Assembly (NCBI RefSeq): GCF_007860175.1
Contig: NZ_SJPX01000003.1
Span: 142,552-206,551 of the forward strand
From: Rubripirellula reticaptiva
GTDB lineage: Bacteria > Planctomycetota > Planctomycetia > Pirellulales > Pirellulaceae
Reading direction: 5' to 3'
Length of the DNA: 64,000 nucleotides
In this document: piece after piece, positions 1 through 64,000 of the stretch
How the letters are laid out: each line of letters starts with the position of its first letter
How positions within the stretch are numbered: the first letter of the stretch is position 1
Notes under the pieces: generated by a model
The model's database searches: none
Told to the model about the DNA's origin: nothing
Seen by the model: only the letters and a program-made list of their open reading frames with translations
Made by a program: the position numbers and the translations under genes

Positions 1-483
1 CTGTTCGGCCTGGGCACACAATTCTTTGGCCGTGCCGGTCTGTTCGTAGGCGTCACGCAGAATCTCGGTGCTGGATTCGATCAGCCGCCGGTAGACCGCT
101 TTTTCAGAAACGATCGCCGCATAAAAACTTGCGTGCGCCGCATTCGGAACTGCGCCGGATAAACGCGCTAAATAAGCCGCACCGCCCACCGATTCGTAGT
201 CACCTTCGGTCCGCAGACGTGACACCAAGAGCGTGATATCGATCTTCTCGCCGCCGTCGTACATTTCGCGCATCGCATGATAGATCTTGCGATTGGCGTC
301 ATTGTAGAAATCGTCCGCCTTCAACGACGCAATTTCGTCACAGATCGAAGGCAACAACAGAACGCTGCCGATCACCCCCATCTCGGCCTCCTCGTCGAAG
401 GGAGGCTCTCGCATCAAGACTTCAGCAGTGGTCGGTTCATTCTTCTTCTTTTTGAACCGGAATTCTTTTTCGTCTTTAATCAT
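1..483 (-). CDS. dnaB: Replicative DNA helicase DnaB, N-terminal part (cut by window edge)
   Basis: The reverse strand reads open from an ATG at 483 through base 1, giving 161 codons without a stop, so only the N-terminus is present. After a Lys-rich leader (FRFKKKKNEP) the translation has the DnaB N-terminal all-helical domain: an EEAEMGVIGSVLL stretch, then DDFYNDANRKIYHAM, IDITLLVSRLR and GGAAYLARL. This domain drives hexamer packing and primase binding in DnaB; the RecA-like ATPase lies outside the window. The ATG is preceded by an AAGGA-like site. The gene lies 140 bp downstream of dnaA on the same strand, so the two may be co-transcribed. Identity is well supported by motif order; the full length cannot be judged. 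Confidence 0.92.
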   Translation of the reverse strand, partial: MIKDEKEFRFKKKKNEPTTAEVLMREPPFDEEAEMGVIGSVLLLPSICDEIASLKADDFYNDANRKIYHAMREMYDGGEKIDITLLVSRLRTEGDYESVGGAAYLARLSGAVPNAAHASFYAAIVSEKAVYRRLIESSTEILRDAYEQTGTAKELCAQAEQ

Positions 484-623
484 GGTTCCACATCCTTGGG
501 AGGTGCCGAGCGAGCTGTCGCGTCTAATCTGTCGCGAAAAAGCGATCGATGCAAGGACAGGAGCAAACGAGAAAGACGGCCAGCCGGACTAGAGCGCCGC
601 GAGTCTGCGGATTACGCGATGGA

Positions 624-2387
624 TCAGGCACGCAACAGGTTCTCGATTCGTTCAATCGCTTCTTGAGCCGACATCGCGACGTTACCACGGCCGATCGATT
701 TTCCTTTTTCCAACCAACCCTTCACGTTCTTTTCCGCCGCCATTGCCGTGCTGTGCGATTTGCCGCCAAAATGTTTCGCAATCTCAGTGTACGCCGCCGA
801 TGTCATTTGCCGCGATAAATACATTGCCAGCATACGAGGTTCCGATACGGCCCGCGTCTGAGCTCCGCTGCGAAGGACATCAAGCGGCAACTGGAACGCA
901 TCGCAAACCGCCGTCTCGATGACTGACAAACTGGCAACCGGCTTGGCCGATCGCAATACATCACCGCCAAACCGACGAACTTCGTCCATCGACGGATTAC
1001 GGCCGTACATGCGTTGCAGCAGATTGATCGTATTGACGACGCCGCTGATCACGCGTCCATCCCCCGCAAGCATCGATGTCAACTGAGTCACCATCGCGTC
1101 GTCGACTGGCATCGAACACGTATCACCAAGCCAGCGACGCAAAATCGTCTCGCGAGTCGACAGGTCAAGCGGCCCCATTGGGCAAACCAAACCGCTGGAC
1201 ATTCGCCCGGCCAACTCGTGAGTCAAGCCTTGGATTTCGGTGGGAGCATGCGAGCCGCTGAAGATCAACGGCCGACCAGCGGCCGCCAGTGTTTCAACGG
1301 TGTACAACACTTCTCGCAGAGTCGCTTTCTTTGAGCCCAAAAACTGGACGTCATCGATTAATAGAGCGTCGACTTCGCGGTAGCGACGACGGAACGACGT
1401 GATGCCGCTGTTGCCAACCGAAGTGATGAAGTCGTTGGTGAACTGTTCGGCCGACAAGTGCATCACGCGGCGCATCCGGTGATGTCGACGAAACTGGTCC
1501 GCGATCGCGGTCAGCATGTGAGTCTTGCCACTGCCGGTCGGGCCGCATAAGAACAGGGGGCTGGCCAGTCCCGGTTGTTGGCACACCATCGACATCGCGG
1601 TGAACGCCAACTGATTGCACGATCCTGACACGAAGGTTTGAGCGTTCATCGGACGCTGCTGCCCTACCGCTTTGGCGGAAGGGTCTCTCAGCGACTTACT
1701 CAGAGACGTGTCGCTGCCAGCCGGCTTCGTCGGTGCTTTGGACGGCGACTTGGACTGTGGCTGCGGTGTTCCGCCCAGAGCGAAATCGCTTGAAACCACA
1801 ACACCATGGACGACGGTGGCGGCGACTTTGGGTGCGCGACGTTGATTGCGAACGGTACCGGCGCCGCTCGCCACCAACCCCGACATCGACATCGTCTTGC
1901 CGCGTTGAGATTCGATCTTCGCACTCGCTTGTCGACGACTGCGGACCGGTGATCTTCGCGGCGCGGAATCCGACTTTGATGCTTCGCCAAGCGGCAACTC
2001 GGCTTGCGCCGCTTGCGGTGCAGCAAGTTCCACCGAGACATTCGTCGACGATCCACAGGCCTGCATCGCAGCGCCGCGCAACTCGCTTAGAAAGTTCTTC
2101 TTCAAACGATCGAGTGCGAATTGGCCACGGACGCGGACAATCACGCAGCCACGAACCAAGCTCGTAGGCTTGGTGATGGGTTCGCCGTCGGACGGGTTAC
2201 CAGTTTCCGAGGTTTCCGCTTCAACCGGCGACGATGCGACCTCGAAAGCGACACCGTTGGTGAACCACATTCGAAACCGGTCTGCACCGATGCGTTGTTC
2301 AAGCGCTTCCTTGAATGATGCGACAACGTCCCTGTCGTCGGTGCAGCCGTGCGGAACAAACATACCGGTAGCGCAATCCTCCTTCAT
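624..2387 (-). CDS. dnaA: Chromosomal replication initiator DnaA
   Basis: DnaA binds DnaA boxes at oriC and loads DnaB. Visible parts in order: a domain I-like segment near residues 25-55; a long, Ser/Pro/Arg-rich linker (about 115-255); the AAA+ core with Walker A GPTGSGKT (about 288) and Walker B LLIDDVQFLG (about 349); and domain IV near the end, with RMLAMYLSRQMTSAAYTEIA followed by GGKSHSTAM. The usual DNA-binding signature is GGRDHST, so R-D is replaced by K-S here. At almost 590 residues it is longer than typical DnaA (about 450), mainly because of the linker. The frame also opens at a TTG at 2405; the ATG at 2387 is preferred, but neither has a strong ribosome site. Confidence 0.95.
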   Translation of the reverse strand: MKEDCATGMFVPHGCTDDRDVVASFKEALEQRIGADRFRMWFTNGVAFEVASSPVEAETSETGNPSDGEPITKPTSLVRGCVIVRVRGQFALDRLKKNFLSELRGAAMQACGSSTNVSVELAAPQAAQAELPLGEASKSDSAPRRSPVRSRRQASAKIESQRGKTMSMSGLVASGAGTVRNQRRAPKVAATVVHGVVVSSDFALGGTPQPQSKSPSKAPTKPAGSDTSLSKSLRDPSAKAVGQQRPMNAQTFVSGSCNQLAFTAMSMVCQQPGLASPLFLCGPTGSGKTHMLTAIADQFRRHHRMRRVMHLSAEQFTNDFITSVGNSGITSFRRRYREVDALLIDDVQFLGSKKATLREVLYTVETLAAAGRPLIFSGSHAPTEIQGLTHELAGRMSSGLVCPMGPLDLSTRETILRRWLGDTCSMPVDDAMVTQLTSMLAGDGRVISGVVNTINLLQRMYGRNPSMDEVRRFGGDVLRSAKPVASLSVIETAVCDAFQLPLDVLRSGAQTRAVSEPRMLAMYLSRQMTSAAYTEIAKHFGGKSHSTAMAAEKNVKGWLEKGKSIGRGNVAMSAQEAIERIENLLRA

Positions 2388-2843
2388 GGACGTTTCGCGG
2401 ACCAACCATTCTCATCGACCACATTCAATTCGCCCACGCGAATCGGATCGACGCTTTGCGTTTTAAGAAGACTCCGCCCATGCTTGGCGGCGACGTCACT
2501 TTCGCATTTCCTTCACGTCTCGACGAGCTACTCTCCTGCAGACGTGAGGCCAGATTCTAGGGTTGCTAGCATTCAAGTCAAACGCTGTTGTGAACAGAAA
2601 GTGAAGATTCGAAAAGGAGAATTCAATTAGGGATGCAGTTGACGCAGAAACACCGATTCTGATGGCGACAGATTACCAAGTTTGACTCGCCGAAATGCCA
2701 ATTGGAAACTATCCACCCGTGTGGAAAATGTGTCGACTAGCAAGCCAGAATGCACCTGAGTCGCCGGCTGTGATTCCCTAACGCGTTACCACGTCGATGG
2801 TTAGCGATTGGCCATGGATAAAGATTGGGCGTAGAAACAAGAA
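2388..2843. other. Intergenic region upstream of dnaA, possible origin region
   Basis: About 450 bp without a convincing gene, between the starts of dnaA and the end of the GNAT gene. Part of it (about 2590-2730) looks less GC-rich than its neighbours. It carries one good DnaA-box match (2720-2728) and a nearby weaker one on the + strand (2709-2717, CTATCCACC, two mismatches). Proximity to dnaA makes this a candidate oriC, but one or two boxes is thin evidence, and origins in planctomycetes need not sit beside dnaA. Confidence 0.35.
2720..2728 (-). promoter_or_regulatory. Candidate DnaA box
   Basis: The reverse strand reads TTTTCCACA, a full match to the bacterial consensus TTWTNCACA. It lies about 330 bp upstream of the dnaA start. 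It could serve origin function or dnaA autoregulation; a nine-base match can also occur by chance. Confidence 0.4.
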
Positions 2844-4016
2844 TCACTCATTCTCGCCCTTGCCAGGATCGGCTGCTGCGATCCTTTTGCACCACACCAC
2901 CTCGCCCATCATCGACCGCAAACCGGCGCGTTCATACAGACGACGGGCCGGAATATTTTTTTGGTCGACGGCCAAAATCAAACGGTCGCCTCCGATCTGA
3001 CGAGCGATTCGCATCGCTTGGGCAATCAGGCAGGCGGCCAGACCTCTCGACCGAGCCTCCGGCACCAATCCCATGTAAACGATTTCGACGACCGGCCGAG
3101 GCTGTGCGCCGTCAGCGTCTGGGTCGTCCGTTTCAGAACCCGGCGATCCGTGAAGACCAACGATCAAGCAGCCCGCTGGGCGGCCGCTGGCTGGATCCAT
3201 CGCAGTGAACCAGTACTTAGGAGCAAAGGCGGCACTACTGCGATAGCCGAGCATCGTTTGGTTGGCGGAACGAAACTCACACAGTTGCGGGCAGTCCAGC
3301 GTGCCCTGATAAGTCTGTTCGACCAGCCTTTCCATCGCCGCCCAGTTTTCGGCCAAGTCGTTCCAATCAAACGGCTCGAACGTCAATGAAAGTGCGGGCT
3401 CGCTGCGATCCGACTGACCGACCAGCGACGTCTCCGTGACGAGATCCACAGGGCCGCTCATGTAATCCAGCGTCGCCAGCGGTTCGAACCCAAAATTTGC
3501 ACACCAATGAGCCACCGAATCGGGTGACAAAGCAGAATGCGTATCGGTCTCGGCATCAGTCTTCGCGACCGGATCCGCTCCCCACTGGACGAAACTGACG
3601 CCACATTCCGCCAATTCAAGGTCCAAGCAATTGGCTAATTTCCCGATCACATCGGCGGTTAACGGACTGTTTTGTACACCGTTTGTCTGTCGCATCGTAA
3701 CGCCGGCGTGAACAATCGTCGCCGTGTCGCCCCAGCAAAGCGACGTGGCGTCCACGGACTTGCCTAGCGGTTGTGCGTTTTCATCGTTGATCGCGGTCTG
3801 AATCGCGATTGCGGCGGCGACTACCCCTTTGTTCGCCGATTTCACTGTGGCCAATCGGATCCGACCGGACGAGGGGTCTTGCAGACTTGTTCGAATCTGA
3901 TCGATAGCTATTTGTGCACGTCCGAGCGACAGATTGGCCAACAAGGGTGGCAACCACTGCTGCAATAACTCGGCTTTTGGCGACTCAGCCTGGTAGGTCA
4001 GGGTTTCTGATGGCAT
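2844..4016 (-). CDS. GNAT-family N-acetyltransferase
   Basis: About 390 residues. The C-terminal 110 residues form a recognisable GNAT fold: VEIVYMGLVPEARSRGLAAC holds the R/Q-x-x-G-x-G/A-like acetyl-CoA loop (RSRGLA), followed by LILAVDQKNIPARRLYERAG, the usual Asn-x-x-A-x-x-x-Tyr-x-x-x-G motif B. The N-terminal half is less conserved and may be a second, degenerate GNAT domain, as in tandem-GNAT proteins of the mycothiol-synthase type. The substrate cannot be predicted. The ATG at 4016 directly follows a TTG (4019) and is the more likely start. Confidence 0.8.
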   Translation of the reverse strand: MPSETLTYQAESPKAELLQQWLPPLLANLSLGRAQIAIDQIRTSLQDPSSGRIRLATVKSANKGVVAAAIAIQTAINDENAQPLGKSVDATSLCWGDTATIVHAGVTMRQTNGVQNSPLTADVIGKLANCLDLELAECGVSFVQWGADPVAKTDAETDTHSALSPDSVAHWCANFGFEPLATLDYMSGPVDLVTETSLVGQSDRSEPALSLTFEPFDWNDLAENWAAMERLVEQTYQGTLDCPQLCEFRSANQTMLGYRSSAAFAPKYWFTAMDPASGRPAGCLIVGLHGSPGSETDDPDADGAQPRPVVEIVYMGLVPEARSRGLAACLIAQAMRIARQIGGDRLILAVDQKNIPARRLYERAGLRSMMGEVVWCKRIAAADPGKGENE

Positions 4017-4262
4017 CAATCGTCTTTTTTACGAAGGATTCCCGATAGTGACGGTTTTTATTCTCGGCAACTTAACCCTATCATAGAAGGCCTCGAGTGG
4101 GTGAACGCAGTTGGACGTCCAGAGCCTTGTTGGGCAAGTCGTCATGGCGCGGCTTATTGATCGACAGCCCCAATCACGACTTTCCCCCCATCACCTGCTT
4201 CTGCGGATCAATTAAACGATTCGCAAATCTACCCCGACCACCCTTCACGGAATCTCAGTTCG

Positions 4263-5816
4263 ATGTCGTCACGCCGATTCTGCCTTTGCCTCACCGCTCC
4301 CCTGGTTCTCCTTTTCTTGGTTGCCGATTCGCAATCCAGCCAGGCCCAAGGACTTCTGCGTCGAATTCAAAATCGGATCCAATCCCGAGTGCAACCGGCG
4401 CCCCAACCGCAATTACGGCGTCCTGCTCCTCAGCAGCAACCGGCCCCGCGACTTCAAACGCCGAACAACAACAGCAGCAACGCCGCCGGCCTCCGCCGGG
4501 TCAGCCCAGTTTCGCCAACCGGTTCGGGTGTTGAACCGTCGGCACCGGACGACGCCAACGACTTTGGGGCGTCAATTCTCAGTGGTAGGGACAACGACTC
4601 AGAACGAGCTTCGATTGGAATCACGGTTTCACCACCTGCGGACGGTTCAAGCGGAATCGAAATCACGCAGTTCAGCCCTGATTCGCTCGCCGATGACGCG
4701 GGCCTAAAAGTCGGCGACGTGATCACATCGGTGAACGGTCGCCCCATCCAAACAAGCAGCGACGTTGCCGCTCAGCTCGTCGGCCTCAGAAATGGCGAAC
4801 GCGTACAGATCCAATTCAATCGCAATCAAACGCCCTACCGAGTGACAATTCCGTTGATCGCTCGCAAGGCAAACGATCCGGCACCGAAGAGCGACTCTGA
4901 CAAGAAACCAGCACCAACAGCGACTGCCATAGAGAAGCCGGCGGACGTAGAACCAACTTTGGCCGAACCAAACAAGCAAAAGTTGAATACCCCCGAATTC
5001 AAAGTCGCTGAATCGATGCAAGCGGAACCGACTTTGGCGGCTCCCAAACAGGCTGCCAAGCCAGAACCAGCCAGCTCAGTCGCCTCGGTGGCATCGGTCG
5101 CTAAGCCTGTCGCCCCCCAGCCAAAACTGACTGAACCGAAGCCAAGTGATCTGACCGAAACGGTTGCGTTGCCGTCTCCCGTGCTTGATTCGCCACGCCC
5201 CTTTGGCGTCAACGCCAAGAACGTCAAGGGAGTCCGCGGGGCCGTCATCACCGAAGTGTCACCTGGATCGCCCGCTGCCAATGCTGGCATTATCCCCGGC
5301 GATCGCATCGTTTCCATCAACGGTCGTCTGCTGATGAATTCGGACTCTTTGTTTCGCCAAATGGACAATCGCATTTCAGCAGGTACGGTCATCGTTCAAC
5401 TGGTTCGTGACACTAAACTGGTCGCGACCGAGGTGAGCTTTACGGCGGATCCGATCCCAGCAAAAACTGGGGAACGAACAAAAGAAGTTGCCTCTGATAC
5501 CGATTCAAAATCGAGCACTCTGAATTCACTGCTTGGTGGTTTATTCGGAAGCAAAGCAGAAGTCCCCGAGAAATCGAGCGACGAAATGGCCTTTGGCGAC
5601 AATGAACCGGTCAAGCGGGCTGGTTTCAACGAACCTGTTAAGACAGCGACACCGCAATCCCCACCGCCAACGGACCCGCCATCGCTGGACGACCTGGAAG
5701 CACCGACCGGGGCTGCCGCCGAAACAAAAGCCGATCCCAGCAAAGCCGAAACTGAGTTGCTGAAGAAGATCCGCGAACTGGAATCGCAACTGGAACGACT
5801 CAAAGGAACCGAGTGA
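4263..5816 (+). CDS. Secreted or periplasmic protein with two PDZ domains
   Basis: 517 residues. Residues 1-29 look like a signal peptide (hydrophobic LCLTAPLVLLFLVADS core, cleavage near AQA/QG). A Gln/Pro/Ala-rich stretch follows, then PDZ 1 at about 115-200 (SLADDAGLKVGDVITSVNGR), a Pro/Lys/Glu-rich linker, PDZ 2 at about 320-385 (SPAANAGIIPGDRIVSINGR), and a C-terminal short coiled coil (LLKKIRELESQLERLKG). No protease catalytic domain is present, so it is not an HtrA/DegP; it probably acts as an envelope scaffold or adaptor. The stop codon overlaps the uvrC start (GTGA), so the two genes are probably translationally coupled. Confidence 0.85.
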   Translation: MSSRRFCLCLTAPLVLLFLVADSQSSQAQGLLRRIQNRIQSRVQPAPQPQLRRPAPQQQPAPRLQTPNNNSSNAAGLRRVSPVSPTGSGVEPSAPDDANDFGASILSGRDNDSERASIGITVSPPADGSSGIEITQFSPDSLADDAGLKVGDVITSVNGRPIQTSSDVAAQLVGLRNGERVQIQFNRNQTPYRVTIPLIARKANDPAPKSDSDKKPAPTATAIEKPADVEPTLAEPNKQKLNTPEFKVAESMQAEPTLAAPKQAAKPEPASSVASVASVAKPVAPQPKLTEPKPSDLTETVALPSPVLDSPRPFGVNAKNVKGVRGAVITEVSPGSPAANAGIIPGDRIVSINGRLLMNSDSLFRQMDNRISAGTVIVQLVRDTKLVATEVSFTADPIPAKTGERTKEVASDTDSKSSTLNSLLGGLFGSKAEVPEKSSDEMAFGDNEPVKRAGFNEPVKTATPQSPPPTDPPSLDDLEAPTGAAAETKADPSKAETELLKKIRELESQLERLKGTE

Positions 5817-7141
5817 GCGAGAATAAGGCAGACGAAGGATTTGACTACGCCGCGGCGAAGGTAAAGACGTTTCCACAAACGCCCGGCGTGTATCTGATGA
5901 AGGATGCCGCCGAACGCGTCATCTATGTCGGCAAGGCCAAGAACTTGCGCAGCCGCGCCAGCAGCTACTTTTTGAAAGCTGCCGCCGAGGACCTGCGAAC
6001 GGCGAATTGGATCGGCGAGATCGCGGACATCGACTATGTCGAATGTGACAGCGAAGTCGACGCGTTGTTGATGGAGTCTCGGCTCGTCAAAGACATCCAG
6101 CCAAAGCACAACAAAGACCTAAAAGACGACAAGTCGTTCCCGTACTTGATGATCACGACTCGGGACGAATTTCCGCGAGTCGAAGTCACCCGAGAACCCA
6201 AAGAACGCGGCGTCAAACTGTATGGTCCGTTCCCGAGTGCCGGCGCCCTGCGTGGCGCGATCCAAGTGCTGCAGCGAATTTTCAAGTTTCGCACCTGCAC
6301 GCTAGACATCACCGAATCGGACGAAAAGTGGCAATGGTTTCGGCCCTGCCTTTTGCACAGCATCCATCAGTGCACGGCGCCCTGCAATTTCCGAATCAGC
6401 AAAGAGGAATACCGGCGCGACATCAAACGCCTACAAACGTTCATGGAAGGCGGCAAGAAACGGCTGCTCAAGGAAATGAGCGACGAAATGATGGTCGCTA
6501 GTAAGGCGATGGATTTCGAACGCGCCGCGGTCCTGCGAGACGAAATCAAAATGCTCGACCGCTTGGAAGAACGAGGGGAACTCGACACACATGCGCAACC
6601 CGAAGTCTTTTACGTCGACCCCAAGAAAGGTCTGACCGGGTTGCGAAAGGTTCTTGGTTTAACCGAAACCCCGCGAGTCATCGAAGGCATGGACATTGCC
6701 CACCTGGGCGGTGGCGAGACCGTGGCGTCAATGGTCCAGTTCATCGATGGGCTGCCGTTCAAGCCAGGCTACCGACGATTCAAAATCCAAGACGTCGAAG
6801 GTATCGACGACTTCCGCAGCATGTACGAAGTCGTTTCGCGTCGGTTTCGACGACTGTCCGACGAAGGCGATTCGTTTCCGGATATCTTGTTAATCGATGG
6901 CGGCAAAGGCCAACTGAGCGCTGCCATGGCCGCGTTTCGTGATCAAGAAATCACACCGCCAACGGTGATCTCGCTTGCCAAACGAGAAGAAGAGATATTC
7001 CGTCCTGGCATCTCTGAATCGATCAAGCTGAGCAAGAGTTCGTATGCACTGCGATTGTTGCAATACGTTCGCGACGAATCGCACCGATTCGCGCAACACT
7101 ATCACCACATCCTACGATCAAAATCAACGTTCGATCGCTAG
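5813..7141 (+). CDS. uvrC: UvrABC excinuclease subunit C, short form
   Basis: UvrC makes both incisions in nucleotide excision repair. Visible: GIY-YIG nuclease domain at about 20-60 (TPGVYLMKD, VIYVGKAKNLRSRASSYF); the Cys region RPCLLHSIHQCTAPC; the UVR motif (FERAAVLRDEIKMLDRL) that binds UvrB; and the RNase H-like 5' nuclease with EGMDIAHLGGGETVASMV, ILLIDGGKGQLSAA and RDESHRFAQHYHH. The 442 residues stop shortly after HRFA, whereas UvrC is usually about 600 residues and ends in a tandem helix-hairpin-helix domain; none is seen before or after the stop. GTG start, overlapping the PDZ gene stop by 4 bases. Confidence 0.95.
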   Translation: MSENKADEGFDYAAAKVKTFPQTPGVYLMKDAAERVIYVGKAKNLRSRASSYFLKAAAEDLRTANWIGEIADIDYVECDSEVDALLMESRLVKDIQPKHNKDLKDDKSFPYLMITTRDEFPRVEVTREPKERGVKLYGPFPSAGALRGAIQVLQRIFKFRTCTLDITESDEKWQWFRPCLLHSIHQCTAPCNFRISKEEYRRDIKRLQTFMEGGKKRLLKEMSDEMMVASKAMDFERAAVLRDEIKMLDRLEERGELDTHAQPEVFYVDPKKGLTGLRKVLGLTETPRVIEGMDIAHLGGGETVASMVQFIDGLPFKPGYRRFKIQDVEGIDDFRSMYEVVSRRFRRLSDEGDSFPDILLIDGGKGQLSAAMAAFRDQEITPPTVISLAKREEEIFRPGISESIKLSKSSYALRLLQYVRDESHRFAQHYHHILRSKSTFDR

Positions 7142-7180
7142 ACGTGATTCGTCAATTCGCTCGACTTATGATCGCTCAAC

Positions 7181-7876
7181 CTAAGATCGACGACGACGAG
7201 CCAAGAAACCGCCGCCGACAACAGCGAATGCCATCAACGTGCTCGGTTCAGGAACCGCCACGACTTGGTACGAAACAACGTTGTCGAACGTGTAACTGAT
7301 AAAGCCAGTGCCGTTTTCGTACAATTCAAGCTCGGTGATCGTTTCAAGGCCAGCCGAATCAACCAGACCAATGAAGAACGCTTGGTCACCGTCGACCGCG
7401 ACTCCCGAACCAGGTGCGACTGCTGCAACCGTTCCATTGGCATCGTTAAGCTCGATCAATTCCAAGACACCATCGTTGGCAATCGATGCAGAGTCATACT
7501 GAACCCACAATCCGGCGGCCGAGCGAGCGGCACCAAAACTGATCGAAATCACTTGCACCTCGTCCAACGGTTCGAAATCGAAATCGTCACCAATGTAATT
7601 GGTGGGGCTGATCGTAAAGGTGGGAAACGTGTCGTAGACAAACAGTGTTTCACCGCCATCGGATGCAAAGCTGATGTCGCCGATCGACGTTAAAGCGGTG
7701 CCTGCGGTCTGGCCTTCAAACGTCTCAATCTGCTGAACACCAGTCGCCGCCGCGACAAAAGCGGCATAGTCGCTGTAGGCAACGAGCGCAGCATCGGCCG
7801 AATGGGAAAACCCCGTCAGAGCCAACAGGGCAACCGCTAACAAACAAGCCGCTCGCTTCTTTGCAACACTTAACAT
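7181..7876 (-). CDS. PEP-CTERM sorting-domain secreted protein
   Basis: 231 residues. Residues 1-29 are a signal peptide (KKRAACLLAVALLALTGFSH, cleavage near ADA). The C-terminus is a canonical PEP-CTERM signal: VPEPSTLMAFAVVGGGFLA then RRRRS. Exosortase normally recognises and cleaves such tails, so the middle domain should be exported and anchored or released. The middle is rich in Asp, Thr and Gly with alternating beta-like segments; no named domain is clear. ATG with a GGAAG ribosome site upstream. It converges with uvrC, with a 39-bp gap. Confidence 0.85.
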   Translation of the reverse strand: MLSVAKKRAACLLAVALLALTGFSHSADAALVAYSDYAAFVAAATGVQQIETFEGQTAGTALTSIGDISFASDGGETLFVYDTFPTFTISPTNYIGDDFDFEPLDEVQVISISFGAARSAAGLWVQYDSASIANDGVLELIELNDANGTVAAVAPGSGVAVDGDQAFFIGLVDSAGLETITELELYENGTGFISYTFDNVVSYQVVAVPEPSTLMAFAVVGGGFLARRRRS

Positions 7877-8203
7877 GGTCTTCCAACCTTCGATTCAATG
7901 AGACGTTTCTAGACAAGAATTGCGTAGTCGGCGCAATCAATCCTGTACGACCGAGTTCGGGCGACTCTAGACCTACTCTCAAGTAAAAACAACCTTCCCA
8001 ACCGCTTTGGGGGGGACGGAATCGTTTTTCTTTCCTAACTACGATTTCGCCTTTTCGCATTGCAAATCGCAAACAGAGTCACCAAGAACCCTCGCCACCG
8101 GTAACACCCCCCGAGGATGGAATTGCTTTGCTAAGAATCGACGCCTTCACTAAGCTATTTAGCTCTAATCTCTCCTTTTGCCTTCGAACTGCGGTCATAT
8201 CTA
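7877..8203. other. Divergent intergenic region between two PEP-CTERM-type genes
   Basis: 327 bp containing the promoters of two divergently oriented secreted-protein genes. A short inverted repeat (ATTGCG at 7919-7924, CGCAAT at 7932-7937) lies 40-60 bp upstream of the minus-strand start and could be an operator. No RNA gene or ORF is recognised. Confidence 0.35.
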
Positions 8204-8878
8204 ATGCCACGCCTTGCTCTTGCCCTAGCGATTTCGATGGCGACGATTTCGTTTTCTTGTGCTGCTACTGTGACGGTGCTTTACGACGAATCGACCAACC
8301 CGGTCGCCCTGTCCACCAACAACATGGCACCAACCGACCTCGGTGTCCTCGCAAGCGGATTGAATCGGGTCACCGGAAACCTGGAATCGGCCCTGAGTGT
8401 TGGAAACGTCGACGTCTTCAAATTCGATGTGCCAACCGGCTTCCAACTCGACGGGGTTTTCGTGTTCGACTACGGCTACCCCAATACTCCACCAGTCGGC
8501 GAAGGTGCGGCATTCTTAGCGATCAATGACGCTGCGATATTTCCTTACGACGCCTTCGACTTGGATTTCAACACGAATCCATTCTTGGACGAGACACAAT
8601 TTTTGGGTGGATCGACGTTTGGATCTTCCGATGCACCAACGCTTGATATCCTGCCACGCATTGGAAACGTTGCCGGCCGCAAATTCACGGGACCACTGGC
8701 CGCCGGAACCTACACGGTCTACATCCAACAAACGGGCCCCGAGAATTTCTATTCGCTCGACTTCCAATCGACTTCGTTGACGGCTGTGCCCGAGCCTGCT
8801 CACGCATCGCTGGCAATCTTGGCAATGGCTACCATCGCCGTCAAACGGCGTCGGACGAAACGCTGCTTGACTAACTAG
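8204..8878 (+). CDS. Secreted protein with PEP-CTERM-like tail
   Basis: 224 residues. N-terminal signal peptide (RLALALAISMATISFSCAA). The C-terminus, VPEPAHASLAILAMATIAVK followed by RRRTKR, has the Pro-Glu-Pro, hydrophobic helix and basic tail of a PEP-CTERM signal, though the helix is short. The exported domain resembles its divergent neighbour only in composition (Asp, Asn, Thr, Phe). Ligand and role unknown. An AGCCC/GGGCT hairpin follows the stop (8877-8892) but lacks a T-run. Confidence 0.75.
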   Translation: MPRLALALAISMATISFSCAATVTVLYDESTNPVALSTNNMAPTDLGVLASGLNRVTGNLESALSVGNVDVFKFDVPTGFQLDGVFVFDYGYPNTPPVGEGAAFLAINDAAIFPYDAFDLDFNTNPFLDETQFLGGSTFGSSDAPTLDILPRIGNVAGRKFTGPLAAGTYTVYIQQTGPENFYSLDFQSTSLTAVPEPAHASLAILAMATIAVKRRRTKRCLTN

Positions 8879-8909
8879 CCCTTCGACGGGCTGCAACGGA
8901 AATCAGTCA

Positions 8910-11900
8910 CTATCGACTGGACGATCCCGACGGCAAGGCATTGCTGAGTCGCTCGAAACCTGTTCCTTGAACTTCCATCGTCTTCGGGTTGACGGTTAGC
9001 ATTCTGACTGCGGCTTCAACACCCGGTTGGCCGTCGGCACGAGTTTGACGAAAGATAACGGGCATATTGGGCGCGCCATCGAGCGTAAAGATCTCCTTTG
9101 ACGCCGAGTAGGCCGCGCGGCTGGCGGTGCCTTCCAGCAGTCCATTTTCGTTGCGTGTGCGGAAGACGACTCCACTGGTCGCCTCCATCTCCCACGCCGT
9201 TTGTCCGCTACCCAAACGAGATGAACCGTAAGCCGAACCGGCATAGGAATGAGCTGCTTGACCAGGCTCAACGGAAAACCGCAGGCGATCGCAATCCAAC
9301 GTCGATTGGCCGATCGAAATCGTATCCATCTTGGCGGCATCAAACGCCTGATCCCAACCCGATACTTCCTGCACGCCCACACGAACGCCTCGCAAGAAAT
9401 CCAGATTTCGTGTCGTCAGATCGGCTTGCATCGAATCATTGAACGTCAAGTGAATACCAGTCATGTCGTCTTGCGCGCCATCAACCACGGTCGCTTTCGA
9501 CGCGTTTGTCGACTTTCCGCTGGCCACACCGGATGTCGCCAGACCGCCAATCGTCCAGCCGCGATACCATCCTGGTCCTTGCCCGACCAATCGACCGCCT
9601 TCACCAGGTGCCATCGTCAAACGACGGGCAAAAACCAAGTGCTTGGTTTCGCGGACACCGTCGCGACCATAGTGCAATGCTTGGGCAATGACAGGACGAT
9701 CATCGGCCTGCAGAATCGTGATTTTCTGAACCACCGCGTTCCGCATCGATGCCATGTCGCGCATTTGAACGCCCTCTTGAAGATCGACTTCTAAACGATC
9801 ACCGCTAACTTTCAATTCCCAGGGTTCTCGGTCACTGATCAACGATGCATCAATATCGACACCCTCGGTCAACACTGCCTTCCGCCCGTCGAACAGCATT
9901 TCACCTTGCCAACGACAATGCGGTGGCTTTGTCCAAACAAATCCGCCGGACTTCGTGCCGCCATCGGTTCCGTTGCCTCCTGAAAGTCCTGTTGGCAATG
10001 CAGCTGTGGGAATCTGAAACTCGCCCGCCGCATTGATCCAAACCATATTGTCACTTGGCCGAATTTGAATTTGCGGCCCCACAAAAAAACCATCACCGAG
10101 CTCAAACCTTGCTGGCGCGGCCTCATTTCCCGACAGTTGCAAGACATCTTCGCCGCCGCCGTCAAGCAACTCTAAACTTTCACCTCGGAACCCAACGGCC
10201 ATCGACTGTCCGCCCGTCTCGATCACGTGCTCGACTTCGACGCCACCAACAACGCTTAATTTTTTGGCACTCAGCCCCGACGCATTTCGGCGCAACTGGG
10301 CATTAATCGATGCTCCACGAACCATCGGGCGAGCACGCGCAACAGGGTCGACCAAGGCGGTCGCTGCCGTAGGCTGGGCCACCCATTGCCGCAGCTGCGA
10401 ATCCGATTCTGTTCCAGCACCAGCACCAGCACCAGCACCAGAAACGCTAGTAACAATCCCGTCGTCGCCAACCACGGCGTCGTTGATAAAGTTCAACCAC
10501 ATCTCCTCGGTCTCGGCCGCGATCGCCGCGGTCTCAATCCGCACGTTCCCTTTGATGTTAAACCACTCGGGTACCATTGTCGGACGGGCGGCCGGTTTGC
10601 TCGACTTTGCATCTCCGACCACACTACCATCCGGACGGTCTGTGGTCGGCTGAGGCACAAAGAGCCCAAAGACAGAATCGGCTGCGAACTCACCACCATC
10701 AACCAACCACGCGCGAACGTTACCGTCGATCCGCAACTCGATGTCGGTGTTCAAGTCTTTCGCAGTTGTAACTCCCTTGGGTCGGATGTGAAGTCCGTCC
10801 CGCCAACGCGCTTCGCGAACTGAGTTTTGTGGATCTTTGATCGTGACGATTCCTGCACCGTCGGCATCAAGAATCCCTATGACTTCCGGATTCGCAGGAT
10901 CAAACTGATAGATCAACTGTGCCAAACTTGCCGAAACAGGCCCCCGTCGCATGCGGATCCCTCGTCGACCGTTGGCCTGAAGTAGTCCAGTCAAAGTGTT
11001 GAGTTCGATGTTGTCGGCCGCCACCTCAGTATCAAAGCTAGGAATCTTCGCAATCGCCGGATCGCCCGTCGCTTTGATCTTAACCAACCAGTCCAGCGGC
11101 GACCGTCGCACAATCTCGCTGTTCATGGGGTCGTTGAGCGTCAGTTCTAAGTGCTGACAGTCAAAGCGATCGGCAAGAAGGCCGTCGACCTGGTATACCA
11201 ACGACACCGATTCGCGCAGCAACAATTGATCGATTGCAAAGTCGTATTCGACACGGCCACCGCAGGCGATCGAAATCATCGCTTGCTTTTCCGAACCCGT
11301 GGCCGCATTCACCTTGGAGCCCTTCGACGCGAACAGGCCCCCGCCTTTCATTGGCATCACCAACTCGTCCAAATAGATAAGCTCCATCCGGTCCAACACT
11401 GGTGTCGATTGCTTGCCACGTGGCCCAGGGGCCGACAAATGGATCGTCAAGTCACGGCCGACCATGCGAGCCTCGCCGAAGGTCATGCGGATCGCTTCGG
11501 TCGTCCAGATTTTTCGATTGTCGATGCCAACATTCGCGGTGCGCAGTTCCAAAGCCGGGCGATCGCCCGACGATGCCGAGCCCGGCTGGCCAGCGTTTGA
11601 TCCCGCTTCGCCAGCACGATAGATTCTCACGTCGCCTACCATCCGGCCCCAATCAATCGGTGGCGCACCACCACTCATCATGTCCAGCGACTCGGTGAAC
11701 TTCAATTCAGCTCCCTCGGGTGCCTCGACGATCACAGGATCTTCCTCGTCGTCATTTCCCAAACCGCGGCCAATCACCACCGTAATAGGCCAAAGTTTCC
11801 AATGGGCATCGTCGGTTTGCTCCCAGTTTTCGAAGAGCAAAACGCCATGGCTGGTCTGCAAGCGTTTGCAAGATCCTCGCTGCCAAGCGCCTTCGGCAAA

Positions 11901-12065
11901 CAAATCATTCAACGAGTCATCGCCACGATGTTCCGGCGATTTCTTCAAAGCGATCAGTTCGACATCCGGCGCCGACATCAATGGCGCCAGCGCATTGGTG
12001 TAGACGACCGCCAGTGCGGTCAGAAATATCAGCGCCGAAAAATATTGCGTCAGTCGATCCAACAT
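8910..12065 (-). CDS. Giant LptC/LptA-like envelope protein
   Basis: 1051 residues with one N-terminal membrane segment (about 8-28) and an otherwise extracytoplasmic, beta-rich body. Several OstA/LptA-like units are visible: AIRMTFGEARMVGRDLTIHL near the N-terminus, NIKGNVRIETAAIAAETEEM and GGVEVEHVIETGG in the middle, and a textbook C-terminal unit (LLEGTASRAAYSASKEIFTL, then MLTVNPKTMEVQGTGFE). It is the last gene of a minus-strand run after kdsD and kdsC; in Enterobacteria lptC and lptA follow those genes. I infer an LPS-bridge protein combining the LptC anchor with multiple LptA-like repeats. Family assignment is by pattern and position. A GGTGCT hexamer repeat (10413-10442) encodes a Gly-Ala run. 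Confidence 0.65.
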   Translation of the reverse strand: MLDRLTQYFSALIFLTALAVVYTNALAPLMSAPDVELIALKKSPEHRGDDSLNDLFAEGAWQRGSCKRLQTSHGVLLFENWEQTDDAHWKLWPITVVIGRGLGNDDEEDPVIVEAPEGAELKFTESLDMMSGGAPPIDWGRMVGDVRIYRAGEAGSNAGQPGSASSGDRPALELRTANVGIDNRKIWTTEAIRMTFGEARMVGRDLTIHLSAPGPRGKQSTPVLDRMELIYLDELVMPMKGGGLFASKGSKVNAATGSEKQAMISIACGGRVEYDFAIDQLLLRESVSLVYQVDGLLADRFDCQHLELTLNDPMNSEIVRRSPLDWLVKIKATGDPAIAKIPSFDTEVAADNIELNTLTGLLQANGRRGIRMRRGPVSASLAQLIYQFDPANPEVIGILDADGAGIVTIKDPQNSVREARWRDGLHIRPKGVTTAKDLNTDIELRIDGNVRAWLVDGGEFAADSVFGLFVPQPTTDRPDGSVVGDAKSSKPAARPTMVPEWFNIKGNVRIETAAIAAETEEMWLNFINDAVVGDDGIVTSVSGAGAGAGAGTESDSQLRQWVAQPTAATALVDPVARARPMVRGASINAQLRRNASGLSAKKLSVVGGVEVEHVIETGGQSMAVGFRGESLELLDGGGEDVLQLSGNEAAPARFELGDGFFVGPQIQIRPSDNMVWINAAGEFQIPTAALPTGLSGGNGTDGGTKSGGFVWTKPPHCRWQGEMLFDGRKAVLTEGVDIDASLISDREPWELKVSGDRLEVDLQEGVQMRDMASMRNAVVQKITILQADDRPVIAQALHYGRDGVRETKHLVFARRLTMAPGEGGRLVGQGPGWYRGWTIGGLATSGVASGKSTNASKATVVDGAQDDMTGIHLTFNDSMQADLTTRNLDFLRGVRVGVQEVSGWDQAFDAAKMDTISIGQSTLDCDRLRFSVEPGQAAHSYAGSAYGSSRLGSGQTAWEMEATSGVVFRTRNENGLLEGTASRAAYSASKEIFTLDGAPNMPVIFRQTRADGQPGVEAAVRMLTVNPKTMEVQGTGFERLSNALPSGSSSR

Positions 12066-12094
12066 AAATGAAACCGCTGCTCAACGAAAAGCCT

Positions 12095-12628
12095 TCACGC
12101 CGATCGTGGCAGGTGCTCCTCCCATCGCCTGTTGGATCTCATCAACCGTTCGATCATTTCTCGAAGCACACCTTCACCACCCGGTGTTTCCAAATTCCAG
12201 TCGGCGGCTTCACGAACGTCGCGTGCCGCATCGGCCGGGGCGACCGCCAAGCCAACGTGATGCATCACGGCAAGGTCGGGCAGATCGTCGCCGATATAAG
12301 CAACTTGGTCGGGCGTGCAACCTAACGATTTCATCATTTCAGTCGCGGCTGGCCATTTGTCTTCATAGCCCTGCTTGACCTCGACAATCCCCAGTTCGGT
12401 CGCGCGCCGCGTCACCATCGGGCTGCTACGAGCGGTCAGAATGCCAAATTGAAACCCCGACTTCATCCACAACTTGATGGCCAAACCGTCCCGAACATGA
12501 AAACGTTTTGTTTCCACACCGTCGGAATCGTAGACGATTCGTCCATCGGTCATCACGCCATCGACATCCGACAAGATGCATCGAATGGGGGCAGCAATTT
12601 CGGAATCAGAGCGTTGAGGTAGCGTCAT
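12095..12628 (-). CDS. kdsC: 3-deoxy-D-manno-octulosonate 8-phosphate phosphatase KdsC
   Basis: KdsC removes phosphate from Kdo-8-phosphate, a step in LPS inner-core synthesis. The HAD motif I is DVDGVMTDG, characteristic of the small C0-type HAD family; motif II is in FGILTARSS; motif III/IV is VKQGYEDKWPA then YIGDDLPDLAVM. There is no cap domain, as in KdsC, and the length (about 177-183 residues) is normal. The frame opens at TTG 12646; the ATG at 12628 is preferred. It follows kdsD directly and precedes the LptC/A-like gene, and that order supports the call. Confidence 0.92.
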   Translation of the reverse strand: MTLPQRSDSEIAAPIRCILSDVDGVMTDGRIVYDSDGVETKRFHVRDGLAIKLWMKSGFQFGILTARSSPMVTRRATELGIVEVKQGYEDKWPAATEMMKSLGCTPDQVAYIGDDLPDLAVMHHVGLAVAPADAARDVREAADWNLETPGGEGVLREMIERLMRSNRRWEEHLPRSA

Positions 12629-12658
12629 CAAAGTTTGATCGGACAAAGTATGGTTTGA

Positions 12659-13747
12659 CTAGAACTTTATAATTTTTACGGCATCCGAACTGGAATCGCT
12701 AAGCGACACGACATCCGTGATATCGATCAAGCCGATCGGTCGCGAGTCTTTGTCGATCACGGGCAATTCGCTGATCCGCCGATGCGACATTACCGCCATC
12801 GCTTCACGCAGCATCGAACCCGATTCGATGGTCGCGGCCTGTGTGGTCATGCGAGTTGAAATGGGTTGATCTAGTGACGCTTCGTCACGGCACTGCAGCA
12901 AGCGAGCCAGGTCACTGTCCGTAAAGATGCCTGCCATGCGGCCATCACGGTCGATCAACATGATCGCTCCGGTGCGACGACCTGACGTGACACCATCGAC
13001 GCTCGGTTTAGCGATCATCGCTTCGCGGATCGTTGCGTCCTTCGACGCGACTCGGCACGAACCGATGGGACGCATTATCTGATTGACTGTCGCCAACTTT
13101 CGGCCCAGCGAACCGCCCGGATGAAAACGAGCAAAGTCTTGACTGGTAAAATTACGCAGACTGCTGGCTAGCATCGCAACTGCGTCACCGACGGCCATCA
13201 TGACGGCCGTGCTTGTCGTCGGCGCCAATCCGTTGGGACAGGCTTCGTCATAACGCCCAATGCTGACAACACAATCAGCCGCGACTGCGAGCGGGTTGTC
13301 ATCCGAGGCTGTGATCGCGATCAGCCCCGCGCTGTTTTCGGCAAGATGGTCGGCAATACGGACGACTTCTTCGCTGCGTCCAGAATTGCTTAACGCCCAA
13401 ACGATGTCATTCGAACGGACTCGCCCCAAATCTCCGTGTATCGCTTCCGCTGGATGCAAAAAGTGAGCCGGCGTGCCAGTACTGGCCAACGTTGCGACCA
13501 GTTTCTGTCCGACCAAACCAGCTTTGCCGACGCCTGTCACCAGCACACTGCCTTCGCAGTTCGCCGTCATCTCTGCCGCACGAACGGCGTCGGCGGACAA
13601 AGTCGACGCCGCCGCCAAAATCGCATTGCCCTCGGCTGACACAATTTGCCGCAGCCAACGCAGTCGTTCGAGCATGGTCGTCGGTGCAGCGATCCCAACC
13701 TTGGAATCGGCGTTCGATGAGACGGCGGATCGGGCGGGAACAGACAC
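12659..13747 (-). CDS. kdsD: Arabinose-5-phosphate isomerase KdsD (SIS + two CBS)
   Basis: Interconverts ribulose-5-phosphate and arabinose-5-phosphate, the first step towards Kdo. The SIS domain occupies about residues 40-200 with GVGKAGLVGQKLVATLASTG, HPAEAIHGDLG and ALSNSGRSEEVVRI, all diagnostic for the KdsD/GutQ family; two CBS domains follow (about 225-285 and 295-355). At 362 residues it is slightly longer than the E. coli enzyme because of an N-terminal extension. GTG start supported by AAGGAAGG upstream. First gene of the kdsD-kdsC-LptC/A-like run. Confidence 0.93.
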   Translation of the reverse strand: MSVPARSAVSSNADSKVGIAAPTTMLERLRWLRQIVSAEGNAILAAASTLSADAVRAAEMTANCEGSVLVTGVGKAGLVGQKLVATLASTGTPAHFLHPAEAIHGDLGRVRSNDIVWALSNSGRSEEVVRIADHLAENSAGLIAITASDDNPLAVAADCVVSIGRYDEACPNGLAPTTSTAVMMAVGDAVAMLASSLRNFTSQDFARFHPGGSLGRKLATVNQIMRPIGSCRVASKDATIREAMIAKPSVDGVTSGRRTGAIMLIDRDGRMAGIFTDSDLARLLQCRDEASLDQPISTRMTTQAATIESGSMLREAMAVMSHRRISELPVIDKDSRPIGLIDITDVVSLSDSSSDAVKIIKF

Positions 13748-14046
13748 GGCGGACCTTCCTTGGTACGGCAGCGTAAACGGACTTCAAAGCTTCCGGCCTG
13801 GATAGTACGCAAAATTCCAGTCAGGCGACAACGGCGAACCGGTCCTCCTAGACCCCGCAAATCACCAGAGCTATCACAAGAGTGAGAATCCTGTCGGTTT
13901 CCGGCACGTCGCGGCGAGAGTATAGCCAACCCGTCATGCCAGATCAGCCAGGTGTTGATTTCGACTTAGGTCGGCTACCCATTCTTCGCCAGGCTCCTAG
14001 ACTGACGACTCGTCTCCCGCAAACTCTGACCTCCGAGCGGCATCTG

Positions 14047-14916
14047 ATGACTCCGTTTACCCGACTCTGTCGCCGTGCGGCCAGAAATGTGAACGCGCTA
14101 TCTATCGATGCGGTGGCCGTCGGAGTCCTTTGGCAGGCAATTTTCACTCGCAGTTTTCGCGCGGATTGGCCGACGTTCTTCGAAAGCATCACACTCGCGA
14201 TGACGTTGTGGCTGATCTATACGGCCGATCATTTACTCGATGCTACGCGATTGAACCTAGATCGCCGGCATACGTTTCGGCATCGTTTCCACCACCAACA
14301 TCAACGTGTCCTCGCTGCGTTATGGATTTTGGTGACAGTCGTGGACACCGGTTTGATCATTGCGACGCTTGACGATTCGCTGATCCGGTGGGGGCTTGCG
14401 CTGGCCGGGGCCGTACTGAGCTATGGTGCTAGCGTTCACTTTCGATCCGGCCAGAAACCGGTCATCGGCAAAGAAGTTCAGGTCGGTTCCATTTTTGCCA
14501 TCGGCGTTGGCTTGTTGGCTTGGGATCACCAGCCGTCGGTTGATTTGGCGATCGCAACCAGTTTAGCGGCAGTTCTGTTTTCCTCGAACTGCGTTTTGGT
14601 CGGACTTGCCGAATCCGAAGCCGATCGCCAACAGGATTTCCCCTCGCTCGCCAACCAGATTCCTGCGGCGGCTAAAGCGACTCCCAAAATCCTGGTGACA
14701 CTTTTCTTTGTCGCCTTAGCGGTAACACTGACCGGGACGGTTCCCAAGTTCGTTTCGTGTTCCATCGCGATCAGCAGCCTGATGCTGGCGTGTACGGCGA
14801 CTCCGCGGCAACAATTCTCGGTCAAGCAAACCGCAAGTCGCTACCGATCATCGCCATCGATCGTGTTGGCTGACGCGATGTTGATGGTCCCTATCGGACT
14901 GTGGTGGTGGGCGTGA
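14047..14916 (+). CDS. Polytopic membrane protein, possibly UbiA-like
   Basis: About 289 residues with eight or nine hydrophobic segments (for example AVAVGVLWQAIF, LAMTLWLIYTADHLL, ALWILVTVVDTGLIIATL). The segment YTADHLLDATRLNLDRRHTF, placed after the second helix, recalls the Asp-rich loop of UbiA prenyltransferases, but the canonical NDxxDxxxD is not intact, so this is a guess. The frame extends upstream to a GTG at 13882 and an ATG at 13936; the ATG at 14047 begins just before the first membrane segment. The stop overlaps the next gene's GTG by 4 bases, indicating coupling to the methyltransferase. Confidence 0.7.
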   Translation: MTPFTRLCRRAARNVNALSIDAVAVGVLWQAIFTRSFRADWPTFFESITLAMTLWLIYTADHLLDATRLNLDRRHTFRHRFHHQHQRVLAALWILVTVVDTGLIIATLDDSLIRWGLALAGAVLSYGASVHFRSGQKPVIGKEVQVGSIFAIGVGLLAWDHQPSVDLAIATSLAAVLFSSNCVLVGLAESEADRQQDFPSLANQIPAAAKATPKILVTLFFVALAVTLTGTVPKFVSCSIAISSLMLACTATPRQQFSVKQTASRYRSSPSIVLADAMLMVPIGLWWWA

Positions 14917-15566
14917 CCGAAACCAGCGATGGTGGCTACGACCGAATCGCTCGCCCCTATCGTTGGTTGGAATGGATTGCGTTTGGACAAAGCCTGCAGC
15001 ATTCCCGAATCTGTTTGCTGAGTGAACTGCCTCTCGTGGATCGGATTCTTGTGATGGGCGATGGCGATGGCCGTTTGCTGCAACAGATCTGCCGATCACA
15101 ACCCGGCGCAGAAATCACAAGTGTTGACCAAAGCTTGGCCATGATTGATCTACAGAAGTCTCGCGTTGCCAGCGCCGGCGCAACCGACCGAGTTCGCTGG
15201 GTTTGTGCAGACGGACGTCAATTCTCGCCAGCCTCGAATGAATACGACCTGCTAGTCACGGCGTTCTATTTAGACTGCTTTACCGAATTCGAACTCGGCC
15301 AACATTTACCACGCTGGCTAAGTGGCGTGAAAAATGGCGGTTTTTTCTACGTTGCCGAGTTTGTACAACCAACAAGCGGTTGGCGAGCAATCCGAGCCCG
15401 CGTGATGCTGGCCGCGATGCATCTGTTTTTTCGCCGGCAAACTAGCCTAACCAATCATCGTCTGGTTGACCTTACCGCCATTTTTGACTTATTGCCAATC
15501 GACGAAGTGAATCGAGCCGAGCGAAGCGGCAACATGATACGAACACAGATCTTCAGTGTTCGTTAA
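14913..15566 (+). CDS. Class I SAM-dependent methyltransferase
   Basis: 217 residues from the GTG at 14913, which overlaps the upstream stop (GTGA). Motif I-like VDRILVMGDGDGRLLQQIC (nucleotide loop GDGDG), motif II SVDQSLAMIDLQ with the ribose-binding Asp, then VRWVCADGRQF and YDLLVTAFYLDCF match the Methyltransf family. The substrate is unknown. Its coupling to a UbiA-like membrane protein suggests a lipid-soluble substrate such as a quinone or isoprenoid, but that is inference only. Confidence 0.82.
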   Translation: MTETSDGGYDRIARPYRWLEWIAFGQSLQHSRICLLSELPLVDRILVMGDGDGRLLQQICRSQPGAEITSVDQSLAMIDLQKSRVASAGATDRVRWVCADGRQFSPASNEYDLLVTAFYLDCFTEFELGQHLPRWLSGVKNGGFFYVAEFVQPTSGWRAIRARVMLAAMHLFFRRQTSLTNHRLVDLTAIFDLLPIDEVNRAERSGNMIRTQIFSVR

Positions 15567-15595
15567 CTAATTTGCGAAGAGCCGATCGCGACGGC

Positions 15596-17968
15596 TCATT
15601 CGCGATGCCCTTGCTTTTGAAATGGTTCGCTTTCGATGATCGCCACCAAAAGATAAGCGAACTTGTAGTCCCGTCGGCTGATGTCATCCATGATTTTATC
15701 GATCGCACACTTGTCGTAGTACTCGGTGCCACGCCCGAGCGCGTAGATCAACATTTTTTCAGCAACACATCGCACAAACTGTTCACGCCGCTGAGTGGAC
15801 AACAAATTTCGCAGATCGCCGACGCCATTGAATTCAGTCCCATCAGGCAACTTACCCGACGCGTTGATTTCATCTCGTCCATCCCGTGTTCGCCACTGTC
15901 CAACCGCGTCAAAATTTTCCATCGCAAACCCTAGCGGGTCCATCATGTTGTGGCATGCCGCACACGCTGGATTGCTGCGATGTTGCTCCATCCGCTCGCG
16001 AAGCGTCCCCACCAACCGACTCTTTTCAAGCTCGGGAATGTTCGGTGGTGCTGGCGGTGGAGGCATGTTCAACAGATTGTCCAGAATCCACTTTCCTCGC
16101 TTGACCGGGCTGGTGCGAGTCGGATTGCTGGTCACCGTCAAAATGCTGGCGTGAGTCAACAGTCCGCCTCGCGGCGTTCCTGCCAACGACACACGTCGGA
16201 ACTCGTCGCCCTTGACGCCGTGAATGCCATAAAACTTTGCCAGTGGTTCGTTCAAATAAGTAAAGTCCGCATCCAACAACGTCGGGACCGGCAAGTTTCC
16301 TCGCATCACGCCCGCAAAAAACGTCAACGTTTCCCGGCGCATTAATTCGCGCACGTCATCGTCGAACGTACGAAACAATCGCGTATCCGGATCGACCGTA
16401 TCCAGATTACGAAGTTGCAACCACTGGCCGGCAAAATTTTCGACGAAACGATTCGAGCGAGGGTCCTTCATCATCCGAGCAATTTTGACCATCAACTTTT
16501 GCCGATCGCGAATCTGGCCTCGGTGCGCCATCAACAACAGTTCGTCATCGGGCATACTGCTCCACAAAAAATACGAGATCCTTGTCGCCAATTCATAATC
16601 GCTGATCGGCGGCATCTTTCCCGACGCATCGGGCTGGCGGTACTGTTCGACTTTGAACAAGAAATGCGGCGACACCAAAATCGCTTGCAAGGCAACCTGC
16701 AATCCTTCTTCGTAATTTCCGCCGTCACTGCGAACCTGCGCTGCCAGCTGAACCAAGCGACTGACTTCGTCTTTCGTTGCTGGTCGACGAAAAGCACGAC
16801 TGGCCACTCGTCCCAGCACTGCAGCCGATGCCTGGTCGGCCGAAACGTTATCGTCCGGCGTCACGTACACGATCCGCTTGTGGCTTGCCGGCAGTTTGTC
16901 AGGATCGATAAACATCTCACGCCGCTCTTCACCACGAAGTCGCACGTGATGAATGTGCAGATTTCGATCTTCGCCATCTTTGAAGTAGTCGTTGATGAAG
17001 CTGATGTCGAACATGCGTTTTCCGCGACCGACTCGCATCGAAACATCGAAATCTTTGGCGTCACTATTTGGAACATCAATGATCTTTTCGGTGCGTCCAC
17101 ACTCAACTTTCATCTTGCACGGATCCGGTCCGCCTTGGTCGCCCGATGCGGTGATCGTCAACGTGTAATTGCCACCGAATGGCAAATCTGATTGCAGCGA
17201 AACGGTCCCGTTGCTGGCAATCACAACTCGGTCGCCTCCCCCCCCCTGTTTCTCGGCGCCGATCAGCGCCGAGGGCGACTTTTCGACTTCGTAAATCTCA
17301 CCCGGTGGCGGCGTGTAAATGGCTTGCCCCGCAATCGTCTCGGCCGCATCCATGTATCGTTCGATCAACACCGGCGGTAACGACAACACATCGCCGATAT
17401 TGTCGAATCCGTATCCCACGTCATCGCCCGGAAATCCATCGGCAAGCGTGTAATCGACGTCCGTCAAATCACGAATCGTATTGCGATACTCGGCTCGATT
17501 GAGTCGCCGTAGCGCCACTTTGCCGGCATTGGGGTTCTGGACACAATCGACTGCAGTCGCCAAATCATCAATCAGAGTTTCCATTCTCGATCGTGTCGCC
17601 GCGTCCATCGGGTCAGCATCTTCGGGCGGCATGGAACCGAGTCGAACTTGCGAAAGCGCTCTCATCCATACGCCTCGATTAGCCGCCAAGTCCGCTGCCG
17701 ATTGATCGTCGGCCAACGACAACTCACTGCCCTCGTCGTGACAATCCAGGCAATACGTTCGCACCAGCGGCATCAACGAATTGCCGAAAGCGGCCTCGTT
17801 AGAAGCCGAATCGGCAAACACCGACGACGACGACGACGACGCGCAAACAAGTCCAGCAATGACTGAAAGAGCAACGGCGATTCGTCGTGCGACAGATTTT
17901 CGACAGATCAAGTTCAAACCAGAGACCAACCGTTGAAGGATTCGATGGGAACCGAGACGACTTTCCAA
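15596..17968 (-). CDS. DUF1592/DUF1588/DUF1585-family planctomycete cytochrome-type protein
   Basis: 790 residues. N-terminal export segment (about 28-52) ends in a Ser run encoded by CGA triplets (about 17820-17838). A heme c-type CxxCH follows (RTYCLDCHDE), then the DUF1587 block (LRRLNRAEYRNTIRDLTDVD, FPGDDVGYGFDNIGDVLSLP), a carbohydrate-binding-like region, DUF1595/DUF1592 (ATRISYFLWSSMPDDELL), a second CxxCH (PACAACHNMMDPLGFAMENF) in DUF1588, and the C-terminal DUF1585 block (KMLIYALGRGTEYYD). This domain order is a hallmark of planctomycetes and relatives. Its biochemical role is unproven; envelope redox or polysaccharide handling have been suggested. It converges with the methyltransferase gene. 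Confidence 0.9.
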   Translation of the reverse strand: MESRLGSHRILQRLVSGLNLICRKSVARRIAVALSVIAGLVCASSSSSSVFADSASNEAAFGNSLMPLVRTYCLDCHDEGSELSLADDQSAADLAANRGVWMRALSQVRLGSMPPEDADPMDAATRSRMETLIDDLATAVDCVQNPNAGKVALRRLNRAEYRNTIRDLTDVDYTLADGFPGDDVGYGFDNIGDVLSLPPVLIERYMDAAETIAGQAIYTPPPGEIYEVEKSPSALIGAEKQGGGGDRVVIASNGTVSLQSDLPFGGNYTLTITASGDQGGPDPCKMKVECGRTEKIIDVPNSDAKDFDVSMRVGRGKRMFDISFINDYFKDGEDRNLHIHHVRLRGEERREMFIDPDKLPASHKRIVYVTPDDNVSADQASAAVLGRVASRAFRRPATKDEVSRLVQLAAQVRSDGGNYEEGLQVALQAILVSPHFLFKVEQYRQPDASGKMPPISDYELATRISYFLWSSMPDDELLLMAHRGQIRDRQKLMVKIARMMKDPRSNRFVENFAGQWLQLRNLDTVDPDTRLFRTFDDDVRELMRRETLTFFAGVMRGNLPVPTLLDADFTYLNEPLAKFYGIHGVKGDEFRRVSLAGTPRGGLLTHASILTVTSNPTRTSPVKRGKWILDNLLNMPPPPAPPNIPELEKSRLVGTLRERMEQHRSNPACAACHNMMDPLGFAMENFDAVGQWRTRDGRDEINASGKLPDGTEFNGVGDLRNLLSTQRREQFVRCVAEKMLIYALGRGTEYYDKCAIDKIMDDISRRDYKFAYLLVAIIESEPFQKQGHRE

Positions 17969-18212
17969 ACGTCCATTGTAGAGTGACTTGTGTTTTCATG
18001 CCTTCGAAGCGACACAGCGAAAGACGCACAAAGCGAAAGAGTGATACGGCTATCGCATCGTTTGCAAGTTATTCCGTTTCCAACGATTGATCCGCTCAAC
18101 CGAGCGTTTTGGCGTTACTGAATTCAGCGACGACCTTTTCAACCGCGAACAACGTAAACCACCTGTACAATTGAGGCTGTCCCCCCCGAGGCGTCTAGGT
18201 AGAGCCGTTTCT
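17969..18212. other. Divergent intergenic region
   Basis: 244 bp between the starts of the DUF1592-type gene (minus) and the zinc-ribbon membrane gene (plus), so it should hold both promoters. The upstream part of the plus-strand frame stays open from 18087 but has no motif or ribosome site to support a longer protein. No other feature is seen. Confidence 0.4.
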
Positions 18213-19820
18213 ATGAATCCGATTCTCGACATCAAATGCCCAAAGTGTGCGCTGCCGCTGCGGCTACAGCGTCCCAGTGGTCCGTCGGAAGTCACTTGCC
18301 CAAAATGCCACAACCAAATCGGGCTGACCGCCCAAGGCACGATCACTGCCGCTAGAAAACTGGACGACTTCGCCAATTTGCCTGCGCCGATCTCAGCGAC
18401 ATCGGCACCGGCGCGGCCCAAAAATCTGCGTCCGGTAGCTCCCCCCCGCCCCAAGCCTGTGGCGGGTGTACCAAAACCGCCCGCGGGTACATTCCAGCCG
18501 AGTGTTCGCCCCGCTACCCACAATCCCAGCAGTGGCAAATGGGTCAAGCAATTGATCGTGCCGGCCATCTGCGTGCTGATCACCCTGGGCGCTGGCATTG
18601 GCGTTTATTCCATGCGTGATTCGATCCCGATCAACAAAATTTTGCCGATCAAATCGATTGTTGCATCATTGCCGATGATGGATTCTCACGAGTCCGTGCT
18701 GGCGGACTATGTCGATGTGGGAAAATCGACCAGCGACCTGTTTACCGCGCTGAAGGAACCCGGCACCTCGCTTGATCCAGCCGCGATCGCCACAGCGGTT
18801 GAGACTTTAAAAGCGCAAAACGAGCGTTGTGACCAAATCCGGCGTCGCGCGATCAACCTGCCAACGACGAGCCCCGATCAATGGGCTTCGCTGATGGAAT
18901 GGTTAAAAGCACAAGCTCCCGACAAAACAAAACAAACGGAAACACCCGAGGTCACGAACGTGGCGCGGCAACAACTGGCTGCGTCAACCGCTCTTCGCGA
19001 TGCGTCGATGGAACTGATGGGAAAGATGCAAGATGTTCGCTCGACCATTGAATCGGCTTGGCTTCCCACTCCTGAACCGCAAAACCCTCTGCAAACCATC
19101 GAATACGGTGCGATCATGGCCAAACGAAAGGTTTGGAAAGCCGTCATGACGGCCGATTCCGCGAGCGATTACCAAGCGATTTCGTCGGCGATGTCGGCCG
19201 CCGCTGACGACCTTGCTGAATTGACCGATCAATTCAAGACAATTGAAAAGCCCGACCGAATGTTCCGAGCTTTCTCGCCCTACTTTGGCCATTCGATGTC
19301 ATACGACGCCGACATTGCTTTTCGGTTGATCGATCTCGCGAACGAGCATGGGCCACTTGACGACGCCGCTGCCCAAAAACGTTACGTAGGCAACATGGAA
19401 AGCCTGATGGCGGTCGGTAAGCAGGACGTGTTTGCCGACATGAACCGAATGACCCCGGACAACGGCTCGCCGCAAAACTCCTTTGGCGGCCCACCGCAAG
19501 GCTTCCAAAGAAACCGCGGAAACGTTGACGACTGGCTGGCCCGTACAACGCAAAACATTCGCAGGCAGCACACTAAAGACAAAACCGTGCTGCTGCGAAT
19601 CGACGACCGCGTCGACGGCGCGGCAGGCGATGCCTTGATTGATGGACTAAAAAAGAGTCTGGATATTCGCCGTTCCATTGGATTCGGATTTGGCGATACC
19701 TCGTTGATCGCTCTTTTTGATTCTCGGTCACCCGAATCGGTCGCAGCCGCCATCGATTGGGCCGAAGTCATCAACATCGATTCCAACGAGCGACTGATTC
19801 ACGTAAAAATGAAGCCGTAG
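18213..19820 (+). CDS. Zinc-ribbon, single-pass membrane protein upstream of MoxR/Bat genes
   Basis: 535 residues. Starts with a two-CxxC zinc ribbon (KCPKCALPL and TCPKCHNQIG, about residues 8-33), a Pro-rich linker, and one membrane segment near 113-135 (LIVPAICVLITLGAGIGVY). The C-terminal 400 residues are predicted extracytoplasmic, with helical stretches and a Gly/Asn/Arg-rich insert. No catalytic motif is recognised. The ATG at 18213 places the zinc ribbon at the very N-terminus, as is usual for such proteins. It precedes the MoxR-Bat genes on the same strand with a 130-bp gap and may be part of that transcription unit. Confidence 0.75.
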   Translation: MNPILDIKCPKCALPLRLQRPSGPSEVTCPKCHNQIGLTAQGTITAARKLDDFANLPAPISATSAPARPKNLRPVAPPRPKPVAGVPKPPAGTFQPSVRPATHNPSSGKWVKQLIVPAICVLITLGAGIGVYSMRDSIPINKILPIKSIVASLPMMDSHESVLADYVDVGKSTSDLFTALKEPGTSLDPAAIATAVETLKAQNERCDQIRRRAINLPTTSPDQWASLMEWLKAQAPDKTKQTETPEVTNVARQQLAASTALRDASMELMGKMQDVRSTIESAWLPTPEPQNPLQTIEYGAIMAKRKVWKAVMTADSASDYQAISSAMSAAADDLAELTDQFKTIEKPDRMFRAFSPYFGHSMSYDADIAFRLIDLANEHGPLDDAAAQKRYVGNMESLMAVGKQDVFADMNRMTPDNGSPQNSFGGPPQGFQRNRGNVDDWLARTTQNIRRQHTKDKTVLLRIDDRVDGAAGDALIDGLKKSLDIRRSIGFGFGDTSLIALFDSRSPESVAAAIDWAEVINIDSNERLIHVKMKP

Positions 19821-19880
19821 CGTCGTTCTTCTGGCGCGGGCTGATTATCCGAACCTAGGTTGGACCGTTGGCGTAAAGGA

Positions 19881-19910
19881 GAATCGACGGTAGCCTTTGG
19901 TTACCGATTC
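19881..19910 (+). promoter_or_regulatory. Strong hairpin in the moxR leader
   Basis: GAATCG-AC-GGTAGCC-TTT-GGTTACC-GATTC-type fold: six outer pairs, a two-base bulge, seven inner pairs including one G-U, and a three-base loop. It has no T-run, so intrinsic termination is doubtful. An AGGAG sits just upstream of the stem (19876-19880). It could be an attenuator or an mRNA processing or stability element between the zinc-ribbon gene and moxR. Confidence 0.45.
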
Positions 19911-19950
19911 CCTTACAGCCCGCCTTGCCCCCTGCATCCACTTCGAATTC

Positions 19951-20991
19951 ATGACGTTCGAATCCCATTCTGATCCCATCACCCCCGACAACATCAACTC
20001 GGGGCATGAAACGTTGGGAGAATTGACGGCCGAGATCCAAGTTCACAGCGCCCCGTTTCGCCGCTTGGTCGACGAGGTTGGCAAGACGATTGTCGGTCAA
20101 GAAGGCCTGATTGGCCGCATGGTGATCGCTCTGCTAACGGGCGGCCACTTGTTGATCGAAGGCGTTCCGGGACTAGCCAAGACGACAGCCGTGGCGTGCT
20201 TGTCCAAAGCGATCAGCACAGGGTTCCAACGACTACAGTTCACACCCGACCTGTTGCCAGCCGACTTGATCGGAACCCAGGTCTATCGCCCCCAAACGCA
20301 AGAATTCGTGGTTCAGAAAGGCCCAATTTTTTCGAATTTGATCTTGGCAGACGAAATCAACCGCGCCCCGGCAAAAGTGCAAAGCGCACTATTAGAAGCG
20401 ATGCAAGAGCGACAGGTCACGATCGGTGGCGAAACGTTCTTTCTGGACGAACCGTTCATGGTGATGGCGACGCAAAACCCCGTCGAACAAGAAGGCACCT
20501 ACCCGCTGCCCGAAGCACAGATGGACCGTTTTCTGATGAAAGTGGTCGTGGACTATCCCAATCGCGACGAAGAACTGCAAATTTTGCGGCGTTATTCCAA
20601 AACCAATTCGGCAGTCGAAGTCCAGCCGGTCACGACGCCGGCGGAAGTGATGATGGCTCGAGCATTGGTCGACCGGATTCACGTCAGCCAAGCAGTCGAA
20701 GAGTACATTGTCGATTTGGTCATGGCGACGCGCAACCCAGTCGCCTATGGCTTGGATCTTAGCGAATTGATTCAGTACGGTGCCTCGCCCCGGGCGACCA
20801 TCAATCTGACATTGGCCGCCAAAGCAAACGCTTTCGTTCAAGGCCGTGCCTATGCAACACCCGAAGACGTCAAAGCGGTCGCGATGGACGTGCTGCGGCA
20901 CCGAGTCATCATCACGTACGAAGCCGAAGCCGAAGAAAAAACAGCCGAGGACATCGTCAGCACAATTTTGCAAACCATACCCGTGCCTTGA
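19951..20991 (+). CDS. MoxR-family AAA+ ATPase
   Basis: 346 residues. Walker A is GVPGLAKTT (about 70), typical of MoxR proteins; Walker B/sensor region is LILADEINRAPAKVQSALLE followed by AMQERQVTIGG, and the N-linked sensor MVMATQNPVEQEGTYPLPEA is also characteristic, as is the C-terminal lid. MoxR ATPases act as chaperones that, with vWA-domain partners, mature metalloenzymes or respond to envelope stress. Followed by DUF58, BatD-like, BatA and BatB genes. The frame opens earlier at a TTG (19897); the ATG at 19951 is preferred although no good ribosome site is visible. Confidence 0.93.
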   Translation: MTFESHSDPITPDNINSGHETLGELTAEIQVHSAPFRRLVDEVGKTIVGQEGLIGRMVIALLTGGHLLIEGVPGLAKTTAVACLSKAISTGFQRLQFTPDLLPADLIGTQVYRPQTQEFVVQKGPIFSNLILADEINRAPAKVQSALLEAMQERQVTIGGETFFLDEPFMVMATQNPVEQEGTYPLPEAQMDRFLMKVVVDYPNRDEELQILRRYSKTNSAVEVQPVTTPAEVMMARALVDRIHVSQAVEEYIVDLVMATRNPVAYGLDLSELIQYGASPRATINLTLAAKANAFVQGRAYATPEDVKAVAMDVLRHRVIITYEAEAEEKTAEDIVSTILQTIPVP

Positions 20992-21101
20992 TCGCAGGTG
21001 TAAAAAACAAAGGCAGCAAGTCACAGGAAAAGTGCCAAGCTCCTGATACGAAACGTCTGTCACCTGTCACCTGATTCCTATCACCTACGTCCTCTCCCGC
21101 C

Positions 21102-21977
21102 ATGATTCCCCGCGAAGTGATGCAGAACATTCGCCGAATCCAAATCAACACCTCTCACGTCGTGGATGATTTGCTGGCCGGCAGCTGGCATTCCGCGTTC
21201 AAGGGTCGCGGGATCGAATTCGAAGAGGTACGGCCATACCAAGTCGGCGACGATATCCGTACGATCGACTGGAACGTCACCGCTCGCGCCGGCGAACCAT
21301 TCGTGAAGCTTTTTCACGAAGAACGAGAAATGTCGGTGATGCTATTGGTCGACCTCAGCGCTTCCCAAGACTTTGGAACAAACCATCAAACCAAACGTCA
21401 ACTGATCACCGAACTCGGCGCGACGTTGGCTTTCAGCGCGATTAAGAACAACGACAAAGTTGGCTTGACTCTGTTCACTGACCAGATTGAAAAAGCGCTT
21501 CCGCCCCGCAAGGGAACCCGGCACGTACTGCGTCTGATCCGCGAACTGCTTTACTGTGCCCCGATCGGACGAGGCACAGATATCCGAGCAGCGTTGGATC
21601 ACTTGGGCCGAACCGCTTCGCGGCGCAGCGTTGTGTTTCTGGTCAGCGACTTTCAAGACGAGGGCTTTGAACGAACGCTACGTGTGACTAGGCGAAAACA
21701 TGACGTGGTTCCGATCATGGTCAGCGATCGGCACGAAACCGAACTGCCCAACGTCGGCATGATTCGCCTGCGTGACCCTGAATCGGGACGCCAGGTTTCA
21801 ATCGACACATCCAGTCGCCGGCATCGGCTCCGCTTTGCCGAGCGAATGCAGGCGCGCATCGCTGCCACTGAAGCGATGTTTCGGCGGATGAAAATGGAGC
21901 CGATTCGTATCGTGACAGGCGAAGACTATGTCGAACCACTGCAACGGTTTTTTCATCGCCGGGAGGCGAAGGCGTGA
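21102..21977 (+). CDS. DUF58-family protein (vWA-like partner of MoxR)
   Basis: 291 residues. Signature block FKGRGIEFEEVRPYQVGDD then IRTIDWNVTARAGEPFVKLF marks DUF58; the vWA-like fold follows with LLVDLSASQDFG as the (degenerate) MIDAS strand. No membrane segment, so probably cytoplasmic. It sits 110 bp after moxR and its stop overlaps the next GTG start (GTGA). The leader contains two tandem CTGTCAC units near 21056, of unclear meaning. Confidence 0.9.
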   Translation: MIPREVMQNIRRIQINTSHVVDDLLAGSWHSAFKGRGIEFEEVRPYQVGDDIRTIDWNVTARAGEPFVKLFHEEREMSVMLLVDLSASQDFGTNHQTKRQLITELGATLAFSAIKNNDKVGLTLFTDQIEKALPPRKGTRHVLRLIRELLYCAPIGRGTDIRAALDHLGRTASRRSVVFLVSDFQDEGFERTLRVTRRKHDVVPIMVSDRHETELPNVGMIRLRDPESGRQVSIDTSSRRHRLRFAERMQARIAATEAMFRRMKMEPIRIVTGEDYVEPLQRFFHRREAKA

Positions 21978-22975
21978 GCCGAGTTCGTACAAATCTGACG
22001 GGAATGTTCGCGATTCTGGCGTTGACGGCATGTGCCAGCGGCCTCGATGCCGCCGATCCTTCGCCACAGATCATTACCGATGGTGACGTTGAAATGACGA
22101 TCACAGCGACTCCGTCGCAAGCGCCGGTCGCAACTCCGATTACGCTGCGCATCGAAATCGAAGCACCGGACCGGACAAGTATCTTCCCGCCGATGCATAA
22201 GGGCACCGTGATTAACAAAACGCTGGGCCGATTCAGCGTCACGGATCGCGCGGCGCCGACCATCGTGCCCTCCGCCGGCGGCCGGCAAACACGAATCTAC
22301 CAATATGTGATCGAAACGCTTTCCAGCGGTCTCCACACCATCCCATCTCTTTCGGTCGCCTATCAATTACCCGGCATGACGACCGGGCCCAAACCGATTG
22401 TTAGCGAACCAATCGATGTAATGATCGAGTCGCTTCTTGATCCGATTTCTGACCCAACCCAGTTTCGCGACCTGAAGGGACCAGTAACGGCCAGACCGGC
22501 GGCCCCAACATCAAGTTCGAATGTGCCGATTGCCATTGCCTCGCTTGCGGCATTTGCCGGATTGTTGATCGCGGTTTTCCGGTATCGCCGTCGCCAACCG
22601 ATTGCAGCCGATACTTGGGCAATCGCGGAAATTGAACGCATTGAGTCTCAGTCCGGCAAGCGACCAGGCCGTGCAAACCCGATGGACGAGCTTGCCGCCA
22701 CGGTGCGTCGTTTCATCGAGTACAACCAACAGACGCCCGCCACCGCCATGTCGTCTGCCGAACTGATGCAAGTGGCCAAACAATCCGACTGGCCTGCTGA
22801 CGCCGTCATCACGCTCGATCAATTCACTCGCGAGATTGACCGCCAAAAGTTCTCTGGCGAAGAGATTTCCAACGACGCCTCGATCAACCAGTGGTGCGAA
22901 CGAATACGATCGATGGTCCAAACGATTGCTCGCGCCGAGAATGCTGGCACCGCGGCACCGAAAGAGGTTCAGTAA
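21974..22975 (+). CDS. BatD-like exported membrane protein
   Basis: 333 residues, GTG start inside the DUF58 stop. Signal peptide at 1-27 (MFAILALTACASGLDA), an extracytoplasmic beta-rich domain (MTITATPSQAPVATPITLRI onwards) like those of BatD/oxygen-tolerance proteins, one membrane helix near 178-197 (VPIAIASLAAFAGLLIAVF) and a cytoplasmic helical tail resembling DUF4381 (DELAATVRRFIEYN, LDQFTREIDRQKFSGEEI). It lies between DUF58 and BatA, the usual place for such a component. Overlaps the BatA start (TAATG). Confidence 0.75.
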   Translation: MSRVRTNLTGMFAILALTACASGLDAADPSPQIITDGDVEMTITATPSQAPVATPITLRIEIEAPDRTSIFPPMHKGTVINKTLGRFSVTDRAAPTIVPSAGGRQTRIYQYVIETLSSGLHTIPSLSVAYQLPGMTTGPKPIVSEPIDVMIESLLDPISDPTQFRDLKGPVTARPAAPTSSSNVPIAIASLAAFAGLLIAVFRYRRRQPIAADTWAIAEIERIESQSGKRPGRANPMDELAATVRRFIEYNQQTPATAMSSAELMQVAKQSDWPADAVITLDQFTREIDRQKFSGEEISNDASINQWCERIRSMVQTIARAENAGTAAPKEVQ

Positions 22976-24105
22976 TGTTTCTGTACCCTGGTTGGCTCGC
23001 GTTATTACTGATCATTCCCTTGCTGGCTTGGCGATCCTGGCATCGGCGAGACCCAATGTCGATTTCATTCAGTTCGGCCGCCGCGTTATGGGACGAACGA
23101 CCAACGTGGCGGCAAAGACTGGCTTGGTTGCCGGTCGCTCTGTCGTTGGCTGCGCTCGCGCTGATGATCATCTCACTTGCTCGCCCACGCTATGGCAAAG
23201 AACAAACGATCGTGACAAGCGAAGGGATCGCGATCGAAATGGTCGTCGACCGCAGCGGCAGTATGCAAGCGCTCGACTTCAAAATTGACGGAACCAACGT
23301 CGATCGCCTGACCGCGATCAAGAATGTCGCCTCGAAATTTGTGCTCGGCAATCCAGACGCCCTACGCAGCAATCGCAGCTCCGACGAACACGACGAAGAT
23401 CAAGACACTGCGGTCGCAGGCCGTGTCAGCGACTTGATCGGGCTGATTACGTTTGCCGGTTACGCTGATGCGATCACGCCACCGACACTGGACCATCCAT
23501 TTCTAGTCGCCCAGTTGGAAAACACTGAAATCGTCAACGATCGAAACGAAGACGGCACCGCAATCGGCGACGCACTTAGCCTTGCCGTTGATAAACTCAG
23601 CTCACTCGACGAAAAAGTTGAAGACACCGACAAACGCCAAAGCAAAGTCATCATCCTGCTGACCGATGGTGAAAACACGGCTGGCGAAACCGAACCATCC
23701 GAAGGTGCCGAACTGGCCAAAGCGATGGGCATCAAGGTCTACACGATCGGCGTTGGCACGAAAGGCCAAGCGCCATTTCCCGTTCGCCGAACCCGTTCGG
23801 GCCAAATCCTGGTCGACTATGTCAGCGTCAACATCGACGAAGAAACACTCACTCAGATCGCCGACAAAACAGGCGGCAAGTACTTCCGCGCCACCGACAC
23901 TGACTCGCTGGAAACCATCTACGGTGAAATCGACAAGCTGGAAAAGACCAAAGTCGAAACTCAGCGTTTTGCTGACTACCGCGAAATGGCGGTCCAGGAC
24001 GTGCGGATCAGTGGTTGGCATGTGCCGCCGCTGCTGGTGATCGCGTTGTGGTTCCTGGCCATCGCAGCGGTGCTGCGGCGAACCGTTTTTCGCGTCCTGA
24101 CCTAA
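22975..24105 (+). CDS. BatA-like vWA-domain membrane protein
   Basis: 376 residues from the ATG that overlaps the preceding stop. Two N-terminal membrane segments (about 5-20 and 50-68), a vWA domain beginning IEMVVDRSGSMQALDF with an intact MIDAS DxSxS, then LIGLITFAGYADAITPPT and VIILLTDGENTAGETEPSEG, and a C-terminal membrane segment (LLVIALWFLAIAAVL). An acidic insert (residues about 140-155) interrupts the region after the MIDAS strand. BatA/BatB pairs assemble with MoxR in Bacteroides-type aerotolerance systems and are implicated in envelope integrity. The next gene, BatB-like, begins 9 bp later. Confidence 0.92.
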   Translation: MFLYPGWLALLLIIPLLAWRSWHRRDPMSISFSSAAALWDERPTWRQRLAWLPVALSLAALALMIISLARPRYGKEQTIVTSEGIAIEMVVDRSGSMQALDFKIDGTNVDRLTAIKNVASKFVLGNPDALRSNRSSDEHDEDQDTAVAGRVSDLIGLITFAGYADAITPPTLDHPFLVAQLENTEIVNDRNEDGTAIGDALSLAVDKLSSLDEKVEDTDKRQSKVIILLTDGENTAGETEPSEGAELAKAMGIKVYTIGVGTKGQAPFPVRRTRSGQILVDYVSVNIDEETLTQIADKTGGKYFRATDTDSLETIYGEIDKLEKTKVETQRFADYREMAVQDVRISGWHVPPLLVIALWFLAIAAVLRRTVFRVLT

Positions 24106-24114
24106 GGCCATCTG

Positions 24115-25125
24115 ATGAACTTCAACGAATTCGAAATTGGCTCGCTTGCCAGGCTGAACTATCTATGGCTGGTCGCCGCGATCGCTCTGCTAACGCTGCT
24201 ATCATTTGCCGGAAATCGACGCGCGGCCCTGCGGTTTGTCACCAAAGATTTGCGAGAACACGTGTTCGGCAAAACGTCACTGGCCGGACGGTGGATATCG
24301 CTGACATGCGTAGTGCTGGCAATGACTCTGTTGGTGCTGTGTATCGTCGACGTTCGCTGGGGGAAGGTGTCGCGGACGATTCCGCAAAAAGGAATCGAGG
24401 TGATGTTCGTACTGGATGTCTCGCGCAGTATGTTGGCCGAAGACGTCACGCCGACGCGACTGGACCGAGCCAAACAGATGATCCGCGACGTGATCGACGA
24501 GATGACCGGCGACCGCATCGGCCTGGCTGTCTTCGCAGGCGAAGTCAAGCAAGTGATTCCGATGACCAGCCATTACGATGACTTCAAGCAACGACTCGAC
24601 GAAGTTGGCCCCGAAAACATTGTACGTGGCGGGTCTAAGCTGGGCGATGCCATCACCGTGGCCGCCGAAGGATACTTGACCAAGACCAACGAACACAAAG
24701 CGATGGTGCTCGTCACCGACGGCGAAGACATGCAGAGCCGGCCGATCGAAGCGGCCAAGAAAGTTCACCAAGACAAAGGCGTCACGATCTTCACGATCGG
24801 TCTGGGCGACTTTGACGTCGGTGCGAAGATCCCCATCCGAACGCGATCAGGTCGCTCGTCGTTCATGACGCACGATGGCGAAACGGTTGTTTCGAAACTT
24901 AATGGCGACATTCTTTCGCAAGTCGCGACCGAGACCGGCGGCGCTTACATTCCGGCCGGCACCAAACAGGTCAACATGTCCGATGTCTACCACGGCTATA
25001 TCGCCAGCGTCGAACAGCAGGACTTTGAAACGGCAACGGTGGACAATTACGAAGCACGGTTCGCGTGGTTTCTCACCCCCGCGATCGTCATCTTGATGGC
25101 GACCCTATGGATTGGCAAAGACTGA
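24115..25125 (+). CDS. BatB-like vWA-domain membrane protein
   Basis: 336 residues, the same architecture as the preceding gene: two N-terminal membrane helices, a vWA domain starting EVMFVLDVSRSMLAEDVTPT (MIDAS D-x-S-x-S), DRIGLAVFAGEVKQVIPMT, AMVLVTDGEDM, and a C-terminal membrane helix (AWFLTPAIVILMATLWIG). The two are tandem paralogues. No TPR-containing BatC gene follows in this window, so the set ends here; a small gene on the opposite strand comes next. Confidence 0.92.
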   Translation: MNFNEFEIGSLARLNYLWLVAAIALLTLLSFAGNRRAALRFVTKDLREHVFGKTSLAGRWISLTCVVLAMTLLVLCIVDVRWGKVSRTIPQKGIEVMFVLDVSRSMLAEDVTPTRLDRAKQMIRDVIDEMTGDRIGLAVFAGEVKQVIPMTSHYDDFKQRLDEVGPENIVRGGSKLGDAITVAAEGYLTKTNEHKAMVLVTDGEDMQSRPIEAAKKVHQDKGVTIFTIGLGDFDVGAKIPIRTRSGRSSFMTHDGETVVSKLNGDILSQVATETGGAYIPAGTKQVNMSDVYHGYIASVEQQDFETATVDNYEARFAWFLTPAIVILMATLWIGKD

Positions 25126-25151
25126 ACCGGTGCCATTTAAACCGATCCGGA

Positions 25152-25331
25152 CTAGACCAACGACTCATCCAGATCATCTTCCATCGTCACACCCAAACCA
25201 GTCAGAACGGCTTTCAGCTTTGCGTCGAGAGCATCAAGTTGCTCCAGCACGTCATCTTGACGCTGCTCCAGTTCACGAAGCAATTGACCTGGTTCTTGGT
25301 CAGCGACTTGCGAAGTAGGCGTGGGCGACAT
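25152..25331 (-). CDS. Small coiled-coil protein
   Basis: 59 residues from the ATG at 25331. After SPTPTSQVADQEPGQL it forms a single amphipathic heptad-like helix (LRELEQRQDDVLEQLDALDA) and ends LTGLGVTMEDDLDESLV. Small proteins of this shape, with Q-D-D-x-L-x-Q-L-D-x-L, are common in planctomycete genomes, but I cannot name a family. The ribosome site is weak (a GAG). An in-frame ATG at 25364 would add 11 residues. It converges with BatB, 26 bp apart. Possible but not certain. Confidence 0.5.
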   Translation of the reverse strand: MSPTPTSQVADQEPGQLLRELEQRQDDVLEQLDALDAKLKAVLTGLGVTMEDDLDESLV

Positions 25332-25736
25332 TTTGAGCTCAACCGGGGTCAGTGAAATGCCCACGGCGAGATTTTTGCGGAATCACAAAACAAATTCGCT
25401 GGGCTTGCAGGGAGAATCGGCTCGGATGTTGACCGTCCATGACCGTCGGTGCGATCGCAACGATCCGCAAAACTCGGTAAAGATTGCCGGTTTTTCCGCG
25501 TAATCCGACCAGGCAAACCTGCCGGCCCCGACTGCCGCGGGACATCCCAGAACAGCCTCATGCCCAGCTGTCGACCCAGACGATTAGAAAAGTGGTGTCG
25601 GGTGCCTTATTGCCCATTGCTAGAAAAGGGCATAAAGGTCTAAACTGCCGCCACATCGCGTCCCCGCCGAGTGGCGGATTTCGTTGCAATTCCCTCAGTT
25701 AGGGAGAAAATTCTCTCAGATGAATTCGGAGCAAAG
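25332..25736. other. Intergenic region upstream of rpsU
   Basis: About 400 bp with no supported gene. It should contain promoters for the small coiled-coil gene (minus) and rpsU (plus). A short GAGAAAATTCTCTC inverted repeat (about 25703-25716) lies in the rpsU leader, and could be a regulatory hairpin; ribosomal-protein leaders often bind their own product, but no known motif is recognised here. Confidence 0.3.
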
Positions 25737-25931
25737 ATGGTTAAGTTAGTAGTTCGGGACAGGGAAACAATCCAAGAAGCTGTCCGCCGATTTCGGAAAT
25801 TGGTCGAGCGTAGCGGCATCAAAAAAGAGATGCGCCGCCGCGAATACTACGAAAAGCCCAGCGAAACTGACCGCCGCGCACGCCTGCGAGCCGAGCGCCG
25901 AGCACGCCGAACCCGACTGCTAGGCCGATAA
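25737..25931 (+). CDS. rpsU: 30S ribosomal protein bS21
   Basis: 64 residues from the ATG at 25737: [20 protein letters not shown], then a Lys/Arg-rich tail with [20 protein letters not shown], diagnostic for bS21, which binds the 30S platform near the anti-Shine-Dalgarno region. An in-frame start further upstream (25671) is rejected because family members begin at M-x-K-x-x-V-R. A GGAG precedes the start. The length is normal. Confidence 0.95.
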
Positions 25932-26026
25932 ATACAGCCGGTATCCGGATCAAGAATCAGGTTTCAGCAAAATAGACCAACGTTCAAGCTGGAACCTGAC
26001 CGATGAATCCCGCAATCCGCTAACGC

Positions 26027-26100
26027 GGGCGCTTAGCTCAGTTGGTTAGAGCATCTCGTTTACACCGAGAGGGTCGGGGGTTCGAGTCCCTCAGCGCCCA
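26027..26100 (+). tRNA. tRNA-Val (anticodon TAC)
   Basis: 74 bases that fold as a complete cloverleaf: acceptor GGGCGCT pairs with AGCGCCC, D arm AGCTCAGTTGGTTAGAGC, anticodon stem TCTCG/CGAGA with loop TTTACAC (anticodon TAC, reading GUA), and T arm GGGGG-TTCGAGT-CCCTC. The discriminator is A and CCA is not encoded. Followed at once by a terminator. Confidence 0.96.
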
Positions 26101-26107
26101 TCCACTT

Positions 26108-26143
26108 AAACCCGCGAAACCCTTGCGTTTCCGCGGGTTTTTT
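26108..26143 (+). terminator. Rho-independent terminator of tRNA-Val
   Basis: AACCCGCGAAAC pairs with GTTTCCGCGGGTT (one bulged base) around a short loop, followed by six T residues. It lies a few bases after the tRNA 3' end. Confidence 0.85.
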
Positions 26144-26180
26144 CGTGTCTTGCCTCACGACGGTGGGCGGATCTTGATGG

Positions 26181-26531
26181 TCAGGAAAGGTCTCTATTTA
26201 ACCACGATTCTATCGAAATAGTCGACAAGCGACTGAATCCGCACACCGCGGGCGATTCCCGCAGCTTGCTATCGTAAGCGTCGATCCGCTTCTTTCCGGT
26301 ACGTTTTTGCCGTTGATACTCCACGAATGCTTCGATGTGCTCGCCAATCGGCGTGCCAGCATCTTCGGCAATCTGGTCTTGTTCAGGTGACAACACTTTC
26401 GCTTTGACAAGCTCGGCACGGCCAGTCAATTCCGCAAGAACTGCCATAGCGTCCTGCTTGTCCCGGCATCCCGTAGCCACTTCGCACACAACACCTTCGC
26501 CGTCTCGATGTTTGGCAATCCACTTGCCTAC
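26181..26531 (-). pseudogene. Tyrosine recombinase (integrase) N-terminal remnant
   Basis: An open minus-strand stretch of about 117 codons reads [40 protein letters not shown], then [20 protein letters not shown] and ends ESWLNRDLS. This is the beta/SAM-like arm-binding and core-binding N-terminus of planctomycete phage-type integrases; the catalytic C-terminal domain (R...HxxR...Y) is missing and the natural start is lost at an upstream TAG. It lies 80 bp beyond the 3' end of tRNA-Val, the classic attachment position, so this is probably a relic of an integrated element. Confidence 0.75.
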
Positions 26532-26544
26532 CTATGTCGCAATG

Positions 26545-27450
26545 CCTGACCCGCGGGGCGTTCCACAGAATGATTCGAACAACTGGGAACCCGAGCTTTT
26601 TCCTGCTGCGTTTCAGGGAACGCCACTCAGTTCCAAAGAACCGATTCGACACCTCGGTGCCCCTGTTGTGACCGGATCTGTTGATCGTGCGGCGCGGGCG
26701 ATGTTGCATTGAATCAACGAACGACATCTTCAACAACATCCCGGCGATAGCAAGCTGGCAGCGCGGATCGCCAGCGAGTTAGTCGCCGCCAGGATGCAGC
26801 TTAACCTGGCCCGAGATCACCGACTCGAGCTCGGAGCCCGCACCGGTTCTGAGGAATTACGGAGCCGACGATGAATCCAATCCAAATCGTGCGGCTTTCC
26901 CCAGCAACTGCATTCCCGCTCGACGAATGATTGAAAGCGACGTTCGATTCGTTCAGTTGTGCAGTTGTGCAGTTGTTCAGCGGCGTTTACGCCAGCGGCG
27001 GGAAACTGACTTGGGATGAACACAGCAACTTGAAAGAACAAGACGATACGCACGCCGCCGTGCTCGATCAAACAATTGTAGCGTTGATCAAGACATGAAA
27101 GCTCGCGGGCTGTTGGACGAAACGCTCGTGGTATAGAGCACAGAATTTGGGCGAATGCCGTTCTTTCAAAAAGGCGCCAAGGGTCGCGACCACAAACTCG
27201 ATGAATTCACGTGCGGTTGGCCGGAGCCGGAGTAAAGCTGGGCGTCAGTCACGGCATGACAGATGAACTCGGCCAGAACGCAGTTCAGAACTTTCATCCG
27301 TTGTACGATTTCAATGCCACGATCTCGCATCTACTCGGCCTCGACCACGAGCGGCTTATATTCGAGCGCAATGGTATTCAACTTCGGCCGACGAACGTCG
27401 AAGACATGTCATTCGCGAAGTCTTCGCTTAAAAACAAAAGAATTGGCCGA
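26545..27450 (+). pseudogene. Decayed DUF1501 gene
   Basis: Fragments of a DUF1501 protein can be followed along the plus strand through several frame changes and stops: [20 protein letters not shown] and [17 protein letters not shown] near 26545-26670; [19 protein letters not shown] near 26745-26805; KARGLLDETLVV, a stop, then [20 protein letters not shown] near 27095-27200; and [20 protein letters not shown] then [19 protein letters not shown] near 27245-27360. The order matches the intact DUF1501 genes at 27585-29003 and 32207-33646. The N-terminal third is missing, ending near the integrase remnant. Confidence 0.75.
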
Positions 27451-27584
27451 TTGGAGTTCGTTGTAATTCATGCACGCCCGACCATGGCCGACGCCAAGCC
27501 GGCTTAAAGATTCGTTCCGACCACGAGTTGCGATCACTTCCATCCATATTGGCACTATCCAGCACTGGATTGCTGCTGTCTTTA

Positions 27585-29003
27585 CTAAGCGATGATTTCC
27601 TTGATGATGTTGCCGTAATCTTGATCCAGACGCTTGTAGCCGGGAACTTCCAAGCGGCGTGGGTCGATGCCCAACAGATGATTGATCGTGGCGTGGACGT
27701 CGGTCACATAGTGAGGGTTTTCGACGGCATGAAAACCCAATTCATCGGTGGAGCCGTGAACAACGCCGCCTTTGAGCCCGCCGCCTGCCATCCAAACACT
27801 GAAGCCAAACGGATGATGGTCTCTGCCATCGGCACCTTGGGAGCCTGGTGTGCGTCCGAACTCGGTTGCGAACACAACAATGGTGTCTTCCAACAGACCT
27901 CGCTGCTTCAAGTCTTTCAGCAAACCAGCCGTGGGCAAGTCGACTTGTTTCGAAAGCTTGGCGTGCCCTTGTTTGAGCCCCGAATGATGGTCCCAAGCAC
28001 CGGCCGCACCGTCACCATGCATGATTTGAATGAACCGTACGCCGCGTTCGGAAAATCGGCGAGCGGCTAGAAGCTGCTGGCCGAACGTTTTGGTCTCGGC
28101 TTGATCGAGTCCATACAGTTTGCGAGTTTCTTCCGATTCGCTGTCAAAATCCAGCACGTCAGGCACAGCGGTCTGCATCCGAAAAGCCAGCTCGTAAGAC
28201 TGGATTCGTGCTTCCAAGGCTGGATCACCTGGAAACTGTTCGGCAGCAAGTCGGTTCAGTCCGTTGGTGAAATTCAAATTGCCCAACTGCTCGGCCGCGT
28301 TCATTCCGCCATACGGACTGGCGTAGTCGAGCGGATTCGCGGGGTCGACTTTCAGGTTCACCGCATCGTAGGCTGGGCCCAGGTAGTGCCCGTCTCGCTT
28401 GTCAAAAAAACGTGGGCCGATGTTGATGAATTGTGGCAGGTTGTCACTCAGGGAGCCGAGACCGTAGTTGATCCAGGCGCCAATCGTCGGCGCTCGTGGG
28501 TCCAACATGTGTCGACCAGAGTGAAATTGGACCTGGGCGCCGTGGTTGTTGTCAGTTGTCCACATCGAGCGAATGAGCGCGATGTCGTCCGCACAAGATC
28601 CAATTCGCGGAAACCAATCACTGATCTCCATGCCCGACTGCCCGTGCTTCTTAAAGCCGACCTGCAACGGATAGATTGTGTTGCGACTTTTCCCATTCGC
28701 ATCATCGACGACGACGACCCTCAGATCCTTGAAATGTTTTGGGGCGAGAACATCCGCGTGAGGGGTCTCGCTGATTGATTTTCCCGCGAATTGATTGAGC
28801 GCCGGCTTCGGATCAAAACTCTCCATGTGGCTGACGCCACCTCGCATGAACAGCCAGATCACACGTTTCGCTTTGGGCTGAAAAGGCGGTCGCCCATCGG
28901 GCTTGGAAGGTTCCTCAGCAGCAACGATCCCGTCAAGAGCCAGGGCGCCGAAGCCAAGGCCGGACCGAAGCAGATACTGTCGACGTGAGAGGGGGTGGTT
29001 CAT
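27585..29003 (-). CDS. DUF1501 secreted protein (module 1)
   Basis: 472 residues from the ATG at 29003, which overlaps the stop of the upstream PSD1 gene (ATGA). A twin-arginine signal (SRRQYLLRSGLGFGALALDG) is followed by the DUF1501 core: RVIWLFMRGGVSHMESFDPK, PLQVGFKKHGQSGMEISDWF, YGLGSLSDNLPQFI, GVRFIQIMHGDGAAGAWDHH, DTIVVFATEFGRTPGSQGAD and the end block DVHATINHLLGIDPRRLEVP. DUF1501 proteins have an alkaline-phosphatase/sulfatase-like fold; activity is unproven. They regularly pair with DUF1549/DUF1553 cytochromes, as here. Confidence 0.9.
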   Translation of the reverse strand: MNHPLSRRQYLLRSGLGFGALALDGIVAAEEPSKPDGRPPFQPKAKRVIWLFMRGGVSHMESFDPKPALNQFAGKSISETPHADVLAPKHFKDLRVVVVDDANGKSRNTIYPLQVGFKKHGQSGMEISDWFPRIGSCADDIALIRSMWTTDNNHGAQVQFHSGRHMLDPRAPTIGAWINYGLGSLSDNLPQFINIGPRFFDKRDGHYLGPAYDAVNLKVDPANPLDYASPYGGMNAAEQLGNLNFTNGLNRLAAEQFPGDPALEARIQSYELAFRMQTAVPDVLDFDSESEETRKLYGLDQAETKTFGQQLLAARRFSERGVRFIQIMHGDGAAGAWDHHSGLKQGHAKLSKQVDLPTAGLLKDLKQRGLLEDTIVVFATEFGRTPGSQGADGRDHHPFGFSVWMAGGGLKGGVVHGSTDELGFHAVENPHYVTDVHATINHLLGIDPRRLEVPGYKRLDQDYGNIIKEIIA

Positions 29004-32000
29004 CGGATCACCTGGAAATCGTTGTGATTCAGCAGTGCATGAATGAAGCGGACGCGGTCTTTGTTTTCGGTCAAGAAAGAAAGACAAGCTGCCATTTCAT
29101 TGGCCGAGGGAGGTCTGGCAAGCAGCAATCGGAATGCAGCTTCAGTCATTTCGGTGTCTGACAAAGCGGTGTCAAATTGTGAATCGATGTCACCTGCCGC
29201 TTCGATCGCTTCGCGGCTATTCATCAAGGCAAGCGCTTGCCCGGGAACAATGCTCTCGCTGCGACGGTAGCAACCGAACACATCGGCATCGTCGAATGTC
29301 GATAGAAAATTGTCGCGTTCATCTCGTGAGTGACGCAGATAAACGCTACGGCGACGGACGTCGCGAGCAGGTTCGACAGATGGGCCTCCTGACGTCGGAT
29401 CAAGCTTGCCAGCCAAATGAAGCAAGCTATCGCGAATTGCCTGAGATTCCATTCGTCGATTGTTCATCCGCCAGTAATAACGGTTCGCTGAATCGCTAAC
29501 GAGCGTCTGCACGTCGGCGTCAAGGTTCGATGAACTACGTTGCCAAGCCTTGGACGTGAGAATCAAGCGGTGCAAGTGCTTCATGCTCCAGCCCGATTCG
29601 ATCAACTCAGCAGCAAGATAATCCAAAAGATCCTGGTGCAGCGGTTGGGGTGCCCGCCTGCCGAAGTCAAACACCGAATCGACCAGCGGTGTTCCGAAGT
29701 GTCGCATCCAGATGTGGTTGACGGCGACCCGCGCGGTCAACGGGTTGTCGCGATGCGTGATCCAACGGGCCAGCGAGATCCGACGCCCGGTGCTGGTTTT
29801 CGGATACACCGTCGCAAACTGGGAAACGTTGTCTGTCTTTTGATTCAGTGCCCGCTCGCTACCTTGTAGCGGTGCATGCTCTGGTAATTTCCCAGCAGCC
29901 AATGCGGCTTTCGCCGCGTCTATTCGCTTGACGGCATCGGCTTGTTTGGCTTCATCTGCTTTCAGCAGATCGACTTCCGCTTTCGCCAACCGCGTTTGAA
30001 GCTGAAGTCGTCCAGACTGTTCTAACAAGATTTCCTTGAAAGGCGACTCAGAATGGTCTGGTTTGAACATTACTTTGTCCACCGCGATGGCTGCCTTCAG
30101 TGCTTTCCATTCCAACTCGGCCAAAGTCTCCTGAGCCTGCGCCAACTTCAGTGACTTGTTGGAATCAACAGCCGCAGGTTGATCTTTTGTTTGCTGCAAA
30201 ATGGTGTCGGCGGGCAACGGCTTGACGTCGATCGAGTAGAAATCCGCGGCGGCATCGAATGCGAACAACTCGATTGATCCGGCGTGTCGTTGCGGTAACC
30301 GGTAAGCAAAAAGAAACTCTCTATTCAAGGAAACATTGATCAAATCTTCCCTGACTTGAACATTCAGCGAGTATTCCTGATGCAGCTGTATCGCGCGGTC
30401 GGCTTTGGCATTTCCGGGATAGACTTGCCTGCCGGCCTGGGTGTGGGCGAGTTGTACTTTCGGCCCGCTGGCAAAGGCACTGACATAGACGGTGTGAGCG
30501 TTTTCGTTCGTTTCGTCGACATCAAAACGAATCCCGGTTGATTTCCATTTTGTGCCACCCGTTGTTTGGAATCTCAGCGTCAGTTCAAAGTCACGGGGAT
30601 GATGCGACTTGGTTTGCAAACATGTCCGATCGGTTGTGGGCTGCGTTTGCGAAAGCAGGCCGCCTTGGTAACGCCAACCATCGCCGATCGTCTCCCAGAT
30701 ATCGGGACGAGCCTTTTTGAAATCATCACTCAGCGCCTTGCCGACAGTGTTGGTTGGCTTCGCAGTTGGTTTGTTCTCCGTTTTGGTTTCGAGTCTGATT
30801 TTCGCGAGTGCTTTGCGTGCTTGCTCAACGTTTGCTTCCGCTTTCGCCAGTCGATCCATTTGCACATAGTCTCGGACTCCCGGAGCCCAAGCTTCCACTG
30901 GCAGATCAATTGGCATCGGCGTCTCGGCGAACGCCGCCAAGAATCCTGGCGGACCTGGGGGAATCGTTTTATCCTTGACCGGCTGAGCGGGGTCGCCTCG
31001 GCGGTGAAGGAAAGTGGCGGCATCCAATCTGTCGTCGTATACCCGAGGAAGCGCGTTCTTCGCGTAATCCGTTTCACCTGGCAACGCGTCCAGGCGGACA
31101 TGATGAGGTTCGAACACCGCGCGGAAACGATAGTAGTCTTCGTGACTGATCGGATCGTATTTGTGGTCGTGACATTTGGCGCAGTTCATCGTCAAACCCA
31201 GAAACGCTTTACTGGTGTGTTCGATCGTGTCATCCAGCCAGGTGGTGCGATTGAACAAATAGTAGTTGCGGGCCAGAAATCCAGTGGCCGCAACTGCCTT
31301 TGGATCTTGCGGAGCCAGCTCATCTCCGGCCAACATCTCCATGATCATCTGGTCATAGCCTTTGTCGCCATTGAGCGAATCGATGATCCAATCTCGCCAA
31401 TGCCAAAGATGCTTTTGGCCGTTGCGCAGCTCTTCGCCGAGACCGTACCAGTCGCTATATCGCCAGACATCCATCCAGTGCCGCCCCCAACGTTCGCCGT
31501 ATTGCGGACTACCCAGTAACGAATCGACGATTTCTTCAAGCGGTTCATCTGAGACGAGCTGTTCCGCCGTGGGTGGCAGGCCGGTGACATCGAGGTAGAG
31601 CCGTCGCAGCAGCAAACTTCTCACCGCTGTCTTCTGTGGTTTCAACCCGTTTGCCGTTTGTTTTGCCACCAGGAAAGCATCAATCGGGTTGGGTTCCCGC
31701 ACCGCTGGTAAGGGAGGACGTTGTATTTTCTGAAACGCCCAATGCTGCGTCGGATCCGCTTCCGCTTGCTCGTCTTCCGGGGCAGCGGCACCGTTGCTCA
31801 GCCATTTCTGGATGACATCAATTTGCTGAGCCGTTAGCGTTTCGCCTTCGGGAGGCATTCGCACGTCGTCTTCGGTTGAAGTCAAACGGCTGAGCAATTC
31901 ACCGTCGAAGATCCCATGGTCGTCCATGGCCTTCGCGGTGTCCAATCGCAAGTCGGCTTCCTGTTTCAAAGCACCGTGACACGCGAAGCATCGATCTTTC

Positions 32001-32113
32001 AGCAGCGGCTTGATTTCGTTGAGATAGAGATCGACGCCAGAATCTTGCCCCTGTGCGGAGACCGACAGCAACAGCAGGGGGAAGACGGAAAGGATCTTCG
32101 CAAAGGCATTCAT
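29000..32113 (-). CDS. PSD1 cytochrome-c/DUF1549/DUF1553 protein (module 1)
   Basis: 1037 residues with a signal peptide (ILSVFPLLLLSVSAQG). A PSD1 cytochrome domain carries KDRCFACHGALKQEADLRLD; DUF1549 follows (YGERWGRHWMDVWRYSDW, and NCAKCHDHKYDPISHEDYYR); a LamG/DUF1080-like lectin domain at about 460-640 (FELTLRFQTTGGTKWKSTGI); a coiled region; and DUF1553 at the C-terminus (RISLARWITHRDNPLTARVA, NHIWMRHFGTPLV, RRSVYLRHSRDERDNFLSTF). Translationally coupled to the downstream DUF1501 gene. Probably an outer envelope redox or polysaccharide-binding partner. Confidence 0.9.
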   Translation of the reverse strand: MNAFAKILSVFPLLLLSVSAQGQDSGVDLYLNEIKPLLKDRCFACHGALKQEADLRLDTAKAMDDHGIFDGELLSRLTSTEDDVRMPPEGETLTAQQIDVIQKWLSNGAAAPEDEQAEADPTQHWAFQKIQRPPLPAVREPNPIDAFLVAKQTANGLKPQKTAVRSLLLRRLYLDVTGLPPTAEQLVSDEPLEEIVDSLLGSPQYGERWGRHWMDVWRYSDWYGLGEELRNGQKHLWHWRDWIIDSLNGDKGYDQMIMEMLAGDELAPQDPKAVAATGFLARNYYLFNRTTWLDDTIEHTSKAFLGLTMNCAKCHDHKYDPISHEDYYRFRAVFEPHHVRLDALPGETDYAKNALPRVYDDRLDAATFLHRRGDPAQPVKDKTIPPGPPGFLAAFAETPMPIDLPVEAWAPGVRDYVQMDRLAKAEANVEQARKALAKIRLETKTENKPTAKPTNTVGKALSDDFKKARPDIWETIGDGWRYQGGLLSQTQPTTDRTCLQTKSHHPRDFELTLRFQTTGGTKWKSTGIRFDVDETNENAHTVYVSAFASGPKVQLAHTQAGRQVYPGNAKADRAIQLHQEYSLNVQVREDLINVSLNREFLFAYRLPQRHAGSIELFAFDAAADFYSIDVKPLPADTILQQTKDQPAAVDSNKSLKLAQAQETLAELEWKALKAAIAVDKVMFKPDHSESPFKEILLEQSGRLQLQTRLAKAEVDLLKADEAKQADAVKRIDAAKAALAAGKLPEHAPLQGSERALNQKTDNVSQFATVYPKTSTGRRISLARWITHRDNPLTARVAVNHIWMRHFGTPLVDSVFDFGRRAPQPLHQDLLDYLAAELIESGWSMKHLHRLILTSKAWQRSSSNLDADVQTLVSDSANRYYWRMNNRRMESQAIRDSLLHLAGKLDPTSGGPSVEPARDVRRRSVYLRHSRDERDNFLSTFDDADVFGCYRRSESIVPGQALALMNSREAIEAAGDIDSQFDTALSDTEMTEAAFRLLLARPPSANEMAACLSFLTENKDRVRFIHALLNHNDFQVIR

Positions 32114-32206
32114 GGCTGGACGAGGCTCTCATTCAAAACGGGTGGGTGAAACCGAGTTCATCGCAACAACAAACAACGTCGCGCAATCTTTCGTGATACC
32201 GATCGA

Positions 32207-33646
32207 TCACGCGGTTAAAATTCCTTTGACCACGTGTGCTTCTTCCACGCCCGTCAGTCGAAAATCGAGCCCTTGGAACTTGTAGGAAAACCGTGTGTGA
32301 TCGATTCCCAACAAATGGAGCATCGTCGCGTGGAAATCGCGAACATGCACACGGTCTTCGACCGCGTTGTACCCGAATTCGTCGGTCGCTCCGTATCGAG
32401 TGCCTCCTTTGACGCCACCGCCCGCCATCCACATCGAGAAGCCCTTGATGTGATGATCTCGCCCGCTGCCTTGAGCCATGGGAGTACGTCCGAATTCGCC
32501 GCCCCAAATCACCAACGTGTCATCAAGCATGCCGCGTTGGCTCAAGTCCTTCAGCAACGCGCCGGTACCTTGGTCAACCAGCTTCGCCGTCGTTTCAACG
32601 CCTTTTTTCACCCCGCCGTGATGATCCCAACCGCGATGGTATAACTGGATAAACCGTACTCCGCGTTCGGCCAATCGGCGCGCGAGCAGGCAGTTGCTGG
32701 CGAATGATCCGTCGCCTGGCTTGCAACCGTACATGTCAACAATGTGTTGCGGTTCGCTGGACATGTCGGTCAGCTCAGGCACCGATGCCTGCATGCGAAA
32801 CGCCATTTCATAGCCAGCGATACGTGTCGCAATCTCCGGATCATCGAGCTGTTCGTTTCGGTGCGAGTTGATTCGCGAAATCGCATCGATAACTTCTCGT
32901 TGTTGCTTTCGACCGACACCAGCCGGATTGCCCACGTAGTGCACTGGATTCCCCGTCGCATGCATTTGCACACCTTGGAATCGGCTCGGCAAGAAACCCG
33001 AATGCCACTGTCGTGAACTGATCGGCTGACTCTGTCCGCCGCCTTCGCTGGTCAACACAATGAAGCCGGGAAGGTCTTCGGTCTCAGCCCCCAAGCCGTA
33101 CAAGGCCCATGATCCCATCGAGGGCCTGCCGCTGATCGCCGTTCCGGTGTTGAAGAACGTGTGTGCCGGATCGTGATTGATTTGTTCGGTATGCATCGAA
33201 TTGATGATGCACATTTTGTCGGCCCATTTTCCGATGTGCTCAAAGACCGAAGACATTCTCAGTCCGCTTTCGCCGTGTTGGACGAATTTATGCTGCGGGC
33301 CAAGCACGTTCAGTTTCTTGCCTTGCAACTGAGCAATCGGTTGACCTTTGGTCAGTGACTCGGGCATCTCCTTGCCGTCGTACTTCGCAAGTTCCTCTTT
33401 GTAATCGAATGTCTCCAGATGACTCGGTCCACCCGCCATGCATAAATGGATGACTCGCTTGATACGCGGTGGATGATGTGTCGGAGAAACGACGCCGGTC
33501 CAATGGCCATCGATTACTGACGCGGCCGATGGAGAGCGTCCCGTTTGCAGCAGCGATCCCAGCGCAACCGAGCCAATACCGGTGTTGCGGAGGAATGTTC
33601 GACGAGCGATCGTGGCGTGATTTTGCATTGTTTCGTTAGCCGTCAT
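32207..33646 (-). CDS. DUF1501 secreted protein (module 2)
   Basis: About 479 residues. The start may be the codon at 33646 or the ATG at 33628 (MQNHATIARRTFLRNTG); either leaves a twin-arginine signal (ARRTFLRN). Core blocks: RVIHLCMAGGPSHLETFDYK, GESGLRMSSVFEHIGKWADK, MGSWALYGLGAETEDLPGFI, GVRFIQLYHRGWDHHGG, DTLVIWGGEFGRTPMAQGSG and MLHLLGIDHTRFSYKFQGLD. It is paralogous to the module 1 DUF1501 gene but clearly divergent. Its start is 32 bp after the stop of the PSD1 gene of module 2, and the tail runs to 32207, 93 bp from module 1. Confidence 0.9.
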   Translation of the reverse strand: MTANETMQNHATIARRTFLRNTGIGSVALGSLLQTGRSPSAASVIDGHWTGVVSPTHHPPRIKRVIHLCMAGGPSHLETFDYKEELAKYDGKEMPESLTKGQPIAQLQGKKLNVLGPQHKFVQHGESGLRMSSVFEHIGKWADKMCIINSMHTEQINHDPAHTFFNTGTAISGRPSMGSWALYGLGAETEDLPGFIVLTSEGGGQSQPISSRQWHSGFLPSRFQGVQMHATGNPVHYVGNPAGVGRKQQREVIDAISRINSHRNEQLDDPEIATRIAGYEMAFRMQASVPELTDMSSEPQHIVDMYGCKPGDGSFASNCLLARRLAERGVRFIQLYHRGWDHHGGVKKGVETTAKLVDQGTGALLKDLSQRGMLDDTLVIWGGEFGRTPMAQGSGRDHHIKGFSMWMAGGGVKGGTRYGATDEFGYNAVEDRVHVRDFHATMLHLLGIDHTRFSYKFQGLDFRLTGVEEAHVVKGILTA

Positions 33647-33678
33647 GAATCAAGCCCAGCGGTTTGGAGTTCGCAGGT

Positions 33679-36600
33679 TCAATATCGGGTGATTGTTTCT
33701 TGAAGGTTCAGGATCACGCGGGCGACGCTTGTCCAAGCGGCCAACTGTACGGGATCCAAGTCTTCGGCAACGGACGCATTGCCTTCGCTGATCAATTGCT
33801 TTGCCTCGTCGATCGATTCGGCAAAGTGGTTGGAGTGTTGAACGAACACATCGCGAAGTTCGTCCGCCACGACGGCGTCCGGTCCGCGAGAGACTGCGGT
33901 TCGATAGGCCCATGTGATTTTCTGGTCGGTCGAATCACCGCCTTCTCGCATGATCCGCGCGGCAAAGACGCGAGCGGCTTCGACGAACGTGGGGTCGTTC
34001 AAAAGGGTGAGTGCTTGCAGCGGCGTGTTGGATCGCGAACGCTGAGCGGTGCATTCTTCGCGACTGGGTGCGTCGAAGGCTTTCAACATCGGATGCAAGA
34101 ACGTTCGCTGCCAATGCGTATACACACCACGTCGATACTGGTGATCGCCGTCGTCGGCGGCGTACTCTCGACGTGGGAAGTTCAATTGGGCGTAGTACCC
34201 CGGCGGCTGATACGGCCTTGCGCTCGTGCCGCCTACTTGTTCGACCAACAGTCCGCTGATAGCAAGCGCGCTGTCGCGAACCATCTCCGCCGCTATTCGG
34301 AAACGCCCCTGCCGTGCAAAAAGCTCGTTGTATGGATCGCTTTCGCGAAGTTCGGGTGAAGGCTTCGATGATCGTTGATAAGCCTGACTGGACGCAATCA
34401 ACTTCATGATGTGTTTGATGTCCCATCCCGACTCGACAAATTCCACGGCCAGCCAATCGAGCAACTCGGGGTGCGAGGGGTAAGTGCCCTGCCCGCCAAA
34501 GTCATCAACGGAACTGCAGATTCCGCGCCCCAACATCAGGAACCACAATCGATTCACCATCGTTCGCGCGGTCAAGACGTTGTCGGGTTCGCAAAGCCAG
34601 TTGGCAAGATCAAGACGCGTGGGCCGAGCATCACCGGTTTCGAGCTTGCCCAGAAATTCGGGAATCGCCGGCCCGACGACTTCACCCGAATTGTCCATCC
34701 AATTTCCGCGTGGAAGAATGCGGATCTCGCGTGGCTCAACCGATCTGCTAACCACCATTGTTGTCGCGGATTCTTCGACCTTGGTGCGGTTCGTCTCGGC
34801 ATCGGCGATCTGTTTTCTCAGGTCGACCATCTCATCGGCGCCATCGATGTAATGATCTTCGACGGCCTTTTCCTGTTCGTCGGTTCGCTCGGACGGATTG
34901 ATCGCAATCGCTTTAGCCACCGTGGAAGGAATCCCTGCGCCGGTGTAGCCCGCTTGATCCCAGTGCACGAGCCCGCCGAACTGTGTGTAGGCCATGCCTT
35001 TGACAACCGTGCCGACCGGCAAGCCGAGCTGCAACGGGTCAGCTTCCAGTCGAACCCACTTGCCGGTATTTGGCAGACCACCGGCTCGTTGGTATCCGAC
35101 CCAACTGTCGGCTCGCTTTCCATAACTGATATCGTCGGAACCCCACACGGCACGGTGTTCCCAATCCCCGTCATTGAATTGGAGCATCAGGGCTTTCGGT
35201 GGATTCTTGGAATCCAAATGCACCCAAACATAGAACTTCATACCCGCTTGAACGGTCGCTTTTTTTCTCGCGTCATCGAAAAAGTGTTGAACGAGTCCGT
35301 CGGATTGTTGGCTTCGCGATTTCGAACCGCTATGCACTGGAACACCCTTGCCGCTAACAAAATTCCAGCTGCCGTTATTCTTGCCTCCCGTGTCTTGTGC
35401 ATCATCGATCCAGACAGTGTCGACTGATTCGTTACCTTCGATCTCATTCCGCGTGATCGCTTCCCATTCGCTTTGGCGTTCCAGCAACTGTTGCCGCAAT
35501 GGAGCGACTCTTGCGTTCAACGCCGCGAGCTTTTGATCGGCTTCGGCAAGTCGCCGTGAGTCGTCGTCCGAAGGAACTCGAATCGTTGGGGGACGACTTC
35601 GAGCACCATAAACGCCTCGTTCGTCGAGGTCAGCAAAGAAAGCACCCAGCGAATAAAAATCCTTCGCTGTGTACGGGTCGTACTTGTGATCATGGCACTG
35701 GGCACATCCGACGGTCGCTCCCATGAAAACTTGCGACACGTTCCGGACACGATCGGCAAAGTAGATCGCGAGATACTCCTTCGCTTGTGAGCCGCCTTCT
35801 TCGGTCGTTTGGTTCAATCGGTTGTAACCCGATGCGACCTGTTGATCCAACGTCGGATCGGCTAGCAGGTCACCGGCAAGCTGCTCGCGAACGAACCGAT
35901 CGTACGGCATGTTGCTATTGAAGGCGTTGATGACGTAGCTGCGGTAGGGCGATTGCGAAACATCCTGATCGCCGTGATATCCGACCGTGTCCGCAAATCG
36001 AACCAAGTCCAGCCAATAGATTGCCATTCGTTCGCCGTAGCGACGGGAATTCAACAGCCGATCAATGACTTTTTCATCCGCGTTTTCACTCGCGTCGTTC
36101 ACGTATTCGTTGACTTCCTCGACCGTTGGAGGCAATCCAGTCAAATCGAATGACAGGCGACGGATTAACGTGACGCGATCTGCCTCCGCAACCGGCTGCA
36201 CACTGCTTTCCACCAATCGCTGGTTGACGAAATGATCGATGCCAAGTGACTTCGAGTCTTCCTCTCGCTTGAGCGGAGTGTAGGCCCAATGCGATTCGTA
36301 CTCCGCACCTTCCGTGATCCATCGACGCAGCGTCTGTTGTTCGATTCGAGTCAGCGGCTTATGTGACTCCGGCGGCGGCATGACCATCTGCTCGTCATCC
36401 GAAAAGATGCGTCGAACCAGCGAACTCTTGTCGGCATCACCGGGCACGATCGCCTCGGTTTCGATGGCTCGTGCTCGCAGATCCAGTCTTAAGTCGCCTT
36501 CCACCGTCTTTGCATCCGGTCCGTGGCAAGCGAAGCACTTGTCCGACAGGATCGACCGAATGTCGCGATTGAATTCGAGTGACGATTCTTTGGCATTGCA

Positions 36601-36774
36601 AAACGACGCCATCACCAGGAAGAAGAAGACCTTCAAAGCCCAACGTTGGGAGATCGCTGGCGCGGCGAAAGATCGTAGGCAAGCAAATTTCGAGCGAGCG
36701 CGGCCCTTCCGACTCAATCGATCGATGGGAGAAGCGACGGCAAATGGACTGAAACGTTCAAATGGGAGGTGCAT
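33679..36774 (-). CDS. PSD1 cytochrome-c/DUF1549/DUF1553 protein (module 2)
   Basis: 1031 residues. A hydrophobic export segment lies at about 46-60 (LKVFFFLVMASFCNA) after a long Arg-rich n-region, so a downstream start (TTG at residue 47) is also possible. PSD1 carries SDKCFACHGPDAKTVEGDLR; DUF1549 has YGERMAIYWLDLVRFADTVG and CAQCHDHKYDPYTAKDFYSL; a carbohydrate-binding-like insert (about 470-610) differs from the LamG-like insert of module 1; DUF1553 ends the protein (RLDLANWLCEPDNVLTARTM, VNRLWFLMLGRGICSSVDDF). Precedes its DUF1501 partner with a 32-bp gap. Confidence 0.9.
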   Translation of the reverse strand: MHLPFERFSPFAVASPIDRLSRKGRARSKFACLRSFAAPAISQRWALKVFFFLVMASFCNAKESSLEFNRDIRSILSDKCFACHGPDAKTVEGDLRLDLRARAIETEAIVPGDADKSSLVRRIFSDDEQMVMPPPESHKPLTRIEQQTLRRWITEGAEYESHWAYTPLKREEDSKSLGIDHFVNQRLVESSVQPVAEADRVTLIRRLSFDLTGLPPTVEEVNEYVNDASENADEKVIDRLLNSRRYGERMAIYWLDLVRFADTVGYHGDQDVSQSPYRSYVINAFNSNMPYDRFVREQLAGDLLADPTLDQQVASGYNRLNQTTEEGGSQAKEYLAIYFADRVRNVSQVFMGATVGCAQCHDHKYDPYTAKDFYSLGAFFADLDERGVYGARSRPPTIRVPSDDDSRRLAEADQKLAALNARVAPLRQQLLERQSEWEAITRNEIEGNESVDTVWIDDAQDTGGKNNGSWNFVSGKGVPVHSGSKSRSQQSDGLVQHFFDDARKKATVQAGMKFYVWVHLDSKNPPKALMLQFNDGDWEHRAVWGSDDISYGKRADSWVGYQRAGGLPNTGKWVRLEADPLQLGLPVGTVVKGMAYTQFGGLVHWDQAGYTGAGIPSTVAKAIAINPSERTDEQEKAVEDHYIDGADEMVDLRKQIADAETNRTKVEESATTMVVSRSVEPREIRILPRGNWMDNSGEVVGPAIPEFLGKLETGDARPTRLDLANWLCEPDNVLTARTMVNRLWFLMLGRGICSSVDDFGGQGTYPSHPELLDWLAVEFVESGWDIKHIMKLIASSQAYQRSSKPSPELRESDPYNELFARQGRFRIAAEMVRDSALAISGLLVEQVGGTSARPYQPPGYYAQLNFPRREYAADDGDHQYRRGVYTHWQRTFLHPMLKAFDAPSREECTAQRSRSNTPLQALTLLNDPTFVEAARVFAARIMREGGDSTDQKITWAYRTAVSRGPDAVVADELRDVFVQHSNHFAESIDEAKQLISEGNASVAEDLDPVQLAAWTSVARVILNLQETITRY

Positions 36775-37299
36775 TCAGCGGAACCTTGTCAGCAGCAGAG
36801 CACGTTGAACCAGAGAATGGTTGTAGGTGGGAAGATTGGCGGATTCCTATGATACACGGCATTCCGAACGCAGGTGCACCACACCCACTATGTTCGGTAC
36901 CACCCATTGTGCAGCCTTGTTGGCATTGTGATTTTGGCCGACAAACTCGAATCCAAATCCGAGACGATCAACTTCGCGGTCCATTTGACGTTTAGAACAG
37001 CGACAACTACAGCAACATCGGCTTCCTTCACATCGAAGCTTCGGGAGCGGATGGCATGCCCAACGAGATTGGGCTCGCTCGCGGGATCACCATCGATCCG
37101 ACATGAAGGTTTCCTGGCGATTTCTCGGCCGTGCAGGATGAGTTCCCTGCCGCGTCGCAGCAAGTGGGACGATCGATCGACCTGAATGACGTGATCCAGC
37201 AACTCGCCTAATTCGATTTGCACGGTACGTTGCAACCGATTCGGATTGCTGCTGCTTTGGTCGGCCATGAAGATTTAAGCAGGTGGCGTTCTGGTGCCC
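36775..37299. other. Non-coding or eroded stretch
   Basis: About 525 bp between the start of the PSD1 gene (minus) and the dockerin relic. Short frames exist on both strands but none shows a domain, a ribosome site or composition like a gene. The second half may be the eroded body of the dockerin protein that follows, since an open frame is continuous with it from 37218, but no domain can be named. Confidence 0.3.
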
Positions 37300-38390
37300 G
37301 TATGGCCCAAGGCGAGCAGGTCGCTGCCAATCGCGATCCCAAAAACACCTTTGACGTCAACGACAACGGAACGGTTTCAGCACTCGATGCCCTGTTGAAC
37401 ATCAACGCCCTCGCCCGACATGATAACAACCAAAGCAGTAGCATCGATCCAGATGACTTCTACTCAAATGTCTCTGGCGATAGCACCGTCTCTGCCCTGA
37501 ATGCTTTTCTGGTCATCAATCAGTTAACGAGACAAGATCAGCTCGGAGCGCCTAACCAAATCACCGCTCCGACGGAACCGCCAACGAGTCTCGATGGCCA
37601 GATGATCAGGTGGACCGCGTCTCCGCTTGTCGGTGGCGAGACCTACGAAGTCGCGTTTTCGACGAAAGCAAGCTGTAATGCAGCAGACTTTGTCGCTAGC
37701 CGCAATGGAGTCGATGGGCTGCAAACTTCAATCTTCACCGAAGTCACGACCGACGGCGATTACTTCTTCTGCGTGACCGCCATCGGTTTCAACGACACTC
37801 GCTTTCCTGCAGACAACCAAGGTGCGGCGGTGCGACATGAGCTCGAGCGATTTCACACCGTGTTCTTCAGCAAAGCGACCGTCGCGATCTCTCAAGGTTC
37901 GCTGTGTCCAGACACACCGAGCAACCTGCGGTTCTTCGATTTGAAACGCAGCGAGATTGCCAGCAACGCTGGCCTAATCATCGATTGGATGGCGAGACGA
38001 TGATCTACAAAGCGATCATGTCGGACGCTTTTTTGGATGCTAGGACAAGGTCTGGAGTGTAGGGGAAGGTGGTCGTTGGTAGCGGACAACTTATCGTCGA
38101 CAACGAAGTTGATTTATGGGATGGAGCGATTGAGCGAGCAATCTTTGTGGATGAACATGGAGTTTTTGATCTGAACCGACCAAACGCAATCTACTCAGGA
38201 ACCGATTTCGACAGCTCCTCAGCGGTTAGCAAGAATTGTAACAACTGGACGAGGCAGAGCCGGGGAGTTGGTGGCCTTACCGGAATCGAAGGATATATAA
38301 TTCAAGGCTGAATTGACTCGGGGAATATCGTTGCATGCGATGCCGAAGCCTCCCTGCACTGCATCACCCCCGCACAACTGTCCTAGCTCA
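37300..38390 (+). pseudogene. Decayed dockerin / FN3-like / DUF1554-like surface protein
   Basis: Three domains can be read in order. A type I dockerin-like pair: NTFDVNDNGTVSALDALLNI and SNVSGDSTVSALNAFLVINQ (37345-37530). A fibronectin-like unit of the kind found in bacterial surface proteins: YEVAFSTKASCNAADF to GDYFFCVTAIGFNDTRFPAD (37640-37815). After a frame change near 37990, a DUF1554-like domain: MIYKAIMSDAFLDARTR, a TAG (38057-38059), LIVDNEVDLWDGAIERAIFV, YSGTDFDSSSAVSKNCNNWT, a TGA (38309-38311), then CDAEASLHCITP. One frame change and two in-frame stops make a pseudogene. Confidence 0.7.
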
Positions 38391-38900
38391 GTGGTGTCGG
38401 CAACCATCGACCCATTCTCGGGCCGTCCCTTTGTAGTTCAAAAACCAAGGCGACCGATAGATTACCGATTTGACGAGGTCGTCGGCATCGATGGTGATTC
38501 CGCCAGCGAGTGCAGCCAAGAGATCTTTCTGGTTCAGTAGGCACACGCCGAAGCGATAAAGAAGACGTTGCTGTTTCATCCAGTGCAACCAGTGGCATTA
38601 CTCGCTGGCGGAACCGCGCAACGGATCTTTCGATAATGCCGTCACGACAGAAGCACTAAGCCGGGAGGCCGGACTCGTCTCTGAGTTGCCCATCAGCGCT
38701 GGCCGCGATGCTCAGTGATTGGCTCCGATGAACGCCCTAGTATCGGATTAGCCGGTGACAAAAGTGAGAACGGAAGTGGCGGATTTGTTCTTGAGTCCGG
38801 TTCAAATTGAATCGATTGGAATTCTCACCGAAGGGTGTGGGTGAGATTGGCCACGGGCCGATTCGGTTGGATGGCAATTGGGGTAGGTTGGATTCTTATG

Positions 38901-38939
38901 GGTGGGTGGAAAACGGTACTTTGTATGGTGCCACCCACC
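38901..38939. repeat. Perfect 9-bp inverted repeat, GGTGGGTGG / CCACCCACC
   Basis: The arms occupy 38901-38909 and 38931-38939 and enclose a 21-base loop. G-rich on one arm and C-rich on the other, it is flanked by pseudogenes rather than following a gene, which suggests a dispersed intergenic element or the edge of a small mobile unit rather than a terminator. Confidence 0.5.
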
Positions 38940-39151
38940 TTGCGTTGACTATCGGATTGGCTACGCCGTCACTGCTGTTGAAGGTGCAGACAACGCTAAC
39001 GCGTTTGGCGCCCCGACGCAGACGGCAAACCAGACTCGAGCATGACCGGTCCCATGCCAGCGATGCGTGTCTTCTGTCCAATCGATTGAACAAAGTCCAG
39101 AGTTGATTGCGTCCGCGCCATTTGCTGATCGAAATAGTGAACTGAATTCGC

Positions 39152-39176
39152 TATAGCCGCTGACAGTCAGCCTATA
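39152..39176. terminator. Palindrome downstream of the lipid kinase gene
   Basis: TATAG-CC-GCTGA-CAG-TCAGC-C-TATA type palindrome 34 bp beyond the minus-strand stop at 39210. Read on the minus strand, the sequence between stop and hairpin contains T-runs (CCGTTTTTTCGGTTTTTC), though they precede the stem, so termination is plausible but not classical. Confidence 0.35.
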
Positions 39177-39209
39177 AGTTGAAAAACCGAAAAAACGGAT
39201 AGATTTCAT

Positions 39210-40103
39210 CTACAACTGTTTGTTGATGTGAATGTGGATCGCTCCGGGCACGACTTCAAAATGAAGGGGTTCTTCATCGATCACTTCCCCGTCCATCGTG
39301 AATCGCATCGGGGGGTCAGATTGCAAGCGCAGAGAACGCGTTTGGCGGAAAATGACTTGATCACTGTCAAGAAAATCGCCGAGTAGATTGTTAGCGACAA
39401 TCTCGACCATGTCGCCGATCGTGCCATCGCGAATAAAAATAACATCGATCAAACCATCAGTCGGAGACGCTTTCGGAGCGACCTCAATTCGCCCAGCGTT
39501 GGTTCTGCCGTTGGCAACAAGGACCGCCCAAGAATCGAGTTGAGTAAAGACTTCTGCGTCGCAGGTTGCGTTAATGCGGTAGCTTGTCATGTTGGGCAGG
39601 ACATCGACTGCACCACGAATGTAGCTGAATGCTCCCCAACGGGATTTCATTTCGTCCGTCATCGCTTCGCTAACTCGAACACAATTGCCCCCCGCCGCGA
39701 TGTTTGCGTAGTAACGCTGTAAGTTTCTGCCGCGGACACGGACAATGTCGACGGGTGCCGCTTCCTGGCCGAGCAAGTTTACTGCGGATGCAATGCTCTC
39801 TGGCACACAAAGTGTCCCAGCAAAATCGTTTGCGGTGCCAAGCGGGACAATGCCCATCGTCGGTCGGCGACGAGCGTCAATAGTCATTAACGAATTGACG
39901 ACCGCGTTAACAGTCCCGTCACCGCCGGCTGCAACGACCGTTGCCAAGCTTTCAGCGGAGATGTGGCCAAGCTCTGTTCCCAAATCAGAAATTTCCGAAA
40001 GGTCGATCCATTGAGTTGATCGTTCCGCAAGTGTTTGCCGAAGTTCAGAGATTTCTGAGGCTCGGCCGGATCCCGAGTTCCAAACGATGGTTAGTGGCGA
40101 CAT
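39210..40103 (-). CDS. Diacylglycerol/lipid kinase-family protein (YegS-like)
   Basis: 297 residues of the DAGK catalytic fold: AAGGDGTVNAVVNSLM holds the ATP-binding GGDGT, MGIVPLGTANDFAGTL the second nucleotide-site block (GTxNDF), and YYANIAAGGNCVRVSE and DGLIDVIFIRDG follow. The C-terminal beta-sandwich is complete. It phosphorylates a lipid or sphingoid base; the exact substrate cannot be read. ATG at 40103, 5 bp after the stop of the cupin gene, so the two are probably co-transcribed. Confidence 0.88.
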   Translation of the reverse strand: MSPLTIVWNSGSGRASEISELRQTLAERSTQWIDLSEISDLGTELGHISAESLATVVAAGGDGTVNAVVNSLMTIDARRRPTMGIVPLGTANDFAGTLCVPESIASAVNLLGQEAAPVDIVRVRGRNLQRYYANIAAGGNCVRVSEAMTDEMKSRWGAFSYIRGAVDVLPNMTSYRINATCDAEVFTQLDSWAVLVANGRTNAGRIEVAPKASPTDGLIDVIFIRDGTIGDMVEIVANNLLGDFLDSDQVIFRQTRSLRLQSDPPMRFTMDGEVIDEEPLHFEVVPGAIHIHINKQL

Positions 40104-40108
40104 AGGTG

Positions 40109-40459
40109 TTACGATGCCTTTGTTGGGTGTTCGTCAAGGTCGTTGAATCTGGCAGGTGGGCTCGCCGCTTCGATTGCGATAATTGGCTCGACAACTCGGC
40201 AGCGATTCTGAGCACCTTGAGGCACAAGCCACGAATCGCCAGTACGCAACGAGACAGTTTCGCCACCGAGACCAAGTTCGAGTGCGCCATCAATCATGTG
40301 GCCCATTATTTCGTAATCGCGGATAATCGCATCATTAGAATCGCTTGGATCTTGCTGCCAGCGGCGGAAGGAAACTTGCATACCAGTAGCAAGGTTTTGC
40401 CTGCCCATCGCGCCGCACTCAGCCGAGGCTTTGGGAGTGACTTGCGGGACAACCATCAT
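40109..40459 (-). CDS. Cupin-domain protein
   Basis: 116 residues. The pattern HMIDGALELGLGGETVSLRT then GDSWLVPQGAQNRCRVVEPI is a small single-domain cupin (the second conserved block GDxxxxPxxxxH-like carries N in place of the usual His, so metal binding may be weak). It ends in AIEAASPPARFNDLDE, common in small cupins of this kind. Two adjacent ATGs follow an AGGGG site. First gene of a probable operon with the YegS-like kinase. Role unknown. Confidence 0.75.
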   Translation of the reverse strand: MMVVPQVTPKASAECGAMGRQNLATGMQVSFRRWQQDPSDSNDAIIRDYEIMGHMIDGALELGLGGETVSLRTGDSWLVPQGAQNRCRVVEPIIAIEAASPPARFNDLDEHPTKAS

Positions 40460-40579
40460 TGGACCCCTTGTTGAGATTGAGGTAGTTTTTCTCCACGAGC
40501 TGTTAGCTTGAAAGCTGGACTTAGACGATCAGCTGGCAGCTTGTGCCAGCGTTGTAGAAAGCAAACGCTGTACCACGCC

Positions 40580-40613
40580 ATTCGGATGGCGCGAGAATTC
40601 GGATGGCGCGAGA
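40580..40613. repeat. Perfect 17-bp tandem duplication
   Basis: ATTCGGATGGCGCGAGA occurs twice in direct succession (40580-40596, 40597-40613), followed by a partial third ATT. It lies in the divergent region between the cupin gene and the small membrane protein gene. It looks like a recent slippage or duplication; a transcription-factor site is possible. Confidence 0.7.
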
Positions 40614-40686
40614 ATTGCAGGAGAAGGTTCGTCGGGCAATCGACTTCGGTTGCTCTGTTAACGCCTTTCGAAAAAGGAAATCTGCG

Positions 40687-40911
40687 ATGCGTGTGCTCAT
40701 TGTGATCGTGGTCCTCGTGTTGATCTTAAGTCTCATTGGCTGGGTTCAGTTAAGTTCTCCTGATGGTGATCCCACGATCCGTGTGGATTCGGAGAAGGTC
40801 AAACGCGACGCTTCGGAGGTTGTTAAAAAATCGAAAGAAGCGATTGATCGAGCTGCCGAGAAGGTCGACGCCAGTATTGACCGTGAATCGCTTGAAACGT
40901 CCAGCGAGTAG
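40687..40911 (+). CDS. Small single-pass membrane protein with amphipathic tail
   Basis: 74 residues from the ATG at 40687, which has AAGGA 9-14 bases upstream. Residues 3-22 are a membrane helix or signal anchor (VLIVIVVLVLILSLIGWVQL); the rest is a charged amphipathic helix with Lys/Glu/Asp/Ala periodicity (VKKSKEAIDRAAEKVDASID) recalling stress-related apolipoprotein-like or YtxH-type small proteins. No family is certain. Probably monocistronic. Confidence 0.7.
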   Translation: MRVLIVIVVLVLILSLIGWVQLSSPDGDPTIRVDSEKVKRDASEVVKKSKEAIDRAAEKVDASIDRESLETSSE

Positions 40912-40969
40912 TATCAGCGGTAGCTAAAAGCAAGAGGCTACATCATTCGGCGAACATCAGATGTGAAAG

Positions 40970-41430
40970 TCGGAAAGGCAATAGCGTCGACTTAACATCG
41001 ACGGCGGTTAACCCGTGCTTCATCGCTAGCGCGGACAGATCGATCGTTTCCTCGGCGGATGGACCGATTAATGCGCGCCGATGATTTCGTCGGTTTGCTT
41101 ATCGATCAAGAGCTTCTAGCCAGCGACGGTGTCTCCGGTTTTTCGAACGCGTCTCCAAGATGTGGTGTCCTCGAATCGCACGTCGATATCGTTGGCGAAT
41201 TTTCCTGCGTCTTCTTCGGCCAGACCGACCGCAGCGATTACGGGAGTTGTGAACGCGTTCTTCGGGTTGGCTCTATAGTCAGGCATCGACTCGGGCGACT
41301 CGCAAAAAAGTTTTTAACATTGCCCCTTGCTAAGTTGAGCGAAGTCCTTCGACACGTATACGCCACCGATCAATAGCGGACGATCGGGAATCCCTTTCAG
41401 CTTGAAAAAATTGTCACTTTGTGTGACTTC
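40970..41430 (-). pseudogene. Broken FAD-dependent disulfide oxidoreductase
   Basis: Pieces of a glutathione-reductase/lipoamide-dehydrogenase-type protein on the minus strand. SDNFFKLKGIPDRPLLIGGV then YVSKDFAQLSKGQC-stop (41424 to about 41325) is the NAD-binding domain entry (GG-x-Y, with the GGG degraded). After a deletion of roughly a domain, MPDYRANPKNAFTTPVIAAV through GLAEEDAGKF, DTVAG-stop-KLLIDKQTDEIIGAH and, after a one-base deletion, LIGPSAEETIDLSALAMKHG and LTAVDVKST (to about 40975), the dimerisation domain is clear. A TAG, a frame change and the internal deletion make it non-functional. Confidence 0.75.
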
Positions 41431-41614
41431 GTTGCTACCTGGGAAATCAGTGGAGCCGGTGTCGTTCTGACTTTTCGCGGCTTTGCGGGAAACCGTTCAA
41501 CTCGATGAAAATGAGTCAATGAGCAAAACAGGTTTGGCGACTTTCCAAACTTTTCTTCGACCACCCTAAGAAGCGGTTAGGGATCCTCGGAGGATTCGTT
41601 GATGCTGAGCGTTT

Positions 41615-42856
41615 TCACGTGGGGCAAGTCTCTTTTTTCACGACAGTGTTGATATGTGAGTCAGGAATCGTGTCGTGTTGGTCACTGTCGACAACGGAAC
41701 GGTCCTGATCGGCTTCATCTGAGTTCGCTGCTTCCTTTACCGGTACCTCTGCACCGAGGACGTAGGCCAGCGGCCGTAGTCCGTCATAGCCTTCGCAGGC
41801 CATTCTTCCAGCGATCAATATCGGGACGGAAAGGAACACGCCCATGATTCCCCACATCCAACCCCAAAGCACAATAGACAGGAAAACCAGAATCGGACTT
41901 ATGCTCATCGAGCGGCCCAAGATCGCAGGCGTGATAAATTGACCTTCCAAAGACGTCAGCGTGAGAAATAAGGCCGTGACGACGAACGCGTAATAGGTAG
42001 GATCAAAATTCACCAACGCCACGACAAAAATGATAGCTCCGCCCGTGATCGCACCCACGATCGGGATGAAGTTGAACAGAAACGCCATCGCTCCCCAAAG
42101 TACGGGCGACGGCATTCCGAGCAACCACATCGCCAATGCGACCGATACACCTAAGCCAGCATTGATGGCTGATATTTTCGCAAGATAGTTTCCGAGCCCT
42201 TCTTGAACGTTAGCAATCACTTCAACCAAGCGACGTCGGGCCGTGAAGTCCGGCAAAGCATGCATTATACTACGCAACAAGCTGTCACCAGTCGCCAATA
42301 AGAAGTAGAGCAATGCGACGCAAATTGTAATGAATGAGACGACGTTTCCTGTGCCACTAAGGTAAGTGACATTACTCGTCCATTCCGGCTGTTTTATTTC
42401 GACCGGCACGGGCTCGTCGTCTGCCGTCGCGGATGCTGAAGTCTCTGTCTGGCTAGTTGTATCAGCCAAGTCCTCGGTGGCTTGATTGACCGCTTGCAGC
42501 TTTTCGGTCACGAAGGAGAGCTTTTCTTTGACAATTGCAATGTGGCTCGGAGCCTCGGCAATCGTTTGCTGTGCCGGCTCGAACACCAAGTAGGTCGCCA
42601 ATCCCAGCGCCACCAGAAGCCCAAAAATGATGCCGGCGGAACCGATGGCAGGGTTAATTCCGATTCGCTTTCCTTGGCGGACGATCGGACGCAAAACCAT
42701 GTAGATAACGAATGATGTGACAACGGGAACTGCCATGCTGCGTGCGAAGTACAACGCGTACATGATCAACATGCCGGCACAGATGTGGGTCGCGATGTCA
42801 CCAACGCGTGCACCGCGAGTTGTCGTATCTTCATTCTGAGATTCTGTGTCACTCAT
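41615..42856 (-). CDS. AI-2E-type permease family membrane protein
   Basis: 413 residues from the ATG at 42856 (an upstream ATG at 42877 has no ribosome site). N-terminal polar segment, four or more membrane helices, a hydrophilic insert rich in Thr/Ser/Glu/Asp (TSQTETSASATADDEPVPVE), and the conserved C-terminal block GLGNYLAKISAINAGLGVSV then WGAMAFLFNFIPIVGAITGG, SLEGQFITPAILGRSMSISP, VLWGWMWGIMGVFLSVPILI. PerM/YdgG/TqsA-type family members export or antiport ions or signals; specificity is not inferable. It has a closely similar paralogue at 59439-60662. Confidence 0.85.
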   Translation of the reverse strand: MSDTESQNEDTTTRGARVGDIATHICAGMLIMYALYFARSMAVPVVTSFVIYMVLRPIVRQGKRIGINPAIGSAGIIFGLLVALGLATYLVFEPAQQTIAEAPSHIAIVKEKLSFVTEKLQAVNQATEDLADTTSQTETSASATADDEPVPVEIKQPEWTSNVTYLSGTGNVVSFITICVALLYFLLATGDSLLRSIMHALPDFTARRRLVEVIANVQEGLGNYLAKISAINAGLGVSVALAMWLLGMPSPVLWGAMAFLFNFIPIVGAITGGAIIFVVALVNFDPTYYAFVVTALFLTLTSLEGQFITPAILGRSMSISPILVFLSIVLWGWMWGIMGVFLSVPILIAGRMACEGYDGLRPLAYVLGAEVPVKEAANSDEADQDRSVVDSDQHDTIPDSHINTVVKKETCPT

Positions 42857-43424
42857 AGTTTCATTCCGAAAGTTCATTAGATATAGCGAGAGTCGCCAAA
42901 ACTTGAGATCTCCAGGTGTGTAGTTTTCGCGACGACAGCTTTGCTAACTTTCACTAGTTCGAAAAAGATGGGCGGTTGTCCTTACAAGCATTTGCACAAC
43001 TGGATTTGCGGACCTGTTGTTCTGTTTTTTTTCCCGATGCCGTAATGCCCTTGGACTTTGCCGACAAGCGATTCTCGTTTGACTTCGACTCGGTTGCGGT
43101 CATTGTCGGTCAGGTCTCTCCCATTTCAGTTGAGCTTGGCGTCTAATTTGTTTCCGCCTGCCTTGGATTTCCCCAAATCCACCGCACTGTTCCCTGTGTA
43201 CGCAATTTGGCACTCGTGTGGCCGCTTCGCGTAAAACGACGTGTGATCGCTGTTCGGTTGCATTTGCTGGGCCAATGTGGCGGGAAAACTAGCGTTGTCC
43301 CAAACACCCCGGAAGTTGCGTGCCACTGAAGAAAACGCAGCAAACAGGTTGCCCGATTGATGACCGGGTTGGTCGATGGACAAGCATTCCACTTATCTTG
43401 CGCTGGCCACAGGCAGGCGAAACA
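42857..43424. other. Gap with a CsbD-like relic
   Basis: About 570 bp between two minus-strand genes. Apart from the CsbD-like remnant at 43030-43125, nothing is supported; a minus-strand frame at 43126-43392 reads into that remnant but has no recognisable domain. Confidence 0.3.
43030..43125 (-). pseudogene. Possible CsbD-like stress-protein relic
   Basis: The minus strand reads LTDNDRNRVEVKRESLVGKV then QGHYGIGKK. CsbD-family proteins carry the same order (L-T-D-D-D-x-x-x-I/V-x-x-x-R-x-x-L-V-G-K-x-Q-x-x-Y-G). The typical N-terminal W-x-x-x-K-G-x-W part is out of frame or missing (KWER in another frame) and there is a stop upstream. Short similarity, so tentative. Confidence 0.4.
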
Positions 43425-44684
43425 TTACGGGTTCGTGAATTGCGTCAGCTCAAACCCAGGCCAGAACGCGAGGAGCAACGCTCCGCCGGCCATTGCGATC
43501 CCGAAGGTGACGGTGACATACAGCAACAGCTTTCGACTTCCCAACATCGCGACGGCTCCCGCTTTGAACACAAGGTTGGACATCGTAGCGATCAAGATCA
43601 CTCGCCAAGCCGTCGCCGCGTTCACTCGATCCTGCTTGAACATTTTGGCAGTCGAGAGCGTGATGGCGTCGACATCGGTCAGCCCCGAGATCCCCGCGAT
43701 CCAATACAGTGCTCCGTCACCGAAGATATCCTTCGCTGCTGCCACAATAAACAAGATGACCGCATAGAGAACGCCGAAAATGATCGCCGGTTTGAGCTGT
43801 GCGGGATTGTCGTGATCAGGTGGCTTTGTGGCTTGATGGCGGAGCGGAAGATAGAGAGCCAGACATTCAACAACCATCAACAACAGCATTACGGCCATCG
43901 GTAGGAATGCGACATTCAGCAGATTGGGAGCCACCACGCCAATTTCGATTAATACGCGGACGTTAACAATCGTCGACGCGATCAGAATTACCAAGGCAGC
44001 CATCGCACTGATATTCGGCGAATCTTTCGTTTGCCGGGCGTAACTGACGGTCGTCGCTGTACTTGAGATCAAACCTCCGAGAACTCCGCCCAGAATCGCA
44101 CCAACTTTTGCCCCGAGTAACTTGTAAGCCGCGTACGCCACCATACTAATGCCTACGATCAACACGACCATTCGCCAGATGCCGTAGGGATTCAAGACAT
44201 CGTAGGGCCCGTACGTTTCATCAGGGAGGATCGGCAGAACGATCAGACCGATCAACGCCAGATTCATCATGGCACGAAGGTCTTTATCGGTCATCGATTT
44301 GACAATTCCGTGCAGTCGCTTTTTCCAGTGCAGAAGCACCGCAGCGACTCCCGCCGTCACGATCGCTGGCCCCGTCTCGCCAACGCCAAGTACACACCCG
44401 ACAGCGAACATCAACAGCGCGGCGACTTCGGTAGTCATGCCCGAATCAAATTCACCGGAACGAATTTTCGCGACGTTTGCGATCGCCAATAATACCGCGA
44501 TCGCCAGGATGCCCGCGGCACTCATCCAGCCGAGCTGGTTGCCTGGCATCGTCGATAAAGTTCCCATCATTGCGATCAGCGGGAACGTGCGAATCCCAGC
44601 GATCTCTGAGGCTTTCCACTGACGCTGTAAACCCACTAGCAGCCCAAGTCCTAGGGAGATGGCCAGGGCCTGGTAGGTTTCCAT
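43425..44684 (-). CDS. MgtC/SapB and DUF4010 membrane protein
   Basis: 419 residues, about 12 membrane segments. N-terminal MgtC-like part with LGLGLLVGLQRQWKASEIAG and IRTFPLIAMMGTLS (the G-x-E/Q-R loop and IRT block), then a DUF4010 half with LGGVLGGLISSTATTVSYAR and ISGLTDVDAITLSTAKM, plus FGIAMAGGALLL. MgtC proteins matter for growth in low magnesium or in host cells; the two-domain form is common in environmental bacteria and its function is open. ATG at 44684 with no strong ribosome site. Confidence 0.88.
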   Translation of the reverse strand: METYQALAISLGLGLLVGLQRQWKASEIAGIRTFPLIAMMGTLSTMPGNQLGWMSAAGILAIAVLLAIANVAKIRSGEFDSGMTTEVAALLMFAVGCVLGVGETGPAIVTAGVAAVLLHWKKRLHGIVKSMTDKDLRAMMNLALIGLIVLPILPDETYGPYDVLNPYGIWRMVVLIVGISMVAYAAYKLLGAKVGAILGGVLGGLISSTATTVSYARQTKDSPNISAMAALVILIASTIVNVRVLIEIGVVAPNLLNVAFLPMAVMLLLMVVECLALYLPLRHQATKPPDHDNPAQLKPAIIFGVLYAVILFIVAAAKDIFGDGALYWIAGISGLTDVDAITLSTAKMFKQDRVNAATAWRVILIATMSNLVFKAGAVAMLGSRKLLLYVTVTFGIAMAGGALLLAFWPGFELTQFTNP

Positions 44685-45023
44685 GTGGGTTGTCTACTGC
44701 TTGAGTAAGGTATTGCTCGCTTTTGGCGTGCAGTGCTAACGGACACCATCGGGAGTCATGACGATAATTGAGGAGAAGTTACCCGGCCAGTCCGGAGTTC
44801 ACGCCAACGTAATCGGCGGCATTGATCGGCCGCGAGCTAATTGCCTGCGACCTCGAGCAACGATCCGTTCGACCAGACGACTGCGAACCGTCAACCAGAA
44901 TACGCGGGGGACCAACTGACACGCTGTCGCGACAATCGCGGAAACTCTCGGCGATGCACTGAACTTTATTTCAGCCGATAACTCTTGGCGTGCTTCGCTA
45001 CCTGACGATCGAACTTGGCGCGC
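44685..45023. other. Gap with nothing recognised
   Basis: 339 bp upstream of the MgtC/DUF4010 gene. No ORF of substance, RNA or repeat seen. It should contain the promoter of that gene and the transcript end of the DUF2383 gene. Confidence 0.3.
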
Positions 45024-45494
45024 CTACTTTTCCTTATACGCGTCTCTTAGGTCGCGGATTTTGTCGTGGCCGGCTTTGACGACGGTGTACTGATCGGTTA
45101 GCAAGTCATTCATTGCACTGCCAGCGGTGTCCTTCAACACGTCCTCGTACGCTTCTTTGATGTAGTCCTCGCCTCGTTCGGCTTCGATCAAGATCACATA
45201 GGGATCGCCTCCGTTGATTTTGCTACGGATGTTTATCCAAAGACGGTGCGTCTTGGCCGCTACACTGCCATCGTCCTCCGCTTTCTTGCCGTTAAATTCG
45301 ACGTGCTTCTGCAACTCGCTGGCCATCGCACTGCGCTGATCGCCGAGTTCCTTGAAAAGTTCGGTTAGCTTCGCGTCATCAATCTCCTCGGCGGATTCGT
45401 GGAAACCGTTGTACGAGTCGATGTTGGCACGAATTAGCTTCTGAATTTTTTCGATCGTGGTGTCGTTGAGATTCGTTTTTGTTTCGAGAGCCAT
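45024..45494 (-). CDS. DUF2383 (PA2169-like) four-helix protein
   Basis: 156 residues of mostly helix: NDTTIEKIQKLIRANIDSYN then GFHESAEEIDDAKLTELFKE, WINIRSKINGGDPYVILIEA, and ERGEDYIKEAYEDVL. This is the ferritin-like DUF2383/PA2169 pattern, a family often found among general-stress genes. A start ATG at 45494 with AAAGGA upstream. Upstream of it, 326 bp carry the 13-bp repeats of the MerR-like gene that reads the other way. Confidence 0.85.
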   Translation of the reverse strand: MALETKTNLNDTTIEKIQKLIRANIDSYNGFHESAEEIDDAKLTELFKELGDQRSAMASELQKHVEFNGKKAEDDGSVAAKTHRLWINIRSKINGGDPYVILIEAERGEDYIKEAYEDVLKDTAGSAMNDLLTDQYTVVKAGHDKIRDLRDAYKEK

Positions 45495-45781
45495 GGTTGA
45501 TTCCTTTGGTACGTGCTTAAGTAAGCGTCAACTTGTGAACGCTTTTGCTGAGGCAACTAACGCAAACCACGTGCCGTTGGATCCTACTATTAAAGTCGGT
45601 CGCCTTGCGATCGCGATGCAGACCTGCCGACCGTCCCAGAAGCGGGAGTGCGGTTCGTCAGCGACCGAATTGGTTCGTGGTTGCTCATCGCGACGAAAGA
45701 GATTGAACTGCATGTCGGAAACTTAAATTGCCTTGATTGACCCAATCGCCCCTGTGGTTTTCAATGGGAAGAGTTTTAGTT

Positions 45782-45807
45782 TTTGTAAGGTTTATTTGTA
45801 AGGTTTA
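45782..45807 (+). repeat. Two tandem copies of a 13-bp element upstream of the MerR-like gene
   Basis: TTTGTAAGGTTTA occurs twice in immediate succession (45782-45794, 45795-45807), 13 bp before the MerR-like start codon. Thirteen bp is not an exact number of turns of B-DNA. Direct repeats are the usual targets of excisionase-like winged-helix proteins, so the repeat may be an operator for the product; it also covers the ribosome-binding region. Confidence 0.7.
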
Positions 45808-45820
45808 GAGGCAGCCTATC

Positions 45821-46036
45821 GTGAGTGAGAATCGAGAAATCCAGAAACTACGCGGACTGATGAAGGTCGGCGAAGCGGCTGAATTCTGTGGTGTTACCGC
45901 AGAAACACTTCGAAACTGGGATCGGTCTGGCAAGCTAGTCGCTCGTAGAAATCCGGTGACCGGTTATCGCTATTACCGACAGAAAGACTTGGAGAAGTTT
46001 TTGCAAAAGGTAATTGAGGAGCGGGCAGGTGGTTGA
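45821..46036 (+). CDS. Small MerR/excisionase-type DNA-binding protein
   Basis: 71 residues, GTG start. LMKVGEAAEFCGVTAETLRN then WDRSGKLVARRNPVTGYRYY and RQKDLEKFLQ is the winged-helix MerR N-terminal domain (helix-turn-helix and R-Y-Y wing). There is no coiled-coil or effector domain, so it is a stand-alone DNA-binding domain like excisionases or small transcription regulators. The tandem 13-bp repeats lie immediately upstream. The hybrid kinase gene starts 102 bp further on. Confidence 0.85.
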   Translation: MSENREIQKLRGLMKVGEAAEFCGVTAETLRNWDRSGKLVARRNPVTGYRYYRQKDLEKFLQKVIEERAGG

Positions 46037-46138
46037 GCAATCCGTTTTGTTGGTGGCTTCCGTCGAGTTCGCCTCCGGCGCGAATCGCCCTGAAATTAGC
46101 GGCCGTGGACGCGTGCCGACCGACGGAGAATTCGTACT

Positions 46139-48634
46139 GTGAGCGAATTCTTCCCTAAATTCTTTGACACGTCCGATTTCCCGGCGCGTTGGTACTGCGG
46201 CAATTGGTCGGAATTCCTTGGATGGCTACATATTGTCAGTGACGTTGCCACGTTTGCGGCCTACTTCGCGATCCCAGCGGTACTGATCTACTTCGTACGC
46301 AAGCGAGATGACTTTCCGTTTCACAAACTGTTTTGGTTGTTCGGCGGATTCATCCTTGCGTGTGGCACCGTCCACCTGATCGAAGCGATCATCTTTTGGC
46401 ATCCGATCTATCGTGTCTCCGCAATGATGAAGGTCATCACTGCGATGATCTCGTGGGCGACGGTGATTGCTTTGGTCCGTTACATGCCTCGCATTTTGCA
46501 GTTGCCTTCGATAGCGGCAACCAACGAGCGGCTAAAAACTGAGATAAGTCAGCGCCAGCAAACTGAGCGAGAGTTGCGCGAAGCGAAAGAACGCCACGAC
46601 GCAATTTTGGCGGGCACAAGTAGTATCGTTTGGACGACCGATCGAAGAGGCCAGTTCGCTAAGCCACAGATTTCCTGGGAACGATATACAGGACAAAACT
46701 GGGACGAACACAAGGGATTAGGTTGGGCCGAGGCGATTCACGAGGATGACCTGCCGGAGCTCAAACGTCGGTGGCAAATATCGCTTTCAAATGGCACCAA
46801 GCATCAGGCGACGGGGCGAATTTGGCATCAGGAAAGCCAGGCCTACCGTGCATTCATCGCCGAAGCCGTGCCGGTGAAAAATGATGACGGCACCATGCGT
46901 GAATGGGTCGGCACTATCACGGATATCGAGGAACAGGAGCAGGCCCAAGCCGCACTGGGGCTTGCCAAAACTGATCTGGTGAAGCAAAAACGTGAATTGG
47001 AATTGATTTACGAAGCAACTCCAGTCGGACTTTCGTTGATTGATCGCAATTACCGGTTCCTGCGAGTCAACGAAACACTCGCGTCGATCAACGGATACTC
47101 AGTTGAGCAACACATTGGTGCGCGATCGGATGAGATGCTGCCGGAATTACACGAGCAGCTCTATCCGATCTACGACCAAATTTTTGCGACTAGCAAGCCG
47201 ATTCTAAACGTAGAGATTGTCGGAAAGACGCCGGCAAGTGACCAGGAGAAGACTTGGCTGGCAAGCTACTTTCCGCTGGAATTGCCCTCGGATGACGGAA
47301 CCGCTCATTCGGTGACTGCCGTCAGCGCGATTGTGCAAGACATTACTGATCGGAAAGAGACCGAGCGTCGTTTGCAACAGAGTGAAGCCGCCGCGCTGGC
47401 GGCGAGCCGGTCCAAAAGCGAGTTCTTGGCGAACATGTCCCACGAGATTCGGACCCCAATGGCAGCCATCCTTGGTTACGCCGACGTGCTGCTGGGTCAC
47501 CTGAAAGACCCTGACAATCGCAATTGTGTTTTGATTATGAAACGCAACGGGGAACATCTGCTGGAACTTATCAACGATATTCTTGACCTGTCGCGGATCG
47601 AAGCGGGAAAGCTGGATGTCGAGCCGGAAGCGTGTCCGTTGCCGCAGTTGGTCGCTGATATTCAGTCGTTGATGCAAGTTCGTGCGGGCGAAAAGAAAGT
47701 CAAGTTTGAGGTCGAGTTTGAGGGCCAAGTGCCTGGCGAGATTTTGACCGACGCCACCCGCCTTCGGCAGGTACTCATTAACCTGATCGGTAACGCAATT
47801 AAGTTCACTGACGAAGGTGAAGTGACTCTGAAGGTGAAGTTTGTCGCGGAGGCGAATCCGCCATTGGTCGAATTTGCGATCGTGGATACCGGCATCGGCA
47901 TCAGTCCCGAGCAACAAGAACGTTTGTTCAAACCATTCTCTCAGGGCGACTCGTCTGTGACTCGGCAGTATGGCGGCAGCGGCTTGGGATTGGCGATCAG
48001 TCAAAGGCTGGTCCAAATGCTCGACGGGACAATGGAGCTGGAAAGTGAACCAGGCGAGGGATCCACGTTCTTTGTACGCTTACCGGTGGACTCGATTGAC
48101 GAAATTGAGCTGGTGAGGCCTGATCTGGTGATCCGCAGAAGCGAACCCGAGGAGTTGCTTTCTGAATCACCGAAACTCGATTGTCGCGTTTTAGTCGTCG
48201 ACGACCGCCGCGATGTGCGGCACATCAGTCAACACTTTCTTGAGAAGGCTGGAGCGAGAGTGGCGACTGCCGAAGATGGTCAGCAAGGGATCGACGAGGC
48301 GATCGCGGCACGTGATGCGGGGCAACCATTTGATTTGATCGTGATGGACATGCAGATGCCAAATGTGGACGGTTTACAAGCGACCGCGCGGCTCCGGTCA
48401 GCGGGAATCGAGTTGCCGATCGTCGCATTGACTGCCGATGCGATGAAGGGTGATCGCGATAAATGTCTCAATGGCGGCTGCGATGACTATTTGTCGAAGC
48501 CGATTGACCACGCGAAGCTGGTGAACATGGTTGCGAAGTACACGCAACAGGTGACAGCTGAAGAATTGGTTCACCGCCGTCGTGACCGTGCTGAGCAACT
48601 CCGAAAGCAAATGGGAGATAGCAATGATGCCTGA
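46139..48634 (+). CDS. Hybrid sensor histidine kinase with ETR1-type ethylene-binding domain
   Basis: 831 residues, GTG start. Residues 26-118 contain three membrane helices matching the plant/cyanobacterial ethylene-receptor sensor: the residues known to form the ligand/Cu(I) site in ETR1 (D25, Y32, I35, P36, I62, C65, H69) are all present at a constant offset of +10 (D35, Y42, I45, P46, I72, C75, H79). Then a coiled-coil linker, PAS 1 (about 153-270), PAS 2 (about 285-405), HisKA with FLANMSHEIRTPMAAILGY (H435), HATPase_c with N552, DTGIGIS and SGLGLAI, and a REC domain with D737 (IVMDMQMP). No HPt or output domain, so phosphate should pass on in trans. Confidence 0.9.
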   Translation: MSEFFPKFFDTSDFPARWYCGNWSEFLGWLHIVSDVATFAAYFAIPAVLIYFVRKRDDFPFHKLFWLFGGFILACGTVHLIEAIIFWHPIYRVSAMMKVITAMISWATVIALVRYMPRILQLPSIAATNERLKTEISQRQQTERELREAKERHDAILAGTSSIVWTTDRRGQFAKPQISWERYTGQNWDEHKGLGWAEAIHEDDLPELKRRWQISLSNGTKHQATGRIWHQESQAYRAFIAEAVPVKNDDGTMREWVGTITDIEEQEQAQAALGLAKTDLVKQKRELELIYEATPVGLSLIDRNYRFLRVNETLASINGYSVEQHIGARSDEMLPELHEQLYPIYDQIFATSKPILNVEIVGKTPASDQEKTWLASYFPLELPSDDGTAHSVTAVSAIVQDITDRKETERRLQQSEAAALAASRSKSEFLANMSHEIRTPMAAILGYADVLLGHLKDPDNRNCVLIMKRNGEHLLELINDILDLSRIEAGKLDVEPEACPLPQLVADIQSLMQVRAGEKKVKFEVEFEGQVPGEILTDATRLRQVLINLIGNAIKFTDEGEVTLKVKFVAEANPPLVEFAIVDTGIGISPEQQERLFKPFSQGDSSVTRQYGGSGLGLAISQRLVQMLDGTMELESEPGEGSTFFVRLPVDSIDEIELVRPDLVIRRSEPEELLSESPKLDCRVLVVDDRRDVRHISQHFLEKAGARVATAEDGQQGIDEAIAARDAGQPFDLIVMDMQMPNVDGLQATARLRSAGIELPIVALTADAMKGDRDKCLNGGCDDYLSKPIDHAKLVNMVAKYTQQVTAEELVHRRRDRAEQLRKQMGDSNDA

Positions 48635-48659
48635 ACCGTGTCGCCATCAAACCGATCGA

Positions 48660-48675
48660 CAAGACAGTCGTCTTG
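48660..48675 (+). terminator. Small hairpin after the hybrid kinase gene
   Basis: CAAGAC-AGTC-GTCTTG: six perfect pairs and a four-base loop, 26 bases past the stop. There is no T-run, so termination is uncertain. Confidence 0.25.
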
Positions 48676-48825
48676 CAAAAGGTGAGGGATTGTTCCAAAT
48701 CGCGGGGTAGCTCAGCATCGGAGTCGCCGTCTGATCGATCCTACGTTAAAGCAAGTTCGAGATTGGTACGTGATTCGCTTCTGTGTCGACGGTAACACCC
48801 GCCGCGCCGTCAACTGGAGCAAAAC

Positions 48826-50241
48826 ATGTTTGTCTTAGAGCCGATCCTGACTGATGGAATCGCCCAGCTTTCATACTTCGTCGCCGATACCGGCACCGGC
48901 ACAGCGGCGGTGATTGATCCCCGGACCGACGTTGAGATTTACGAATCACTCGCCCGGAAGCACGGCGTTTCAATCACACATATCTTTGAAACGCACATCC
49001 ATGCGGATTTCGTATCGGGAAGCCGGTCGCTGGCTGATCGCTTAGGCACCGCGAAAATCTTCCTCAGCGGCGTCCAAGCGGATTACAAGATTGATGCGGA
49101 ACCAGTTTCCGATGGGCAAGAGTTTGGTTTCGGATCGTTCATCCTGACCGCTCGTCACACACCCGGCCACACGCCAGAGCATCTTTCGTTCTTGATGTGC
49201 GAAGCGAAGCACCCCGACCAACCATGGGCGGTCTTTAGCGGCGACTCGCTGTTTGTTGGCTCAGCAGGTCGTCCCGATCTGCTCGGCTCGGGTCAAGTAA
49301 ACGAACTTGCCAAGTCGCTCTATGACACGCTTTACAATTTCTACCTCAAGCTCGAAGACTATGTGACGATCTACCCCGGTCATGGAGCAGGCTCGGCTTG
49401 CGGCGCTGACATCGGTGATCGCCTCAATAGCACCATCGGATACGAACGAAGAACCAATAAATTTCTGTCGTTCCCTAACTTTGAAGCGTTTCGCGAGTTT
49501 GTAGTCGACGATGCACCGCCGGTTCCGTGGCACTATCCCGAACTCAAGAAAATCAACTCCGCGGGGTCGGCAATCATGGATCGATTACCGACGATACCTG
49601 CGTTGCCTCCTCATGCGTTTCGTAAGGTCGCTCGCGAACCTGGCGTCACGACGATCGACACGCGTTCGATGACCGCTTTTGGTGGCGGGCATGTGCCGGG
49701 CAGCATCAACATAGCCGCTCGACCGGAAATGTCCCCATGGGTTGGACAGATGTTCGACTTGAAACACCGGTTGCTGCTCGTCCTAGACAAGGATACGGAC
49801 GCTGAACAAATTCAGCGTTTGGTCGTCCGCAGCGGCCACAGCCAATTCGCAGGCTATCTGGCTGGAGGCATGAAGGCGTGGGAGACGGCCGGATTGCCAC
49901 TGGAACGACTCGAACAACTGTCCGTTCACGAGCTGCGCGATTATCAAAGAACAGGAACGGGGCCGACCATTCTCGACGTTCGCTCGCCTGACGAGTGGAA
50001 CAATGGACACGTTCCTGGTGCCGAACATCATTTCATCGCCGAGATGCGTGATCGCATCACTGGCTTGGACAAAGAGCAGCATTACGTAACGTACTGTGCT
50101 AGTGGCTACCGAGCGAGCATTGCGTCAAGCCTCATGAAGTCACGTGGCTTTCAGCACGTGTCGAACGTGCCCGGAAGCTGGAGTGCATGGTTGGCGGAAG
50201 GCTATCCCGTCGAGACTGGAAAAGAGGTAAGCCATGCTTGA
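48826..50241 (+). CDS. Persulfide dioxygenase-like MBL-fold enzyme with two rhodanese domains
   Basis: 471 residues, ATG with GGAG upstream. The beta-lactamase-fold domain (about 1-230) has THIFETHIHADFVSGSRSLA (H-x-H-x-D site), TARHTPGHTPEHLSFLM and FSGDSLFVGSAGRPDLLG. Rhodanese 1 (about 262-350) lacks a cysteine at the active loop (LVLDKDTD), whereas rhodanese 2 (about 370-465) has the active-site Cys in TYCASGYRASIA. Enzymes of this type oxidise glutathione persulfide to sulfite and accept sulfane sulfur. The gene overlaps the YeeE-type gene start by 8 bp, so the two should be co-expressed. Confidence 0.92.
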   Translation: MFVLEPILTDGIAQLSYFVADTGTGTAAVIDPRTDVEIYESLARKHGVSITHIFETHIHADFVSGSRSLADRLGTAKIFLSGVQADYKIDAEPVSDGQEFGFGSFILTARHTPGHTPEHLSFLMCEAKHPDQPWAVFSGDSLFVGSAGRPDLLGSGQVNELAKSLYDTLYNFYLKLEDYVTIYPGHGAGSACGADIGDRLNSTIGYERRTNKFLSFPNFEAFREFVVDDAPPVPWHYPELKKINSAGSAIMDRLPTIPALPPHAFRKVAREPGVTTIDTRSMTAFGGGHVPGSINIAARPEMSPWVGQMFDLKHRLLLVLDKDTDAEQIQRLVVRSGHSQFAGYLAGGMKAWETAGLPLERLEQLSVHELRDYQRTGTGPTILDVRSPDEWNNGHVPGAEHHFIAEMRDRITGLDKEQHYVTYCASGYRASIASSLMKSRGFQHVSNVPGSWSAWLAEGYPVETGKEVSHA

Positions 50242-50794
50242 GGTAACGCATTCCACGACGATCCTCGGAGCAATCGATCCACTGCAGTATCCAGGACCAG
50301 CGTGGTCACCCTACGTGGTCGGAGCACTGATCGGAGTGCTTTCGATGATGACATTTTACTTTTCGAACAAACCGATAGGCGCTTCGACCGCCTACGCTCG
50401 CATTGCGGGCATGATTGGACTGCTGGTCGCTCCTGCTCATACGCGATCACTGAAATACTTCAAAGACAACCCGCCAAAGATAGGCTGGGAATTTATGCTG
50501 GTAGTAGCTGTCGTCGCGGGCGCGTACCTCGCCGCGTGGACCGGCGGCGAGTTGACCGGAAAGTTTCTACCTGCGATGTGGCAGGAACGCTTCGGCGGTG
50601 ACAGTTATTTACTCCGTGCCGGGGTCGTTTTGACAGGCGGAGTGTTGATGGCTTTCGGAGCCAGAATGGCTGGTGGTTGTACAAGCGGACATGGAATCAG
50701 CGGCACTTTACAATTTGCAGTTGGCTCATGGGTTTCCGCGATCTGTTTTTTCATCGGCGGCATCATCGCCGCGACGCTAATGTACGTAACTTGA
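50234..50794 (+). CDS. YeeE/YedE-family sulfur transporter, first half-size protein
   Basis: 186 residues, four or five membrane helices. The signature GARMAGGCTSGHGISGTLQF matches the Cys-x-Ser-Gly-His-Gly block of the YeeE/YedE (TsuA) thiosulfate/sulfur transporter family. Family members are often encoded as two half-size proteins; the next gene supplies the other half. Starts inside the persulfide dioxygenase reading frame. Confidence 0.9.
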   Translation: MLEVTHSTTILGAIDPLQYPGPAWSPYVVGALIGVLSMMTFYFSNKPIGASTAYARIAGMIGLLVAPAHTRSLKYFKDNPPKIGWEFMLVVAVVAGAYLAAWTGGELTGKFLPAMWQERFGGDSYLLRAGVVLTGGVLMAFGARMAGGCTSGHGISGTLQFAVGSWVSAICFFIGGIIAATLMYVT

Positions 50795-50901
50795 AACTAA
50801 CATGGAGTGAACTTCGAGCGTGCCATTAAAGTTGGAATGGCAAGCTCGAAGATTATGCCACTCTAAGCTCGCCAGCCTGTGTCTACGAATGGGAGAGAAC
50901 A

Positions 50902-51507
50902 ATGGCAACCTTCACCGAACCAAAATCTGATTCCAAAGTGCCTCCTCCGTCACAAGTGGTAGTTGAGTCTGCACCGATCAAGCAGCTCATTCTGGGTCTT
51001 GCTTTCGGCGTCATCTTCGGCTTCCTGCTGCAAAAAGGTGGAGTAGCCAAGTATCACGTGCTAATAGGTCAGCTACTTCTGACGGACTACACCGTCGTGA
51101 AAGTCATGCTATCTGCGGTCATCGTTGGTTCCGTGGGCATTCACTTTATGCAACGCGCTGGCCTCATTGAAATGCATATCAAACCGACTCGATACGCATC
51201 GAACATCATCGGTGGACTTCTGTTCGGAATCGGTTTCGCATTTTCTGCCTATTGTCCCGGCACAGGTGCAGCAGCTCTTGGGCAAGGTAACTTAGACGCA
51301 ATCGCGATGGTAATTGGAATGATCGGCGGATCTTACATGTTTGCAGAGATGTCGGGCTGGATCGGCCGTTGTATCGACCCAATCGGTGATCGCGGAAAGC
51401 TGACGCTACACGACATCCTGCCAATGAATCGAACGACTGTCGTCATTGGATTCGCTGCAATCTTTTCGAGTGTCCTGGTGGCGATTGAACTTCTCGCGGT
51501 CCGCTAA
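50902..51507 (+). CDS. YeeE/YedE-family sulfur transporter, second half-size protein
   Basis: 201 residues, five membrane segments after a polar N-terminus. The block IGFAFSAYCPGTGAAALGQG carries the second conserved Cys motif of the family. The pairing with the preceding gene and with the dioxygenase gene forms a sulfide or sulfane-sulfur detoxification unit. Gap to the previous gene is 107 bp; ATG follows a GGGAGAG site. Confidence 0.9.
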   Translation: MATFTEPKSDSKVPPPSQVVVESAPIKQLILGLAFGVIFGFLLQKGGVAKYHVLIGQLLLTDYTVVKVMLSAVIVGSVGIHFMQRAGLIEMHIKPTRYASNIIGGLLFGIGFAFSAYCPGTGAAALGQGNLDAIAMVIGMIGGSYMFAEMSGWIGRCIDPIGDRGKLTLHDILPMNRTTVVIGFAAIFSSVLVAIELLAVR

Positions 51508-51575
51508 CCGCCCGTTTCACGAACCGATCCCAGTCACAGAAAGCTGACGGGCTACAACACCAAGCGTATCGACGC

Positions 51576-51872
51576 ATGCCGATCTACGCCATCGCGTGCG
51601 AGCAATGTCAACATGCCATGGTAGACATAGCAAGTGACAACGACTGGCCGCACTGTTGCCGGGAGTGCATTGACATCTACCTGCTTTGCGCTCAAGCGAT
51701 GGCGAGGAACAGCCGCTATTCGGATGCGATCTGTAAACCATGCGTCGGTATTTGCGAGTGGTGCCCCGAGCAATGCGGTACCCACGACCATGACCATTGT
51801 CAAAAATGTGCCGAAGCATGTCGGGCGTGCGTGCGATCATGCCGCTCGATGGCTGCGAAGGATAATGGCTAA
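51576..51872 (+). CDS. Cys-rich four-helix copper-storage-like protein (DUF326)
   Basis: 98 residues, 16 of them Cys, spaced CxxC / CxxxC along amphipathic helices: HCCRECIDIYLLCAQAMARN, SDAICKPCVGICEWCPEQC and HCQKCAEACRACVRSC. This is the Csp/DUF326 signature in which Cys-lined helices bind many Cu(I) ions. The first helix looks shortened: known family members start with two additional CxxxC turns. No signal peptide, so cytosolic (Csp3-like). It follows the sulfur operon by 68 bp on the same strand; copper and sulfide handling could be linked. Confidence 0.88.
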   Translation: MPIYAIACEQCQHAMVDIASDNDWPHCCRECIDIYLLCAQAMARNSRYSDAICKPCVGICEWCPEQCGTHDHDHCQKCAEACRACVRSCRSMAAKDNG

Positions 51873-52197
51873 ACGCACGGCTGGTTGGGGTTGCTGTTGC
51901 TGGTCAGCTAAACCGCTGTGTCTGCGGCCCTGGTGGAAAGGGGTTGGGCAAGGGACCGGGTAAAGGACCAGGCGTGGGACTTGGTTCGGGAATCGGTTTT
52001 GGCCGAGGATTGGGCAGTGGCTGCGGCGGTTTTACTTGAGTGGCAAGCATGACATCTTTCGCTATTCAAGATCTGATCGGAGAGGTAAAACTTCGTTGAC
52101 AACTGACTTCGCTTCTAGCCTGCAATTCTAGATCACGTACAAAAGCAGGATGAACACCTCACGCCTTCATGGGGAGATTCGATCGCAAGTGATGTAA
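51873..52197. other. Gap between the Csp-like and hydrolase genes
   Basis: About 325 bp with convergent genes at each side. One plus-strand frame (51883-52036) encodes a Gly-rich, Cys-containing peptide (GPGGKGLGKGPGKGPGVGLG) but lacks a start codon. No terminator hairpin is evident. Confidence 0.3.
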
Positions 52198-53019
52198 CTA
52201 CGATTTCAGAAACTCGAGCAGGTCACCTGCAAGCTGTTCTTTGTGAGTTGCAAACAATCCATGTGGTGCTCCTTCGTATTCCTTCAGCATCGCATTCGCG
52301 ATCCCGCTTGCTGCCGGACGACCGCTAGCGTCGATCGGGACCGTAACATCATTGGTTCCGTGAATGACCAGCGTGGGAACAGTGAACGCCGCAAGGTCAT
52401 GACGGAAATCAGTGGTGGCGAATGAATTGGCACACGCCAACGTTGCTTTTAGACTTGCCTGCATGGCAATGGCCCGCGTCCACTGCAAATACTCTTCGCT
52501 GACGGAACTTGACAACATCCCAACGCCATAAAAGCTCTTAAAGAAACCGCTGAAGAACTTAGGACGGTCTTCCAACATCGCTTTCGTCATTCCGTCGAAC
52601 ACGGATTGTTCTACACCGTGGGAATTGTCATCGGTCTTCAGCATGTAGGGGACGACCGAGGAAATTAGACCACATTGTCGTACGTGACGGCCCGCGTGTC
52701 GCGACATGTATCGGGCAACTTCGCCGCCGCCCATCGAAAATCCGATGACTGAAGCGTCTTCCGTTTTCGTCGCCGTCATGACATCACTGAGGTCATCCGA
52801 CAGCGCGTCATAATCATAGTCGCCGAAGGGTTGGTCAGAACGTCCGAAACCGCGTCTGTCATACGAAATCACGCGAAAGCCAGCTTCAGCAATTCTCATT
52901 GCATGATAGTCCCAGCTATCCGCCGATAGTGGCCACCCGTGGAGTAGAACAACGGGCCGACCACTACCCCACTGTTTGATGTAGAGTGCGTGACCGTCGC
53001 GGGTTGGAATCATCGTCAT
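52198..53019 (-). CDS. Alpha/beta hydrolase, non-heme haloperoxidase type
   Basis: 273 residues from the ATG at 53019, selected because GAGGG lies about eight bases upstream. The triad is visible: nucleophile Ser in VIGFSMGGGEVARYM, Asp in VIHGTNDVTVPIDASG, His in YEGAPHGLFATHKEQL; the oxyanion loop is VVLLHGWPLSADSWDY. The family includes cofactor-free chloroperoxidase/perhydrolase-like and esterase enzymes. Substrate unknown. Confidence 0.9.
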   Translation of the reverse strand: MTMIPTRDGHALYIKQWGSGRPVVLLHGWPLSADSWDYHAMRIAEAGFRVISYDRRGFGRSDQPFGDYDYDALSDDLSDVMTATKTEDASVIGFSMGGGEVARYMSRHAGRHVRQCGLISSVVPYMLKTDDNSHGVEQSVFDGMTKAMLEDRPKFFSGFFKSFYGVGMLSSSVSEEYLQWTRAIAMQASLKATLACANSFATTDFRHDLAAFTVPTLVIHGTNDVTVPIDASGRPAASGIANAMLKEYEGAPHGLFATHKEQLAGDLLEFLKS

Positions 53020-53118
53020 TGCAGGAACCCTCATGTTCAATCGAGTTATCGATGGTCGCACAGCCGCTCCACCGGCTCGCTGAAATTTCTGCGGTCGGCG
53101 GAGCGATCAGCGGAAAAT

Positions 53119-53556
53119 TCAGCCCCAAGAGCGCTTCTTGATCTGGTCCCAGGCGTTGGTTTGAGGCCGTGTGCTAAACCACAATGCTGTGACCGTCGCA
53201 CCGAGAACCATACCCGCTACGAAGCTAGTAATGACCGATTCAGTCGGACGCTTTGCAATGCACTCATCAGCTCGCATATAAGCGAACTGCGCCGACTCAC
53301 CGGCTTGGTGCAGCGTGTCGCTCGCCGTATGAGCCACTCGACTCGCTATCGACTCGTGGGGCGTGAACTCGCCAACGACTGATTCGATTTCCTCATCCGA
53401 GGCATCGACTTGCTGTTTGACGAAGTCGGTAATCGTGCATTTGTCGTCCGGACAATCGTGAAGTTCATCACGGTTGATATTGGGCCATCTTTCGGTCACG
53501 GCTTCGCGAACGCGGTTCCAGGCAGCTTTATCGTCGGTTCGAGTCTTCGTAGTCAT
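53119..53556 (-). CDS. CsbD/ElaB-like stress protein with C-terminal membrane anchor
   Basis: 145 residues. The N-terminal helices (WNRVREAVTERWPNINRDEL onwards) recall CsbD-like proteins; a central Ala/Glu-rich helix follows (RVAHTASDTLHQAGESAQF) and a single membrane helix near the end (VITSFVAGMVLGATVTALWF), like YqjD/ElaB ribosome- and membrane-associated stress proteins. Probably a general stress membrane protein. It lies 99 bp upstream of the hydrolase gene on the same strand. Confidence 0.7.
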   Translation of the reverse strand: MTTKTRTDDKAAWNRVREAVTERWPNINRDELHDCPDDKCTITDFVKQQVDASDEEIESVVGEFTPHESIASRVAHTASDTLHQAGESAQFAYMRADECIAKRPTESVITSFVAGMVLGATVTALWFSTRPQTNAWDQIKKRSWG

Positions 53557-53802
53557 GTTTGGTTCCTTTGAACTAGTTTAGGTGGATGCCTTTCAACTCC
53601 CCCAAACCATGAGCAAACTGCATTCCAACTGCTCGAGCACATGGCTATTCGAGTGAAGACGATTGAAATAGTCAGGCTGAATACGCGTGCCACTAAGTTC
53701 ACCTCGTGCCGGTTGGTCGATTTGCGTCCACAAAAAAGGTCACTCAGACGACATAATCCGCACGCGGCTACTCGGCGCCTCAACGGCAATCCACGTTCGA
53801 CC

Positions 53803-55064
53803 CAGGGCGATTGCGCCACGATTGGTATTTTGCGAAACCTGGTGAGACATCGCTTTGGGATTGAGTGTTCGATGAGCGACCGGGTGATGCATCTTGCCCT
53901 GGAGTCATCGCCTTGGAACGTTCCGCCAGTCTCACCGAGCATCTTAGCAATGTCACGGACCCGCGCACCGGGAAGATCACTTACCCACTGACCAATATTC
54001 TCTTCATGACTATTTGTGCGGTAGTCGCTGGTGCCGATGACTTCGTCGCCATTGCTCACTTTTGCTCACTTTGTCAACACGAAGAAAGATTGGTTCGCGA
54101 AATCCTTGGATATGAGTTCGGGTGTCCCATCGCATGATCGATTCAACTCGATCCTTAAACACATCAAGCCTGACGAATTGGAGCGATGCTTGTTAGCTTG
54201 GCTGACAAAGCTGCATGAGATCACCGACGGGCAAGTCATCGCAATCAACGGGAAGACACTGCGTCGAAGCTACGATCACAAAGACGGTAAGGCAGCCATT
54301 CACATGGTCAGTGCATGGGCCACTGAGAATCACATTAGTTTGGGGCAAACCGTGGTTGATGCGAAGAGCAATAAGATCACGGCCATTCCGAAACTGCTGC
54401 AAATGATTGAAGTTTCCGGAGCTTTGATCACGATCGACGCGATGGGATGTCAGACCGAAATTGCCGATCGGATCATCACCGAGAAAGCCAATTACTGTTT
54501 GACCATCAAAGGCAATCAGCCAACCTTGAACAAGGGACTCAAAGCGTTCTCCTTGAAGCACCTGGAAAACGACTTTGCCGATGTTGAAGTGCGTGAGTTT
54601 CAAAGTAACGAGAAGGGGCACGGACGAGAAGATTTTCGTTCGTACTACCTTTGCAAAGTGCCCTCAGAGTTGCGCGATGCAGCGCGTTGGCGTGGACTCA
54701 AAGCGATCGGGATTTCGATAAATAATACAACTCGCCGAAGTGGTGATCGCATCGACGTCCGCTACTACATTTTGAGCAAATATGTCTCGGGCAAACGGTT
54801 CGCCTCAGCGGTTCGTGACCACTGGGGCATCGAAAACAGTCTTCACTGGAAGTTGGATATAACGTTCGGCGAAGACCAAAGCCGAATCCGAAAAGGTCAC
54901 GCTAACGAGAACTTCAATACGCTTCGCAGGACAGCCCTGAGTCTGCTCAAGCAAGAGAAAACGGCCAAGTGCGGAGTGAAGAACCAACGACTGAAATCTG
55001 GCTGGGACTGCGACTACTTAGCAAAAGTCGTGTTCGCAGCATGACTTGCGGTGCAATCGCCCTG
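53803..55064 (+). mobile_element. ISAs1-family insertion sequence, inactivated
   Basis: 1262 bp. Left end CAGGGCGATTGCGCCACG (53803-53820), right end the inverse of CAGGGCGATTGCACCGCAAG (55045-55064): the first 12 bases are a perfect match, then the ends diverge. The internal gene codes for an ISAs1/H-repeat-type DDE transposase. No flanking target duplication of 8-10 bp is apparent (GTTCGACC on the left, GCTCATCG on the right), which fits an old or rearranged insertion. Confidence 0.85.
53865..55044 (+). pseudogene. ISAs1-family transposase, frameshifted
   Basis: Two overlapping frames together make a full-length transposase. The first reads SLTEHLSNVTDPRTGKITYP, LTNILFMTICAVVAGADDFV; the second runs from about 54062 with NTKKDWFAKSLDMSSGVPSH through VIAINGKTLRRSYDH, ISLGQTVVDAKSNKITAIPK and ALITIDAMGCQTEIADRII to the stop at 55044. 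The break is a 10-bp tandem duplication, TTGCTCACTT (54052-54061 and 54062-54071); removing one copy restores IAHFVNTKK. The usual IDGK has become INGK and the usual KSNEI has become KSNKI, at the positions of catalytic or invariant residues. Confidence 0.85.
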
Positions 55065-55163
55065 GCTCATCGACCTACCCGATTTGTGGGTAGGTGAATC
55101 GCTATCAGCGACCGGAGTCTACGGAGCAACGACTGTCCGAGATCGCCGAATACCTCAACGTTC

Positions 55164-55673
55164 CTAGCGAGGTTTGTTCGTTCGCGTATGGATTCGGTTG
55201 TAAGCGTCCATCGCAGCCGGCCGTGCTTCGTCCCATGTCATGTATTCCGCCCCCCCTTCATTTTCCCACCGCTCTCGTGCAACCGTTTCTCGCGTCGCCC
55301 AGTCCTCGTTGGCTTCAGCGTCGTACGCTTCCCAACCCGATTGGTAGGCGGGGCGGTAGTGGTCGTACTCATGAGATTTATTGTAGTAAGGTCGATTTTG
55401 GTGTTCAGATTCCCAATAAGCGGTTTCGACCGTTGGGTCATAGCTTTCAGCGACAGCCTTCCCCGCCAATCCACCAGCGACGCCGCCGATCACAGCACCC
55501 GCCACGGTTCCGACTGGTCCCGCTACAGCACCTGCCACCGCGCCCGCCGCTGCTGCACCCAACGCTGTGCCGACACCCGTGCCAACGGGATGAGCGCCAG
55601 TTTCACCAGTGATCGGGTCTTCGTTGCGCAGTTCTTCGCGACTCTCGTCGCCAATGGTTTTCTTAGTTGACAT
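55164..55673 (-). CDS. Glycine-zipper membrane-associated stress-type protein
   Basis: 169 residues from the ATG at 55673, with AAGGGAAG upstream. After a polar N-terminus, residues 27-75 form two glycine-zipper helices (VGTALGAAAAGAVAGAVAGP, VGTVAGAVIGGVAGGLAGK). The C-terminal half is polar, rich in Tyr/Glu/Trp with repeats such as YWESEHQNRPYYNKSHEYDH; a similar C-terminal domain occurs in bacterial stress-associated membrane proteins, but I cannot name the family. Follows the IS right end by about 100 bp. Confidence 0.7.
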   Translation of the reverse strand: MSTKKTIGDESREELRNEDPITGETGAHPVGTGVGTALGAAAAGAVAGAVAGPVGTVAGAVIGGVAGGLAGKAVAESYDPTVETAYWESEHQNRPYYNKSHEYDHYRPAYQSGWEAYDAEANEDWATRETVARERWENEGGAEYMTWDEARPAAMDAYNRIHTRTNKPR

Positions 55674-56397
55674 GATCGCTTCCCTTAATGATGTAAGAGG
55701 CACCAGACACGAGCCGAGCGGCTCGACAATCCGGCGCTGACGATCGTGGAGTAGTAGCACTTGTCGTGCCATAGAAGTGCAGCGGAAAGGTGACAACGCG
55801 TTCAGGCCCTTGAGGTATCGCTCTTCACTCCTGCGAATGGACAGCGAGATTAGGACCCGCTTATTACTGAGGATGGAGCCGCGCAATGACAAGTCGAAAC
55901 TGAGTTATTTGGCGAGTTCACATCTGCTTGGCCCAAGTCTAAGTCCATTGCAATCAGTCGCGTGGACAGAAGCTTGCGATGCGCCCGTCGAGATAACGGC
56001 AATGGCGCCCAAGATAAGCGACTCGAACAACGCTCGGCTATCGCAAGCCACAAGTAATCGACAACCTTAACGCGTGCGACTGCTAGCCAGAAGCAATCGC
56101 TTTCACTCGAGCGTGAGCAGAAAGATCGCGAGTCCATTTCACAGCATCGCACTCCGCTGCAAGCACTCTGTCACTCGGTACCCAGCTCGCCGCCTTGAAC
56201 TCTACCATGCTCCTTTTGTGAAGCTGTTCGCATCGGCTCGGCCAACCAAACTTCACAAACTCGAGATGGGGATCGCTAACAATTAGATCTACCGAAAGCC
56301 TCAATTCGAGCAATTTAATAGAGCTCACATCGTAGTCACGAGTTATCAACTTATGACCACGAGTACTCCTATCACGAAAGCGTGCTGTGCCTCTGGA
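55674..56397. other. Gap with nothing recognised
   Basis: About 720 bp between two minus-strand genes. Several short frames on both strands lack any recognisable domain, start context or ribosome site. Probably eroded sequence. Confidence 0.35.
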
Positions 56398-56565
56398 TCA
56401 GGCAACGGGCCCGCGGCGACCCATCACCAATCCGATGATGAACAGCACCAGGAACACAACGAACAGAATCTTCGCGATCGACGCGGCGGTTCCGGCAACG
56501 ACGCCGAAGCCTAGCACACCAGCGATCAGTGCGATAATCAAAAATGTAATGGCCCAGCCCAACAT
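56398..56565 (-). CDS. DUF1328 small membrane protein (YtjA-like)
   Basis: 55 residues, easily missed by length cut-offs. [20 protein letters not shown] then [20 protein letters not shown] and [15 protein letters not shown]: two membrane helices with the typical L-G-W-A start and G-T-A-A-x-I-A-K-I-L-F centre of the DUF1328 family. A GGAG precedes the ATG by 8 bases. Common among general-stress genes. Confidence 0.88.
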
Positions 56566-57859
56566 GGCTATCTCCAAACGTTACGTGGTTTTTCTCGCGG
56601 CGGCTAACAACACCACCCGGCGAACATAGTCTTGGAAGAGCGATTGGTGTGCCAAACACGTTACTGCTTAATTTTTCCGTGAAAACGACGACTCTAGCGG
56701 TCCGAACTGGACGACTGCGAGTCACTCTGATCGTGAAACGTGCATCGAGAGACAGAGAGGCCGGCCAAGCCTGCCGCTACGCCGCGATGCCCCTCCACTT
56801 TCTTCTCGATGAATGCCGAATCTCGGAAAGGGGTTTGCCTACTTTGATGCCGCATTCAAAGACATTGCGAATTATCCCTGAGCCATACGAGGCCGAACTC
56901 CTGGCCACCCCCAAAAATGGAACGACTTGACATCGGTGATATGTATCGCGGCCTCAAATGCGACGCGGCGATACATGCGAAAAAGGGATGCAACTACAAA
57001 GATTGCTGGACGAATTCCCAGTGCTGTGGTCAGCAGCTTGAGACCGCGACCGCATTGTCGATACAGAATCAGTGAGCGTCAAAATGAAATGAGTTGGCCG
57101 ACCGTTACCGAAACTGGAGAACCGATTTGAATTTAGATGCGTTTGACATATCGATAGACACCGACATTGGCCCGAAAAAACGGTGAATCAGGATCGTTTC
57201 CCCGTTGCAAACCTGCGGCGCAAATAGATCGCCGAGCAAACCGACGGGACTGAAACACACCACGCGGATTCCTTGGATTACAAGGAGGAGAGGCTATTTC
57301 TGAAACTCTCGCCCAGTGACTCGTAAGATTTCAAGGAAAAGCTTTCGGAATGCTTAAGCACGGCCAATGAAAAATTCCGCTCGATGTTCGACCCTCTATG
57401 TTCGACCAAAGGTATGGCAAATTCAGAGGATTGTCACGATCGCGTTCGTGCGATGGCCGCGTATGTTTGTCGCTTCTCGTTTTCAGTGATGGACAGACCG
57501 GGACAATCGACAAATCGGAACTTGCGGCAACGCTACCAACGCTGACTCCAGCGAGGCATCACTGTTAGATCTGGTCGACTCCGTGAACCGGGCACGCGAG
57601 AGAACAATATCCCTGCCGTCGTGTAGCGAATCGGACATCCAAAAACTTACGTTGAAGAAAGCTCACCGAGCTCGCCAACCACTACGATCGGTCGCTGTTC
57701 GTAGCGAAACTCGCCATCGGAATTGTTGGAAATTGCCGTAAGCCTAAAGGACTTTCGATACGTTAGATTCGGCGTGGTGATATGCTTTTTCAACCGTCAA
57801 TAGACGACGCAGAGGCCGAATCGAGATGACCCAAAAACAGCCAAATCCTTGACACTTCC
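56566..57859. other. Long gap without supported genes
   Basis: About 1.3 kb. Short frames on both strands (for example 56649-56930) show no domains. The receiver-domain relic just beyond suggests that this may be an eroded signalling gene region, but nothing in this stretch can be tied to a family. Confidence 0.35.
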
Positions 57860-58050
57860 GCGACCATCCTGGACGTTGACGATACAGCGCCACGCAAGAC
57901 GCTTGGCAAAACACTCGACGATCTCGGTTTTTCGCGGTGATAGCCTTCGACGGAGAGTCGGCGCTTTCAAAGGGCCGCGACCATCATCCCAACGAGATCT
58001 TCACCGACGTGGAAGATGCGAAAAATGGACGGCGGGAAGTTGGTTGAATC
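57860..58050 (+). pseudogene. Response-regulator receiver-domain relic
   Basis: On the plus strand TILDVDDTAPRKTLGKTLDD then LGFSR, two stop codons, and after a frame change IAFDGESALSKGRDHHPNEI then FTDV, and after another frame change MRKMDGGKLVE. Put together this is a receiver domain: V-D-D acidic pair, DGESAL, the phosphoacceptor in FTDV and M-x-K-M-D-G. Spacing between the acidic pair and the acceptor Asp is normal (about 45 residues). It lies 250 bp upstream of csrA. Confidence 0.65.
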
Positions 58051-58299
58051 ACGGCAGAGCAACGAAAATCTGGGCATTGGCGAACTTTCATTCATTGCTT
58101 CCCCTCGAAAGTTGACGCATTCACGCTCGCGAAACTTCGCCGCCTTCATGCCGGTACGATTGCCCCTAAATCAATCGATGTTCGTTTGCTTGCAAATAGC
58201 AAGCTGCAACTTTTCACGAACGATTGTGTCGGTCTTGGCACGGCGATTGCCGCTACACAGAGAAAGTTCATCTCAACCTCCCCAAGCAAGGATGGAACC

Positions 58300-58536
58300 A
58301 TGTTGGTACTCTCACGAAAAGCCGGTCAGCAAATTCACATCGGTGACGACGTCGTTATCACGCTCACGAAAGTCACTGGTAACCGAGTCGCAGTTGGCAT
58401 CGAAGCGCCCCTTGAAGTCTCGATCCGCCGTGGCGAACTCGAGATCCACAATGATGAATCTGAATCGTCGACAGTCATTCTGTTGCGTCACGACGATTCG
58501 CGGCCTCCATCAAGCCATCTTGCTGCGGCACAGTAA
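58300..58536 (+). CDS. csrA: Carbon storage regulator CsrA
   Basis: 78 residues from the ATG at 58300 (AAGGATGGAACC just upstream), MLVLSRKAGQQIHIGDDVVI then TLTKVTGNRVAVGIEAPLEV and SIRRGELEI. CsrA is a dimeric RNA-binding protein that represses or stabilises mRNAs at GGA sites. The conserved N-terminal L-x-x-K-x-G and the I-G-I-E-A-P block are intact; the RNA-contacting region has IRRGEL in place of VHREEI. The C-terminal tail (about 15 residues) is longer than usual. Its leader itself contains GGA, so autoregulation is plausible. Confidence 0.93.
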   Translation: MLVLSRKAGQQIHIGDDVVITLTKVTGNRVAVGIEAPLEVSIRRGELEIHNDESESSTVILLRHDDSRPPSSHLAAAQ

Positions 58537-59438
58537 GTGCGCGCTAAATCCGATAGTGGACGTCGCCGGGAATTTTTTAAAGTTTTGTTGCTGGAATGCG
58601 GCCCAATCAGTTCGACTGGTGGCATGTCAAACTTTGATTGTTGTGCTCGGCTCCGGCGAGTATTTTCCCAGGATCGACCACCGGACGCGGGCGGCGGCAA
58701 TTTCGAAATTTGTTGTTAGCGGCGTTATCGAATTTTACTGATTTACCATGGAATCAGTAGATGGGATTTCAGCCGACAGATTGTTGGTTGGGCTGAACAT
58801 AGTAGAAGCCGACTTTTTGACTTCTCTCATAGAGTCGTGATCATCAAGCTCTTCAATCTGGCGTTTTACTCACAAAATTCTTCGATGTCGTTACTAGTTT
58901 CGTCAGCCCTCTCTTCCATCAATGGCTTGGCGACCTAGAGCAACCACTACTTTGTCGCCTCAGTCGTTGACCCGTTCATCGAGATCATCCGCAAGTTCGC
59001 AGACATCGTCCGAATGCTCTTGCGAGTCGTCACGTTCGGCGCCGGTCTGCTCGTCTCACACGCTGCCGATGCATCCGGCATAGGCGAGCCCAGCAATGAG
59101 CGAAAGCAGCGTGAGCGAGCTTTTCACCTTCGGTGCAAATTCGTTTGGATATGCGATTTGTTCCGCGTCGATCGAGATTCGATCATCCCTAGCTATCTTG
59201 GAGAGGCGACGGGTCTGCCATGAATCAGCGATTCGCGGCTTAGGCCTTTGAACGCAACGCGACTGCTTAAAGACTGGAACGTCTTTTGCGTTCTTTCGTT
59301 CGCCGCGCCCGCGTCCGGCATTTAGCCGCCTGCGCATTCGTCCCGAGACATCATTCGTAGATGGGTGACGACGATCACAACCCAAAACTCTTAACGAGTT
59401 TTTCTAACCGCAGAACATCAAACGACAACCATTCGACC
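58537..59438. other. Long gap without supported genes
   Basis: About 900 bp. A minus-strand frame (59056-59385) contains a lipobox-like run (SLIAGLAYAGC) followed almost at once by a stop, and a polar stretch continues beyond it; this could be a broken lipoprotein gene but is too uncertain to call. Nothing else is recognised. Confidence 0.3.
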
Positions 59439-60662
59439 ATGGAAATGAACCGAATCGACACCGAACGTGACGCCGGACGCTTCGATCAGCAGGATGGCGT
59501 CTACTACTCACGGCATCGAGTGCGGCTCGATCAGCCACCGTTGACCGAAAATCAGTCAACCTCTCCTTGGGTCATTTTGATTGCGATCGTATTGCTTCTG
59601 GGTGCGTTCTACATTGCCAGCAGTTTGCTGGTGCCGCTAACCATTTCCGCATTAGCGTACCTGACCCTACGACCTATCACCGCTTGGCTATGCGGCTTCG
59701 GACTGAGCCAGCCGATCGCTGCTGGAATCATCATCGCAGGATTCTTTTCCATCATCGCGGTCATCGCGACCCTCATGTACGACCCATTACAGTCATGGAT
59801 GACCACCGCACCGGAAAGCGTAGGAATGCTGAAGGATAACTTCGACAGCGTTGTCCAGCCTCTGACTGCGATCGATCGAGCTGAGGAAAGTCTAGGCGAA
59901 GCGGGCGAGCAAATTGGTGCTGAGCGGCCGCCGGTCGAAGTGAAGCTTGAGAAGCCAAGCATCATCAACCCCGCCTATCTGGTGAACACGACAGGACATT
60001 TACTTGCGTTTATCAGTGCGATCGCCGTGCTAACGTTTTTTATGCTTTCATCCGGCGATGATCTCCTTAATCGCGCGTTAAACGTCTTGCCCGATGAGCA
60101 AAAACGCGAGGAAGTTCTGGTGAAGATTCGTAACGTTCAAGACAACGTTGGCAGCTACCTTGGGTACGTAACGCTTATCAATGCTGGGCTTGGCGTCGCG
60201 GTTTCGATTGTGATGTGGTTGGTCGGCATGCCGACACCGATTCTGTGGGGAGTCATGGCTGCGCTGCTCAACTTCATTCCCTACATTGGCCCAATCGGCG
60301 GGACCGTGATTGTTTTGGTCGCCGCTGGCAGTGTGTTTGACTCCTTTCCAAGAGCAATGGCGACTGCAGCCGCGTTCTGGTTGACCACCGCGGTTGAAGG
60401 ACAATTCGTCACGCCAACCGTGGTTGGCAAGTCGTTGAAGGTTGGTTCGCTCGTTGTGTTGATCGCCGTCGCATTTTGGGGATTCCTTTGGGGCTCGCCA
60501 GGCATCTTTCTGGCTGTGCCATTGCTGATCGTACAACGCGTAGTTTTCAGCAGCTTTCCGGCAACCTTGCCCATCGCTGTCGTGCTCGGTGAAGAGGCCT
60601 GCAAGCCTGGTGAAGATTGCGAATTCGTTCAAGACGACAAGCCAATCGCTGAGTGCGTGTAG
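59439..60662 (+). CDS. AI-2E-type permease family membrane protein (paralogue)
   Basis: About 407 residues from the ATG at 59439; the frame opens at 59361 and no start has a clear ribosome site. Same design as the protein at 41615-42856: membrane helices, then the conserved block GSYLGYVTLINAGLGVAVSI, WGVMAALLNFIPYIGPIGGT and VEGQFVTPTVVGKSLKVGSL. Probably descended from a common gene. It begins a plus-strand group with the DUF1206 and DUF421 genes. Confidence 0.85.
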   Translation: MEMNRIDTERDAGRFDQQDGVYYSRHRVRLDQPPLTENQSTSPWVILIAIVLLLGAFYIASSLLVPLTISALAYLTLRPITAWLCGFGLSQPIAAGIIIAGFFSIIAVIATLMYDPLQSWMTTAPESVGMLKDNFDSVVQPLTAIDRAEESLGEAGEQIGAERPPVEVKLEKPSIINPAYLVNTTGHLLAFISAIAVLTFFMLSSGDDLLNRALNVLPDEQKREEVLVKIRNVQDNVGSYLGYVTLINAGLGVAVSIVMWLVGMPTPILWGVMAALLNFIPYIGPIGGTVIVLVAAGSVFDSFPRAMATAAAFWLTTAVEGQFVTPTVVGKSLKVGSLVVLIAVAFWGFLWGSPGIFLAVPLLIVQRVVFSSFPATLPIAVVLGEEACKPGEDCEFVQDDKPIAECV

Positions 60663-60777
60663 CACACTTGCAGATGAAAGCTGCCAACTTGCAATTACGT
60701 GGGATGGCTGGTGGCACATCGTTTGCGTTTATTGCCCTTGCAGCTCGTCCATCACAACCACACGACGGTTTTTGCCC

Positions 60778-61662
60778 ATGTCGATTAATCAACCCACAGC
60801 ACGCCGCGATCCCCACAGCCGATCGTGGCATGGATATGAACCACGTTCGATGCCCGAAGTCCCACCCTGGATCAAAGCGTTAGGACGCGCGGGGCATATC
60901 GCGAAGGGTGTCGTGTATTTCATCATCGGTATGCTCGCGTTCAAGTTAGCGATTGGTGCCGGTGGGGAACTTTCTGGTTCACGCGATGCAATTCGAGAAA
61001 TTGGACAGCAGCCGTTTGGCCGCGTCCTGCTTGGGCTGGTTGCGATCGGGTTGCTCGGTTACACCGCATGGCGATGGGTCCAAGCTGGCAAGGACACTGA
61101 AGGAGCCGGATATGATGCGAAAGGGGTCTGCAAGCGAATCGGCTACGCTTTCAGCGGCTTGGCATATCTGGCATTGGGGTTCTTTTCCGGATCGCTGGCG
61201 TTGGGCTTCGGTTCCGAATTCGGCAACTCACAAGGCAATGCGGCAAGCCCGTTGTTGGATTCGTCGTGGGGGCGGGTGTTGCTGGGAATTGCCGGTGCTA
61301 TCACGATCGGGGTATCATTTTATTTTGCCTACAAGGCCTATCGGGCCAAGTTCGTGACGAAGTACGACTTGTCAGCGATGAGAGAAACGACGTGCGTAAT
61401 CGCCCTGTATGCAGGTCGGATGGGCCTCAGCACAAGGAGTGTTGCATTTGCGATCGTCGGTGCCTTCATGCTGGTTTCCGCAGTTCGAGGTACCGCAGAT
61501 GGCGAAGTCGCAGGGATGAGCGACGCCTTGGCAGCAATCGCGGCACAAAGCTACGGCAAGATTCTTATCGGCATCACGGGTTTCGGCCTGATGTGCTACG
61601 CCATTCACATGATGCTGATGGGTTGGTTCCGCAAGTTCAACGTGGCGAAATCGAATGTTTGA
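60778..61662 (+). CDS. DUF1206-domain membrane protein
   Basis: 294 residues from the ATG at 60778. Three DUF1206 units, each a pair of membrane helices with conserved Gly/Arg: LGRAGHIAKGVVYFIIGMLA, FGRVLLGLVAIGLLGYTAWR, IGYAFSGLAYLALGFFSGSL, AGRMGLSTRSVAFAIVGAFM and so on. Stress-associated in other bacteria; function unknown. The stop lies inside the start of the DUF421 gene (8-bp overlap), implying coupling. Confidence 0.88.
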   Translation: MSINQPTARRDPHSRSWHGYEPRSMPEVPPWIKALGRAGHIAKGVVYFIIGMLAFKLAIGAGGELSGSRDAIREIGQQPFGRVLLGLVAIGLLGYTAWRWVQAGKDTEGAGYDAKGVCKRIGYAFSGLAYLALGFFSGSLALGFGSEFGNSQGNAASPLLDSSWGRVLLGIAGAITIGVSFYFAYKAYRAKFVTKYDLSAMRETTCVIALYAGRMGLSTRSVAFAIVGAFMLVSAVRGTADGEVAGMSDALAAIAAQSYGKILIGITGFGLMCYAIHMMLMGWFRKFNVAKSNV

Positions 61663-62206
61663 TAAATGGATTTCCGCATCGCTAAGTCAGCTTGCGATGA
61701 TTCTGCTTTCGTCGATCGTAGTCTACATCGGCATCTTGCTTTACACCCGATTTGTTGGCCTACGCAGCTTCTCAAAGATGTCGGCGGCCGACTTTGCAAT
61801 GACAATTTCCGTCGGATCTCTATTCGGGGCAACCATTTCATCCCCAAGTCCAACACTGTTCATGGGATTGTTTGCGATTGCGTGTATGTTCGGCGGTCAA
61901 TGGTTGTTAGCGATCCTACGGGTTCAATCCAGCAAGTTCAGCAAAGCGATTGACAATCAGCCACTCCTGTTGATGGCAGGGGCCGAAATCCTGCACGACA
62001 ACCTCCGACGAGCCAACATGACCGAGCACGATCTGTTCGGAAAACTTCGCGAGGCTAATGCAATGAACTTCGACCAAGTCAAAGCAGTGGTGTTCGAGAC
62101 GACAGGCGATGTATCGGTCCTTCACGCCGACGGACCAATCCAACTCGAATCTCGATTCTTTGAGAGCGTCGATGGATCAGAGATATTGTTCGATCAGACG
62201 CCGTAA
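61655..62206 (+). CDS. DUF421/YetF-family membrane protein
   Basis: 183 residues. Three N-terminal membrane helices (LAMILLSSIVVYIGILLYTR, FAMTISVGSLFGATISSPSP, LFMGLFAIACMFGGQWLLAI), then a soluble domain with the YetF C-terminal pattern ANMTEHDLFGKLREANA and KAVVFETTGDVSVLH. Associated with stress resistance and envelope functions in other bacteria. Coupled to the DUF1206 gene. Confidence 0.9.
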   Translation: MFDKWISASLSQLAMILLSSIVVYIGILLYTRFVGLRSFSKMSAADFAMTISVGSLFGATISSPSPTLFMGLFAIACMFGGQWLLAILRVQSSKFSKAIDNQPLLLMAGAEILHDNLRRANMTEHDLFGKLREANAMNFDQVKAVVFETTGDVSVLHADGPIQLESRFFESVDGSEILFDQTP

Positions 62207-62255
62207 GGCTTGCATCGAAAGTCGACAAGATTTTCGACCTACCCACGCTCCATCG

Positions 62256-62287
62256 CCTAGTGCCTAGTGCCTAGTGCCTAGTGCCTA
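62256..62287. repeat. Four tandem copies of CCTAGTG plus a partial fifth
   Basis: A perfect 7-bp microsatellite (CCTAGTG x4, then CCTA) between the DUF421 gene and the lipoprotein gene. It is intergenic, so it does not shift a reading frame; length variation might change promoter spacing. Confidence 0.8.
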
Positions 62288-62521
62288 AACTTTTGGCGAG
62301 TGTCGTTGCCGGCCATCTTGGTACGCTGATCGAAATCACACCGACCTGTTCGGCGATCTACCAAGTATCGCTTCATCAACCCTGAAAGCGAGTTGCCACG
62401 ATCGAGTATCGACTTTTGGCACGCAGGTTGCGTTATCAAAAGTCATCATCTTGGCGGTTGGAAACTAGACAGACCGATTCGGAGTTCGCCGCCTTACTCC
62501 GGACCCAACACAGGAAATCAC

Positions 62522-62797
62522 ATGTTCAAGATACTACTCAATAGCTCACTCGCTGCCGCACTCGCTTTCTGTGCGGTTGGTTGTGACGTCGAGCAGACTC
62601 GCGAAGGCGAAATGCCCAATGTTGACGTCGACGTCAATGGCGATCCAGGGCAATTGCCCGCGTACGACGTCGACGCACCCGAGGTAGATGTCGAGATGGA
62701 AGAAAGCACGGTCACGGTGCCGGATGTCGATGTCGACATGGAAAAGAGGACAATCAAAACTCCAGACGTGGACATTACACTTCCCAAGGATGAGTAA
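62522..62797 (+). CDS. Acidic lipoprotein with VDVD-type repeats
   Basis: 91 residues from the ATG at 62522. Signal peptide with lipobox (LAAALAFCAVGC), then a short acidic protein built of alternating Val/Asp units: PNVDVDVNGDPG, YDVDAPEVDVEMEE, VPDVDVDMEKR, TPDVDITLPKDE. Repeats of this kind form extended beta-strands or bind divalent cations; no family is named. Lipid attachment to the Cys is expected. Followed by a strong hairpin. Confidence 0.8.
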   Translation: MFKILLNSSLAAALAFCAVGCDVEQTREGEMPNVDVDVNGDPGQLPAYDVDAPEVDVEMEESTVTVPDVDVDMEKRTIKTPDVDITLPKDE

Positions 62798-62842
62798 TCT
62801 CTTGTCATAGCGTCTCGCTCGCTGCGAAGAATGCCAGATTTT

Positions 62843-62875
62843 CGCGAGGAGCTGTGCTTACCACGGCTCTTCGCG
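62843..62875 (+). terminator. Strong hairpin after the lipoprotein gene
   Basis: CGCGAGGAGCTGTG pairs with CACGGCTCTTCGCG (12 Watson-Crick and 2 G-U pairs) around the 5-base loop CTTAC. No clear T-run follows; it may be a processing site or a rho-independent-like terminator. Confidence 0.5.
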
Positions 62876-63457
62876 GATTTGGTTAGGGCACAAAGCAACT
62901 TAATGAAAGCCAATCAAGATCGAGATTCTTAATCTTCCTCATCGGTGCTCGCTAGAGCCGATAAAGCGGGGATCTAAGGTTGTCCAGCAGCAGACGAGAT
63001 CGCTACGGAAATCGGTGGAAGCAGTGTCGAGCTGAACTCGGGATGGTGAGGCGATGCAGAGCGATCCAGCTTCGTGCAGGTTGACGATGCGAGGTGACTT
63101 CGTCAGACAGGAAAGCACTTAGTAAGTCTCAAGTATCATGAAGTGGACTCGTCGCATCCGACAAACGTGATGTGGTTCAATAACCAAACGGACAGACCGT
63201 TGTCGATCGAACTCTTAAAAGCGAAGGCTAACCTCGCAGAGGGAACGCGCCCAAACCACGTTCCCTTAGCCATTCGAATTCAGACGATGATCGAGAATCT
63301 GTGTGACCGAGACCTGGTTAGCGAAGACACGTGTACGTCAATCACCCAACCGCTCGGAAACACTGCTCCAATTAGCTCAGGAAAATTGATTTCCTGAGCA
63401 GCCGCCGTCGCAACGAACTAAACGTACATCATTCTCTTTTCGATACGGACAAGCATC
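62876..63457. other. Gap upstream of the CAP-domain gene
   Basis: About 580 bp. One plus-strand frame (63143-63397) has no ribosome site or recognisable domain. The CAP gene has only a weak GGA-type site upstream. Confidence 0.3.
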
Positions 63458-64000
63458 ATGCGACAACTCCTAACGCTAATGTTCCTGCTCGCGATGATCG
63501 GTTTCGCGAATGGTCAGAATAAGACATCGGACGATCCGTTGATTACCGAAGTAGAAACGGCAATCGTATTGCAAACAAATGAATTCCGGAAAGAAGACGG
63601 TTTACCATCCGTAAACGAGAACGCAAACCTCACAGAAACTGCATCCAAATTTGCTAGCTTTATGGCGACGAGGGAAAAGTATGGACACCACGCTGACGGC
63701 CGCACTCCTGCTCAGCGAGCCAAGGCGTCTGGATATAAATACTGCGTCGTCCGCGAGAACATTGCGTATCGAACAAACACCGGTGAAGTGACTGCCGCGA
63801 GTTTGATCGAAGCGTTCGTGCAGGGCTGGATCGACTCGCCCCCGCACCGCGAGAACATGCTGGCAGACTATGTAACCCAAACGGGTGTCGCCGTTGCGAG
63901 TGCGGATGGCGTAACCTACTATGCGGTTCAATTGTTCGAACGCCCCAAATCGGCTGCAATTCAGTTGAAGGTGACGAATGAGTCGGATGAGGCTCGGACG
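63458..64000 (+). CDS. Secreted CAP/SCP-domain protein (cut by window edge)
   Basis: An ATG at 63458 opens a frame to the end of the window (181 codons). Residues 1-19 are a signal peptide (MRQLLTLMFLLAMIGFANG). The CAP domain runs from about 30: TNEFRKEDGLPSVNENANLT, HHADGRTPAQRAKASGYKYC, VVRENIAYRT and GWIDSPPHRENMLADYVTQT then GVAVAS, which contains the His/Glu pairs of the cavity. CAP proteins are secreted and sterol- or matrix-associated in eukaryotes; the bacterial role is unclear. The C-terminus continues beyond 64000. Confidence 0.88.
   Translation, partial: MRQLLTLMFLLAMIGFANGQNKTSDDPLITEVETAIVLQTNEFRKEDGLPSVNENANLTETASKFASFMATREKYGHHADGRTPAQRAKASGYKYCVVRENIAYRTNTGEVTAASLIEAFVQGWIDSPPHRENMLADYVTQTGVAVASADGVTYYAVQLFERPKSAAIQLKVTNESDEART

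Follow-up and report, generated by a model that had tools for sequence, protein, structure and literature searches.

We report that a hybrid histidine kinase encoded by the planctomycete Rubripirellula reticaptiva begins with a sensor whose membership in the ethylene-receptor family is supported, and that the predicted ETR1-type ethylene/copper site within it is strongly supported by this membership, by seven site residues together with K98 and by a confident three-helix model. Receptors of this type have already been proven in a soil bacterium and in a cyanobacterium, so that the kinase solidly adds a member to a known family. We give a probability of about 0.7 to the reading that the protein is a membrane ethylene-receptor sensor in which a Cu(I)/ethylene pocket would control the kinase and, through an HPt protein, a sigma-54 regulator; the copper, the ligand, the dimer and the use of that regulator are what we infer in this chain.

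The sensor domain and the kinase

The coding frame of the kinase (Table 1) contains no internal stops, and comparison of its N-terminus with the ethylene-receptor sensor domains gave a match of the Pfam ETR1_N model (PF25487) to residues 27-122, with an E-value of 7e-38 and a score of 129 bits, the cut-off being 27. This is the only ETR1_N match in the genome of the window (the window being the whole stretch of 64,000 nucleotides analysed here), and none was obtained in 14 control genomes. The original prediction had listed D35, Y42, I45, P46, I72, C75 and H79 as the residues of the site, and all seven are found at those positions when counted from the GTG start, with K98 present beyond them. 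Its judgement that chance was unlikely to explain the pattern can be put more firmly, chance being excluded by homology. We take Y32, I35, P36 and I62 of ETR1 to be the counterparts of Y42, I45, P46 and I72. The ETR1 counterparts D25, C65, H69 and K91 are named in excerpts of PMC11819568, according to which ethylene binding in ETR1 needs seven residues.

The fold agrees with this assignment. From an input of 68 sequences, taken solely from the window and related loci, AlphaFold2 returned a confident bundle of three long helices for the sensor domain (mean pLDDT 92; a monomer without metal), and a hydropathy peak above 1.4 falls in each of the three predicted helices. In an ideal helical-wheel projection, the four residues D35, Y42, I45 and P46 span 100 degrees of helix 1, and I72, C75 and H79 lie within 60 degrees of helix 2; the two faces are consistent with each other. 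Another three-helix sensor family was also considered and set aside, the fold search having given no PDB match at E <= 0.001. No solved structure of an ETR1_N-type domain was found in the PDB by sequence or fold search, which makes the bacterial versions useful structural targets.

Behind the sensor, Pfam bears out the order that had been proposed, namely two PAS domains, HisKA, HATPase_c and a receiver. The protein thus keeps a histidine kinase output, in which H435 and D737 are the expected phospho-sites. Among the NCBIfam matches listed (25 of 156), no model reached its cut-off for the kinase. Four full-length relatives (L073, L074, L127 and L078) are 67-71% identical to it over about 830 aa.

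Table 1. Positions in the window of the kinase gene, its domains and other features discussed in the text
Feature	Position	Strand	Basis
Two tandem copies of TTTGTAAGGTT(TA), 13-bp unit	45782..45807	+	TRF
MerR-type HTH protein, 71 aa	45821..46036	+	Pfam MerR, E 9.7e-13
Ethylene-receptor-type hybrid histidine kinase, 831 aa, GTG start	46139..48634	+	Translation, Pfam
Predicted transmembrane helix 1, residues 25-55 (D35, Y42, I45, P46)	46211..46303	+	AlphaFold2
Predicted transmembrane helix 2, residues 62-84 (I72, C75, H79)	46322..46390	+	AlphaFold2
Predicted transmembrane helix 3, residues 91-120 (K98)	46409..46498	+	AlphaFold2
PAS domain 1, residues 179-260	46673..46918	+	Pfam PAS_3, E 1.8e-9
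PAS domain 2, residues 292-407	47012..47359	+	Pfam PAS_4, E 1.1e-16
HisKA, residues 425-490, phospho-acceptor H435 in SHEIRTP	47411..47608	+	Pfam, E 3.8e-21; motif position
HATPase_c, residues 538-651	47750..48091	+	Pfam, E 2.1e-29
Receiver domain, residues 684-798, acceptor D737 in MDMQMP	48188..48532	+	Pfam, E 6e-27; motif position
ISAs1-family transposase	54031-55044		NCBIfam, E 2.8e-106
DUF1328 small protein	56398-56577	-	Pfam, E 3.8e-16
Small lipoprotein-like protein with repeated VDVD motifs	62393-62797		No Pfam match

Comparison with known ethylene receptors

Arabidopsis ETR1 has identical site residues in a three-helix sensor followed by the kinase region, and it also has a receiver. 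Compared with it, the window kinase carries about ten extra N-terminal residues, and two PAS domains take the place of the GAF domain that separates sensor and kinase in ETR1 (PMC6586836, in part). No GAF or PHY domain was found by Pfam in the window protein, whose stretch from sensor to kinase holds PAS domains only.

In this line, AzoEtr1 of Azospirillum brasilense Sp7, whose gene we located in the Sp 7 plasmid record through its 525-aa length and an overlapping 135-aa regulator, has all eight site residues, K98 included, at numbers identical to those of the window kinase, and in both proteins C75 and H79 correspond to C65 and H69 of ETR1 (PMC11819568, in part). The window sensor domain is 47% identical to the Azospirillum matches over 117 aa. 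Saturable binding of 14C-ethylene by residues 1-130 of AzoEtr1 is reported in the excerpts of PMC11819568, together with D35A and C75A variants made by the authors as predicted non-binders and with a role in biofilms. The initial view of ethylene-type sensors as a matter of cyanobacteria and plants was too narrow, since AzoEtr1 belongs to an alphaproteobacterium and the domain is common in Planctomycetota. The architectures nevertheless differ: AzoEtr1, with 525 aa, has one PAS domain and lacks a receiver, the gene of a separate 135-aa regulator overlapping its stop codon, whereas the window kinase has two PAS domains and a receiver of its own. A further ethylene receptor kinase from a bacterium, SynEtr1 of Synechocystis, uses a phosphorelay for signalling (PMC11819568 and PMC6508509, in part), but it has a fused phytochrome-like domain (PMC6508509, in part), of which Pfam finds no equivalent in the window kinase.

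Distribution and conservation of the domain

Searches with the family model found ETR1_N in 28 of 294 sampled Planctomycetota genomes and in 61 of the 241 genomes of the window's family, Pirellulaceae (60 of them above the cut-off). When GTDB genomes were scanned with sequence patterns, 391 relatives came out; among the best 80 of these 391 most titles are those of planctomycetes, and the remaining ones belong to Verrucomicrobia-type, Bacteroidota, Polyangia and Omnitrophota bacteria. Plasmid records add 18 relatives, including examples from Azospirillum, Novosphingobium and Acaryochloris.

The patterns of the GTDB scan contained D35, I72 and C75, which biases the resulting 81-row alignment for these residues, and conservation is more fairly read from 75 aligned rows found by the family model. 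They comprise 34 of 36 places of the Planctomycetota sample, 40 of 79 places of the window's family, hand-picked so that about half are high-scoring and half low-scoring, and the window itself. Both the cysteine and the histidine are kept in 67 of these rows and all seven residues in 47, the window being included in both counts, and the commonest site change is from I45 to V (12/75).

The best viral match in the fold search with the sensor domain had an E-value of 2.1e-3, and for this reason ETR1_N proteins were also sought in phages. Four such proteins without a kinase were observed, at L230:3893-4762 (Maribacter phage Molly_1), L228:2695-3504, L229:2836-3285 and L232:3799-4176. Pfam E-values are 1.5e-16 for L230, 9e-30 for L228 and 9.5e-15 for L229, and the L232 protein was found by its 53% identity to that of L229. 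The cysteine and the histidine are kept in all four, and all eight residues in L228. The Molly_1 gene lies directly before an amidase gene and that of L229 is 1.8 kb from an N-acetylmuramidase endolysin; for the three phage proteins tested there was no PHROG match. A phage paper, PMC8776804, mentions membrane proteins near lysins, and its excerpts do not mention ethylene. These phage proteins could be holin-like or ligand-timed lysis proteins.

Genes upstream of the kinase

The gene order in the window is DUF2383 (-), MerR-like (+), kinase (+), dioxygenase/rhodanese (+), two YeeE-type genes (+) and a Csp-like gene (+). For comparison, we assembled 154 loci around ETR1_N genes, 143 after removal of duplicates, many of them cut by contig ends. 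The predicted MerR-like neighbour with tandem repeats was confirmed as a MerR-type HTH gene, 102 bp upstream of the kinase and preceded by the two-copy repeat, the second copy of TTTGTAAGGTT ending 15 nt before its start codon. A MerR-like gene directly upstream of the kinase occurs also in 2 of the 143 loci, those of Rhodopirellula rubra (L127) and of G461 (L223), a genome of the window's genus.

The 11-mer TTTGTAAGGTT has four copies in the 7.85-Mb window genome, two in the window, one on contig C5 and one on C6, the last preceding a MerR-like paralogue. In all four loci looked at, namely L127, L158, L223 and the window with its two copies, it is found 14-17 nt ahead of the start of the MerR-like gene, for which one of several candidate start codons was chosen in L127 and L223. 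As a genome-wide regulon motif it was rejected: four genome matches equal the reversed control count, with no overall enrichment, and because of this only its placement before the MerR-like start is notable.

In R. rubra, the upstream block of cupin, AI-2E, DUF2383, MerR and kinase is collinear with that of the window, and the MgtC-like gene of the window was not found in this block. The kinase is followed there by a 2143-aa CheB/CheR/PAS hybrid kinase, and in G461 the MerR gene is followed by a 700-aa kinase and then directly by a 1752-aa CheB/CheR-type kinase. An island of stress genes (CsbD, DUF2383) was considered as a conserved context and rejected as a general link. DUF2383 is shared in order with R. 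rubra and occurs nearby in L121, and across the 28 Planctomycetota genomes with ETR1_N it has a match near the ETR1_N gene in the window only; in none of these 28 is CsbD near the ETR1_N gene, and 17 have a match somewhere.

Two small genes of the window have relatives in other loci. Those of the DUF1328 protein lie within the stretches around ETR1_N genes in L046/L131, L082, L121, L144 and L080, and for the VDVD lipoprotein-like protein they are located close to the kinase in L073 and L074, with weaker ones in L055 and L103.

Candidate output and a possible link to light

Candidate partners come from related loci. In 4 of the 143 non-redundant loci, all from one genus, the kinase is followed after a gap of 91-104 bp by a 508-aa sigma-54 response regulator and an HPt gene: L073/L213 (Rhodopirellula sp. 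SM50), L074/L221 ('Planctomycetes bacterium TBK1r'), L220 and L222. In L073, Pfam recognises receiver, sigma-54 and Fis-type HTH domains in the regulator, and the HPt falls below the Pfam cut-off (21.2 vs 24.6 bits, E 3.6e-4). In 11/143 loci a regulator of this type, scoring above 300 bits, is found no more than 1.3 kb from the kinase, and in two loci it is farther away, a count without a control for ordinary pairing of kinases and regulators.

Neither a regulator nor an HPt adjoins the kinase in the window; both are unlinked in the window genome, which has sigma-54 and six places with this regulator type above 300 bits in its whole 7.85 Mb. The orthologue there, 81% identical over residues 5-506 (G000:C1:1604323-1605807), follows, at a distance of 1.6 kb, another hybrid kinase, a CheB/CheR protein of 1879 aa. 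For the HPt, the closest match (C6:490634) reaches no more than 37% identity; nine Hpt matches occur genome-wide. A broken second copy of the regulator was also observed (G000:C6:503780-504728, L158:13772-14735), 3.2 kb behind a pair of MerR-like and CheB/CheR kinase genes.

The MerR-like protein, the ETR1_N kinase, the CheB/CheR kinase, the sigma-54 regulator and the HPt recur in shuffled pairs across loci, from which we infer that the five may form a shared relay. Three close relatives (G494, G496 and G505) count against it, for in them the kinase is followed by a K+ channel gene and not by the regulator. Compared with known phosphorelays made of a hybrid kinase, an HPt and an NtrC-type regulator, four relatives encode the three parts in a row, whereas the window genome encodes them at unlinked places.

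A gene cluster was observed in R. baltica (L078:4167-13618), G505 (L208) and G496 (L216), comprising a bacteriophytochrome, a response regulator, a hybrid kinase, a heme oxygenase, the ethylene-receptor-type kinase and a K+ channel, with Pfam run on the R. baltica copies. The distance upstream of the kinase is, in all three, 3.5-4.1 kb for the bacteriophytochrome and 0.8-1.2 kb for the heme oxygenase. A phytochrome (Pfam PHY) is also found 4-5 kb from the kinase in L110 and L111, which makes 5/143 loci in all, a figure with no background rate behind it. SynEtr1 has its phytochrome-like domain fused, whereas R. baltica and its two relatives have a separate bacteriophytochrome gene, and this proximity is no more than suggestive of a light link for ETR1_N kinases.

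Proposed mechanism and alternative readings

According to the mechanism we propose, the three transmembrane helices would form a dimer in which C75 and H79 hold Cu(I) and D35 keeps H79 in position. Y42, I45, P46 and I72 would shape a pocket that binds ethylene or a closely similar small ligand of Cu(I). The signal would then pass via helix 3 and the two PAS domains to the kinase, which would first phosphorylate H435 and next D737 in its own receiver. The phosphate would most likely move on from D737 via a separate HPt to an NtrC-type sigma-54 response regulator that turns genes on, a role for which the window genome would use its unlinked, 81%-identical regulator.

The genes downstream of the kinase suggested a different context. 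The original prediction placed the kinase in a local regulon with persulfide/YeeE and copper genes, and its description of the neighbours is accurate: a metallo-beta-lactamase/rhodanese protein and two YeeE-type proteins are present, and the Cys-rich protein matches Csp3 in the PDB with an E-value of 2.5e-15. Moreover, the stop codon of the kinase and the start of the dioxygenase gene are 191 bp apart on the same strand, and no terminator-like site is listed in the gap. The linkage, however, is not kept, and the regulon was rejected over the 143 non-redundant loci and the 241 family genomes. A persulfide dioxygenase is found in only one of the 143 loci, 4.4 kb away and on the other strand, and YeeE and Csp in none. 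Likewise, 18 family genomes have both ETR1_N and a dioxygenase (E <= 1e-100), side by side in the window alone; in the other 17 they are unlinked, five times on one contig with 400 kb or more between them and 12 times on different contigs of their assemblies, the latter limiting this count. R. rubra retains the upstream block and the kinase with another gene downstream, and an ISAs1-family transposase lies 5.4 kb downstream of the window kinase, which would fit a recent rearrangement. Membership of the kinase in such a regulon is, with all this, highly improbable.

The same neighbours bear on the nature of the signal, as the domain may be intact and bind Cu(I), with a natural signal other than ethylene: the copper supply itself, CO, a sulfur compound or a further small molecule that Cu(I) binds. 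More than one small ligand can occupy Cu(I) sites, and the genes adjoining the kinase handle persulfide and copper. Yet these genes stand beside the kinase in the window genome only, among those compared, the seven ethylene residues of ETR1 are kept, and AzoEtr1 with an identical set binds ethylene (PMC11819568, in part), which leaves a non-ethylene signal rather unlikely. That the sensor domain is a relic or a scaffold while the PAS domains do the sensing would find a precedent in seven divergent ETR1_N proteins of about 1030-1100 aa from the window's family (L191-L194 and L196-L198), where the copper cysteine is replaced by S, G or A with the histidine kept, and which have probably lost copper/ethylene binding. 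A further row beside these seven, L207, aligns poorly and is without both ligands. In the 81-row alignment, on the contrary, all seven residues are kept by the window protein as well as by the four full-length proteins closely related to it, and we consider this possibility extremely improbable. The copper/ethylene sensor feeding a phosphorelay is the reading that we prefer.

Implications

The microbial receptors with measured ethylene binding are few, those of Synechocystis and of the fungus Rhizophagus irregularis being named, and that of Azospirillum added, in excerpts of PMC11819568. Searches of the openly accessible literature gave no paper on ethylene receptors in planctomycetes, and neither ligand nor copper measurements were found for a protein from a planctomycete. 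It is possible, although we hold it as a tentative idea that may well prove wrong, that planctomycetes of this group use ethylene as an environmental cue, with hybrid kinases feeding an HPt and a sigma-54 activator, and with the kinase paired with a bacteriophytochrome in the R. baltica relatives. Algae, or sunlight acting on dissolved organic matter, would be the sources of ethylene. If true, the result would be a bacterial relay laid out like the receptor-AHP-ARR chain of plants, and the integration of ethylene and light that takes place within one protein in Synechocystis would recur as two linked genes. The sigma-54 regulator, the HPt protein and the phytochrome are offered as testable partners. 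With the ETR1_N domain in about one in ten sampled Planctomycetota genomes, a planctomycete receptor with all the site residues would widen ethylene signalling to further bacteria.
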